DNA from: Ignavibacteriales bacterium
Lineage (GTDB): Bacteria > Bacteroidota > Ignavibacteria > Ignavibacteriales > Ignavibacteriaceae
NCBI GenBank assembly: GCA_012517155.1
Contig: JAAYVN010000093.1
Span: 1-45,431, forward strand
Direction: 5' to 3'
Length of the DNA: 45,431 bases
The stretch's first letter is position 1, and each line of letters opens with the position of its first letter. The position numbers and the translations under genes were made by a program. Positions 1 through 45,431 of the stretch are shown in pieces. A model generated the notes under the pieces. It worked only from the letters and a program-made list of their open reading frames with translations. It did no database searches and was not told the DNA's origin.

Positions 1-2142
1 CCAACACTTTTATCCCCTGCATGTGATTTCGTATCACCAACTCCTCAGGTAACATTTGTATGGTCATCCTCAGTGGGAGCCACGGGATACACAATTCAAA
101 TAGATGAAAGCGCAAGCTTCATTAATCCATTGGTTGTAAATTTCACAACAACAGATACAACTTACTCCTTCACTGGCACGCAGGGACAGGTATTATACTG
201 GAGAGTCCAGGCGTTAAATGCAAATTATCTTACTTCAAGTCCGTTCACGGCTGCTTGCAAGATAACAATCGGTGCTTTACCGGTTGCGCCTACTCTAATT
301 GCACCGGCAAACAATTCAGTTAATGTACCAATGGATGTAACATTTGACTGGTCAACAGTTCCTTATGCAACTTCTTATACTTTATACTATTATTTGAAGG
401 ATGGACTGGACACAGTAATGGTAGTTACTGACACAACTTCGACACATTCTGTTACCGGACTAGCTCAATATAGTACTTATTACTGGTATGTAACAGCAAC
501 AAACTCATTCGGTACGAGTGCACCTTCAGCAACATGGCAGTTCACAACAATGTGGTATTATCCACCGACCTGGTTTGGTAATCTGATAATTAAAGATTTC
601 AGTCCAGTACCTGACAGCGTGGCTATTACATTCGGATTGCATATGGAAGCTACAGACGGAATAAATGCACCTCTTGGTGAATATCCTCTGGTTCCAATGC
701 CACCGGCAGGAACAATGAATGCAAGATTTGAATTACCGGGAGCTACGGTTTATTCTTACAGGGATTTAAGGAATGATACCTTAAGCACAGTTATCTGGAG
801 ATACAAATTCCAGCCTGATGCACATGGATATCCATTAATTATTAAATGGAATATTGATAACTTCCCATCAGGAAGCTTGTTTATGAGAGATCCAAGTAAC
901 ACAGAGGGTCTTGGGAATATCGACATGAGGACTGTCAGCCAATTCACTTTAGTTGATACAACAGTCAGATATCTTGAGATCTACTATACAAAGACAACAT
1001 GCGTTGATGTATCATTATCGAATAATTTCAAACTTGTTTCAGTTCCGTTGAAAACTGATAACATGAAATATCCGAGTGTATTCGGAGGATTTGCAACTTC
1101 AATGTTCTCCTGGAATATTACAGGCAGCTATTACTCAATATTCTCACCTGATTCCAACATGGTAAATGGTAAAGGCTACTGGTTAAACGGACCAGCCGGA
1201 ACAGTTACAATCTGTGGTATGAAGGTTGGAAACAGTGTACCGATACCTGTTAAGACAGGATGGAACTTAGTTGGTATCTACGAAACCAATGTACCAGCAA
1301 ATTTACTTGTACCTTCAGCACCAACCTTACTAACTGACGGTATATACTATCAGTGGATGGAAAACGGTACAGGATACAATTCAACAACTACTCTAAAGGT
1401 TGGAGCAGGATACTGGATCCAGGCAAATGCAGACGGTCATCTTTTGATAAATATGCCGAAAGACGGTGTGGTTTATGCTGATAACACAAGCACGACAGCT
1501 CTTGACAAAGTTAAAGAGACCTGGAGCAAGATCAGTATTGAAACCTCAGAAGGTGTAAGAACACTTTATATAAGTGATAAGGCTGACAATGATGTGAACC
1601 TCACATTGCCACCTCCACCTCCTCCAAGCGTTCTTGATGCAAGATTTGCAACAGGCAGGATAGCAGAGGATCTGACCCAGCCACGCAGAATAGTGATTAA
1701 CTCAACTGTTTATCCAGTGAGAATCAAAGTTGACGGTATGGATATCAGTGTTAAAGATACAAAGGGCGGAAAGATTATTAATGGTTCCGTGAGAAGCGGT
1801 GACTATATAGTGATTTCCGATCCTAGCGTAAAAGAAATTCTGGTTTCCAGGTTCGAAATGCCGACGGAATTCGACATGATGCAGAACTACCCGAATCCGT
1901 TCAATCCTTCAACGATGATTAAGTTTGCTCTGCCGGTTGATGCAAAAGTCACCGTAAGAGTTTACGATATGGTTGGACAGGAAGTTACTCAGCTTATATC
2001 TGAGCAACTAACAGCAGGTTATCATCAAGTTGAATTCAATGCAAATCAACTGTCAAGCGGTGTTTACTTCTACAGAATCGATGCAATCGGTTTGAACGGT
2101 AAAGACTACTCCTCAGTTAAGAAAATGATGCTGCTTAAGTAA
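1..2142 (+). CDS. T9SS-secreted FN3-like protein, 5'-truncated by window edge
   Basis: This is the C-terminal part of a large secreted or cell-surface protein. The frame is open from base 1 with no start, so the gene begins outside the window; the GTG at 73 is internal. Two fibronectin-III-like beta modules can be seen, the second at about nt 280-555 with a typical 'ATSYTLYY...YYWYVTATNS' pattern. A hydrophilic beta-rich middle follows, then a six-proline linker near nt 1609-1627. The last ~90 residues (nt ~1856-2139) form a type IX secretion sorting domain of type A, with the NYPNPFNPST motif, a 'VYDMVGQEV' strand and the 'SSGVYFYRI' strand. In this family the domain directs export through the outer membrane and is then processed. 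The passenger function is unknown; adhesion or matrix roles are only guesses. A terminator follows directly. Confidence 0.9.
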   Translation, partial: PTLLSPACDFVSPTPQVTFVWSSSVGATGYTIQIDESASFINPLVVNFTTTDTTYSFTGTQGQVLYWRVQALNANYLTSSPFTAACKITIGALPVAPTLIAPANNSVNVPMDVTFDWSTVPYATSYTLYYYLKDGLDTVMVVTDTTSTHSVTGLAQYSTYYWYVTATNSFGTSAPSATWQFTTMWYYPPTWFGNLIIKDFSPVPDSVAITFGLHMEATDGINAPLGEYPLVPMPPAGTMNARFELPGATVYSYRDLRNDTLSTVIWRYKFQPDAHGYPLIIKWNIDNFPSGSLFMRDPSNTEGLGNIDMRTVSQFTLVDTTVRYLEIYYTKTTCVDVSLSNNFKLVSVPLKTDNMKYPSVFGGFATSMFSWNITGSYYSIFSPDSNMVNGKGYWLNGPAGTVTICGMKVGNSVPIPVKTGWNLVGIYETNVPANLLVPSAPTLLTDGIYYQWMENGTGYNSTTTLKVGAGYWIQANADGHLLINMPKDGVVYADNTSTTALDKVKETWSKISIETSEGVRTLYISDKADNDVNLTLPPPPPPSVLDARFATGRIAEDLTQPRRIVINSTVYPVRIKVDGMDISVKDTKGGKIINGSVRSGDYIVISDPSVKEILVSRFEMPTEFDMMQNYPNPFNPSTMIKFALPVDAKVTVRVYDMVGQEVTQLISEQLTAGYHQVEFNANQLSSGVYFYRIDAIGLNGKDYSSVKKMMLLK

Positions 2143-2162
2143 TAGCAGTAGCTATTAAAAAG

Positions 2163-2192
2163 AAAGCCGGGTCTTAAGACCCGGCTTTTTTT
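2163..2192. terminator. Bidirectional rho-independent terminator
   Basis: A perfect 20-nt palindrome (GCCGGGTCTTAAGACCCGGC, 2166-2185) has flanking A-run and T-run, so it forms a GC-rich hairpin with a U-tract on either strand. It lies between two convergent genes, the T9SS protein ending at 2142 and the hydrolase whose stop is at 2225, and probably ends both. Confidence 0.93.
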
Positions 2193-2224
2193 ATATTCTA
2201 AATGAAATTATCGGATAAATCCGG

Positions 2225-3157
2225 CTATGTCTTTAGTGTAAATGTTTCTCCGATACTTCCAATTCCTAATTGCAGATTGTAATTTTGATAAGAGGAAGCA
2301 AGCCAGGAGAGGGGTTCATCAATGGGTTCAGAACTTTGCTTGAATGTGTTGCAATGAATTGGGATAAATACCCCGGCATCCATGTCTTTTGCCATTTGCA
2401 AAGCTTCTTCGGGATTACAATGGTTTCGTTTCCAGGGATTATAGGCTCCGATTGGCATAATTGCGATGTCCACTTTCTCACCGGAATCTTTCAATTTTTC
2501 TGTATATGCAGTATCCCCTCCAAACAGAATCCGGATTCCGCTACGCTCAAGGATATAAGCATTAAAGCTGCGTCCATCTTTATGAAATCCTTTTGAGCGG
2601 TCTTTTTCCCAAGGGTAACGCCATCCAAAGTGCTTTACTTCAAGCGCCTTGATATAAGTTGAAGCAGTGTTAGTTTCATCACCCCAGTCAAGAACTTTTA
2701 GACTTTTCCAATCAAGTTCGTCAACCACATCCTTGGTATTATATGCCACAACAACATCAATCATTCCCGGATATTTTTCCGTGATAGCCGATAAAGTCTG
2801 CATATCAGTATGGTCCATGTGAACATGAGAGAGCAGGATCAAGTCTGGTTTGGGCAATTCATCTACAGTTAATGCCGGCGGCGTTAATCTTGAGGGACCA
2901 ATTGTAGCTCCGAGAAAACTCACTCCCACTCTTTGAAAGAGCACCGGATCTGTGATTATTATTTTACCGAAAAAATTTATAATGACAGTAGAGTGACCAA
3001 GCCAGGCAATATTAATATCCGTATCTTTCCACAATGAAGGATTAGGGCGGAATTTCAATGTATTTGCATAAACCACATCGGATGTCAGGAGCGGAGAAAG
3101 CAGAAGAGATCCGGCAGCAAATTTGGATACTTTTGAAATAAATTCACGTCTTTTCAT
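2225..3157 (-). CDS. MBL-fold metal-dependent hydrolase, exported
   Basis: Metallo-beta-lactamase-fold hydrolase of the UlaG/NAPE-PLD-like branch, 310 residues. The zinc motif HVHMDH is at residues 111-116; further metal-ligand segments are 'FGGDTAY' and a late 'PIHCNTF' histidine. 'LGHSTVII' at the start of the fold is typical of this branch. The N-terminus MKRREFISK followed by a hydrophobic stretch to about residue 31 fits a Tat-type signal (RRxFI), so a folded, metal-loaded periplasmic enzyme is likely. The substrate cannot be read from the sequence; lactones, phosphodiesters and N-acyl phospholipids are all known for relatives. It lies 63 nt downstream of the S46 peptidase gene on the same strand and may share its transcript. 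Confidence 0.85.
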   Translation of the reverse strand: MKRREFISKVSKFAAGSLLLSPLLTSDVVYANTLKFRPNPSLWKDTDINIAWLGHSTVIINFFGKIIITDPVLFQRVGVSFLGATIGPSRLTPPALTVDELPKPDLILLSHVHMDHTDMQTLSAITEKYPGMIDVVVAYNTKDVVDELDWKSLKVLDWGDETNTASTYIKALEVKHFGWRYPWEKDRSKGFHKDGRSFNAYILERSGIRILFGGDTAYTEKLKDSGEKVDIAIMPIGAYNPWKRNHCNPEEALQMAKDMDAGVFIPIHCNTFKQSSEPIDEPLSWLASSYQNYNLQLGIGSIGETFTLKT

Positions 3158-3220
3158 TTTGATATTTTAACTATTCTCATTTTTTTATGATAAACAGAAA
3201 AAAGATAAAATGAGTTCTTT

Positions 3221-5353
3221 TTATGGGAGTTTTCCTTTAAGCAATTCCTCCGCTAAGCGATTCATTTTGTAAAGATCTCTAATAGCCTCAATCATACCCT
3301 CATTGTGGACACTCACAGTTCTGTTTGCTTCGGTTGTGAAAATAAAATTGCTTGGAAGACTTTCAAGATTACCATCAAAAGCAAGTCCCACAATTTCTCC
3401 TTTAACATTAATTACCGGACTTCCCGAATTTCCACCGACAATATCGCATGTTGATATAAAATTCAAGGGAGTACTCAGGTCAAAGTTCCCGGGCAAATTT
3501 TCCCACACAGGTGGAAGATTGAAGGGGAATTTTTTCTCAAAGGAATGATGTCTATCAAGCACACCATAGAATGTAGTTTTTACCGGAGCACGTGTACCAT
3601 TATAGTCATATCCCTTCACAATTCCATCCGCGATTCGAAGCGTAAAAGTTGCATCCGGAGGAATGGCATCCCCAAAGACCTCATAAGCTGCAAGTCCCAA
3701 TTCCTGATTCAGAAGGGCTTCGCGGTCTCTTAGTTCATTGTTTTTCTTCCTGAGGTTGTCTAATTTGTCCTGTGTGAGGAGTATAAATTGAATAAAGGGA
3801 TCATCAATTTTTATGAAGTTGTCGTAGCCTTTTTTCAGAGCATCAACAATAAAATCACTATTAAAAAGTTTTGTTTTATTCAGGACATAGTTTAACGCAT
3901 CTTCATTACGAAGACCGTTGCAGAAATTTTTTATTACTTCATGCTCGGCACCAAGAAGTCGGTAGAACATTCGAATATCAGCGAGGAGTATTTCCTTCTG
4001 AATAGCATCATCTCGCTTTTTTTCGAGGATATCAGTTATCAGTTTAGACAGGTTGTTGTCCTTGTACATCTCATCGCGTTCATCGGATTTCTTTTTTGTT
4101 TGGTCAGCTATTTTTAAAAATTCTCTTGCAATGGTAAAATGATCGGAAGTGTAGAATGGATTTAATGAAAAAGCGAAAGACTCTTTAGCAAATGATTTCG
4201 CTTGTTCGCGGGATTTTTCAATATCGTCCCAAATGTGAAAGTATTTCTGTTTGAGTTGAAAGTCTTTTTCAATTCGAGTTTTAAAATCTCTTTCAAATGC
4301 AACTTTGCGTGCGATAAGATAAGGATCGTTGAGACCTTGGTAGGTACCCTCATAAACCTTCAAGGAATTCCCGACAGAGTAAAGTCTGCTAACCAGGACA
4401 TAATCTTCCGTGTTATTATCCATTACTTTTTTGTAGTAGACTTGATAGAGGTCTTTTAGAATATCTGTAAGCATAGGATATTGAACATCGCGGTTATAAA
4501 GAATTTGAGCTATGGTATTAAGTCTACTTGTTCTTCCAGGATTCCCGACTACGAAAACCACATCATCTTCCTTGGGTCCGGAAAGACTCCATTTAAAGTA
4601 GTATTTAGTTTTTAGTGGTTTATTATCGTCGGAATAGACTCTAAAGAAAGTACAGTCAAGTCCATAGCGAGGGAATGTAAAATTATCGAAGTCTCCTCCC
4701 AATTTAGCAGTGCGAAGATCAGGAGCAAAAACAAGACGAACATCGTTATAACGTTTATAACCGTATAAAGAATACTTCCCCCCATTATAAAGAGAAACAA
4801 TTTCGTAGATAAGTTCGGGGTTGTTATTTAATTCGTTTCTGGTTATTTCGGCAATTTTTTTCTCCTTTAGGGAGATTTTATCTTTGTCGGTTTGTCCCTC
4901 GTTCATTGCAGATATTATTTGATTCGTAACATCGCGGATTAAGATTAACTGGTTAACAAAAATACCAGGCATTTTTCTTTCTTGTTCAAGAGAATTGGCG
5001 ATGAAACCATCGCGGAGCAGATTTTCACCTTCTTTCTGGACCGATGGAAGATTCTCGCGGGCACAGTGATGATTAGTCATAATAAGTCCATCCTCGGAGA
5101 CAAACGAAGCACTGCACCAGTTAGCAAATTTCAAAGCTGATTTACGCACATTTTCAAGCCATTCATCAGTTGGAGTAAAATTATATTGCTGTTGAAAATA
5201 AGAGATAGGAGGGTTCTCGAAAGTCCACATTTTACCCATATCAAACTTTTGAGCTTTGACCGTATCATAATTGATGTTGGAGTAAAGATTCTGTGCGTTA
5301 GCAGATGTAAAAAGGATAAAGATAATTACTAAAGAAAAAAGATATTTTTTCAT
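3221..5353 (-). CDS. S46-family dipeptidyl peptidase (DPP7/DPP11 type)
   Basis: Periplasmic serine exopeptidase that removes dipeptides from peptide N-termini, a family used by Bacteroidota growing on protein. It has 710 residues, the family's normal length. A cleavable signal peptide ends near 'TSANAQ' (about residue 20). The catalytic His is in 'TNHHC', and the nucleophile Ser643 is in 'GGNSGSPV'. Eighteen residues after the nucleophile there is Gly ('AFDG') where DPP11 enzymes carry Arg; from what is known of the Porphyromonas pair this predicts DPP7-like preference for hydrophobic P1 residues over Asp/Glu. It sits 26 nt after the sugar-transferase gene and ahead of the MBL hydrolase on the same strand, an odd partner for a glycan operon. 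Confidence 0.93.
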   Translation of the reverse strand: MKKYLFSLVIIFILFTSANAQNLYSNINYDTVKAQKFDMGKMWTFENPPISYFQQQYNFTPTDEWLENVRKSALKFANWCSASFVSEDGLIMTNHHCARENLPSVQKEGENLLRDGFIANSLEQERKMPGIFVNQLILIRDVTNQIISAMNEGQTDKDKISLKEKKIAEITRNELNNNPELIYEIVSLYNGGKYSLYGYKRYNDVRLVFAPDLRTAKLGGDFDNFTFPRYGLDCTFFRVYSDDNKPLKTKYYFKWSLSGPKEDDVVFVVGNPGRTSRLNTIAQILYNRDVQYPMLTDILKDLYQVYYKKVMDNNTEDYVLVSRLYSVGNSLKVYEGTYQGLNDPYLIARKVAFERDFKTRIEKDFQLKQKYFHIWDDIEKSREQAKSFAKESFAFSLNPFYTSDHFTIAREFLKIADQTKKKSDERDEMYKDNNLSKLITDILEKKRDDAIQKEILLADIRMFYRLLGAEHEVIKNFCNGLRNEDALNYVLNKTKLFNSDFIVDALKKGYDNFIKIDDPFIQFILLTQDKLDNLRKKNNELRDREALLNQELGLAAYEVFGDAIPPDATFTLRIADGIVKGYDYNGTRAPVKTTFYGVLDRHHSFEKKFPFNLPPVWENLPGNFDLSTPLNFISTCDIVGGNSGSPVINVKGEIVGLAFDGNLESLPSNFIFTTEANRTVSVHNEGMIEAIRDLYKMNRLAEELLKGKLP

Positions 5354-5379
5354 TGCTTTCCTTATGAAGTGATTAAAAT

Positions 5380-6762
5380 TTATTTGCCAGTAGCATCACC
5401 TTTAATGGCGCGCCATATTGTAAGAAAGATAATCTGGAGGTCAAGAGTAAATGACCAATTTTCGATATACCAGATATCAAATTCAATTCGTTTTATAATT
5501 AATTGTTCATTTTTAACGGGGTTTGGGTCATCACCTCTTAAACCGTGAATCTGAGCCCATCCAGAAATTCCCGGTTTAACCAAATTTCGAAGTCTTATTT
5601 CCTCAATAAATTCCTTATATTGTTCATTATATAAAACAGCATGAGGACGAGGACCCACCACGGACATATCTCCTTTGAGAACATTAATGAACTGAGGGAG
5701 TTCGTCCAAATTGAATTTTCTAAGAAATTTGCCTACGGATGTGATACGTGAGTCATTTTCGGAAACAGGGATGAACTTGTCCGAATCAGGGGCAATAAAC
5801 ATTGTCCGGAATTTATAACAAATGAAAGTGCGATTGTGTCTTCCAATACGTTTTTGTTTAAAACAGATTGGTCCTTTTGAGTTCAGCTTTATAATTAAGG
5901 CAACCACAGGAATAAGCCAAGAGAGAATCAACACCGTGGCCAGAATAGAAGTGATCACATCAAAAGTTCTTTTAACGAAACGCCATTGGAATTCCTCCAG
6001 TGGAATAGAACGAACAGAAATAACCGGGATATTACCAAGGGTGCTTATCTGGAATTTTTTTGAGACAAAACGAAAGTAATCCGGAATTATATGAACACCC
6101 ACCGCATTTTTGTTACAAGTTTTTACAATTGTATCAATCGATTCCGTTGGGGCATCAGAATTTGAAATGAAAACCTCATTAACTGATGGTATGAATTCAT
6201 TAATTTGGTCAAGGGTTCCCAGGACATCCGGATCTGAGGAATAGTTATCGAGATAGCCAAGGACGATATAACCGAAATCCGGGTTAGCTGAGATCAGATT
6301 TCCCATTTCTCGACCGACTTTTCCGCCACCAATAATAAGGACTTTCTTAATGCTTTTCCCTTTCTTCCTGAGTATTGTCATAACTTTCTTGAAGAAAATG
6401 TGACGAAGTGAAAGCAAAATCAGTAGAAAGAACGAGTACAACAGGATGAAATTACGAGTAAAAAATCCTTCTTTAACAATGAATATAAAAAGGATAGAAG
6501 TAATAGCCTGAAAGACTATAAGTTTTAACAAACTTGTAAGTTGGAAGGCAAAAAGTTTGAGATGGTCGTTATAGAAATTTAGTGAGTTGGCAACAAAAAT
6601 CCAGATTAGGTTCAGGATAAACAGAAGTATGAAAAGAAAACTCTTTGTGAGAAAAAGCTCAAGAGACTGAGCCAAGATCCCTGCTAATATAAAAGAGAGG
6701 TTCAGAAGCAAGAGGTCGGTAAAGATTTTAATGTTCTTTAAGGACTTTTCATTTACAATCAT
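5380..6762 (-). CDS. Polyprenyl-phosphate sugar phosphotransferase (WcaJ-like)
   Basis: Initiating enzyme of lipid-linked polysaccharide assembly: it moves a sugar-1-phosphate from a nucleotide sugar to undecaprenyl phosphate at the inner membrane. The 460 residues show hydrophobic helices in the first ~130, a Rossmann-like middle domain with 'VLIIGGGKVGREMG', one more membrane segment after 'RTFDVITS', and the C-terminal catalytic domain with 'YKFRTM', 'LDELPQF' and 'VVGPRP'. The sugar (glucose, galactose or a modified hexose) cannot be told. The start overlaps the upstream glycosyltransferase by 4 nt (ATGA), so the two are translationally coupled and probably make the first two steps of one glycan. 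Confidence 0.93.
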   Translation of the reverse strand: MIVNEKSLKNIKIFTDLLLLNLSFILAGILAQSLELFLTKSFLFILLFILNLIWIFVANSLNFYNDHLKLFAFQLTSLLKLIVFQAITSILFIFIVKEGFFTRNFILLYSFFLLILLSLRHIFFKKVMTILRKKGKSIKKVLIIGGGKVGREMGNLISANPDFGYIVLGYLDNYSSDPDVLGTLDQINEFIPSVNEVFISNSDAPTESIDTIVKTCNKNAVGVHIIPDYFRFVSKKFQISTLGNIPVISVRSIPLEEFQWRFVKRTFDVITSILATVLILSWLIPVVALIIKLNSKGPICFKQKRIGRHNRTFICYKFRTMFIAPDSDKFIPVSENDSRITSVGKFLRKFNLDELPQFINVLKGDMSVVGPRPHAVLYNEQYKEFIEEIRLRNLVKPGISGWAQIHGLRGDDPNPVKNEQLIIKRIEFDIWYIENWSFTLDLQIIFLTIWRAIKGDATGK

Positions 6763-7889
6763 AGCTTTTGCACGCGGTTAAAAAAGAATTCTGATTTTTC
6801 AGTAATAAAAGCCTGGATATTTTGTTCAAAGTTTTTCCTGGAGAACGCGATTGAAGAATTTCGGATTTCTTCGGGATTAAGAGTATCTTTGATTTTTTCA
6901 AATTCAGTAACCGCATTTATTATTCCTTCAGGAGTTTGAGAAGAAAAATGGAAACCATTTTTATTATTAATAACAGTTTCAGCAGTCCCACCACGATCAA
7001 GTGCGATTACCGGAGTTCCACAAGCGAGAGCCTCGACCACGGTTATCCCAAAATCTTCTTCTGCCGGGAATATCAAGGCTTTAGATTTTTCCAAGTAATT
7101 TTTCAGTTCTTCCGTCCGAAGATAGCCCAGAAGTTCAATATTTGGAGTAGCAAGAGATTTAATTCTTTTAGCGTCCGGGCCGTCCCCTACTACGAGTAAT
7201 TTATGTTGTGGCATCTTTGCGAAGGCTTCAACAACGATATCCATTCGTTTATATGGTACGAAACGGGAAATGGCGATGTAATAATTATCCTTGTAAGGTT
7301 GAAGGGAGAACTTGTGAATGTCCACCGGCGGATAGATAACCGTTGCATCGCGGTTATAAGTTTTTTTTATTCGATTAGCTATGTAGTGAGAATTAGCGAT
7401 GAAAAAATCAGGTCTATTGGCAGTGGAGGAATCCCATTGACGGATCTTGTGTAGAACATATTTCGCACACATACCTTTAAGCCCTTTGGTGAGGTTTGCT
7501 TCCCGGAGATATTGATGATAAAGATCCCATGCATATCTGATAGGGGTGTGACAATAGCAAACATGCAATTGATCCCACCTGGTTAATGCACCCTTTGCCA
7601 CACTGTGTGAACTTGATATTATAATATTATAACTGCTTAAATCGAATTGTTCAACTGCAAAGGAATATAGGGGGAGGTAAAATGTGCGTTTTGATTTTGC
7701 GAACGGGAGATTTTGGATAAAAGAAGTGTGAGCATTTTTACCTTTGAGTATTGTATCCCGATCTGCTTTTTCAAGGAAATCAATAAGGGTAAATACCTCG
7801 GCTTCGGGATAAATGTTGGTGAAGGATTCAACACATTTTTCGGAACCCATATAGTTTACTAGCCACTCATGTACAATTGCAGTCTTCAA
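6759..7889 (-). CDS. Family 4 glycosyltransferase
   Basis: GT-B-fold retaining glycosyltransferase, 376 residues, cytoplasmic or membrane-associated. The N-terminal domain starts 'AIVHEWL'. The C-terminal nucleotide-sugar domain carries 'ISRFVPYKRMD' and the GT4 EX7E motif 'EEDFGITVVEALACGTPVI'. 'CHTPIRYAWDLY' resembles WbaZ-like mannosyltransferases, but acceptor and donor are not determined. The start is a TTG placed immediately after an in-frame TAA, so translation cannot begin further upstream. It is the first gene of the leftward run that includes the sugar phosphotransferase and faces the 436-nt divergent control region. Confidence 0.88.
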   Translation of the reverse strand: MKTAIVHEWLVNYMGSEKCVESFTNIYPEAEVFTLIDFLEKADRDTILKGKNAHTSFIQNLPFAKSKRTFYLPLYSFAVEQFDLSSYNIIISSSHSVAKGALTRWDQLHVCYCHTPIRYAWDLYHQYLREANLTKGLKGMCAKYVLHKIRQWDSSTANRPDFFIANSHYIANRIKKTYNRDATVIYPPVDIHKFSLQPYKDNYYIAISRFVPYKRMDIVVEAFAKMPQHKLLVVGDGPDAKRIKSLATPNIELLGYLRTEELKNYLEKSKALIFPAEEDFGITVVEALACGTPVIALDRGGTAETVINNKNGFHFSSQTPEGIINAVTEFEKIKDTLNPEEIRNSSIAFSRKNFEQNIQAFITEKSEFFFNRVQKL

Positions 7890-8072
7890 TTATTTTTATG
7901 TCATTAATAAAGTGAAAAATCTTATTTATTAATTTAATGATTTTAACAGCATTTACATAATTTCAGGGCAAAATTAGTGGATATAGCGTTTTTGTTTGAG
8001 GCTATAAACTTAAAAGAAGGAAATTTCCAAGATTAAGAGACGCATACAAAAGTTGAAAAAACTTCAGATAAC

Positions 8073-8138
8073 GGACTCAGAACGGAAGCAGAACGGAAGC
8101 AGAACGGACTCAGAACGGAAGCAGAACGGAAGCAGAAC
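8073..8138. repeat. 11-bp tandem repeat array, six copies (array 1)
   Basis: Six perfect head-to-tail 11-bp units come in two variants, X = GGACTCAGAAC and Y = GGAAGCAGAAC, arranged X-Y-Y-X-Y-Y. This gives a 33-bp higher-order period repeated twice. A partial unit follows at 8139. The array lies about 184 nt from the start of the leftward gene and 188 nt from the rightward one. Eleven bp is close to one DNA turn, so bound proteins would sit on one face. A second six-copy 11-bp array occurs at 22313-22378. Confidence 0.95.
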
Positions 8139-8230
8139 GAAGCATTATCAGTTTAGCTAGTTAATCATTTAACATTTTATGTGTGAGAGGGGGAGACATA
8201 GAAAAATGGATTTATTTGAGAGTTTTTGTT

Positions 8231-8258
8231 TTGGCTAAACGTGATTTTGTCTTATATT
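8231..8258 (+). promoter_or_regulatory. Candidate promoter of rightward glycan operon
   Basis: A -35-like TTGGCT (8231-8236) and a -10-like TATATT (8253-8258) are separated by 16 nt, the same spacing as the stronger promoter at 19845-19874. It would give a leader of about 60 nt before the TTG start at 8326. AT-rich background lowers confidence. Confidence 0.45.
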
Positions 8259-8325
8259 AGCTGTTTATAAATTTAGCTATCGGTCAATAGGTAATATTTA
8301 AAGAATAAATTAAATATCTTGGTAA

Positions 8326-9348
8326 TTGAGAAAAGTATCTGTAATTATTGTAAATTATAACGGTAAACATTTTCTGAAGGATTGTTTAGATTCTTTAATG
8401 GAGCAAAGCTTTAAAGATTTTGAAACAATTATTGTGGATAATGGGTCAACAGATGGAAGCGGGGAGTACATCAAGGAAATATATTCGTGGGTAAGACTCG
8501 TTGAAATACAGGAGAATTTAGGGTTTGCAGGTGGAAATAACGAGGGAGTAAGGGTTGCGGAGGGGGAATTGATAGTTTTACTGAATAATGATACAATATT
8601 GGAGCAAGATTGGTTAATGGGATTGGTGAATGCTGTGGAACCAAATGATGTGGCTATAGCATCCTCACTGATACTGACTGATGGAATCCCGGCGAAATAT
8701 TATGAAAAGAATGGATCACTTAACCTATTTGGCCATAATATCATGAGTATTTTCAATAAATCAGAGAATATTTTTTATTGCGGGGGAGCTTCATTGATTT
8801 TTAAGAAAAAAATTTTAGATATTCCCTTTGATGAGGATTATTTTGCGTATAGTGAGGATGTGTATCTGGGAATGCGGGCGAGATTTATGGGGTACAGGAT
8901 CAGGCATACAAATGAATCCAAGTTAAGACATATAGGTGGCGGGACATTCAGAAAAGAAAAGAATGAGAGGTTGACCTATTATCAAGAGAGGAACAGGTTA
9001 TTAAATTTCTTTTTATTCTTTAGTATCAAATCTCTTATTAAGATGAGTCCATATTTTCTGTTGAATTTATTAATTAAACTAGCGGGTTCATTGTTTCCTA
9101 ATAAATATTCATTTACCGGGGTTGTGAAGGCATACAAGGATCTACTTGATTCACGTGTGATGATTAAGAATAAGAGGAGTAAGTTAAAAAAAGAAATCAA
9201 AGTTCATGAAGAAGAAGTAATAAGATGGATGACATGTAAAATATTCAATGAAGAGACACGTCATGCAAGAGTAATAAATAAAATATCTGAGTTTTATTGC
9301 AGAATTGTGAATCTAAGGACCATTGAGATTGAAGGGGAGTGCAGATGA
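8326..9348 (+). CDS. Family 2 glycosyltransferase (rhamnosyltransferase-like)
   Basis: GT-A-fold inverting glycosyltransferase of 340 residues. The N-terminus 'KVSVIIVNYNGK' starts the nucleotide-binding fold, 'DNGSTDGS' and 'GFAGGNNEG' follow, and the DxD-equivalent is 'LLNNDT'. 'FAYSEDVYLGMRAR' marks the acceptor side. This motif set is common in rhamnosyltransferase-like GT2 enzymes, although the sugar is not proven. The C-terminus has a hydrophobic stretch and a basic tail, suggesting membrane association. The start is TTG, immediately preceded by in-frame TAA; no strong ribosome site is visible. It opens the rightward run of glycan genes and ends in an ATGA overlap with the next GT2. Confidence 0.87.
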   Translation: MRKVSVIIVNYNGKHFLKDCLDSLMEQSFKDFETIIVDNGSTDGSGEYIKEIYSWVRLVEIQENLGFAGGNNEGVRVAEGELIVLLNNDTILEQDWLMGLVNAVEPNDVAIASSLILTDGIPAKYYEKNGSLNLFGHNIMSIFNKSENIFYCGGASLIFKKKILDIPFDEDYFAYSEDVYLGMRARFMGYRIRHTNESKLRHIGGGTFRKEKNERLTYYQERNRLLNFFLFFSIKSLIKMSPYFLLNLLIKLAGSLFPNKYSFTGVVKAYKDLLDSRVMIKNKRSKLKKEIKVHEEEVIRWMTCKIFNEETRHARVINKISEFYCRIVNLRTIEIEGECR

Positions 9349-10391
9349 AGGTGGAGGGGTTAGTTACTATAATTGTTCCGTGTTATAATTCGGAAAAGTT
9401 TATTGCGACAACATTAAAAAGTATTGAGGAACAGACATACAAAAATTGGGAATGTATAATTATTGATGACGGATCGAAGGACGGGAGTTCGAAGATCGTT
9501 AAAGGTTTTGAAGAGAGAGACAAACGGTTTAAATATTTTTTTCAGAAAAATCAGGGAAGTGCAGCAGCAAAAAATGCGGGAATTGAAAAAGCGAAAGGAG
9601 ATTTCATCCAGTTTTTAGATGCTGACGACATAATATTAAGGGATAAATTAAAAATATGCGTGGATAAATTGGAAGAATTACCGGAAGCGGATATTGTTTA
9701 TACGGAATATTGTTTTTATTCACAGGTTAGTTTATCTGAGAACAAGAGAATGGAGGATGATGGTTATTTTTATCAGACATTACCTGTTAAAATTCCATCT
9801 AATGATGCTGTTTTTTCTTTTATTTCTCATTGGAATATAGATTTTATAATCCCTATAAACTCTTACCTATTCCGGAGAAGAGTTTTTGAAGAAATTAAGT
9901 TTGATGACAGGTTTAAGTCATTTGCGGAAGATCTTTACTGTTGGATAATGATTGGGCAGAGGGGATTCAAGTTTGAGTATTTAGGAGAAGTGATGGCTGT
10001 ATACCGACAAACCCAGGAATCATCCACTACAAAGGAAACAGCGATAATTGATTCGAAAATAGCGATGACAGATTACCTGATCAAAGATGAAAGGTTCAGA
10101 AAATATCAGGATGAAATAAGGAAAGTTAACCACTTTTTCAGGCAGCGTTTGGTGATGGGAAAGTTCATGGAGAAAGATTTTAAGAAGGGGATAAGAATAT
10201 TAAGAGAAGAACTGAAATACTCTACTTTTAAGGATATGATAAAAATGGGAGGGTGGTTTTCCCTGATGATTTTTTTCAAGAAGGAAACCGTGGTAAAAAT
10301 GAGGCAATGGATAATAAAAAATACACCCATCAAATGGGGAGGATGGTCTAGTTTTCGATTATGGACACCCCCGTATAAAATAAAGATGTAA
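9345..10391 (+). CDS. Family 2 glycosyltransferase
   Basis: GT-A glycosyltransferase of about 348 residues, with 'VTIIVPCYNSEKFI' at the N-terminus, 'IDDGSKDGSS' and the metal-binding 'QFLDADD'. A candidate acceptor/base region is 'FAEDLYCWIMIGQRG'. I chose ATG 9345 over the GTG at 9339 because an AGGGGAG ribosome site (9333-9339) sits about five nt ahead of it, and it forms an ATGA overlap with the preceding stop. The C-terminus has a hydrophobic patch near 'WFSLMIFF' and a basic tail. It is one of several GTs that probably add successive sugars to one repeat unit. Confidence 0.88.
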   Translation: MKVEGLVTIIVPCYNSEKFIATTLKSIEEQTYKNWECIIIDDGSKDGSSKIVKGFEERDKRFKYFFQKNQGSAAAKNAGIEKAKGDFIQFLDADDIILRDKLKICVDKLEELPEADIVYTEYCFYSQVSLSENKRMEDDGYFYQTLPVKIPSNDAVFSFISHWNIDFIIPINSYLFRRRVFEEIKFDDRFKSFAEDLYCWIMIGQRGFKFEYLGEVMAVYRQTQESSTTKETAIIDSKIAMTDYLIKDERFRKYQDEIRKVNHFFRQRLVMGKFMEKDFKKGIRILREELKYSTFKDMIKMGGWFSLMIFFKKETVVKMRQWIIKNTPIKWGGWSSFRLWTPPYKIKM

Positions 10392-10392
10392 A

Positions 10393-11211
10393 ATGGTATC
10401 GGTAATTATAGTACAATATAATGGCTTAACTCTGACAAAAGAAGCTATAAAGTCTTTTATGCGGTGGCATAAATCATTAAATTATGAAATCATATTAGTT
10501 GATAATGGATCGAAGGATTTTAACAGAAAAGAATTTGTGAATGATTTTCCCGATTTGAAGATATTCGAATTGAAAAAAAACGAGGGTTTTGGTAAAGCTA
10601 ATAATCTTGGAGCAAAATCTGCAAGCGGAGAAATACTTTACTTTCTTAATAATGATACAATAACGAATGAGGAATATCTTTCAAAAGTCGAGGACAGATT
10701 TAACAAAGATCCAGAAGTTGGTATTCTGGGTCCGAGATTATTGAATCCAGATAATACATATCAGTTGTCGCATGGTAAACTCCCAAGTTTTCTGAGAGAG
10801 ATCAGTGATAAATTGGTTTACTTTGTATTTGAAAAAAAGTGGGAACTTCCTGTAAAAATGCTGGTAGCAAGATTTGATAACGAGCAATATACAGGTTGGG
10901 TAACCGGAGCAGCAATGTTTGTTAGGAAAAGTGTTTTTGAAAAGATTGGTGGTTTTGATGAAAATTTCTTTATGTACTTTGAGGATAAGGAGTTATGCAA
11001 GCGAGTCCAGCTTCGCGGGAATAAAATAATTTATTATCCCAAGGTGAGTTTAGTTCACTTGAAGGGAGGCAGTTCAGGAGGTGATAATTCCGGATTCACA
11101 CAAAAAGAGTACAGAAGAAGCCAGATGTACTATTATAAAAATTACAGGAACCATTTGGAAAATGTATTATTAAAAATCTTTCTAAAGATAACAAGAAAGT
11201 ATCCGGATTGA
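10393..11211 (+). CDS. Family 2 glycosyltransferase (rhamnosyltransferase-like)
   Basis: Short GT-A enzyme, 272 residues. It has 'VSVIIVQYNG', 'LVDNGSKD', 'GFGKANNLGAK' and 'YFLNNDT', then 'GWVTGAAMFVRKSVFEKIGGFDE' with 'FMYFEDKELCKR', the classical acceptor loop of rhamnosyltransferase-type GT2 proteins. It starts one base after the upstream stop and ends one base before the next start, so the gene is embedded in a translationally coupled operon. Donor and acceptor are not known. Confidence 0.88.
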   Translation: MVSVIIVQYNGLTLTKEAIKSFMRWHKSLNYEIILVDNGSKDFNRKEFVNDFPDLKIFELKKNEGFGKANNLGAKSASGEILYFLNNDTITNEEYLSKVEDRFNKDPEVGILGPRLLNPDNTYQLSHGKLPSFLREISDKLVYFVFEKKWELPVKMLVARFDNEQYTGWVTGAAMFVRKSVFEKIGGFDENFFMYFEDKELCKRVQLRGNKIIYYPKVSLVHLKGGSSGGDNSGFTQKEYRRSQMYYYKNYRNHLENVLLKIFLKITRKYPD

Positions 11212-11212
11212 A

Positions 11213-12322
11213 ATGATAAACGTAATGTTAATGATAGATGAAGCGGGCCTTGGCGGAGGTCAGAAGCATGTGTTGTGGCTTGCGCAGAAACTTGAAAAGG
11301 AACGTTTCAAAGTTACGGTTGCCTGTGAGGGTAATGGATGGTTAGTGCATGAACTGCACAAAAGTAACATCCGGCATTATGCAATTAATATCTCGAATAG
11401 GCTAAACATAAAAGAACTGTTTAAGATCAGAGGAATAATAAAGCGGGAGAAACCGATGATTTTGCACACACATGGAGGGACAGCTGGTTTTTATGGAAGA
11501 TTGGCTGCAATCTTTTTAAGTAATGTTAAAAAAGTACATACTTATCACGGGATTCATTATCTGAATCATGAAATGAATCTTTCAAAAAGAATATTTAAAT
11601 GGATTGACAAACTCTTTTTAGGGCTAACGGACAGAGTGATTTGTGTTGCGATAAGTGATTTGAATGAGGGGATTAAAGCCGGGGTGGTAAATAAAGGGGG
11701 AGCGGAAGTGATCTATAATGGAATAGAGGTTGATTCATATAAAGATGGGATCAAAAAAGAACAAAAAGGTGAGGAAGTAATAATTGGGAGTATTGGTAGG
11801 CTGCATATTCAGAAAGGTTACAAGTATTTAATTGATGCAGCGGCAATACTGGCAAATAGATTACCAAATATAAAATTCCATATTATTGGTGAAGGAGAAG
11901 AAAGGAATGAGTTGGCAGCAAGGATTCATGAGAGAGGGCTAGATGGAATATTCCTTCTAAAAGGAAGCAGAGAGAATGTGAATGAAGAACTGGCGATGAT
12001 GGATATTTTTGTTTTGCCGTCCCTGTGGGAAGGTCTGCCCATAGTTTTATTAGAAGCCATGGCTGCAAAGAAACCAATTATTGCGACAAGAGTTAATGGT
12101 ACAGTTGAGATTATACAAAACGAAAAGAACGGATTACTTGTAGCGCCAGAAAACACAGAAGAACTAGCAGATGGTATTGAGAGATTGATAAAGAACACAA
12201 AATTAAGGGATAGCGTCGCAGAAGAAGCGTTGAAGAACGTAACCAAAGAATTTTCTATAAAAAAATGTGTCAGTCAGACAGAAAATGTATACAATAGAAT
12301 ATGGGGAAAAATAAAATGTTAA
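11213..12322 (+). CDS. Family 4 glycosyltransferase
   Basis: GT-B enzyme of 369 residues. 'LGGGQKHVLWLAQKL' forms the N-terminal glycine-rich loop, and 'LHTHGGTAGFYGRLAA' the acceptor domain. 'IGSIGRLHIQKGYKYLI' and 'EGLPIVLLEAMAAKKPII' (EX7E) lie in the donor domain. This pattern is typical of exopolysaccharide and O-antigen GT4 enzymes. Its 3' end overlaps the flippase gene by 22 nt, or by 7 nt if the flippase starts at its second ATG. Confidence 0.9.
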   Translation: MINVMLMIDEAGLGGGQKHVLWLAQKLEKERFKVTVACEGNGWLVHELHKSNIRHYAINISNRLNIKELFKIRGIIKREKPMILHTHGGTAGFYGRLAAIFLSNVKKVHTYHGIHYLNHEMNLSKRIFKWIDKLFLGLTDRVICVAISDLNEGIKAGVVNKGGAEVIYNGIEVDSYKDGIKKEQKGEEVIIGSIGRLHIQKGYKYLIDAAAILANRLPNIKFHIIGEGEERNELAARIHERGLDGIFLLKGSRENVNEELAMMDIFVLPSLWEGLPIVLLEAMAAKKPIIATRVNGTVEIIQNEKNGLLVAPENTEELADGIERLIKNTKLRDSVAEEALKNVTKEFSIKKCVSQTENVYNRIWGKIKC

Positions 12323-13857
12323 AGAAATGGCTTCCGACATTTCTGGGACTGAGTGGATTAGCAGTATTGGGGAGGTTGTCGGGTTTTATTCGTGATGCAA
12401 TAATGGCCGCAGAGTTTGGGGTATCCGATGCAACCGATGCTTATTTAACTTCGTATATAGTAATGGATATCCTGATTGCTGCAAATGCGGCTGTATTAGC
12501 GGGGACGCTGTCGTATTTTGGACAAGATAAAGAAAGGGGAATGATTGGCAGGGAAAGTCTTAAAAAATTCTCGGTTAATTTATTTTTAGTAATTGCCATA
12601 GTGATCGCAGCCGTTATAGTCATCACTTATTTGTTTTTAGACAATGTGAATCCGTCGACAGATGGATATCTACATGTTTTTAATAATTCAATTGTTATAC
12701 TTTTCGCAGCAAGTCCTTTCTTAATAGTTTCAGGAGTTTACTCAGCAGTACATCAAATTAATGGGGGAATGGTTTTTCCCGCCAAGTTGAATATTTTTAT
12801 GAATGTTATTGCAATTATTGCGATATTTGTTTTAAAAGAGTCTGCCGGAATAATTGCAATACCAATTGGACTTTTAATTGGGATAATTCTTTTTCATTTT
12901 TACCAGGTATTTCATCCAAATTTAAGGCGCGCATTGGAAAAAGGAAAAAGTAATGTTACAATAGCAGCGACCATATGGGGGGGGATTGTAATAATGATAT
13001 TTCTTAATTCATTCCTAGCGAATGTAGTCGGTTTTATTGAGAGGTATTTCTCGCTAAGTCTAGATAAAGGAACATTTTCATATTATTCATATGCCGCAAG
13101 GTTATTCTTGCTACCACTATCATTTTTGGGATATGCTATTAGTACAAGTTTACTACCATTTCAGGTCAAAGCAAACTCAGAGAAGGACCAAGAGGGCTTT
13201 AATGAAGCGTTATCAAAGGGATTAATTGGGGGAGTACTGGCCGCGGGTTTTTGCTTTTTCATATTCTATGCACTAAGTGATGAAATTGTGAGACTGGTAT
13301 ATCAAAGGGGGGAAATTGGCATCGAAGACGGAAAAAAAATCGGCGTATTGCTATTGATATTATCCGGGGGAGTGTTTCCTTATTTGATAACACCAGTAAT
13401 AGCGAATACATATTACGCGCTGGGTCTGACCAAGTATATGTTGATCAATGGAGTTATTACAATTATTGCACAAACGGGATTGATCATTTTCTTCTCTGAA
13501 TATTTTTCAGACGGGAGAGTACTTGCGATGGCTTCAGCGACAGTGTCCTGGATAAGTTTTGCTAATCTGGTGTTTTTTCTGAATCGGAAAAAGGTTGTGA
13601 AAATCGATAAGAAATTAGTCGAAAAGTTTCTATTGCTTGTTTCAATGGTTGTGGCACTCTCGTTAGTCTTAAAAAGATCAGTGGATGTATTAAAAGGAGG
13701 AATTGAATTTTCCGATTGGGGGAATTTTATTTATGTGGGAAGTATGGGATTCCTGATCGTTATTATTTATTCAACTGCAGTATCAATTGTGTTCCGAAAA
13801 AAACCGAGAGAATTGATAAAGTTGTTCACAGACAAAAAACGTACGCAAAATGATTAA
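12301..13857 (+). CDS. murJ: MurJ/MviN-family lipid-linked oligosaccharide flippase
   Basis: Polytopic inner-membrane protein of 518 residues with about 12-14 hydrophobic helices. It begins with the family signature 'GRLSGFIRDAIMAAEFG...DATDAYLTS', and 'QRGEIG' precedes the late helices, as in MurJ. MurJ proteins flip lipid II, but copies inside glycosyltransferase clusters may act as Wzx-like flippases for a polyprenyl-linked repeat unit; here that is the more natural reading. Two starts are possible, ATG 12301 or ATG 12316, both overlapping the preceding GT4. A run of eight G lies in the gene at about 12967-12974. The 8-nt overlap with the next GT2 indicates a single operon. Confidence 0.85.
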   Translation: MGKNKMLKKWLPTFLGLSGLAVLGRLSGFIRDAIMAAEFGVSDATDAYLTSYIVMDILIAANAAVLAGTLSYFGQDKERGMIGRESLKKFSVNLFLVIAIVIAAVIVITYLFLDNVNPSTDGYLHVFNNSIVILFAASPFLIVSGVYSAVHQINGGMVFPAKLNIFMNVIAIIAIFVLKESAGIIAIPIGLLIGIILFHFYQVFHPNLRRALEKGKSNVTIAATIWGGIVIMIFLNSFLANVVGFIERYFSLSLDKGTFSYYSYAARLFLLPLSFLGYAISTSLLPFQVKANSEKDQEGFNEALSKGLIGGVLAAGFCFFIFYALSDEIVRLVYQRGEIGIEDGKKIGVLLLILSGGVFPYLITPVIANTYYALGLTKYMLINGVITIIAQTGLIIFFSEYFSDGRVLAMASATVSWISFANLVFFLNRKKVVKIDKKLVEKFLLLVSMVVALSLVLKRSVDVLKGGIEFSDWGNFIYVGSMGFLIVIIYSTAVSIVFRKKPRELIKLFTDKKRTQND

Positions 13858-14623
13858 AATATCATCCCTAGTAATAGCAAAGAATGAAGAAGATAACATT
13901 GCGAGATGCATAAGGAGTCAGCTGAATTGTATTGATGAGATATTTGTTTTTTTAGATGATTCATCAAAAGATAAAACAGAAGAAATAGTTAAGGGCTTTC
14001 CAAATGTCAGGTGTGAAAAGATCAAATGGGCGGGGTATGCAGAGACAAAAAACAATGCTCTGGAAAAGCTTACAAATAACTGGGTGTTCTGGATTGATGC
14101 AGATGAAGAAATAATGCCTGAACTATCAGAAGAAATAAATCAGTTTAAGAAGGGGGTAGCTGAAAGTTCGGGATATAGTGTTGCCAGAAGAGCTTACTTT
14201 TTAGGTAAATGGATCAAGCACTGTGGGTGGTATCCCGGGAGAGTGGTTAGATTATTTGACAGAAATGTCGCAAGATTCAACGATAATAAAGTTCATGAAG
14301 GTTTGATAGTGGATGGGAAGAAAGGTGAACTTAAAAATGATTTAAATCATTATACTGATCCAACAGTTAATCACTATTTCAGTAAATTAAACAACTATAC
14401 AACTTTAGCAGCCAGAGAACTATTTGAGAAAGGGAAAAAAGCAGGATTAAGAGATCTATTATTAAGACCATTGTTTATGTTCGTGAAAATGTATATTTTA
14501 AAGAGAGGTTTTTTAGACGGTGTTCATGGATTTATACTCTCACTACTATCATCACACTATGTATTTATAAAATATGCCAAACTCTGGGAGTTACGATTAA
14601 CTAACAAAAAAAGAGAAATATGA
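13850..14623 (+). CDS. Family 2 glycosyltransferase (WaaE/LgtF-like)
   Basis: GT-A enzyme of 257 residues. 'ISSLVIAKNEEDNIARCI' and 'LDDSSKDKTEEI' open the fold, 'FWIDADEE' is the metal site, and 'HCGWYPGRVVRLFDR' with 'NKVHEGL' is the signature of the WaaE/KdtX/LgtF group, which adds beta-linked glucose to lipopolysaccharide inner core in other bacteria. The C-terminal third is hydrophobic and basic, fitting membrane attachment. It ends in an ATGA overlap with NAD kinase. The substrate is inferred only from the family. Confidence 0.88.
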   Translation: MIKISSLVIAKNEEDNIARCIRSQLNCIDEIFVFLDDSSKDKTEEIVKGFPNVRCEKIKWAGYAETKNNALEKLTNNWVFWIDADEEIMPELSEEINQFKKGVAESSGYSVARRAYFLGKWIKHCGWYPGRVVRLFDRNVARFNDNKVHEGLIVDGKKGELKNDLNHYTDPTVNHYFSKLNNYTTLAARELFEKGKKAGLRDLLLRPLFMFVKMYILKRGFLDGVHGFILSLLSSHYVFIKYAKLWELRLTNKKREI

Positions 14624-15501
14624 TATTTGGAATAGTCGGTAATTATAATAAAGAGAACATTTTCGATATAGTATCGTCCTTGGTAGAAAAATTAGAAACA
14701 AGAGATTTAGAGTACTATATCTGCAATTCATTGGAGAGAGCGCCCAAGCCATTCAGGAACAAGAATCTAGCAGATATTAAAACAGTTGCAGAAAAATCTG
14801 ATGTTCTTTTATCGATAGGAGGAGATGGTACAATGCTCTCCACCGCGTTTACAGCGCACCAATATGAAAAACCAGTTGTGGGCATAAACATAGGGAAATT
14901 AGGCTTCCTTGCAGAGGTTGATGTTCAGAAGACTGACCTATTTTTAAGTAATGTATTAAGTGGGAAATACACAATAGAAGAGAGAATGGTACTTTCCGCG
15001 AAATGCGGGATAGTTGAAGAGAATGAGTTTGTTGCATTCAATGATATAGTGGTGGACAAGGGAAATTGGCCTAAGATGATAGAGATTACCATAAAGGTTG
15101 ATGATGAATCTGTAGCGACATATTCTGCCGATGGTATAATAATAGCAACACCAACCGGTTCGACGGGTTATTCATTATCGGTTGGCGGACCGATCGTTAG
15201 TCCAAAGTCCAATGTAATTACTTTGAGTCCTATTTCTCCTCATACATTAACCGTGAGACCTTTAGTTATTCCCAATACACAGAAAATAAGTGTATTTGTT
15301 GAATCAGCAAACACGAAAGTACAAGTTAACTGCGATGGCCAGAGGGTAAGGGAATTCAAATCACCATTAGAGCTCGAAATAATTAAAGATGCCAAACCAT
15401 TAAAAATACTTCACACATCGCTAGCAAGTTACTTCGAAATATTAAGGACCAAGCTGTTGTGGGGACTGGATGTAAGAAAGAATAATAAGGAAAGAGAGTG
15501 A
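14620..15501 (+). CDS. nadK: NAD kinase
   Basis: Cytoplasmic enzyme that phosphorylates NAD to NADP, the only known route to NADP. It has 293 residues, normal for bacterial NadK. The ATP/phosphate-binding 'SIGGDGTML' lies at residues 65-73, followed by the NAD-binding 'NDIVVDKG' and 'TPTGSTGYSLSVGGPIV'. The start overlaps the stop of the upstream glycosyltransferase (ATGA), so this housekeeping gene is coupled to the end of the glycan operon. The thioredoxin-like gene follows three nt after the stop. Confidence 0.95.
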   Translation: MIFGIVGNYNKENIFDIVSSLVEKLETRDLEYYICNSLERAPKPFRNKNLADIKTVAEKSDVLLSIGGDGTMLSTAFTAHQYEKPVVGINIGKLGFLAEVDVQKTDLFLSNVLSGKYTIEERMVLSAKCGIVEENEFVAFNDIVVDKGNWPKMIEITIKVDDESVATYSADGIIIATPTGSTGYSLSVGGPIVSPKSNVITLSPISPHTLTVRPLVIPNTQKISVFVESANTKVQVNCDGQRVREFKSPLELEIIKDAKPLKILHTSLASYFEILRTKLLWGLDVRKNNKERE

Positions 15502-15504
15502 TGT

Positions 15505-16020
15505 ATGAAAATAGTATATTTTTTTTGGATTTTACTGGTTTGTACAATACTGCCACAAAAAGAGTATAAAATAATTACAGATGATAATACTCAAAAACCT
15601 ATGGTTGTAGGGATATGCAAACAAGAAATATTTACGGATTCATCTTTCAGCGGATGGTATAATACAGAATTTAAAAATTATGAACCAAAGCGAGAAATTT
15701 TGAATAAGATCATAAGAGATTATGATGATATTTCAATAAAAATTGTTCTGGGGACCTGGTGCAGCGACAGCAGAAGAGAAGTCCCAAGATTTTTCAGGAT
15801 ATTGAAAGAATCCGGATTTCCTACTGATGATGTAAAGTTGATATTTGTGGACAGGACAAAGAATGCCTTTTTTATCGATATTGAAGATTTGGAAATAAAA
15901 TTAGTACCCACCTTTATCGTATACAGAGACGACCAAGAAATCGGAAGAGTAATAGAAACTCCTTTATTATCCCTTGAGGAGGATTTATTAAATATTCTAA
16001 ACGGACGAGCAGAAGATTAA
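15505..16020 (+). CDS. Thioredoxin-fold protein with single-Cys WCSDS site
   Basis: A 171-residue protein with a hydrophobic N-terminus ('VYFFWILLVCTIL') that may be a signal or anchor, followed by a thioredoxin-like fold. The active-site position reads 'GTWCSDSRREVPRF' (Cys86): the second Cys of the CxxC motif is replaced by Ser, so classical dithiol exchange is not possible. 'KLVPTFIVYRD' contains the conserved cis-Pro. The WCSDS form is common in Bacteroidota from memory, and its role is not established; monothiol exchange or peroxiredoxin-like use are possible. It lies three nt after nadK, and its 3' end almost touches the convergent kamA gene. Confidence 0.82.
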   Translation: MKIVYFFWILLVCTILPQKEYKIITDDNTQKPMVVGICKQEIFTDSSFSGWYNTEFKNYEPKREILNKIIRDYDDISIKIVLGTWCSDSRREVPRFFRILKESGFPTDDVKLIFVDRTKNAFFIDIEDLEIKLVPTFIVYRDDQEIGRVIETPLLSLEEDLLNILNGRAED

Positions 16021-16033
16021 GCTGTAAACTATA

Positions 16034-17227
16034 CTAGATACCAATCTCCTCAAGATCAGGGACAGAAATACGCAGGGGAGTAGAAACACGTCTTGTAGCT
16101 GCTTTTCCGTTTCCTTTAGTTGATTTTGATAAGTGTTTCCTTTTAGCGGAATCGAATTTCATTATCTCTGTCGACAGTTCTTTTTCTTCTTCTACATTTT
16201 TATAGAGGTAGACATTTTTCTTGTAATTCCGGAGGACAATTTTTTCCTCGTCGAACTCCATGACATAATTAGGAAGGATGGGGATTTTGCCACCGCCACC
16301 AGGAGCATCAATTACAAAGTGAGGAACAGCTAGACCGCTAGTCCATCCTCTAAGATGTTCAATTACTTCAATTCCTTTCTGGATTGAGGTTCTAAAGTGA
16401 TTGGCTCCTTTAGTCTCATCAGCCATATAAATGTAATATGGACGAACTCTTATCTTAAGGAGTTTCTGCATTAGTTCCTTAACAACGGCGGGGTCGTCGT
16501 TAATATTTTTCATCAGAACCATCTGATTACCAACAGGGACGCCGTTATTTGCAAGCATTTCGCAAGCTTTGGTGCTCTCAGGGGTTATCTCCCAGGGATG
16601 ATTAAAGTGAGTGTTAACGTAAACAGGATGATATTTTTTAAGCATATCGCAAAGTTTAGGAGTGATTCTTTGCGGAAGAACGCAGGGCATTTTTGTACCA
16701 AGTCTGATTATTTCGATGTGAGGAATAGATCTTAATCGTTTAAGGATCTTTTCCAGCATAACATCAGTGAGCATTAAGGGGTCGCCACCGGAAAGGATTA
16801 CATCGCGGATTTCAGTGTGAGCCTCCAAATATTTGAAAGCAGACTCAAGACCACGCATAGAAATTTTTTCTGAATTTCCCACTTTACGTTTCCGAGTGCA
16901 GAACCTGCAGTAAAGGCCGCATTGGCTTGTAACTAGAAATAGAGCGCGATCAGGATATCTGTGAGTAATATTAGGAACCGGACTCATTGCATCTTCGTAC
17001 AGGGGATCTTCATCTGCATCGAGATCTTGTAACTCTTTAATATCAGGGACGCACTGCATCCAAATAGGATCGCCCGGATACTTAATAAGACTAAGATAAT
17101 AGGGGTTAATCCTAACCTGAAAAAACTCGATCAGTTTTTCCGCAACGCTTCTGTCTATTGAGAATTTATCAACTAACTGGTCAACGGTATGAATACTGTC
17201 GCGAACCATTTGTTGCCAAAGTTCCAT
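16034..17227 (-). CDS. kamA: Lysine 2,3-aminomutase (KamA-type radical SAM, PLP)
   Basis: Radical-SAM/PLP enzyme expected to convert L-lysine into L-beta-lysine; 397 residues. The [4Fe-4S] motif is Cys103-Cys107-Cys110 ('CGLYCRFC'). PLP-binding Lys314 lies in 'DAPGGGGK'. Arg112, Asp270 ('YMAD') and Asp307 ('VIDAPGG') match the Clostridium residues Arg134, Asp293 and Asp330 that hold lysine's carboxylate and epsilon-amine, so lysine is favoured over glutamate. The zinc-binding cysteines of the clostridial enzyme are absent: the C-terminus is a basic tail and the internal cysteine is replaced in 'NINDDP'. It is the last gene of the ATP-grasp/GNAT operon, nine nt after the GNAT gene. EpmB-like action on EF-P is less likely given the Asp residues and context. 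Confidence 0.9.
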   Translation of the reverse strand: MELWQQMVRDSIHTVDQLVDKFSIDRSVAEKLIEFFQVRINPYYLSLIKYPGDPIWMQCVPDIKELQDLDADEDPLYEDAMSPVPNITHRYPDRALFLVTSQCGLYCRFCTRKRKVGNSEKISMRGLESAFKYLEAHTEIRDVILSGGDPLMLTDVMLEKILKRLRSIPHIEIIRLGTKMPCVLPQRITPKLCDMLKKYHPVYVNTHFNHPWEITPESTKACEMLANNGVPVGNQMVLMKNINDDPAVVKELMQKLLKIRVRPYYIYMADETKGANHFRTSIQKGIEVIEHLRGWTSGLAVPHFVIDAPGGGGKIPILPNYVMEFDEEKIVLRNYKKNVYLYKNVEEEKELSTEIMKFDSAKRKHLSKSTKGNGKAATRRVSTPLRISVPDLEEIGI

Positions 17228-17236
17228 TATATCACC

Positions 17237-17731
17237 TTAAGATTTTGTCAATAAATATTTTCCAAAAACAACCAGAGCTTCACCAAGAGAATAGAAGTCA
17301 TCAATTCTTGCGATCTCATTAAAATCATTTCTGATATAGAACAAACGAGTAGCCTCATAAGTTTCTTTAGAGGAAGTTTCGGCAAGAATCCAACGTCCGT
17401 TTCTATCGCGAACAAATTTTTCGCAATGGTCAAGCAATTTTGTACCTATTCCTTTACCAGCGGATTGGGGATGAACAACAATCCAATACAAATCATAGAC
17501 GGCATCGGTTATAGGACGTTTTCCGGTGCAATGATAGCCGAGGATTTTGTTATCTTCTTCAAAAACGAAAATATGATAGTCGTCCTGATCAGGTTTAGTC
17601 AATACAATATCAATTAGTTCGAGAGCTACATCAACATCCTCTTTTTTGAATGTTTTGATTGCCGTCAGCAGAGAGACCAAATGAGCTCTGTCAGATTCTT
17701 TTATTTGTCGTATCATATAAATGTCGTTCAA
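17237..17731 (-). CDS. GNAT-family N-acetyltransferase
   Basis: Single-domain acyl-CoA N-acyltransferase of 164 residues. Motif A, the pyrophosphate loop, is 'VVHPQSAGKGIGTKLLDHCE' (QxxGxG/A), and 'FYIRNDFNEIARIDDFYS' gives the C-terminal strand and helix. It is shorter than, and not obviously similar to, AblB, the acetyltransferase that pairs with KamA in methanogens to make N-epsilon-acetyl-beta-lysine. It starts inside the upstream ATP-grasp gene, overlapping by 41 nt from ATG 17731 or 26 nt from ATG 17716, and is followed nine nt later by kamA. By context its substrate is an amine on lysine, beta-lysine or their ligation product. Confidence 0.85.
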   Translation of the reverse strand: MNDIYMIRQIKESDRAHLVSLLTAIKTFKKEDVDVALELIDIVLTKPDQDDYHIFVFEEDNKILGYHCTGKRPITDAVYDLYWIVVHPQSAGKGIGTKLLDHCEKFVRDRNGRWILAETSSKETYEATRLFYIRNDFNEIARIDDFYSLGEALVVFGKYLLTKS

Positions 17732-18746
17732 GAGAAAGAGTTATAATTTTTTTTAGCATCATACCATAATCCATACCTAAAGCACAGGCTGCCCTATTAA
17801 AACCGGAATCAGAGGTTATATCCGGATTAGGATTAACTTCAATTACAAAAGGAATTCCATCATGAGATAGTCTGATGTCCACACGAGCGTAATCCCTGCA
17901 ATTAAGAGAATGAAAAGCCTTGATTGCAGTATCCTGTAAGAGGGATGTAGTATTGAGATCTATAATAGCCGGGCAGCAGGGAATAGTGCTTTTATAATAA
18001 ACCGTATCCGCTATCCATTTGCCTTCATATGTGACAATTTTTGGAAGATTGCCAGGCAATGAAGTAAAACAGATTTCAGAAACAGGAAGAGGAGAATTAC
18101 CAAGAATTGCGATATTAAATTCCCGTCCATCAATAAACTCTTCAATTATAATATCCTGTTTATATGTTGAAGTTAAAAAGTCAAGTTGCTGAAGAAGATC
18201 GGGTTTGTTAAAGGAGACAGAGTTTTCGGAAATGCCGATACTGGCATCTTCCTTCGCCAGTTTAGAGATAACCGGAAAGGACAAGTTAAAATTATTAAGA
18301 GGATTTGATTTTTTATATTTATAAACGTAGTAGCCAGGAGTTTTAATTCCATCGGCAATTAAAAATTCTTTAGCTCTAGCTTTGTCCAAGCAGTTATTAA
18401 GAGCAAGAGGTCCATTCCCAGTATAGGGGATGTTTAATAATTCATACAAACCGGTGATGTAAGATTCAAATGAAGAAATTCCTTCGACAGATTCAACAAA
18501 GTTGACAATAACATCAGGTTGAATTTTTCTTAATTTTTCCATAAGAGTAAAGATATCCTTATCCACAGCCAATAATTCAATGCAAGAATAATATGGCTCA
18601 AGTGATTCTTTAATGAGTTCAAGTTCATTAAAGAAACTGCTTTCGGAGAGATCTTTGGGTTGGTTACCGGTCTCTTTTCCACTATACAGAGAATAGAGAG
18701 AGACAGGTGCGTTATAAGCGATTAATATTTTAAGATCTTCTTTCAT
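17691..18746 (-). CDS. D-Ala-D-Ala ligase-like ATP-grasp enzyme (second copy)
   Basis: ATP-grasp carboxylate-amine ligase of 351 residues. 'ILIAYNAP' starts the N-terminal Rossmann-like domain; 'LNIPYTGNGPLALNNCLDKARAKEFL' is the Ddl-like segment, 'IIIEEFIDGREFNIAILG' the ATP-binding part, and 'RVDIRLSHDGIPFVIEVNPNPDI' the Mg-binding end. True cell-wall ligases have NTxPG at that last site; here it is NPNPD, and 'SDSGFNRAA' follows, so a different amine/acid pair is expected. The start overlaps the stop of the first ATP-grasp gene by one nt (TGATG), and its 3' end contains the GNAT start. It probably forms an amide or peptide bond in the same pathway. Confidence 0.87.
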   Translation of the reverse strand: MKEDLKILIAYNAPVSLYSLYSGKETGNQPKDLSESSFFNELELIKESLEPYYSCIELLAVDKDIFTLMEKLRKIQPDVIVNFVESVEGISSFESYITGLYELLNIPYTGNGPLALNNCLDKARAKEFLIADGIKTPGYYVYKYKKSNPLNNFNLSFPVISKLAKEDASIGISENSVSFNKPDLLQQLDFLTSTYKQDIIIEEFIDGREFNIAILGNSPLPVSEICFTSLPGNLPKIVTYEGKWIADTVYYKSTIPCCPAIIDLNTTSLLQDTAIKAFHSLNCRDYARVDIRLSHDGIPFVIEVNPNPDITSDSGFNRAACALGMDYGMMLKKIITLSLERHLYDTTNKRI

Positions 18747-19828
18747 CAGATTGAATATCTTTTCCTTGCAATATTAAGGACTTCATTTATCATAGTGTTA
18801 AAATCCAGTCCTGCGGTTCGAGCAGCTTTTGGAAAACAGGAGTTGTCGCGAGGGTCGGGAAGAATTCCGGGAAGAGGATTGATTTCTATGATATTTGGAA
18901 TATTATTTTTATCCATCCGCATGTCTATTCTACTCCAGTCTCTGCAACGAAGAGTGTGATAAGTTCGAAGAGCGATATCTACAATTTGCTTTTCCAAATC
19001 AGCGGGAATATCAGCGGGACAAGAAAAAATATCGAGTTGGTTTTCGCGAGTGTCAAGAATCCACTTAGCTTCGAAAGAATAAATTGGAGCGACATCACCC
19101 GGCAGTTTTGAAAAGTCGATTTCAATAACCGGGAGAGCATGGGCATCCTGTCCATTTCCCAATATCGCGACAGTAAATTCACGACCATTAAGAAATTCTT
19201 CAACAAGGACGGGTTGATTATAAGCAGTAAGAATTTTTTCCACTCCAATTTTTAATGAGTTAAAATCATTGACAATAGAAGTAGAAAAAATTCCTTTGCC
19301 AGAACCTTCGGCAATTGGTTTAATAATTACAGGGAAATCAAGTGAGAATGATTTCAGATCTTCAAGTGAGTTGAATAACTGAAAGCGAGCGTTCGGGATA
19401 TTGTGATAGGACAAAATTTCTTTTGTACGGGATTTATCGAGAGTTAAAGCGAGGGTTAAAGGATCCGAGCCTGTATAAGGGATATTAAGGAGTTCGAGGA
19501 TTGCAGGTATCTGAGCTTCCCGACTAATTCCAAACAAGCCTTCAGTGATGTTAAACACAATATCGGGAGAAGTATTTTTTATTTTTTCAAAACAGTTACA
19601 ATCAGCTTCAATGGGGGTTACATTATGATTAAGACTTAAAGCGTATTGTACAGCATTAATTGTCTCCATACTATCCCATTCTGCGAAGGTATCAGCAGTA
19701 ATTTCAATATTACCTTTACGAAACAGAGATAACTCTTGGAAGGAACTTGGATTTTCCGGTTTCGCATTATAAAGTAATGCGACGTTTAGCGGATGTGTAT
19801 ATACAGAAGGAATAATTTCCTCAAACAG
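18746..19828 (-). CDS. D-Ala-D-Ala ligase-like ATP-grasp enzyme, non-AUG start
   Basis: First gene of the operon: an ATP-grasp ligase with 'LNIPYTGSDPLTLALTLDKSRTKEIL', 'PVLVEEFLNGREFTVAILG', and 'RIDMRMDKNNIPNIIEINPLPGILPD' for ATP and Mg binding. The first ATG (19669) would give 307 residues and cut off the expected N-terminal strand. The frame stays open upstream and encodes a typical start of the fold, 'LNVALLYNAKPENPSSF' and 'ITADTFAEWDSMETINAVQYAL'. No ATG, GTG or TTG occurs between the in-frame TGA and 19669. A CTG at 19828-19826, 18 nt after a strong -10 box, gives 360 residues, close to the paralogue's 351. ATT codons after a GAGGAA (near 19816) are alternatives. The start choice is inferred; the frame extension is seen. 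Confidence 0.82.
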   Translation of the reverse strand: MFEEIIPSVYTHPLNVALLYNAKPENPSSFQELSLFRKGNIEITADTFAEWDSMETINAVQYALSLNHNVTPIEADCNCFEKIKNTSPDIVFNITEGLFGISREAQIPAILELLNIPYTGSDPLTLALTLDKSRTKEILSYHNIPNARFQLFNSLEDLKSFSLDFPVIIKPIAEGSGKGIFSTSIVNDFNSLKIGVEKILTAYNQPVLVEEFLNGREFTVAILGNGQDAHALPVIEIDFSKLPGDVAPIYSFEAKWILDTRENQLDIFSCPADIPADLEKQIVDIALRTYHTLRCRDWSRIDMRMDKNNIPNIIEINPLPGILPDPRDNSCFPKAARTAGLDFNTMINEVLNIARKRYSI

Positions 19829-19844
19829 AAAAAAATTTTTTATG

Positions 19845-19874
19845 CAAATATAATCTTTAAAAAAATTTTGTCAA
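19845..19874 (-). promoter_or_regulatory. Promoter of the ATP-grasp/GNAT/kamA operon
   Basis: On the minus strand, TTGACA (19874-19869) and TATATT (19852-19847) are separated by 16 nt. The -10 extends to TATATTTG, so it also matches the Bacteroidota TAnnTTTG element with TTG 19 nt ahead. Transcription would begin near 19840, about a dozen nt before the proposed CTG start. Confidence 0.7.
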
Positions 19875-19942
19875 TGAGTTTTATCAAATAAATAAAAATT
19901 TTTTCTTATGAGATTATTGAATTGATGAAAGAAAAAAATTAT

Positions 19943-22138
19943 TCAACCAATTTTTGCATACTTAAGATTTTCCGAATAGTGTGAAAGGAGATTTGATTTA
20001 ACAATTTTATTAGGGGGTTTTAAGAATTGCGGATCTGTATCAATCAGTTCAAAGGCATCTTTCTTAGCTTCGAAGAGGATATCAGAATCTGTTGTAATGT
20101 CTGCGAACTTAAGATCAGGGAATCCGCTTTGCTTAACGCCGAAAATATCACCGGGACCGCGGAGTTTAAAATCAATTTCTGCAATTTTGAATCCATCGAG
20201 GTGTTTGACCATTGATTGAAGTCGAATTCCTGCTCTATAACGTTCGAGTTGAAGTGGGGAGAGATATTCGATGTCTGTGTTTATACGATTAGAAGCTGCG
20301 ATCAGTTCATCTTTGGTAACCAGTATGCAATATGCTTGCATATTTCCACGTCCGACGCGACCACGCAGTTGATGAAGCTGAGTCAGTCCAAAACGATGGG
20401 CATCATTTATTAAAACAATATTAGCGTTGGGGACATCAATTCCAACTTCGATGACTGTAGTTGAAATCAAGACGTCGAATTCTCCAGCCGCAAAGCTGAG
20501 CATGACATCTTCTTTTTCTTTCCATTTCATTTTTCCGTGTATCAATCCGACACGAATGTTTGCTAAAAATGTTTGAGTTAAATCATTATAGTAGGTAAGC
20601 GCGGCTTTCAATTCCAGTTTTTCGGAATCTTCCACGAGCGGGTAGACGATAAAAGATTGAGTGCCTTGTTTTGCATGGGAGACGATGAAGTTATAAATAT
20701 CGGGGAGTCTACTTTCACCACGCAGGAAAGTTTTAATGGGTAATCTGTTTGAGGGCATTCCAGTAATAGTAGAGACATCAAGGTCGCCATAGAGAGTCAT
20801 TGACAGAGTGCGCGGGATAGGTGTAGCAGACATAACGAGAATATCGGGTGATAATCCTTTAGCGAGGAGTTTAGCACGTTGAACCACACCGAAACGATGC
20901 TGCTCATCGATTATGACGAGACCTAAATTATTAAAGTCAACATTCTCTTCGAAAAGTGCGTGAGTCCCCACTACAATATCAGCTTCTCCGGATTTTATTA
21001 AATCTAAATTTGATTGCCGGACTTTGGAAGGCTGGCTTCCAATAACGACTGCAATTTTAATTTTTCTTTGTGGGTATTGATTTGAAAATCTTTCGAAGAT
21101 TCCCCGGAAGTTTTTATAATGCTGATCGGAGAGAATTTCGGTGGGGACCATTATGACTGACTGGTATCCATTATCTGCAGCAATGAGCATTGCTATGAGT
21201 GCAACGATAGTTTTGCCACTTCCGACATCTCCCTGAAGAAGTCTGTTCATGATCTGGGGGCTAAGCATATCTTTTTTGATTTCACCCAGGACTTTGAGTT
21301 GAGAAGGAGTAAGAGTAAAGGGGAGATGTTTAATGAAGCTGGAGAGCAAGCCGGTTTTGATTTCAAAGCGAATCCCGTTTTGTTTTGTCTTGATTGATTT
21401 TTTTCTGAGTGCGACTAAGACTTCGAGATAAAAAAGCTCTTCATATTTCAAACGTTTTCTGGCATTATCAAGAGTAACTGAATCAGATGGATAGTGGAGA
21501 TTAGCCACTGCAGAAGGAAGATCCAATAATTTGTGTTTTGTTATGACATCCGGAGGGAGAGTTTCGGTAATCAGAGATAAGTGAGAGTCAATCGCGGCAG
21601 AAACTATTTTCCGAAAACTGAGATCACCAATGTTGGCTGATTTTAAGTCTTTGGGGATTCTATAGAGCGGAATGATTTTCCCGGTATTGTAAAATGTCTG
21701 TGTTTCCTCATCGGTGATTTTGTCGAAGTCGGGATGAATAAATTGAAGATTGCCATAGCGGGAGATGGTTGGTTTTGCAGAAATCAAGAAAATGTCTGAT
21801 TCGTTGAATCGGTCTTTAAAAAATTTAACGCCCTGAAACCAGATGCAATCGAAAAATCCATCAGAGTCTTTCATGCTTACAGTAAGAGTTTGTTTTCTTC
21901 CGAAGTTGCGGAGTTCTTTTTTTATTACTTTTCCGAGAATAGTAATTTCGCCTTCATAACCATTCTCAACATACATAAAAGCTTTTGAGGAAGTAAGGAG
22001 TGTGGATCTATCAATATATCTTGTGGGGAAATAGAAGAGCAAATCTCTTGCTGTTTTAATTCCAACTTTGGCAAAGGACTCAGAGCGTTTGGGTCCGACG
22101 GATTTTATAAATTGGATTGAGTCCTCAAGTGATTTCAT
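19943..22138 (-). CDS. recG: ATP-dependent DNA helicase RecG
   Basis: Branch-migration helicase that remodels stalled replication forks and Holliday junctions; 731 residues, close to the usual length. 'SIQFIKSVGPKRSESFAKVG' starts the wedge domain, followed by an OB-fold. Helicase motifs are Walker A 'GDVGSGKT', Walker B 'DEQHRFG', 'SATPIPRT', 'VIEVGIDVPNA' and 'QLRGRVGRG' (motif VI). The C-terminal 'KLRGPGDIFGVKQSG' is typical of RecG. A TATATTTG box lies 18 nt upstream of the ATG, so its leader is very short. The ATP-grasp operon is downstream on the same strand but has its own promoter. Confidence 0.97.
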   Translation of the reverse strand: MKSLEDSIQFIKSVGPKRSESFAKVGIKTARDLLFYFPTRYIDRSTLLTSSKAFMYVENGYEGEITILGKVIKKELRNFGRKQTLTVSMKDSDGFFDCIWFQGVKFFKDRFNESDIFLISAKPTISRYGNLQFIHPDFDKITDEETQTFYNTGKIIPLYRIPKDLKSANIGDLSFRKIVSAAIDSHLSLITETLPPDVITKHKLLDLPSAVANLHYPSDSVTLDNARKRLKYEELFYLEVLVALRKKSIKTKQNGIRFEIKTGLLSSFIKHLPFTLTPSQLKVLGEIKKDMLSPQIMNRLLQGDVGSGKTIVALIAMLIAADNGYQSVIMVPTEILSDQHYKNFRGIFERFSNQYPQRKIKIAVVIGSQPSKVRQSNLDLIKSGEADIVVGTHALFEENVDFNNLGLVIIDEQHRFGVVQRAKLLAKGLSPDILVMSATPIPRTLSMTLYGDLDVSTITGMPSNRLPIKTFLRGESRLPDIYNFIVSHAKQGTQSFIVYPLVEDSEKLELKAALTYYNDLTQTFLANIRVGLIHGKMKWKEKEDVMLSFAAGEFDVLISTTVIEVGIDVPNANIVLINDAHRFGLTQLHQLRGRVGRGNMQAYCILVTKDELIAASNRINTDIEYLSPLQLERYRAGIRLQSMVKHLDGFKIAEIDFKLRGPGDIFGVKQSGFPDLKFADITTDSDILFEAKKDAFELIDTDPQFLKPPNKIVKSNLLSHYSENLKYAKIG

Positions 22139-22155
22139 TAGCAGAGTTTAATTTT

Positions 22156-22163
22156 CAAATATA
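22156..22163 (-). promoter_or_regulatory. -10 box of recG (TATATTTG)
   Basis: TATATTTG on the minus strand, with its TATATT core ending about 19 nt before the recG ATG. It is identical to the -10 of the ATP-grasp operon and at nearly the same distance from the start codon. No good -35 hexamer is visible; Bacteroidota-type promoters tolerate this. Confidence 0.5.
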
Positions 22164-22312
22164 ATAATTCAGTTAAGTTATATATGAAAAATAGTAAAAG
22201 TAAATTACTTTTCATATTCTGATAGTAATTCTTTATATGGATCGGAATATTTATCGTAAAAAATATTAATAATGTGTGTATATTGGAACAGAGGGGAGAT
22301 TTGATCGAATTA

Positions 22313-22378
22313 AGTACGTATTCAGTACGTATTCAGTACGTATTCACTACGTATTCACTACGTATTCAGTACGTATTC
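22313..22378. repeat. 11-bp tandem repeat array, six copies (array 2)
   Basis: Six head-to-tail units of ASTACGTATTC; the second base reads G,G,G,C,C,G along the array and all other bases are identical. Each unit contains the palindrome TACGTA. Like array 1 (8073-8138) it is exactly 66 bp, lies in a divergent gap, and is about 175 nt from the leftward gene start. Written in the same phase, units CAGTACGTATT and CAGAACGGAAG share 7 of 11 positions, so the two arrays may be related. Confidence 0.95.
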
Positions 22379-22554
22379 ATATCGAAGGAAGAGGGGTGGA
22401 AGAGGGGGTCAAAGAAGGAAATTCTGGGTGTTTTTGATAGATTGATAAAGTTTTGGAGGTTTTTCGCCCGGATTGTTCGGGGATTTACAGGAATAATGTT
22501 AATTGTAATTACGAGGGTTCGGGGATACAGGAAGGAAAAAAAGTTGATATTGAT

Positions 22555-22562
22555 TATATTTG
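22555..22562 (+). promoter_or_regulatory. -10 box of hemL (TATATTTG)
   Basis: TATATTTG on the plus strand ends 29 nt before the hemL ATG. It is the third copy of the identical octamer next to a gene start in this window. The -35 region is not recognisable. Confidence 0.45.
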
Positions 22563-22591
22563 TGGATTAAATTTAAAGATTATGGTGAAAA

Positions 22592-23881
22592 ATGAAGATA
22601 GAGAAGAGTGAGAGAATATTCAGTGAAGCGAAAGAATATATTCCGGGAGGTGTGAATTCCCCTGTACGTGCGTTTAAATCCGTTGGCGGGAATCCGATTT
22701 TTATGAAACGAGGGGAGGGGGCTTATCTTGTTGACGTGGATGACAATAAATATATTGATTATATAGGGAGTTGGGGACCGCATATTTTTGGGCATAATCC
22801 GGATTTTATTAAAGAGGCATTGCATACGGCTATTGAGGAAGGGGTAAGTTTTGGGACACCATCGGAAATAGAAGTTAAAATGGCTAAGTTAATTACCAGT
22901 ATGGTGCCCTCAGTGGAGATGGTCAGGATGGTAAACAGCGGTACTGAAGCCACAATGTCGGCGGTAAGATTAGCCCGCGGGTATACTAAAAAGGATAAGT
23001 TTATTAAATTTGAAGGATGTTATCACGGGCACGCAGACTATTTTTTGATTAAAGCGGGATCGGGCGCATTAACTTTTGGAGTGCCTACAAGTCCAGGAGT
23101 TACTCCAGGAAATGCCAAGGATACACTGATTGCGGATTATAATAGTATAGAGTCGGTAAAAAAAGTTATCTCGGAGAATAAAAATCAGATTGCCGCGGTG
23201 ATAATTGAACCTGCTGCGGGGAATATGGGAGTTGTAACCGCTGATATTGAATTTCTGAGGGGTTTGAGGGAGATTTGTAATGAGGAGGGAATAATATTAA
23301 TATTTGATGAAGTAATGACCGGTTTCAGGGTGGCGCAGGGGGGAGTTCAGGAGGTTACCGGTATCAGAGCGGATTTAACTACATTCGGAAAAATAATCGG
23401 CGGGGGATTGCCAGTGGGTGCATACGGAGGAAGAAGAGAAATAATGGAGTATATTTCTCCTTCGGGACCAATTTATCAAGCAGGAACTTTAAGTGGAAAT
23501 CCATTAGCGATGTCGGCGGGTTTTGCCGCGTTATCGAAAATTAAAGACGATACGGGATTATATAAAAAGCTTGAGGAAATTTCTAAAAATCTGGAACTCG
23601 GGATAAGGGATAATTTAAAGAAATTAGGTTTGAATTATTGCATAAACAGAATTGGTTCAATGTTATGTCTTTTCTTCACGGAAGAGAAGGTGATAGATTT
23701 CAAGAGTGCATTAACATCGGACACGGAAAAATTTGGAAGGTATTTTCATCATATGCTGGAGAGTGGGATTTATTTACCTCCTGCGCAGTTTGAGGCATAT
23801 TTTATATCGAGTGAACATTCGGAAGAGGATATATCTAAAACAATCGAAGCAAACTATAACGCATTAAAGGCGGTACATTAG
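22592..23881 (+). CDS. hemL: Glutamate-1-semialdehyde 2,1-aminomutase
   Basis: PLP enzyme that converts glutamate-1-semialdehyde to 5-aminolevulinate in the C5 pathway to tetrapyrroles; 429 residues, normal length. It starts 'KSERIFSEAKEYIPGGVNSPVRAF', has the 'NSGTEATMSAVRLARG' cofactor loop, 'FDEVMTGFR', and catalytic Lys267 in 'TTFGKIIGGGLPVGAYGG'. No other haem gene is adjacent. Its stop lies only 10 nt from that of the convergent rdgB, without an obvious terminator. Confidence 0.97.
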   Translation: MKIEKSERIFSEAKEYIPGGVNSPVRAFKSVGGNPIFMKRGEGAYLVDVDDNKYIDYIGSWGPHIFGHNPDFIKEALHTAIEEGVSFGTPSEIEVKMAKLITSMVPSVEMVRMVNSGTEATMSAVRLARGYTKKDKFIKFEGCYHGHADYFLIKAGSGALTFGVPTSPGVTPGNAKDTLIADYNSIESVKKVISENKNQIAAVIIEPAAGNMGVVTADIEFLRGLREICNEEGIILIFDEVMTGFRVAQGGVQEVTGIRADLTTFGKIIGGGLPVGAYGGRREIMEYISPSGPIYQAGTLSGNPLAMSAGFAALSKIKDDTGLYKKLEEISKNLELGIRDNLKKLGLNYCINRIGSMLCLFFTEEKVIDFKSALTSDTEKFGRYFHHMLESGIYLPPAQFEAYFISSEHSEEDISKTIEANYNALKAVH

Positions 23882-23891
23882 ATCAGAGGTC

Positions 23892-24464
23892 TTACAGGAG
23901 AGATTTGAGTTTAGTAAAAGCCTGTGAACGATGACTGATTGAGTTTTTCTTTTCCGGAGGGAGTTCTGCCATTGTGTTGTTGTATCCATCCGGAATAAAT
24001 ATGGGGTCATAACCGAAGCCATTGGTTCCTTTTGACTCGAATGTAATTTGTCCATTAATGTGACCATAAGCGGATAAAAACTTTTTGCCATCGTAATAAA
24101 CAGCAGAGCAGACAAAGCGAGCTTTGTGAGGGGCGGGATATTTACTTAATTCGGAGAGCAATTTTTCATTATTTTTTTCATCGGTAGCATTCTCACCGGA
24201 ATAGCGTGCGGAGATGACACCGGGCATTCCGAGTAATTGTTCAGTCTCAAGTCCTGAATCATCGGCAATTACGGGTACGCGAAAATGTTCGTAAAACTGA
24301 ACAGCTTTTTTCCGAGCATTTGCTTCAAATGTATCACCATCTTCAATCACTTCGGGGATATCTTCTAAACCGATTAAAGATAAAACCTCTATGGATGAAG
24401 AGTTCAAAATTTCCTTAACTTCTCTAAGTTTACCGCGATTCTGAGTAGCAAATAATAGTTTCAT
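23892..24464 (-). CDS. rdgB: XTP/dITP diphosphatase (RdgB/HAM1)
   Basis: House-cleaning nucleotide pyrophosphatase that hydrolyses ITP, dITP and XTP so that deaminated purines are not built into DNA or RNA. It has 190 residues, with 'LLFATQNRGKLREVKEIL' at the N-terminus, 'VIADDSGLETEQL' around the catalytic Asp, and 'GFGYDPIFIPDG' plus 'SHRSQAF' as substrate-binding motifs. It begins two nt after the amidohydrolase stop, so the genes are co-transcribed; an adenosine-type deaminase and an ITP-clearing enzyme make functional sense together. Confidence 0.95.
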   Translation of the reverse strand: MKLLFATQNRGKLREVKEILNSSSIEVLSLIGLEDIPEVIEDGDTFEANARKKAVQFYEHFRVPVIADDSGLETEQLLGMPGVISARYSGENATDEKNNEKLLSELSKYPAPHKARFVCSAVYYDGKKFLSAYGHINGQITFESKGTNGFGYDPIFIPDGYNNTMAELPPEKKNSISHRSQAFTKLKSLL

Positions 24465-24466
24465 AA

Positions 24467-25813
24467 TTATCCAACAGCTCTTTTAAGTAATTTATCAAGT
24501 TCTTCCTTACCCTGTGCCTGAAGTTCAGACTGTGAGTACAACACTGAATTCCCATTCCTAACTTTCCATTCACCATTTACCATAACTGAATCAACAATAG
24601 TTTTATCGCCAGAATAAACGATAGTGGAATAAAGGCTTATGTCGTTTCTATTCAGAGGCAGAGTTGGTTTATTCAAATCAAGAAGGAGCAAATCGGCTTT
24701 TTTACCAACTTCAATACTACCGACCTGATCATCAATATGAAGCGCTTTAGCGCCATCTATAGTTGCCAATCGAAAGACGGTAATTGCATCCATGATTTCG
24801 GGACCATGAAAAGGTTTTTGAATTAATGAAGCCAGACGCATTTCAGTAAAAATATTCAATTGGTTATTACAAGGGGCGCCATCCGCGCCGAGTGAGACGG
24901 AAATATTTTCTTTTAAGTACCGGGGTATATTTGCATAACCGCTTGCCAATTTGAGGTTGCTTGAGGGACAGTGTGATACGCGAGAATTATTTTTTTTCAT
25001 AAGCCGGATCTCATTTTCGTTCAGGTGAATGCAATGAGCCAGGACAGTGTGATCATCGAGCACATTGATATGATCAAAATACTCAATGTTATCTTTGTTA
25101 TGCATCTCTCTAACGACGCGTATTTCGTCCTTGTTTTCAGAAGAGTGAGTATGGAAAAGACTTTTCGGGAAGTCCTGCATCATAGATTTAGTTTCCTTCA
25201 GGAGTTTTTCACTGCAAGAGAGGACGAATCTGGGAGCAAAGCCATAGTGAATCATACCATTGTTATAACCATGGAACTCTTTAGCCAACTCATAAGTAGT
25301 TGAAAGTTCGTTTTGAGTATCAGCTTTAAAGGATGGGAATAAGGTATTAATATCAATCATACATTTTCCTGCAAATGCACGAATACCGGAATTTGCAAGT
25401 TCTTCGAAAATAACCTCCTGATGATTCAGGGTGCCCATGTCCAGCAGGGTAGTTGTTCCACCCAATAACAATTCATTAATACCAAGGCGAGCGGAAGTTC
25501 GAAGGGAATTTTTATCATGAGCGTTTTCATAAGGAAATATGTAAAGCTGCAACCAGTCCAGCAATTGTACATCATCGGCGAGTCCTCTAAAAAGAGTTTG
25601 GCAGAGATGAATGTGAGTTTGCACGAAACCGGGGATAAGAGTTTTATCAGATGCGTCAATAAATTCAGTATTAGGAGCAGTAGTTAAGGATATGTTAAAG
25701 GGGAGAATATCAGTTATTTTATTTTCCTGAATTCGAACGCAATGATCTTTGTAGATAGTATTAACAGAGTCAGCCGTGACGATTTCTTTTGCGCGTATGA
25801 TGAGATTTTTCAT
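24467..25813 (-). CDS. Amidohydrolase, MTA/SAH-deaminase-like
   Basis: Metal-dependent amidohydrolase of 448 residues in the family of 5-methylthioadenosine/S-adenosylhomocysteine deaminase (MtaD) and TrzN/AtzB-like enzymes. Metal and catalytic sites are the 'QTHIHLCQTLFRGLAD' HxH, 'FHTHSSENKDE' (His and Glu), 'VLAHCIHL' and 'LGADGAPCNN' (Asp). 'SVEVGKKADLLLLD'-type text near the C-terminus ('GSIEVGKKADLLLLDL') closes the small beta domain. It would release ammonia from an adenosine thioether and feed SAM by-product recycling. SsnA-type or guanine-deaminase-type activities cannot be excluded. It lies between the YciO-type gene (25-nt gap) and rdgB (2-nt gap). Confidence 0.85.
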   Translation of the reverse strand: MKNLIIRAKEIVTADSVNTIYKDHCVRIQENKITDILPFNISLTTAPNTEFIDASDKTLIPGFVQTHIHLCQTLFRGLADDVQLLDWLQLYIFPYENAHDKNSLRTSARLGINELLLGGTTTLLDMGTLNHQEVIFEELANSGIRAFAGKCMIDINTLFPSFKADTQNELSTTYELAKEFHGYNNGMIHYGFAPRFVLSCSEKLLKETKSMMQDFPKSLFHTHSSENKDEIRVVREMHNKDNIEYFDHINVLDDHTVLAHCIHLNENEIRLMKKNNSRVSHCPSSNLKLASGYANIPRYLKENISVSLGADGAPCNNQLNIFTEMRLASLIQKPFHGPEIMDAITVFRLATIDGAKALHIDDQVGSIEVGKKADLLLLDLNKPTLPLNRNDISLYSTIVYSGDKTIVDSVMVNGEWKVRNGNSVLYSQSELQAQGKEELDKLLKRAVG

Positions 25814-25838
25814 TTAATAAAAAAATGGTAAAGAGGTT

Positions 25839-26453
25839 TTATTTTAAAAACAGGGAGATATCACCCGAACCTTCCCGGAGGATGACAGGTTCATCATTGC
25901 TTAAATCGACAACACTTGAGGGAGTACCTTTAAGGTGTCCAACAGAGAGCATCAAATCCACCTGAGTATTAAAAACGGATTTAATTTCTTCCGGATCAGT
26001 GAGGACATCACCCATGCGGTTTGTAACGCTAGTACTAATAATTGGATTTCCGATTTCCTTAACGAGGTTAAGGGTTATCTGATGATTTGGTACTCGAATG
26101 CCAACAGTATTACGCTTTGTCCAGAGTTTTTTAGGAACTTCTTTAGCGGCAGGGAGGACGAAGGTATAGGCACCCGGGAGGAGGTGTTTCATTGTCCTGT
26201 AGGCATAGTCGGAGACACGTGCGTATTTGGAAATGTCCTTTAAATCGCTGCAAACGAAGCTAAGCAACTTAGAGTAAGCATCGTGTTTTATTGACATTAG
26301 TCTTTCGAGTGCATCCTTATTAAAGATATCACAACCAAGACCATAAACAGTATCGGTGGGATAAATAATTATTCCACCCTCTTTAATTACTTCAACAGCT
26401 TTATTGATGAAGCGTTGCTGAGGAGTTACCGGATGTAGTTCATAAAATTCCAT
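25839..26453 (-). CDS. YciO/TsaC-family threonylcarbamoyl-AMP synthase-like protein
   Basis: YrdC/Sua5 superfamily protein of 204 residues. 'GGIIIYPTDTVYGLGCDIFN' is the nucleotide-binding start; 'RLMSIKHDAYSKLLSFVCSDL', 'LLPGAYTFVLPAAKEVPKKLW' and 'VGIRVPNHQITLNLV' match the YciO branch rather than TsaC proper. Family members bind ATP, threonine and bicarbonate for tRNA t6A formation, whereas YciO's own role is less certain. If no other Sua5/TsaC gene exists in the genome this one would have to do the essential job. It is first of three co-oriented genes with the amidohydrolase and rdgB. Confidence 0.87.
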   Translation of the reverse strand: MEFYELHPVTPQQRFINKAVEVIKEGGIIIYPTDTVYGLGCDIFNKDALERLMSIKHDAYSKLLSFVCSDLKDISKYARVSDYAYRTMKHLLPGAYTFVLPAAKEVPKKLWTKRNTVGIRVPNHQITLNLVKEIGNPIISTSVTNRMGDVLTDPEEIKSVFNTQVDLMLSVGHLKGTPSSVVDLSNDEPVILREGSGDISLFLK

Positions 26454-26623
26454 TTTCGTTCCTTTCTAAGAAATGGGGAGCAAGAAACCCGTGTTAAATT
26501 TCATTCAGTTATTAATGTAGTTATCTGAAAATCGTATAAGGTAACGGAGTTCTAAAAATACAAATTTTTGAATCCGTAAGTTAAAATGATAATAATAAAA
26601 GTCAAGTAAAATTTCAATACGGA

Positions 26624-27679
26624 TCAATTTTTTATTTGAAGTTTTGAGTAAACAAATTCAGGGGAGAGTTCTTTTATGCATTTATATTTAATATCCGACC
26701 TTCCGCATTGCAGAGGAGCGGGGGAATAAATAAAGCAAGGGGAACAAGTCAGATCAAGCGAAATAACTTCATACGCAGTTTTCCAAGGATGGATGTAGTT
26801 TTTGTTCGTGGGACCAATAATCGCATAAGTTTTGACTGACTGGGAAGCAGCAACATGCATCAGGCTTGAATCATTAGTAACGAAGAGAGAGCATTTTTTT
26901 ATAATTGCGGCAGTTTGAGCCAAGTTATTAGTATTAACGGAGATAATATCCTTTTTATCTGTGAGGTTGACAATCTGATTTTTAAGTTCAGTTTCCTCCG
27001 GTCCTCCGAAGACCAGAACTTTAGCCCGATTTTTTTCGATTAGCAATTTAGCCAAAGCGGCGAATTTGTCAGGTTCCCATCGACGCATGATATGGTTTTT
27101 TAGCGTTGAACAACCGGGATGAAAACCAACTATAAGTTCATTATCACTAATTTGGTGTTCCAGGAAGAAACGATTAGAATAATCGATGTCCTGATCCAAC
27201 AGATTGAAGACCAGAGGGAACTCTGTATCAGAAGTAATGTTAAACATTTTGCTTATCAGGGCAACATTTTCCTGAACGTTATGCAGGGAGTCATTTTCCA
27301 AAATCCGCAAGTTATTAAGAAAGCCTAATCCGGACAGATCGCTTCTAAGATATTTTACACCTCCTCGAGATCCGGCACCGATTAAAAACTGAATCAGGTT
27401 ATATTCTTTTCTGTTTGAGGGGTAAACATTTATTGAATGAGTGTATTTTTTCCGAAGACTAAGGACAAATTTCAGGGAGGAAAGTTTGGATGCATTTAAG
27501 AAATCAAAATAGTAGATTTGGTTAAAAAAGCCAGTACGATTATAAATATCCTGAACACCCTTGTACATAACGAGGGCATCAATTTCGAGCGTGCTATTTT
27601 GTTTTTTCAGTAAAGTAAGGGGGGGGGTAAACATAAGAGCATCGCCAATTCCTGAAAGTGCAATAACCAATAGTTTCAT
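26624..27679 (-). CDS. GT9 heptosyltransferase-like glycosyltransferase
   Basis: GT-B-fold enzyme of the ADP-heptose:LPS heptosyltransferase family, 351 residues, cytoplasmic face of the inner membrane. 'LVIALSGIGDALMFTPPL' is the N-terminal acceptor-domain motif, 'VGFHPGCSTLKNHIMRRWEPDKFAALAKLL' and 'FVTNDSSLMHVAA' form the donor site, and 'LTCSPCFI...LQCGRS' is the usual cysteine-bearing tail. The conserved T-P-P-L is encoded by a C9 homopolymer (plus strand G9 at 27619-27627), only about 50 nt inside the gene, a possible slippage site. A terminator hairpin stands immediately upstream. Confidence 0.9.
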   Translation of the reverse strand: MKLLVIALSGIGDALMFTPPLTLLKKQNSTLEIDALVMYKGVQDIYNRTGFFNQIYYFDFLNASKLSSLKFVLSLRKKYTHSINVYPSNRKEYNLIQFLIGAGSRGGVKYLRSDLSGLGFLNNLRILENDSLHNVQENVALISKMFNITSDTEFPLVFNLLDQDIDYSNRFFLEHQISDNELIVGFHPGCSTLKNHIMRRWEPDKFAALAKLLIEKNRAKVLVFGGPEETELKNQIVNLTDKKDIISVNTNNLAQTAAIIKKCSLFVTNDSSLMHVAASQSVKTYAIIGPTNKNYIHPWKTAYEVISLDLTCSPCFIYSPAPLQCGRSDIKYKCIKELSPEFVYSKLQIKN

Positions 27680-27696
27680 AGCTGATCGGGTAATTA

Positions 27697-27749
27697 TAAT
27701 AAAGAAAAAGCTGTCCGAAAGTTAAGAGTATAGAAATTCCGGACAGCTT
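27697..27749 (-). terminator. Terminator after the DUF2723 gene
   Basis: On the minus strand, AAGCTGTCCG and CGGACAGCTT (arms 27749-27740 and 27717-27708) form a 10-bp stem with a 22-nt loop followed by TTTCTTTATT. It lies between the DUF2723 stop (27766) and the GT9 start (27679). A TATAAT sequence (27698-27693) in its tail could be a promoter -10 for the GT9 gene with an extremely short leader. Confidence 0.8.
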
Positions 27750-27765
27750 AAAGATTATGTGTTTA

Positions 27766-30732
27766 TTATTTTATAGTACCGGTATCTGAATTTTGAGGAA
27801 CGTTTGTACTATTCTTCATAGCGTTCAATTTATCTATCTGATCCTGCAAAGAAGGATCATTTGGGTAAATCAGCTGCAATTTCTTTAATAGTTTGATGGA
27901 ATTATCATAGTCATTCTGTTTCTGATATATTTCCATCAAGATTCTGTAGGGATTATAATAAGAAGATGCATCAGATGGATTATCCTCAATTGCTTTAAGA
28001 GCTTCTTTCTCGACTTCTTTAGCGATTTCAGTATATTGTTTAATACCTCCCGCACTATAATAAATATTTCCTATATCAAACATGTAACGATAATCAACAG
28101 GCATAATAGAACGTGGCATCTTCTTTTCCATAAGGTCTAATACTTCAACTGCCTTATCCTTTTGATTTCCATTGCCGATATAGTAGAGTGCGAGGCGGAT
28201 AAAGGAGTTGCGATAGTTTTGAGTAAGTCTTTCATGATTTTCATCAAAGAAGATTGATTTATCATTAAGGCCTCTAAATTTAAACCCCGGTCTATAATCC
28301 ATTGAAAAATCATCAGGTTCATCAAAAAGCTGTTTACGCAAAACAGGCTCGTTGACAAATTCACTACCTGTTCTTTTTTCGGGAACAAGTTTAAGAGCCA
28401 TACCTTCCATTTTAAGGTAATCGCTTAATCCGATTTTACTATCTTCGGAACAAGTTACAGCGAAATAAACGGGTCTTTCCCACTTATTAGCTTCAATAAT
28501 CTCTTTAACCATAATATCCTGGACGCGGATTATTTTATAATTACCATAAGTGGTAGTATTATTCATAAACCAAGAGATTTTCCCAGCATTTAGTGAAGCT
28601 GAGTCTGAAACACCGTATTCTTTGTAAGCATCAGGAGGAACCGGAACATTTATCATTTGTGGTTCCCATTGAGAAGGACCAAGTCTCTCGAGTTCGACAT
28701 CAGAAAATCTTATAGCGACTTTCTTAGCCCCATATGGCTCGAGATTTTTAAGTTGTTTAATATACCAGGGAGTGTTCAGCAAACTAAGGTTAGCAATTCG
28801 AACATCTCTTCTAACACCTTCAACATCCTGGAGGTACCAGAGAGGGAAAGTATCGTTATCTCCGTTGGTGAAAAGTATTGAATTAGGAGCACAGCTTTGA
28901 AGCAGATTATAAGAGTAATCCCAAGGCACCCAATTTTGTGAGCGATCATGAGTATGGTAATTTGCCTGAAGCATTCTTACCGGAACAAATACAATTCCGA
29001 GGAGAAGAATTACCGGGACAGCGATACGAGTGATACCACCTTCTCCGAACTTATCCATAACAATATCAACAAAGCCTCGAACACCGATAGCAATCCATAT
29101 GGAATAAACAAAGAAGGCCCCTGCATAGAAGTAGTCGCGTTCCCTAGGTTGAGGTTGCTGCTGGTTTTGATAGAAAGCAGTAAGGTAACCCATAAAGACG
29201 AACAGAACCATAAAGATGCTTGCCATTTTCCAATCTTTTCTGAAGTGGAAATAAATTCCAAGCAGACCCAGTAAGAAAGGTATTCCGTATAAAGAGTCTT
29301 TAGCCTCCCCAGCAAATCGGACATTAAATATCTTACCTAATGCATTCCCGAGAGCATTGAATGGATAAATATTAGCACCGGCATCCTGAATCCAAGATTC
29401 CCTTCCTGCATAATTCCATAATAAATAGCGAGTCATCATATGATTCATCTGATATTTCCACCAGAATTCAAGGTCGGTGGAATAATTATCATAAACTACC
29501 CTTTGATGAGACTCACTTGCGAATCTTCGTTTGAAAGTTGGGAAATCGCCATATTGTTCACGATTCAAGTAGGAGACAAGTTCAGTAAAGTCATCCGGTT
29601 GATTTTCATTCATAGGAAGGTCATGGTTAGCGCGGATAATTACCTGAGTATAAGTAGTGAAGCCAAGTAAAATGAATATTGCGGAGAGAAAAATCAGGTT
29701 CAAGGTTGGTTTATTCTTTTTAACCGAGTAATAAACTGCATAACCAAGTATTCCAAAAATTACAATAAGAGTAACCAATTCGACAGTAAGACTATTACCG
29801 GCAATACTTTCCATTAATCCAGGAACGAGTTTAACAACTCCGGGGTAAGTAGCGAATAATGCAACGCCTCCGACAATCATAGCCAGGTAGATAGAGTTAC
29901 GGGATAAGAGAGTTTTCCACATGGTGCCAATCACGATGGCGCTAAGTCCAGCAATAATTAATTTAAATCTACTGTCGAAAGATTGATATTCTTCAGGACT
30001 GGGAGGATTGGAGGATTTCTGACCACCCCAGAGAACGAAAGCTATAAGTAAAATAACTGCAGCGTGGATAAGAAGTATATAGCCTGTTTTTTTGAGAGTT
30101 TTCTCATCATCTACATATTTTTTAAACAATATAATCATTACTACCGAAATAATTGCCAGAACACTCATCAGATGTACACCTGTGGAGAGTCCAATCAGAT
30201 AAGCAATCAGCAGTATATATTTTTCATTGTCCTTACTATCAGCTCTTTCCTGCCATCTCATCATGAGATAAGTAATGGCGGCGAAGAGAAAAGTACTAGC
30301 TGCATAAACCTCAGCTTCAACAGCGCTAAACCAAAATGTATCGCTAAAAGAAAGGGACAAAGCGCCAATAGCAGCAGAAATGTATGTAGCCAAGGCATCC
30401 AACAGATTTTTTGGTGTTTTACCTCGATAGTTTTCAATTAGCTTGACTGCGATTAAATAGAGGAAGAAAACAGACAAAGCACTCGAAAGAACGGAGATAT
30501 AATTGAACCGAAGAGCAATATTTTCAGTAAAAGGAATCATTGAAAAGAGTCTTCCTATCAAAAGAAAGAAGGGTGCTCCCGGAGGGTGTGGAACCTGGAG
30601 ATAATATCCGGCGGCAATGAACTCACCGCAATCCCAGAAAGAAACAGAAGGTTGAACGGTGAGGTGTAATACCCCGAAAGAAATCAAGAAAACTAATAAT
30701 CCGATAATTTTGTAGATGGTTCTGAAGTTCAT
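27766..30732 (-). CDS. DUF2723 GT-C-type membrane glycosyltransferase with TPR-like tail
   Basis: Large inner-membrane protein of 988 residues. The N-terminal DUF2723 region has 'VSFWDCGEFIAAGYYLQVPHPPGAPFF', where Asp and Glu sit in the first periplasmic loop as in dolichyl/polyprenyl-phosphate sugar transferases. About a dozen hydrophobic helices follow to roughly residue 620, then a soluble domain of about 350 residues ending in helical repeats ('NDYDNSIKLLKKLQLIYPNDPSL') that look like TPRs. The human relative TMEM260 has the same layout and is a protein O-mannosyltransferase; bacterial members are mostly uncharacterised. Protein O-glycosylation of secreted proteins is therefore a reasonable inference. 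GAGGA lies 7 nt before the ATG. A terminator follows. Confidence 0.9.
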   Translation of the reverse strand: MNFRTIYKIIGLLVFLISFGVLHLTVQPSVSFWDCGEFIAAGYYLQVPHPPGAPFFLLIGRLFSMIPFTENIALRFNYISVLSSALSVFFLYLIAVKLIENYRGKTPKNLLDALATYISAAIGALSLSFSDTFWFSAVEAEVYAASTFLFAAITYLMMRWQERADSKDNEKYILLIAYLIGLSTGVHLMSVLAIISVVMIILFKKYVDDEKTLKKTGYILLIHAAVILLIAFVLWGGQKSSNPPSPEEYQSFDSRFKLIIAGLSAIVIGTMWKTLLSRNSIYLAMIVGGVALFATYPGVVKLVPGLMESIAGNSLTVELVTLIVIFGILGYAVYYSVKKNKPTLNLIFLSAIFILLGFTTYTQVIIRANHDLPMNENQPDDFTELVSYLNREQYGDFPTFKRRFASESHQRVVYDNYSTDLEFWWKYQMNHMMTRYLLWNYAGRESWIQDAGANIYPFNALGNALGKIFNVRFAGEAKDSLYGIPFLLGLLGIYFHFRKDWKMASIFMVLFVFMGYLTAFYQNQQQPQPRERDYFYAGAFFVYSIWIAIGVRGFVDIVMDKFGEGGITRIAVPVILLLGIVFVPVRMLQANYHTHDRSQNWVPWDYSYNLLQSCAPNSILFTNGDNDTFPLWYLQDVEGVRRDVRIANLSLLNTPWYIKQLKNLEPYGAKKVAIRFSDVELERLGPSQWEPQMINVPVPPDAYKEYGVSDSASLNAGKISWFMNNTTTYGNYKIIRVQDIMVKEIIEANKWERPVYFAVTCSEDSKIGLSDYLKMEGMALKLVPEKRTGSEFVNEPVLRKQLFDEPDDFSMDYRPGFKFRGLNDKSIFFDENHERLTQNYRNSFIRLALYYIGNGNQKDKAVEVLDLMEKKMPRSIMPVDYRYMFDIGNIYYSAGGIKQYTEIAKEVEKEALKAIEDNPSDASSYYNPYRILMEIYQKQNDYDNSIKLLKKLQLIYPNDPSLQDQIDKLNAMKNSTNVPQNSDTGTIK

Positions 30733-30798
30733 CTTATCCTCGATTGTGATAAATTGCTATAACTACTCTATTTTAAGAGTAACAGTTTAATATCCATT

Positions 30799-31014
30799 TT
30801 ATTTTTTAAAGATATGATCAAAATTCTTTTTTTCTTTATTTAACGTGTATTTATCGTACATTGCTTTGAGTTTTGACATAGAGAGAGTATCAAAATCCTC
30901 TTCATCCTTATCTCGTTTAACGAACATTTTGAAATCGTATTGCTCAGCGGGAGTAAATTTCCACTCAAACTTTTTCAATTCCGTCAGATATTTTTTTTGC
31001 TCTCTAAAACCCAT
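30799..31014 (-). CDS. Small hypothetical protein, 71 aa
   Basis: Not recognised. It is a 71-residue charged protein without membrane segments, about half Lys, Glu, Asp and aromatic residues, predicted mostly helical ('DTLSMSKLKAMYDKYTLNKEKK'). A frame of this length with balanced composition, placed on the same strand just ahead of the DUF2723 gene, is plausibly real. A TATTTTTG (-10-like, 31050-31057) lies 36 nt upstream of the ATG. No function is proposed. The opposite strand carries a 60-codon open frame that is most likely its shadow. Confidence 0.6.
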   Translation of the reverse strand: MGFREQKKYLTELKKFEWKFTPAEQYDFKMFVKRDKDEEDFDTLSMSKLKAMYDKYTLNKEKKNFDHIFKK

Positions 31015-31127
31015 TTGCGTAAATTAAACTTTGAAAATTTTGAATCTTACAAAAATACGAAAAATATCTCGTAATTCGGTAAAATTATTATTGATTTAGA
31101 CTCTATAAACATGGAAAATGCACAAAA

Positions 31128-31781
31128 ATGAACGATTTTGGATTATGTAAAAAAGGATGCCCTATAGTTTCGGTAATACTCCCGACGTATAACAGATCCA
31201 CTTTAATTATGCGTGGGGTCGAGTCTGTTTTGAATCAAACTATATCGGATTTTGAATTAATAATAGTGGATGATGGGAGTTCTGATAATACATTTGAGCT
31301 TTTAAATAATCTAATCTTGAGTGATGAGAGGGTGAAGTACATTAAACACAAGAATAAAAAGTTACCTTTATCATTAAATACAGGATTGAAACTAGCAACC
31401 GGAGATTATATAACTTTTTTAGGGAGTGATGATGAGTATCTCTCAAAACATATGGAAATAAGACTGGAATATATGAAAGCCAATCCTGAGGTTGATCTTA
31501 TATACGGGGGTGTAAAAATTATCGGGAATGAATATGTAAAAGATGTAAACAATCCTAAGGAGTTAATACATTTAAGCGAATGTGTAATAGGGGGAAGCTT
31601 TTTTGGGAAAAGAGAAGTATTTCAAAGTGTGGAAGGATTCAGAGATATTTCTTACGGCGAGGATTATGATTTGGCAGAAAGAGCAAGAATTCGATATAAC
31701 GTAAAAAAAGTAGATTTTGAGGAAACTTACATTTATTACCGGGATACACCGGACAGCATATGCAACAATATTCAGTTATGA
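31128..31781 (+). CDS. Family 2 glycosyltransferase, short GT-A domain
   Basis: A 217-residue enzyme that is little more than the GT-A catalytic core. 'VSVILPTYNRSTLIMRGVESVL' and 'VDDGSSDNTFELL' open the fold, 'FLGSDDEY' is the DxD equivalent, and 'GEDYDLAERARIRY' the acceptor region. It lacks the hydrophobic C-terminal part of the GT2 genes at 8-14 kb. It overlaps the pseudouridine synthase start by an ATGA, so the two are coupled although their functions do not obviously meet. Donor and acceptor unknown. Confidence 0.85.
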   Translation: MNDFGLCKKGCPIVSVILPTYNRSTLIMRGVESVLNQTISDFELIIVDDGSSDNTFELLNNLILSDERVKYIKHKNKKLPLSLNTGLKLATGDYITFLGSDDEYLSKHMEIRLEYMKANPEVDLIYGGVKIIGNEYVKDVNNPKELIHLSECVIGGSFFGKREVFQSVEGFRDISYGEDYDLAERARIRYNVKKVDFEETYIYYRDTPDSICNNIQL

Positions 31782-32374
31782 TACAAGAAAAGAAATATTA
31801 CATAATACACAAACCATGCAATGTACTTTCTCAGTTTACAGATAAATTCGGCAGAAAGACAATAAGTGATTTATTTGATTTTCCAAAGGAGGTTTATCCT
31901 ATAGGGAGACTCGATTATGACAGCGAGGGATTGTTACTGTTAAGTGATGATAAAAAAATGGTTGATTTAATTTTGAATCCTAAATTCAAGCATGAAAAAG
32001 AATATCTTGTTCAGGTTGAAGGAAGGATTACTGAAAAAGCAGCGAGAGATATTTCAGAGGGGGTTTTAATTGAGGGGAAGAAAACTTTACCGGCAAAAGT
32101 TAAGATTCAGGAAAGTGGATTCAGTTATCCAGAAAGAAATCCTCCAATCCGGGAAAGGAAATCGATACCAACAAGCTGGATAAAAGTGATTATAACGGAA
32201 GGGAGAAACCGACAAGTAAGAAAAATGACGGCAGCAGTGGGTTTCCCCACATTACGATTAATCCGAATCAGGATTGCAAATATTGAGATAAAGGAACTAA
32301 AGCCAGGCGAGGTAAGGGAACTATCCTGCGCTGAAATATCTGTATTAAAAGAACTTTTGAACTTTAAAGAGTAA
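31778..32374 (+). CDS. Pseudouridine synthase, RsuA/RluE family
   Basis: RNA-modifying enzyme of about 198 residues without an S4 domain, which fits the RluE branch (23S rRNA). 'YYIIHKPCNVLSQFTDK' opens the catalytic domain, the nucleophile Asp lies in 'YPIGRLDYDSEGLLLL', and 'VIITEGRNRQVRKMTAAVGFPTLRLIRIRI' is the RsuA-family C-terminal signature. I prefer ATG 31778, which overlaps the upstream stop as ATGA, over ATG 31760. The target base cannot be told from the sequence. Confidence 0.92.
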   Translation: MIQEKKYYIIHKPCNVLSQFTDKFGRKTISDLFDFPKEVYPIGRLDYDSEGLLLLSDDKKMVDLILNPKFKHEKEYLVQVEGRITEKAARDISEGVLIEGKKTLPAKVKIQESGFSYPERNPPIRERKSIPTSWIKVIITEGRNRQVRKMTAAVGFPTLRLIRIRIANIEIKELKPGEVRELSCAEISVLKELLNFKE

Positions 32375-32418
32375 AATCCGATATTTACTAATAAGTTTAA
32401 TAATTTTATGAGGTAAGA

Positions 32419-33918
32419 ATGTATAGAGAGTCGAGAAAATCGTTTTTATATATCGGTCTCTGTGTTATTATAATTGGATTGACACAATATGGATGCAGCC
32501 AATTTGGTCAAGAGGGGGAAGTAATAACCGAGGATTGTCCCGATAATGTAAACAGTGAATTATTAATTACCGGTACAGAAAAGTTCGAGTCAAAAACCAG
32601 TCAGGGACTATCACTTCAAATAACCCGAATTGAGAAAAGTGAGCTAGGTGACGATTCGCTAAAAATAAAAGTATTTGGACATGTTGTTGATAACAACGGG
32701 AAATTACTAACGGGACTTAATGAACAAGCTTATAAAAAGTACTGGTGCAAAGTGACAGACAGTTCCGTAGCCAAATCAGATAACGTTAAGCGTTTCAGAG
32801 TAAATGAATTTCTTGACAGAGACCGCACACCGATGGGAATAGTGCTTGTGCTAGATCACAGTGGTTCAATGGGACAGTACAGGGCTAGAAAAATGCAGGA
32901 AGCGGTAACGAGATTTATCAAAAAGTATAAAGCCCCGGATGACAGAGTTGCCATAGTGAAATTTGATAATAATATCAAATCACTGAGTATTCCCGATCCA
33001 AGAAACAGCAATGAATGGAACAAGTTTGCCGAGGATTTTGAAGTCGGATTAGTTGATTTCGGAGGAATGACGGCACTAAAGGACGGGATCGGAAAAGGAT
33101 TGGAACTTCTTGCGAATCCAGAGTTTTCCAATTTAAAAAGGAAACACATTTTAGCAATAACTGATGGATTTGAAAATTCCTCTGTAAGTTATGAAACGAA
33201 AAATCTGGTTGAGACGGCAAATAAAAACAATGTCAATATAAGTACTATAGCATTTGGTGATTATGTGGATAAGATTTTACTTGCAGACAGTATAGCAGCA
33301 AGTACATACGGAAGTTATCATTACATTTGCAGCACTAATGACTTTGATTTTCTTTTTGAAGATATATACCTGAGACTTACGAATTATTATTCGATTGAGT
33401 ATGCAACCCCAATTTACTATGGTTTACATGCGGTAAATATAGATCTTTGTCTGACAGATCAAACTCTTCAGGCAACTAATTACTATTACGTTGAACCACC
33501 CAAGATTGATGATAAAATAAGAATCCGAAACATTTATTTCGATTTTGATAAGGCAACAATAAAAATGGATTCATCAAAGGATGCAATAAACAGGATATAT
33601 TATTTAATGAAAACCTATCCTGAGCTGGATATTGAGATTCAAGGACATACGGATTCTTCAGGGACCGATAAATATAATGATGATTTGTCGTTAAGAAGAG
33701 CAAATGCAGTCCGGACGGCCTTAGTTAAACTCGGAATTAAAGAAGAAAGGATGAAGACGGAGGGTAAAGGGAGAAGATATCCCGTTGTTGCCGAGTACAA
33801 ACTTGAGGAAAACCGTGCTATGAACAGGAGGGTTGAGTTTATAATTAAAGATTCTATACCTGAGTTAAAGAAACGTTCCATACCGGCATTTTTGACTCCA
33901 ACACAGTCTTCAAGATAG
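32419..33918 (+). CDS. VWA-OmpA fusion protein, probable lipoprotein
   Basis: A 499-residue envelope protein with an unusual domain pair. The N-terminus is a hydrophobic signal ending 'LTQYGCSQ' (Cys26), a weak lipobox. A von Willebrand factor A domain runs from about residue 138 to 320 with a complete MIDAS motif 'DHSGSMG' (Asp146) and 'DGFENSS'. The C-terminal OmpA-type peptidoglycan-binding domain runs from about 365 to 480 ('YFDFDKATIKMDSS', 'IEIQGHTDSSGTDKYN', 'ENRAMNRRVEFII'). It probably sits in the periplasm or outer membrane, anchored to the wall, with a metal-dependent binding surface. A ribosome site (GAGG) precedes the ATG, and a terminator follows. Confidence 0.9.
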   Translation: MYRESRKSFLYIGLCVIIIGLTQYGCSQFGQEGEVITEDCPDNVNSELLITGTEKFESKTSQGLSLQITRIEKSELGDDSLKIKVFGHVVDNNGKLLTGLNEQAYKKYWCKVTDSSVAKSDNVKRFRVNEFLDRDRTPMGIVLVLDHSGSMGQYRARKMQEAVTRFIKKYKAPDDRVAIVKFDNNIKSLSIPDPRNSNEWNKFAEDFEVGLVDFGGMTALKDGIGKGLELLANPEFSNLKRKHILAITDGFENSSVSYETKNLVETANKNNVNISTIAFGDYVDKILLADSIAASTYGSYHYICSTNDFDFLFEDIYLRLTNYYSIEYATPIYYGLHAVNIDLCLTDQTLQATNYYYVEPPKIDDKIRIRNIYFDFDKATIKMDSSKDAINRIYYLMKTYPELDIEIQGHTDSSGTDKYNDDLSLRRANAVRTALVKLGIKEERMKTEGKGRRYPVVAEYKLEENRAMNRRVEFIIKDSIPELKKRSIPAFLTPTQSSR

Positions 33919-33932
33919 CAGTTTTTTATGGA

Positions 33933-33959
33933 AGGCGGGGATCCCAAACCCCGCCTTTT
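33933..33959 (+). terminator. Terminator after VWA-OmpA gene
   Basis: AGGCGGGG (33933-33940) pairs with CCCCGCCT (33949-33956) around an 8-nt loop, followed by TTT. It lies 15 nt after the stop at 33918 and upstream of the chosen start of the next gene. Confidence 0.88.
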
Positions 33960-34041
33960 AAGTACAATCCTATTAGCAGCATTCCTCTCAAATTCTTATA
34001 TTTATTGCGTAAATTTTGTTTTTTTTGAAGTTAAAGGACGT

Positions 34042-34977
34042 ATGACCAAATCTCTCTTTAGAAAATATCCAATCTTAGATTATATACTAATTACAATTGG
34101 TTCAGCATGTATGGCAATTGGAATAGGAATATTTCTTGTTGATGCCAAAGTTGTACCAGGCGGAGTAAGCGGACTAGCTATGGCGGTTCACTACTTAAGT
34201 AATAATGCAATCCCAGTCGGCTTGCTTGTGTGGGGTTTCAACTTACCTTTATATCTTTGGGGGTTGAAAGAACTGGGGAAGCAATTCGGAATCCGAACCT
34301 TTTATGGATTTACTCTTTCTTCAGTTTTTATTGATTTATTCAGAGGTGATATTCCGGGATTTAAGTTTATTAAACTGCAAGAGACACAAACAGTTCAGGA
34401 TCTTCTTCAAAATGATTTCTTTTTTCTAATACTAATTGGAGCTGTTTTATTAGGTTTCGGGTTAGGAATAATCTTCAAATTCCGGGGGACCACCGGAGGT
34501 TCGGATATTGTAGCAGCAATAATGCAAAAGAGGTTCGGGATTAAACCGGGACAAGCAATAATGATTATAGACTTTTTCGTTATTGCATTAGCTGGATTTA
34601 TAATTGAAATAAAGGATCTGTCTCCAGACAGACCGGCTTTGTCACTAACATTTTACGCATTATTTCTTCTTTTTGTTTCGAGTAAACTAGTAGATGTAAT
34701 AATTGACGGATTTGACTATGCCCGTGCAGCATATATAATTTCTGATAAGAATGAGGAGATATCCAGAATGATAATTGAGGATTTTGGAAGGGGAGGTACG
34801 GCGCTTAAAGCCAGAGGGTTATACAGGAACATAGACAGAGAGGTCATTTTTACCGTGGTGACACTTAAGGATGTCAGCAGATTGGTCGATGGGGTAAAGG
34901 AAATAGATCCCAATGCTTTTGTCATAATTAATAATGTGCACGAAGTACAGGGAGAAGGGTTCAGAAGACGAATTTGA
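34042..34977 (+). CDS. YitT-family membrane protein (DUF161/DUF2179)
   Basis: Inner-membrane protein of 312 residues. Five or so hydrophobic segments ('YILITIGSACMAIGIGIFLVDAKVVPGGVSG' through 'VDVIIDGFDYARAAYIIS') form the YitT membrane domain, and a soluble DUF2179 domain of about 80 residues with 'GRGGTALKARGLYRN' follows. The frame is open from 33928, but that would run through the terminator. ATG 34042 has an AAAGGA ribosome site six nt ahead and gives the usual N-terminus. The function of the family is not settled; transport of a small solute is often assumed. Confidence 0.85.
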   Translation: MTKSLFRKYPILDYILITIGSACMAIGIGIFLVDAKVVPGGVSGLAMAVHYLSNNAIPVGLLVWGFNLPLYLWGLKELGKQFGIRTFYGFTLSSVFIDLFRGDIPGFKFIKLQETQTVQDLLQNDFFFLILIGAVLLGFGLGIIFKFRGTTGGSDIVAAIMQKRFGIKPGQAIMIIDFFVIALAGFIIEIKDLSPDRPALSLTFYALFLLFVSSKLVDVIIDGFDYARAAYIISDKNEEISRMIIEDFGRGGTALKARGLYRNIDREVIFTVVTLKDVSRLVDGVKEIDPNAFVIINNVHEVQGEGFRRRI

Positions 34978-35026
34978 TATTTGATAGCGATATTTCGAAT
35001 ATTTGTCAAAAAGAGATTTATAACTA

Positions 35027-36871
35027 ATGAGATCAGTTATCCTTATTTTAGTATTATTTATCTTTTTTGCGGGTCAAAAACTTGCATTTACCCAGGTACA
35101 GAATGTTGCAAAGATTGGAAGTACAGCAATCAGTGAAGATGAGTTTCTGGAAAGGTACGAATTGACACCGGTTTTTGGGAAACACAAGAAGGGAAACGAA
35201 GGGGAGAACAAATTAAAATTTCTATATACATTGATAGCAGAAAAACTTTGGGCATTAAAAGCACTGGAAGAAAGACTTGACACTACTGAAGCAATGTTGA
35301 CAACTTTTGAAGCGTTTCAGAAAATGTTCGTAAGGGACTTTGTATATCAGAAGGAAATCAGGCGAAGTGTTGTAATTACAGAGGAAGAGGAAAGCGAAGC
35401 ATATAAGCGTAACGGGACAAAACTTTTTGTAAACTACCTAATCTCTACGGATCAAGAAGAAATTGACAATTTATATAATTTTCTTAATCAGGGGATTCCG
35501 TTTGATACTATCCTAGCAGAAAGTCCAGAACTAGAGGAACAGAAAACTCCCATCGAAATAGTATATGGACAGATGGATGAGGAAGTTGAAGATATATTAT
35601 TCAATCTTAAAAAGGGGGAATTTTCGAAGCCGATATTAACTCCCGATGGTTATTACATTTTCAGGATTGTAAATAAAGTTGAAACTATTCTGATGAATCA
35701 AAGCGAGCAAGATGACTCATACAAAAGAGCCCGTCAAATTGTTCAAGCAAGAAAAGAGAGGGAACTCTTTTTTAAATTCTATGAAGAGAGATTCCGGGAC
35801 ACTAAAGTGGTTGCGGATGCGAAACTGTTAAGGAGCCTCACTGTACAACTATCCCAAGTTCTTGAAGCCAAAGCCAAACAGAGAAACACAAAGCAGGGAG
35901 ACAAAATCTACCTGGAACCACTGGAAGTTAAAAAAATATTAGACTACTATCTATCTGATACCCTCAACAGTATCATTATCAAATTTCCCGAGGATCCAAT
36001 AACTCTGCGAAAGTTTATTTTAATGCTGGGATTTGACGGATTCAGCATAACAGAAACCTCCGTAAATGAAGTATTCAGTAGACTGAACAAGCGTACACGT
36101 TCATTTATAGAGCAAGAACTGATTGCCAGAGAAGGAATGAGAAAAGGATATCAGAATGAGCCAGAGGTCAGGTCATCCCTTAAAATGTGGTTTGATAATT
36201 ATTTATTTCAAATGCTGCAGTCGAAGTTTACTGACACTGTTGAAGTGACTGAACAAGAAGCCTATGACTTTTATAAAAGCTATAGCAAGGAATATAAATT
36301 TCCTCTCCGAATGAATATTGGGGAGATACTGACAGATTCTCTTGAAATTGTAACAAAGGTGTTGCAGGAAATAGACAATGGAAGAGAATTCAAGGAACTT
36401 GCAAAATTGTATAACAAGCGGGAGTCGACAAAAGTGAATGATGGAGAATATGGACTGACTCCGGTTACAATGCTTGGAGAACTTGGCAGGATTGCTTCAA
36501 TGATGGCAATCGGGGATGTTTATGGACCGATAAAACTGCCGGAGGGATATTCAATCATAAAATTATTGGATAAGGAGATCGAAAAAATCGACGATTCACG
36601 AAAACAATTTGACGAAATGAAAACAAAGATCATTAGTGATTTAAAATATCAGAAAGTCAAGAGGTTTTTATCAACATACACGGCAGATTTAGCCATTAAA
36701 TATGGGATTGATATAAATGCGGATGTACTTAACGGAATCAAATCCACCATGATGAACTCATTTGGCATAAGATATATGGGTTTTGGCGGAAGAATTACAG
36801 CTGCTCCACTCCTTGCACCACAAGAAGACTGGATTGATGAATATTTTCATAGAAAAAACCAGCTTCCATAA
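35027..36871 (+). CDS. Periplasmic SurA/PpiC-type peptidyl-prolyl isomerase
   Basis: Exported folding factor of 614 residues. A signal peptide of about 23 residues ends near 'KLAFTQ', followed by a helical SurA_N-like region starting 'VAKIGSTAISEDEFLERYE'. Two parvulin-like segments are visible, at about residues 120-225 ('FVNYLISTDQEEIDNLYNFL' to 'SKPILTPDGYYIFRI') and 430-510 ('MNIGEILTDSLEIVTKVLQE' to 'YGPIKLPEGYSIIKL'). Such proteins escort outer-membrane and secreted proteins. The isomerase residues are degenerate in the first segment, so chaperone action may dominate. A Rieske gene follows 11 nt later. Confidence 0.83.
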   Translation: MRSVILILVLFIFFAGQKLAFTQVQNVAKIGSTAISEDEFLERYELTPVFGKHKKGNEGENKLKFLYTLIAEKLWALKALEERLDTTEAMLTTFEAFQKMFVRDFVYQKEIRRSVVITEEEESEAYKRNGTKLFVNYLISTDQEEIDNLYNFLNQGIPFDTILAESPELEEQKTPIEIVYGQMDEEVEDILFNLKKGEFSKPILTPDGYYIFRIVNKVETILMNQSEQDDSYKRARQIVQARKERELFFKFYEERFRDTKVVADAKLLRSLTVQLSQVLEAKAKQRNTKQGDKIYLEPLEVKKILDYYLSDTLNSIIIKFPEDPITLRKFILMLGFDGFSITETSVNEVFSRLNKRTRSFIEQELIAREGMRKGYQNEPEVRSSLKMWFDNYLFQMLQSKFTDTVEVTEQEAYDFYKSYSKEYKFPLRMNIGEILTDSLEIVTKVLQEIDNGREFKELAKLYNKRESTKVNDGEYGLTPVTMLGELGRIASMMAIGDVYGPIKLPEGYSIIKLLDKEIEKIDDSRKQFDEMKTKIISDLKYQKVKRFLSTYTADLAIKYGIDINADVLNGIKSTMMNSFGIRYMGFGGRITAAPLLAPQEDWIDEYFHRKNQLP

Positions 36872-36882
36872 GGAGTAATATA

Positions 36883-37218
36883 TTGGAAACAAACGGCGAA
36901 TTTTTATATCTGTGTGACTTAACCGATCTACCAGAGATCAAGGGGAAAAAGTATACTATTGATGATGAGGAAATAGCAGTTTTCAAAATAAAAGAGAATG
37001 TTTATGCATTATCAAATGTTTGTCCTCATCAGCATAAGGCAATAATCTGCGATGGATTTCTTGAGGATAACTTAGTTGTATGTCCGGCTCATGGGTGGAA
37101 ATTCAGGCTTGAGGATGGAAAACAACCGGGAAACAGAAATGGATTACGATCGCATTTTGTAAAAATCAGGAATAATAAAGTTTATATTAAACTAGCAAAA
37201 AGTAAATTAAACTGGTAA
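36883..37218 (+). CDS. Rieske [2Fe-2S] ferredoxin-like protein
   Basis: Small soluble electron carrier, 111 residues. The cluster ligands are Cys47-Pro-His49 and Cys67-Pro-Ala-His70 with 17 residues between, the standard Rieske spacing. It resembles the NirD/ferredoxin components of oxygenases and nitrite reductases, but no oxygenase lies nearby. The start is TTG; a perfect AGGAG ribosome site (36871-36875) seven nt ahead supports it. One base separates it from queG. Confidence 0.9.
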   Translation: METNGEFLYLCDLTDLPEIKGKKYTIDDEEIAVFKIKENVYALSNVCPHQHKAIICDGFLEDNLVVCPAHGWKFRLEDGKQPGNRNGLRSHFVKIRNNKVYIKLAKSKLNW

Positions 37219-37219
37219 A

Positions 37220-38149
37220 GTGAGCATTAACAGTCAAATAATCAGGGAATTAGCAAAACAAGGCGGTTTCCAACTTGTAGGATTTGCAAAAGCAGAAATA
37301 CTTAAAGCAGAACATGACAATCTGCTTTCGTGGTTGGATCAAAAATATCATGCCGGCATGCAATACATGGAACGCAACACAGATAAACGTTCAGATATAC
37401 GCAAAATACTACCCTCTGTAAAATCGGTAATTTCACTAGGCATGAATTATTATACTAAAAATATTACCGAGAATAAAAAGCCAGGTTATAAGATTTCCCG
37501 ATATGCATGGGGAAAAGACTATCACATAGTTATTCAGGAAAGAATTAAGTTCATTTGTGAGGAGATAAAGAAAAATGATCCGGAAGCTGAGCTGATTTAC
37601 TATGTGGATACAGGGCCGGTTATGGATAAGGTTTGGGCAAAAAAAGCCGGTTTGGGTTGGATGGGTAAGCATTCTAATATTATAAACAGAAAAATTGGAA
37701 GCTGGTTCTTTATTGCCAGCATATTAGTAAACAGAGAACTTGAATATTCAGAAGAGGTGGGGGACTTATGTGGATCATGCACGAGGTGTATAGATGCATG
37801 TCCGACCAATGCGATAGTATCGGATCAAGTTATAGATTCGAACAAATGTATTTCATATCTCACAATTGAGAATAAAGGGGAAATCAGATGGGAATTCAAA
37901 GGGAAAATGGAGGATTATATATTTGGCTGTGATATTTGTCAGGATGTCTGTCCCTGGAATATTAAGTTTTCAACTCTCAGTGGGATTGAGGAATTTAAAC
38001 CGGTTAATGGGAATGACAAAATAACTTTTGATGAAGTAAATGAAATGGACATTACCGAATTTAACAGACGCTTTTCAGAGAGTCCAATTAAAAGAGCAAA
38101 GTTTTCCGGACTAATGCGAACGGCAATATTTTTAAGTAACAATCAATAA
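37220..38149 (+). CDS. queG: Epoxyqueuosine reductase
   Basis: Cobalamin- and [4Fe-4S]-dependent enzyme for the last step of queuosine biosynthesis, reducing epoxyqueuosine in tRNA to queuosine. It has 309 residues, typical of the short form. 'GFQLVGFAKAE' starts the corrinoid-type domain and 'YVDTGPVMDKVWAKKAGLGWMGKHSNII' is the signature region. The two cluster motifs are 'CGSCTRCIDACP' and 'CDICQDVCPWN'. The start is GTG. No other queuosine gene is in the window. The adjacent Rieske protein could supply electrons, which is only an inference from position. Confidence 0.95.
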   Translation: MSINSQIIRELAKQGGFQLVGFAKAEILKAEHDNLLSWLDQKYHAGMQYMERNTDKRSDIRKILPSVKSVISLGMNYYTKNITENKKPGYKISRYAWGKDYHIVIQERIKFICEEIKKNDPEAELIYYVDTGPVMDKVWAKKAGLGWMGKHSNIINRKIGSWFFIASILVNRELEYSEEVGDLCGSCTRCIDACPTNAIVSDQVIDSNKCISYLTIENKGEIRWEFKGKMEDYIFGCDICQDVCPWNIKFSTLSGIEEFKPVNGNDKITFDEVNEMDITEFNRRFSESPIKRAKFSGLMRTAIFLSNNQ

Positions 38150-38212
38150 GAAACCTTTAACAGGAAAAATAATCTAATTCATTATTGAAATAAATATAGT
38201 TTAGGAGAAAAA

Positions 38213-39160
38213 ATGTCGGTAAACAATCATTATAAAGTAATAATAATAGGTTCAGGACCAGCAGGTTATACAGCAGGTTTATATGCGAGCCGGGCGAATC
38301 TAAACCCACTAATTTTTGAAGGAATGCAGCCGGGGGGACAATTAACAATAACCACGGAGGTAGAAAACTATCCCGGTTTTGAGCATGGTATCCAAGGTCC
38401 ACAATTAATGGATGTGATGAGGAAGCAAGTGAGCCGTTTTGGTGCAGAATTTCTTTTTCGTGATGTTACAGCAGTAGATTTTTCAAAGAGGCCCTTTAAA
38501 GTGGTTTCGTATGACGAAGAATATTTTGCCGATTCGATAATCATAGCAACCGGTGCTTCTGCCCGCTTGCTGGGTATTGAGAGCGAAAGCAAATTTATGG
38601 GGTTTGGTGTATCCGCTTGTGCTACGTGTGACGGATTTTTCTTTAAGAATCAGAGAGTGCTGGTTGTAGGCGGGGGGGATACGGCGATGGAGGAGGCTAA
38701 TTACCTCACCAGACATGCATCAGAAGTAATATTAATCCACAGGAGAGAAGGATTCCGAGCTTCCAAAATTATGTTGGATCGTGTAATGAAAAATCCCAAG
38801 ATAAAAATCATGACAAATAAAGTTGTAAAGGAAGTGCTTGGCAAGGAAGAGGATGGTAAAAAAACAATGACGGGAGTAATGCTTAAAGATACCACGACCG
38901 GAGCAGAGGAAGAATTGAAAGCAGATGGTTTGTTCATTGCAATTGGACACAAACCTAATACCGAGATTTTCAAGGATATGCTTAAAATGGATGAAACCGG
39001 TTATTTAATTGTGGAACCGGGAACTACAAGGACAAACATAGAGGGGGTCTTTGCTGCAGGGGATGTGGCAGATAAGCATTACCGACAAGCAATAACAGCA
39101 GCAGGTACCGGAGCTATGGCAGCGATAGATGCAGAACGTTGGCTTGAAAACCAGGAATGA
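38213..39160 (+). CDS. trxB: Thioredoxin reductase
   Basis: Cytoplasmic FAD/NADPH enzyme that reduces thioredoxin; 315 residues. 'IIGSGPAGYTAGLYASRA' binds FAD, the redox-active pair is Cys136-Ala-Thr-Cys139 ('SACATCDG'), 'VVGGGDTAMEEANYLTRHA' with 'HRREGFRAS' binds NADPH, and 'GVFAAGDVADKHYRQAITAAGTGAMAA' closes the FAD site. An AGGAGA ribosome site lies seven nt upstream of the ATG. A hairpin terminator follows. Confidence 0.97.
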   Translation: MSVNNHYKVIIIGSGPAGYTAGLYASRANLNPLIFEGMQPGGQLTITTEVENYPGFEHGIQGPQLMDVMRKQVSRFGAEFLFRDVTAVDFSKRPFKVVSYDEEYFADSIIIATGASARLLGIESESKFMGFGVSACATCDGFFFKNQRVLVVGGGDTAMEEANYLTRHASEVILIHRREGFRASKIMLDRVMKNPKIKIMTNKVVKEVLGKEEDGKKTMTGVMLKDTTTGAEEELKADGLFIAIGHKPNTEIFKDMLKMDETGYLIVEPGTTRTNIEGVFAAGDVADKHYRQAITAAGTGAMAAIDAERWLENQE

Positions 39161-39170
39161 TTTTATATAG

Positions 39171-39200
39171 AGAGACTTGCACCAGCAAGTCTCTTTTATA
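39171..39200. terminator. Terminator between trxB and HAD gene
   Basis: AGAGACTTGC (39171-39180) and GCAAGTCTCT (39185-39194) form a 10-bp stem with a 4-nt loop, followed on the plus strand by TTTATA. It begins 11 nt after the trxB stop; the T-tract overlaps the stop codon of the convergent HAD gene. It may work in both directions but is better for trxB. Confidence 0.88.
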
Positions 39201-39984
39201 TTATAATGTCCGCGATAGAATTAAGAATATAATCCGGTGCAATGTCCTTGTAATCAGCGAAATTTGATTTTACGCCTGTTTGAACAAGTGCGGTATCAAC
39301 TCCAAATAAATTTCCCATCTTAATATCTGTTTCTATTCTGTCTCCCAGAAGCAGGATTTCATTTGCAGGAAGACCAATTTGTTTTATTGCCTCATCAAAC
39401 ATAAAACGTGACGGTTTTCCGAAGTGAAGTTCAAGTTTTCTGTGAGTTCTTTTTTCAAGAGCAGAGATAGTTGACCCGGCATCAAGTATCTCACCATTAT
39501 CAACCGGGCACGTATCATCAATATTTGCTGCTAAGAACTTAGCACCTGTTTCCAATGCCCGAGCAGCGATTTCGAGTTTTTCATAATTCAGAGTTCTGTC
39601 GAGAGTAACAATAACTATTCTTATTCTTAAGGGATCGGCTGAATATGTTAATCCCTCATCCCTTAACTCTTCGATGAATTTATCCTCTCCCAATGCAAAG
39701 AAGGGGAAGTCAAAAAAATTATTCGAGATGTATTTTTTAATAACCTTTGTGGCGGTTAGAATTTCGGTTTCCAGAATATTCAAACCATTCTGCTTAAGAA
39801 AAGCGTGATATTCTGTGGTAGTGCCGGTAGTTTTATTTGTAACGAAAAGCACCTTTCTGCCAGTGCTTTTAATATAGTTCACAGTTGTATCGGCTTTTGG
39901 AATAATCCGAGTACCCCGATATGTCGTACCATCCATATCAAAAATAAAGCCCCGGTATTTTTCAAACTCCCTTTTAAATTTCAT
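39196..39984 (-). CDS. HAD-IIA family sugar-phosphatase (NagD/AraL-like)
   Basis: Haloacid-dehalogenase-type phosphatase of 262 residues. Motif I is 'FIFDMDGTTYRGTRII' with the two Asp residues, motif II 'LFVTNKTTGTTTEYHAFL', motif III Lys in 'LHFGKPSRFMFDEAIKQIG', and motif IV 'LLGDRIETDIKMGNLFGVD'. This matches subclass IIA enzymes that act on nucleotide or sugar phosphates. The substrate is not known. It is 19 nt downstream of the amylase gene, so a role in sugar-phosphate clean-up is possible. Confidence 0.92.
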   Translation of the reverse strand: MKFKREFEKYRGFIFDMDGTTYRGTRIIPKADTTVNYIKSTGRKVLFVTNKTTGTTTEYHAFLKQNGLNILETEILTATKVIKKYISNNFFDFPFFALGEDKFIEELRDEGLTYSADPLRIRIVIVTLDRTLNYEKLEIAARALETGAKFLAANIDDTCPVDNGEILDAGSTISALEKRTHRKLELHFGKPSRFMFDEAIKQIGLPANEILLLGDRIETDIKMGNLFGVDTALVQTGVKSNFADYKDIAPDYILNSIADIII

Positions 39985-40003
39985 TTATTCACCGATCTTA
40001 AAA

Positions 40004-41800
40004 TCAGAGTTTAATTATCCTGAAGCCAAGCGGGGGTACTACCAAAGTAACAGAATTGCCCTTAATACTTAATTTGTCATTATTAAAGATATCCAGCAAA
40101 TATTTTGCCTCGCCAGGATTACTAAAAGAAACAGATTGCTCTTGTTTTCCCAAATTAAATGCAATAATCAATAGTTCTTTTGCACCGGGGATAAATCTTT
40201 TCATGGCAAATAATTTTTTATTATCATCAATATTAAAGAACTCAACTTCGCCAGTTTTAAGTTCCGGGTTTTCGTTTCTTAGTTTAATCATTTTTTTATA
40301 AAAGTCCAGCAGCTCATCGTTCACTTCAACTTCATAGTTTCCAAGTCCTTTCGAAAAACCTGAACTGGCTGTAATTGTTTCGGCTTCATAAGAGAGATTG
40401 TCCCATATCATTGGCTTTCTACAATGAGGGTCATCGGGTCCCCACATTCCCACTTCATCACCATAAAATATCATTGGAGCGCCTCTATAAGTCATTTGGA
40501 AAGCAGCTATCAGTTTTTGAATTTCGTAATCCTCGGGTTTTGGTTTTCCCGGATTATATTCAGAATTTCTTTCATCAGAATCCCTGTCATACTGTCTGTC
40601 GGGATTAACAATCATAGAGGTAAGTCTTTCCGTATCATGTGAACTCAGCAAATTCTGGAGCAGGTGCAAGTTTTCTTCAGGATAGTTCTTATCCACCTTC
40701 TGTAAAAGTTGAACAAATTCAGATATTGATATTTGATTTTTTTTATCGATGAATAAATTAATTACCGGATAAGCAAACGGATAATTCATGAGAGCATCAA
40801 AGACTCCATTTTCGGAAATGAAATCGGGAGATACTTCCCACAATTCGCCAACAATCAGAGCATTGGGATTTATTGATTTAACATATTTGGACCACTCCCG
40901 CCAGAATCCCAAGGGTACATCTCGGGCAACATCCAGCCGCCAACCATCTATTCCTTTTTGATATTTCCCATTTCCAATGGGATCCATCCATCTTCTGGTT
41001 GCATCAAATATGTATCTCTTAACCGGGTCAATCAAATTATCCTCTGTGCGGTTGAACTCCGGTAATGACTTATGATTCCACCAACCCTTATAATCGAATT
41101 CATTTTTTTCAGTTTGGGGATTATCGAAATCTTTTATCAGAAACCAGTTTTTATATTGAGAATTTATTCCATTTGCGACAATATCCTGAAAAGCCCAAAA
41201 CTGAACACCAGTATGATTAAAGACACCATCAATAATAATAAACATGCCCCGGCTGTGGATCTCGTTTATTAATCTCAGAAAGAGTAAATCGGCTGATGTC
41301 CATGACCAGGTTGTTGGATCATCCGGCACTTCTTTGCTTATCAACCATTTATCACCAATCGGATCAGGTCCGAAATTCACATCAATATGATGGAAAGTCG
41401 AGCCATCATACTTGTGCATGGATACAGCTTCAAAAATGGGATTCAAGTAAATACCTTTAACACCAAGATTCTCGAGATAATCAAGATTATTAAAGATTCC
41501 CTGAAGATCGCCTCCATATCTTCTCGAAGTTAAATGATTGCTAAACTTTCCTCCGAGTTTTTTTTCCCATTCCTGCTGGTTATACCAATCAGATGTCCAA
41601 GGAGTTATCTGCCATCCTTCAGGAATAGATGTTTGATTTATAAAAACTTTATCCGGTGTGGGGTCGTTGCTTTCATCACCATTCGCAAACCGCTCCGGAA
41701 AAATCTGATACCACACAATTCCCTTTGCCCATTCAGGGAAATTCTGCTGCTGGGGGTAAATAGTCATACTTAAAATAAAAAGAAAAAATAATAATCTCAT
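40004..41800 (-). CDS. Exported GH13 alpha-amylase (neopullulanase-like)
   Basis: Secreted glycoside hydrolase of 598 residues cutting alpha-1,4-glucans. A signal peptide is present ('LLFFLFILSMTIYPQQ'). The four GH13 regions are all present: 'DGVFNHTG', 'GIDGWRLDVARDVP' (nucleophile Asp), 'LIVGELWEVS' (acid/base Glu) and 'LLSSHDTERL'. 'WYQIFPERFANGD' is typical of cyclomaltodextrinase/neopullulanase-type enzymes. A C-terminal beta domain ends 'VPPLGFRIIKL'. The periplasm or outer surface is the expected location. No susC/susD pair is nearby in the window. Confidence 0.94.
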   Translation of the reverse strand: MRLLFFLFILSMTIYPQQQNFPEWAKGIVWYQIFPERFANGDESNDPTPDKVFINQTSIPEGWQITPWTSDWYNQQEWEKKLGGKFSNHLTSRRYGGDLQGIFNNLDYLENLGVKGIYLNPIFEAVSMHKYDGSTFHHIDVNFGPDPIGDKWLISKEVPDDPTTWSWTSADLLFLRLINEIHSRGMFIIIDGVFNHTGVQFWAFQDIVANGINSQYKNWFLIKDFDNPQTEKNEFDYKGWWNHKSLPEFNRTEDNLIDPVKRYIFDATRRWMDPIGNGKYQKGIDGWRLDVARDVPLGFWREWSKYVKSINPNALIVGELWEVSPDFISENGVFDALMNYPFAYPVINLFIDKKNQISISEFVQLLQKVDKNYPEENLHLLQNLLSSHDTERLTSMIVNPDRQYDRDSDERNSEYNPGKPKPEDYEIQKLIAAFQMTYRGAPMIFYGDEVGMWGPDDPHCRKPMIWDNLSYEAETITASSGFSKGLGNYEVEVNDELLDFYKKMIKLRNENPELKTGEVEFFNIDDNKKLFAMKRFIPGAKELLIIAFNLGKQEQSVSFSNPGEAKYLLDIFNNDKLSIKGNSVTLVVPPLGFRIIKL

Positions 41801-41828
41801 ATCGTTTTTTTACCTCTCGGAAGTTAAA

Positions 41829-42743
41829 TTATAATCCCAGTTCATCTTTCATCATCCGGAATGATTCTTCAATATCAGTTGGTATGAATCCCAGTTCGGT
41901 TTCAGCTTTTATTGTATAAAGTCCTGAATTCAGTGGTCGTCTAGCAGCCTGGTTAAGTTCCGAAGTATTTATTGCGGTAATGAGGGTTTTATCAAGATCA
42001 AAATAACCTGCAATCCGATAAGTAAAATCCAATCGGGACAGAAATTCCCGTCCCCCTATATTATAGATGCCAGTTTTCCTAAATTCAATAGCCTTGCTAA
42101 TTCCCTGAACGGCATCATCAATAAAAGTGGGGTTATTAATCTGGTCCTTTACAATTCTGATTGTTTTATTCTCCCGCAAAGAGGATACTACCCATCTTAC
42201 GAAATCAGGTCTTCCGTAATGTGCGACTCCATAGAGGACGTTAATTCTGAAAACAGTATATGAAGGTGCGGTTAATCTTATTGCATTTTCACTCGCAAGT
42301 TTTGTCCTTCCATAATATCCAACGGGGTCGGGTTTATCATTTTCCGAATATGGGCCCGACTTTCCATTAAAGACATAATCTGTGGAGAAGTGAATAAGGT
42401 GGGCGTCAGTAATACGCGCCCCCTCGCACATAAATTCCACTCCCTTAACATTCACTTTCCAGGCAGTTTCCCTTTGAGATTCACATAAATCGACATTTGT
42501 AAAAGCCGCAGCATTAACAATGAAATCAGGATAAAAATCAAGAACCGCTCTTTTAACTTCCTGTCTTTGACTTATATCAACCCTCAAATAATCGATTCCA
42601 GGGATGAAAGAAGCATCTTCCATTGAGACCCCCAGGAATTCCACATTCTCCATATTCACGAAATGGTTTGTTACCCGTTGACCGAGCATTCCATTAACAC
42701 CGAATACCAGTATTCTTTTCTTTATTATATCGTGTGCAAACAT
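41829..42743 (-). CDS. RmlD-like NAD(P)-dependent sugar reductase
   Basis: Short-chain dehydrogenase/reductase of 304 residues resembling dTDP-4-dehydrorhamnose reductase. 'ILVFGVNGMLGQRV' is the dinucleotide motif GxxGxxG, 'HFSTDYVFNGKSGPYSE' and 'YYGRTKLASE' give the catalytic Thr/Tyr-x3-Lys set, and 'FVRWVVSSLRENKTIRIV' the sugar-binding part. rmlA, rmlB and rmlC are not nearby, so the deoxysugar is uncertain; the glycan clusters in the window would be natural consumers. The only ATG in frame (42743, with AAAGGA just ahead) makes a 50-nt overlap with the pfkB-type gene. Confidence 0.88.
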   Translation of the reverse strand: MFAHDIIKKRILVFGVNGMLGQRVTNHFVNMENVEFLGVSMEDASFIPGIDYLRVDISQRQEVKRAVLDFYPDFIVNAAAFTNVDLCESQRETAWKVNVKGVEFMCEGARITDAHLIHFSTDYVFNGKSGPYSENDKPDPVGYYGRTKLASENAIRLTAPSYTVFRINVLYGVAHYGRPDFVRWVVSSLRENKTIRIVKDQINNPTFIDDAVQGISKAIEFRKTGIYNIGGREFLSRLDFTYRIAGYFDLDKTLITAINTSELNQAARRPLNSGLYTIKAETELGFIPTDIEESFRMMKDELGL

Positions 42744-43611
42744 CTTCCTTTAAGTACTTAAGTTTATCCAAATTTGAATATGAGGCTAGGCAACCGGCCG
42801 CTGTATTCGCAAGTTCAAGAGATTTTATTAAATCTTTGGTTTTAAGATAGTAATAAAAAAAGACCGAACCAAACATATCGCCACAGCCAATCCTGTTGAG
42901 CGTATTCACCTTAACGGCGTGAAGAGAAAAACGCTGTTTCAATCCATCTATGAAGGAGTACAAGGTAACTCCTTTTTCACCTTTTGTTATGATCAGTACG
43001 CTTACTCCCAAAGAAAAGAGATGTTCTGCTATTTCGGCCTCCTCACTCAAGTCAGAAAGAGTAAGGAGTTCATTTTCATTTACCTGAATAATGTCAAACG
43101 CCTTAGCCCATTCATCGAAGTCCGGTATTCTTCGGAAGTTTCTTGCATAGTTTGGTTCGATTCCGCGCGAAAGAGTGTGAACATCAATAAACATTGGTCC
43201 AGAAAAGTTTTCTTTCAAGTATTTGACATCATCAAGCGATACATCAAATCCGGTTATCATATTAACATAAATTCCTGAAAACCGGGAGAAATCCTTTACT
43301 TTGATATCAATTTTTTCTGTTATAAACTCATACTTTTCATGACGTTCTTTATCGTCAAATACCATCAGATGGTTTTTGGGAATTGCTTTAACCCTGGAGG
43401 AGTATTGCAGATTGACCTGTTTATAAATATTTTCAAACAGGTGATAATTATTATCTTCTGTCAGAGTAACCAGAAAAAGCTCATCTTCAGGTTCGGCAAA
43501 TGCCCTGAACGCAGTGGCAGAGTAGAAAATACCTCCCGGCTTTCTTTCCTGCAGCTGGTTTCTGAAAAAGATGTGATCTTCGACAGAGTGGCCTATAATT
43601 AGAATATCCAT
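42694..43611 (-). CDS. PfkB-family carbohydrate kinase
   Basis: Ribokinase/fructokinase-fold sugar kinase of 305 residues. 'ILIIGHSVEDHIFF' and 'PGGIFYSATAFRAFAE' form the sugar lid region, and the C-terminal PfkB signature is 'LNRIGCGDMFGSVFF', with the catalytic Asp; the usual GAGD is GCGD here. The middle has the expected 'DVHTLSRG' and 'IIQVNENELLTLS' strands. The substrate is unknown; coupling with an RmlD-like reductase suggests a nucleotide-sugar or surface-sugar pathway. A TATTTTTG (43648-43655) 37 nt upstream may be the promoter -10. Confidence 0.87.
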   Translation of the reverse strand: MDILIIGHSVEDHIFFRNQLQERKPGGIFYSATAFRAFAEPEDELFLVTLTEDNNYHLFENIYKQVNLQYSSRVKAIPKNHLMVFDDKERHEKYEFITEKIDIKVKDFSRFSGIYVNMITGFDVSLDDVKYLKENFSGPMFIDVHTLSRGIEPNYARNFRRIPDFDEWAKAFDIIQVNENELLTLSDLSEEAEIAEHLFSLGVSVLIITKGEKGVTLYSFIDGLKQRFSLHAVKVNTLNRIGCGDMFGSVFFYYYLKTKDLIKSLELANTAAGCLASYSNLDKLKYLKEDVCTRYNKEKNTGIRC

Positions 43612-43791
43612 AAAAAATTTCCGAATTATGAATAAATATCTTCAGTACAAAAATAAAAAATAATCTCTATACAAGCAGTGTACAAAAGCTTCACAAAACT
43701 TTTATTAAACGATGACCTTTTAGGGGAGATATCAGTTTGGGAGAGGAGACACTCATTATCCATCAAGTTCCTTCAAAGTGCCCTCAGGCAA

Positions 43792-43823
43792 AAAAAAGAC
43801 CGGGAGTTAGCGGTCTTTTATTT
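43792..43823 (-). terminator. Terminator of outer-membrane barrel gene
   Basis: On the minus strand AAAAGACCG and CGGTCTTTTTTT flank an 8-nt loop, giving a 9-bp stem and a seven-T tail. It lies about 15 nt after the stop of the 523-residue gene and separates it from the pfkB-type gene. Confidence 0.85.
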
Positions 43824-43836
43824 GATCTGTCGATTT

Positions 43837-45408
43837 TTAGAATCGCGTGTACATTTTAAGTTCCAGTCCATTGAATTCGGGTTCATATCTGCAAACTCCT
43901 CCGACACAAATGTTTCCTGCCTGGCGGGAACCATAGAGGAGTATAATATCAGAATGATTCCCAAGTTTATAACTTAACTGAAGAAATTTCCATGTTTTTC
44001 TGACTTTCCTTCCAGGGGTTGGCTCTTTTGTCTCCATAGTACCGTTGAAACTAAGTACAAGATCGGGTGAATGAAGAAATTCAAGAGTAAGTGCCTGATT
44101 ATAATAATCTTCTCCGGTTATTGATACATTAGTTTGCTGATGCTCGTATATCAAACGAATTGTATTCCTGTCATTCAGAGAGTATCTTACATCCAAAATC
44201 GGTGTGAAATTTTTTGTTGAGGAAGTCAGTTCCTCCGAATAACCAAAAGCCAGGGTAGTATAAATGGAATTAGTCAACTGATGATTTAACTGAGAATAGA
44301 ATTCCTTTAACTGAATCACCGGTTCGTTTGTAGTTTTTTGAATTCTCTGGTAGTATGAGGAGCGGGGGAGAGTTTTCGTCAGACTAAAGGAAGTAGTCAG
44401 GAAAGTAAAGTCCCAGAAATTATAGTTTATTTCTACTTGTCCACCTTCCTCATTATTAGCGTCAAGTGCCGAGGGGTGTTTATTCAATAAGGAATAGGTG
44501 TAATCCCTGCGGGTTGCCGGGGGGGTGTTATAGTTAACTGTGCCGTCGCTAGAAGTAAAGGCAAAATTGTCATAAATTTTATACTCCCCAAGAATAGAAA
44601 AATTACCATAATAAAAACTCAAATTGCTGTAAAATCCCTTTCCAGCAATAAATTCATTGCCCTGAAAAACGTTTTCCTTTATATCTTCATTCTGTTTAAC
44701 AGCAAATTCGGTATAAATATCAAAATTATAGAATGAAGGCTGGAACCTGACAGATGCAAGAGAGGTGCGTGCCAACTGATCATTTTGCGGTTGATTAGAA
44801 AGGTAAGAGACGCCCATTTTCAAAAACCTAAGACCGCGATACTCTAAATCCACTGCATGCAGGATATCAGTTCTGCTCAAGTCCAGGTTTTCGGGCATAC
44901 CTGACAAAGCTGTAATTACAAAATCAGAATATCTCCCAAGGAATTTTACACCAAGCAGATTATTATCAATTCTGACATTTCTATCCTCAAAGCTTTTAAG
45001 GGTTAATCCCCTTCCAAACAATGCATAGTAATTTCCGACTGTGAATTCCCCCCCGGTATTTCTATCACCAATCTCAGCTTTTATATACTTAAAACCAAAG
45101 TCAGCAAACCTTTTTTTTCCTCTGTTAACAGCACTGCTGGGGTCATTAGGTTGAAAAGTATCGAAGCGAAATCCGGCAGAAAAGATTCCACTTCGGAAAT
45201 CAAGATTGAACCAGTCTTCTGTAATTTCCAGCTTCTTGCTCATATCGTACGAATATTTGATTTGATTTGAGAAACTCAGACCTTCGGGAAGCTGAAACTC
45301 TTGTCCCCGAACGGTTGAAAACAGCAGGACAAAAGCCAGAGGGGTCAGGAGTAATATCTCATTAATCGGCAGACCGGAGAACAGAGGAGAGGATTTTTTA
45401 AAAAGCAT
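43837..45408 (-). CDS. Outer-membrane beta-barrel protein candidate (DUF6029-like)
   Basis: A 523-residue exported protein. The N-terminus has a hydrophobic signal ('EILLLTPLAFVLLFSTVRGQ'); the rest is alternating polar/aromatic strands ending in a C-terminal 'FNGLELKMYTRF' with terminal Phe, as in many outer-membrane barrels. 'GVKFLGRYSDFVITALSG' and 'FNLDFRSGIFSAGFRFDTF' resemble what I remember as DUF6029 of Bacteroidota; that name is from memory. No plug or TonB box was noticed. An in-frame TGA 12 nt upstream shows that the start lies inside the window. Function unknown. Confidence 0.75.
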   Translation of the reverse strand: MLFKKSSPLFSGLPINEILLLTPLAFVLLFSTVRGQEFQLPEGLSFSNQIKYSYDMSKKLEITEDWFNLDFRSGIFSAGFRFDTFQPNDPSSAVNRGKKRFADFGFKYIKAEIGDRNTGGEFTVGNYYALFGRGLTLKSFEDRNVRIDNNLLGVKFLGRYSDFVITALSGMPENLDLSRTDILHAVDLEYRGLRFLKMGVSYLSNQPQNDQLARTSLASVRFQPSFYNFDIYTEFAVKQNEDIKENVFQGNEFIAGKGFYSNLSFYYGNFSILGEYKIYDNFAFTSSDGTVNYNTPPATRRDYTYSLLNKHPSALDANNEEGGQVEINYNFWDFTFLTTSFSLTKTLPRSSYYQRIQKTTNEPVIQLKEFYSQLNHQLTNSIYTTLAFGYSEELTSSTKNFTPILDVRYSLNDRNTIRLIYEHQQTNVSITGEDYYNQALTLEFLHSPDLVLSFNGTMETKEPTPGRKVRKTWKFLQLSYKLGNHSDIILLYGSRQAGNICVGGVCRYEPEFNGLELKMYTRF

Positions 45409-45431
45409 AGGGCTACTTCATCATATCCAAG

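What the first reader, a model, noticed from the sequence alone, without database searches (positions are those of the whole stretch)
19669..19874. Operon's first gene seems to start at a non-AUG codon just behind its promoter
The homologous N-terminus of the ATP-grasp fold extends about 50 residues upstream of the first ATG at 19669, but the open frame contains no ATG, GTG or TTG back to its TGA. A CTG at 19828 lies 18 nt after a TTGACA-16-TATATTTG promoter, the same distance at which recG's ATG follows its own TATATTTG (19 nt). ATT codons behind GAGGAA are alternatives. A rare start could throttle the pathway.
Basis: partly seen in the sequence, partly recalled or inferred. Interest (0 to 1): 0.55.

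Follow-up and report, generated by a model that had tools for sequence, protein, structure and literature searches.

The report
Operon opened by AUU start codon
The first gene of a small metabolic operon in these bacteria very probably starts at AUU (or AUC/AUA) instead of AUG, a rare weak start best known from the gene for translation factor IF3, and this has been kept across most of a bacterial order.

Summary
In detail: the frame of ATG 19669 is open up to TGA 19873 with no ATG, GTG or TTG, and the part upstream of 19669 holds the first beta strand and invariant residues.

In the window's order 109 of 115 readable loci (46 of 49 genera) have ATT, ATC or ATA in the same place, usually close behind an AAGGAG-like sequence. 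34 of 115 have no canonical start at or before the first strand. In the same loci gene 2 (114 of 115) and kamA (76 of 76) start canonically. infC of the order starts ATC or ATT in 29 of 31 loci looked at. Several more distant families have ATG at the strand.

Best reading: a true AUU/AUC/AUA start that keeps translation low and open to IF3 discrimination, as in infC, sigR, ccpN and cvfC1. The start codon is well supported by comparison; initiation and IF3 control are inferred. New member of a known kind, notable for its breadth.

The parts
19845..19874 (-). promoter-like TTGACA (19874-19869), 16-nt spacer, TATATTTG (19852-19845)
   Evidence: sequence; TATATT lies upstream in 111 of 115 loci of the order, in 81 of these with 24-29 nt between the 8-mer's end and column -9 (no chance control was run)
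19817..19822 (-). Shine-Dalgarno-like GAGGAA
   Evidence: duplex with the anti-SD tail -6.2 kcal/mol; GGATCACCTCCTTT read in the 16S of a genome of the same family, G032; GGA is the commonest codon at column -12 of the order, 64 of 116
19811..19816 (-). tandem ATT ATT (19816-19814 and 19813-19811), one of which is the proposed start; 19813 has the more usual SD spacing, 19816 lies in the most conserved column
   Evidence: AUH at this place in 109 of 115 loci, 46 of 49 genera
18746..19813 (-). gene 1, ATP-grasp ligase of the D-Ala-D-Ala ligase fold, 355 residues from ATT 19813
   Evidence: PF07478 121 bits, cut-off 24; AlphaFold2 mean pLDDT 91.3, first strand at residues 10-15
17691..18746 (-). 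gene 2, second ATP-grasp ligase; its ATG overlaps gene 1's stop by 1 base
17237..17731 (-). gene 3, GNAT acetyltransferase, overlapping gene 2
   Evidence: PF13508 51.2 bits, cut-off 27
16034..17227 (-). gene 4, KamA-family radical SAM protein, lysine 2,3-aminomutase-like
   Evidence: TIGR00238 312.6 bits, cut-off 199.2; PDB 2a5h E 2.8e-120

Best explanation
Translation of gene 1 begins at AUU (19813 more likely than 19816), placed by the Shine-Dalgarno GAGGAA about 30 nt behind the -10 element and read, as in infC, by ordinary initiator tRNA through a mismatched third base, so that the first residue is still formyl-methionine. The weak codon keeps initiation low and exposed to discrimination by IF3. 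Because gene 2 starts on gene 1's stop, the effect probably passes to both ligases. Shown by comparison: the codon's conservation, the SD in front of it, the lack of a conserved other start, normal starts in neighbouring genes. Inferred: initiation itself, the tRNA, IF3 repression, coupling, and why this pathway needs it.
For: AUH at column -9, -8 or -7 in 109 of 115 loci and 46 of 49 genera; column -9 is ATT 81, ATC 11, ATA 5 and never ATG, GTG or TTG in 116. In 108 of 115 the best SD-backed codon upstream of the strand is AUH and in none is it ATG, GTG, TTG, CTG or ACG; aligned spacing 4-5 nt in 79 of 108. 34 of 115 have no canonical codon at or before the first strand. 26 close pairs: changes upstream even over codon positions (52/50/53), in the gene body mostly at the third (80/55/139). 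Gene 2 has a canonical start in 114 of 115, kamA in 76 of 76 counted. infC starts ATC (27) or ATT (2) in 31 loci looked at, by eye. AUH/ATG/other needs 7 changes on a 177-protein tree. A start at 19669 would drop strand 1 and invariant L13, D41, A44, E45, D47.
Against: No translation data. The SD+AUH scan is not specific by itself: in the two wrong frames 24 and 60 of 115 loci also pass. The third-position excess in the 8-codon extension alone is weak (21 of 43 against 53 of 155 upstream, p = 0.058). TTG stands at the first-strand column in 53 of 116 loci and ATG in 2. Six of 115 loci do not fit: four have ATG four codons before the strand, two are unclear; L119, counted as AUH, has that ATG too. 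In the window GAGGAA abuts ATT 19816, so the codon in the most conserved column is the worse spaced one; my scan did not separate the two, the choice of 19813 is my reading.
Confidence: 0.8

Rival explanations
1. Variant of the best explanation (odds given that AUU is the start): the weak start is only a constant brake that sets a low level, and neither IF3 level nor growth state regulates it.
For: The AUU of S. aureus cvfC1 gave about 10% of AUG output with no effect of the medium (PMC13009471, passages).
Against: None from here: drift of the third base among T, C and A with no AUG at the column fits a brake and a regulator alike.
Confidence: 0.4
2. Start at the Leu codon of the first strand, read as UUG where it is TTG.
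For: TTG at that column in 53 of 116 loci and ATG in 2; several outgroup families have ATG exactly there.
Against: The codon is another Leu or Phe codon in 61 of 116, CTA in the window; the SD lies some 30 nt upstream; the codons before it show a recurrent protein pattern in the order (ILSS/ISSF).
Confidence: 0.05
3. CTG 19828 is the start.
For: 16 nt after TATATTTG, against 17 nt for recG's ATG.
Against: CTG in 1 of 115 loci at that column; no SD pairing; 19 of 116 loci have TAA in that column.
Confidence: 0.02
4. Start in another frame followed by frameshifting.
For: 100 of 115 loci have some other-frame ATG, GTG or TTG near the site whose frame runs past it; the window has a TTG of this kind, 12 codons long.
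Against: The common ones lie downstream inside coding triplets (positions +7 in 79, +4 in 42, -8 in 25 loci); no upstream position recurs in more than 7 of 115.
Confidence: 0.02
5. Start at ATG 19669, or a sequencing error hides an ATG.
For: It is the first canonical codon of the frame in the window.
Against: Upstream residues include an invariant motif and strand 1; the AUH pattern recurs in 109 of 115 loci.
Confidence: 0.01

Closest known systems
infC (IF3): ATT in E. coli, ATC in Streptomyces (PMC5472188, passages), AUA in S. aureus (PMC13009471, passages)
   Same: AUH start behind an SD; in this order infC itself starts ATC or ATT in 29 of 31 loci looked at
   Different: infC encodes the discriminating factor and regulates itself; here the gene is a ligase of a metabolic operon
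S. aureus cvfC1 (AUU) and ccpN (AUA), PMC13009471 (passages)
   Same: conserved AUH start with strong SD; cvfC1 is also first in its operon; measured at about 10% of AUG, up to 30% for ccpN in rich medium
   Different: other genes and phylum; start and initiation were mapped experimentally there; conservation reported among Staphylococci (cvfC1) and between S. aureus and B. subtilis (ccpN), here 46 genera of one order
Streptomyces sigR (GTC), PMC5472188 (abstract and passages)
   Same: noncanonical start of the first gene of a coupled pair
   Different: GTC, sigma factor; repression by IF3 shown there, untested here
E. coli pcnB (AUU)
   Same: AUU limits expression of a gene other than infC
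   Different: seen only as a title in a reference list; details recalled

Membership tests
AUH-initiated bacterial genes (infC-like) | AUU/AUC/AUA in the start position, conserved | tested here: met
   109 of 115 loci, 46 of 49 genera
AUH-initiated bacterial genes (infC-like) | SD at working distance | tested here: met
   108 of 115, aligned spacing 4-5 nt in 79 of these; the wrong-frame control is lax (24 and 60 of 115 pass)
AUH-initiated bacterial genes (infC-like) | no usable canonical start | tested here: met
   34 of 115 have none at or before the first strand, the window among them; 81 have some, mostly scattered or at the strand's Leu codon
AUH-initiated bacterial genes (infC-like) | initiation at the codon and repression by IF3 | not testable with these tools
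   needs ribosome profiling, peptides, reporters
D-Ala-D-Ala ligase fold ATP-grasp | Dala_Dala_lig_C domain over cut-off | tested here: met
   PF07478 121 and 97.9 bits for genes 1 and 2, cut-off 24
D-alanine--D-alanine ligase proper | NCBIfam cut-off | tested here: not met
   gene 1: NF002378 194.9 of 243, TIGR01205 157.7 of 245.65; gene 2 lower
KamA family radical SAM | TIGR00238 cut-off | tested here: met
   312.6, cut-off 199.2
lysine 2,3-aminomutase equivalog AblA | TIGR03820 cut-off | tested here: not met
   469.9 of 525.4
EF-P beta-lysylation (EpmA/EpmB) | EpmB score; EpmA present; Lys at the EF-P tip | tested here: not met
   TIGR03821 232.1 of 369.3; best genX match 242.2 of 286.9, a 507-residue frame that I read as lysyl-tRNA synthetase; EF-P tip HVNPGNWRAF (place of Lys34 recalled)

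The most novel reading that the evidence does not exclude
The AUH start makes the operon an IF3-sensing unit: with infC itself on AUC, the ratio of IF3 to ribosomes sets how much of this aminomutase/ligase pathway is made, so a metabolic pathway is wired to the state of translation initiation across most of an order.
Probability: 0.35. Interest if true: 0.7.

Novelty: new member of a known kind. Interest (0 to 1): 0.5.

Why it matters
Very few noncanonical bacterial starts have been characterised (so PMC5472188). Here one is kept in 46 of 49 genera for an ordinary-looking biosynthetic operon, which makes it a natural test of what such starts are for. Gene callers that allow only ATG, GTG and TTG would misplace or truncate this gene in many of these genomes. 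The four loci that use an ATG instead give a built-in comparison.

Tried and rejected
CTG 19828, ATG 19669, the Leu codon of the first strand, and other-frame starts with frameshifting were tested and judged unlikely (see rivals). RNA structure: no Rfam match in the window; folding around the start is about as strong as in mononucleotide shuffles (mean z -0.16 over 115 loci, 18% below -1.5). Feedback through beta-lysylated EF-P was considered because of the KamA-type enzyme and found no support. The window genome's 16S is incomplete and 4 of 5 further genomes gave no 16S match, so the anti-SD was read in one genome, G032.

Literature: searches returned no paper in the listings that describes this case; only named Ignavibacteria, and its one hit is a review on L-asparaginase (listing only). 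One search listed beta-lysine papers, none opened. Absence from this library is weak evidence of novelty.

Rows dropped: of 123 gene places in the order, 6 with a cut 5' end were not fetched; L180 failed the anchor pattern (by eye it has Ile at the same place); L155 lies at a contig end (dropped from then on). That leaves 116 and 115 later. L164 was flagged as an odd anchor but kept, except in the tree. Six loci (L124, L142, L150, L151, L163, L167) were classed by hand. The printout was cut in the middle; counts come. The close pairs were drawn only from loci with AUH at -9, so the lack of first- and second-base changes there is by construction and is not used as evidence. kamA was found in 77 of 115 stretches and counted in 76. 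The gene 2 and kamA test accepts the nearest canonical codon within 8 codons of the expected place, which is lenient. The class search had 237 of 391 genomes with a match, the order's included; 60 places outside the order were fetched and 8 came as loci; one search examined 72 loci, 4 of them repeats of the order, one without an anchor.

Full report
What was claimed and what is there. The finding says that gene 1 of a minus-strand operon lacks a normal start upstream of ATG 19669 although its homology runs further up. Listing the codons confirms it: none of the 67 codons between 19669 and TGA 19873 is ATG, GTG or TTG. The operon runs gene 1 (ATP-grasp ligase), gene 2 (second ATP-grasp ligase), a GNAT acetyltransferase and a KamA-family radical SAM protein.

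Where the protein must begin. Relatives were found in public genomes (69 loci) and in 121 of 164 genomes of the window's order. In Kryptonia (L010, L011) and several other families an ATG sits where the window has CTA 19789, the Leu of LNVALLYN. An AlphaFold2 model of the window protein (alignment of 33, mean pLDDT 91.3, pTM 0.90) puts the first strand at residues 10-15, counted from ATT 19813; residues 1-3 are below pLDDT 50. ATG 19669 is residue 49, downstream of invariant L13, D41, A44, E45 and D47. It cannot well be the start of a complete protein of this family.

The conserved AUH column. 116 loci of the order could be anchored on that strand. Nine codons before it stands ATT in 81, ATC in 11 and ATA in 5, never ATG, GTG or TTG. 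Twelve more have AUH one or two codons later, so 109 of 115 loci and 46 of 49 genera carry it. The A and T of that codon are 94% and 90% conserved over 115 loci; the T just before it is 81%, the T of its third base 79%, the next codon 52-62%. GGA is the commonest codon three places upstream (64 of 116), and 19 of 116 have TAA directly before that column, as in TAA GGA GAA AAT ATT of L087. The best SD-supported codon is AUH in 108 of 115 loci and a canonical one in none; aligned spacing is 4-5 nt in 79 of 108. The same scan in the wrong frames passes in 24 and 60 of 115, so the scan alone proves little; the column conservation is the strong evidence.

Other starts. 34 of 115 loci have no canonical codon at or before the first strand. 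In 30 the first one stands at the strand itself (TTG in 29, ATG in L138), a codon that is another Leu or Phe codon in 61 of 116. In 18 it lies between AUH and the strand, and in 33 at or upstream of column -9, scattered, several of them inside the TATATTTG element. Four loci have an ATG four codons before the strand and no AUH (L124, L150, L151, L163); a relative of the same genus as three of them, L119, has both that ATG and an ATA behind AAGGA. L142 and L167 are unclear.

Where coding begins. In 26 independent close pairs, changes upstream are even over the three codon positions (52, 50, 53), in the gene body they favour the third (80, 55, 139; p = 0.0006 against upstream), and in the eight-codon extension 21 of 43 are third-position, borderline against upstream (p = 0.058). 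The AUH codon itself changed twice, both times at its third base, but the pairs were chosen to have AUH, so this is no test.

Only this gene. In the same loci gene 2 has a canonical start in 114 of 115 (109 ATG, 4 TTG, 1 GTG), and kamA an ATG in 76 of 76 counted. Gene 2's start overlaps gene 1's stop by 4 bases in 105 of 114; in the window by 1 base. infC was looked at in 31 of 59 genomes with a match: by eye it starts ATC in 27 and ATT in 2 (in L277 ATA ATC stand side by side); in 2 loci of one genus no AUH is in the 14 codons printed, and a TTG stands further up. The window genome's own infC has ATC directly behind a TAA.

The window's own codon. The window has tandem ATT, 19816 in the main column and 19813 one codon on. 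GAGGAA abuts 19816, so 19813 has the more usual spacing and I prefer it; the scan did not separate them. Either gives nearly the same protein.

Wider pattern. On a FastTree tree of 177 proteins the states AUH, ATG and other need 7 changes; the states of class-level rows were set by hand, one per family. Family f13, outside the order, also has AUH (6 of 6 loci), in four of them with a TTG at the strand. Other families have ATG, or ACG, TTG or CTG near the site.

Mechanism and known cases. The nearest precedents are infC and sigR (PMC5472188, abstract and passages) and cvfC1 and ccpN of S. aureus (PMC13009471, passages), where such starts cut output to about 10%, up to 30% for ccpN in rich medium; sigR is shown there to be repressed by IF3. 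The present gene has the same anatomy. That IF3 governs it is inference. The pathway's product is unknown: KamA scores below the lysine 2,3-aminomutase cut-off and the ligases below the D-Ala-D-Ala ligase cut-offs, and a link to EF-P found no support.

Verdict. Odds are as first written; the constant-brake rival is now marked as conditional on the AUU start.

Noticed in passing
L210, L218-L220, L223 (f24) and L227, L234, L253, L258, L264 (f20): All ten have ACG AGT, seven of them behind GAGG at about 5 nt, where the order has AUH; L242 (f20) has ATT in that place. A TTG follows three codons on in all, so ACG or TTG as start is undecided.
   Followed up: partly
f19 loci L211-L217, L221, L222, L224, L226, L228, L230, L231, L240: In 15 of 15 a mini-frame TTG-GTA/ATA-NNN-NNN-TGA ends directly before the gene's ATG, perhaps a relic of an older TTG start or a coupling device.
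   Followed up: no
L204 and L265-L294: infC starts ATC or ATT in 29 of 31 loci looked at; the two exceptions are one genus (G075, G076), which also had no gene 1 match at E 1e-70.
   Followed up: partly
L119, L124, L150, L151 (genus g59): An ATG four codons before the first strand; L119 still carries ATA behind AAGGA, so the step from AUH to ATG may be visible here.
   Followed up: partly
L297, EF-P of the window's genome: The EF-P tip loop reads HVNPGNWRAF, with Asn where E. coli has the modified Lys34 (recalled).
   Followed up: no
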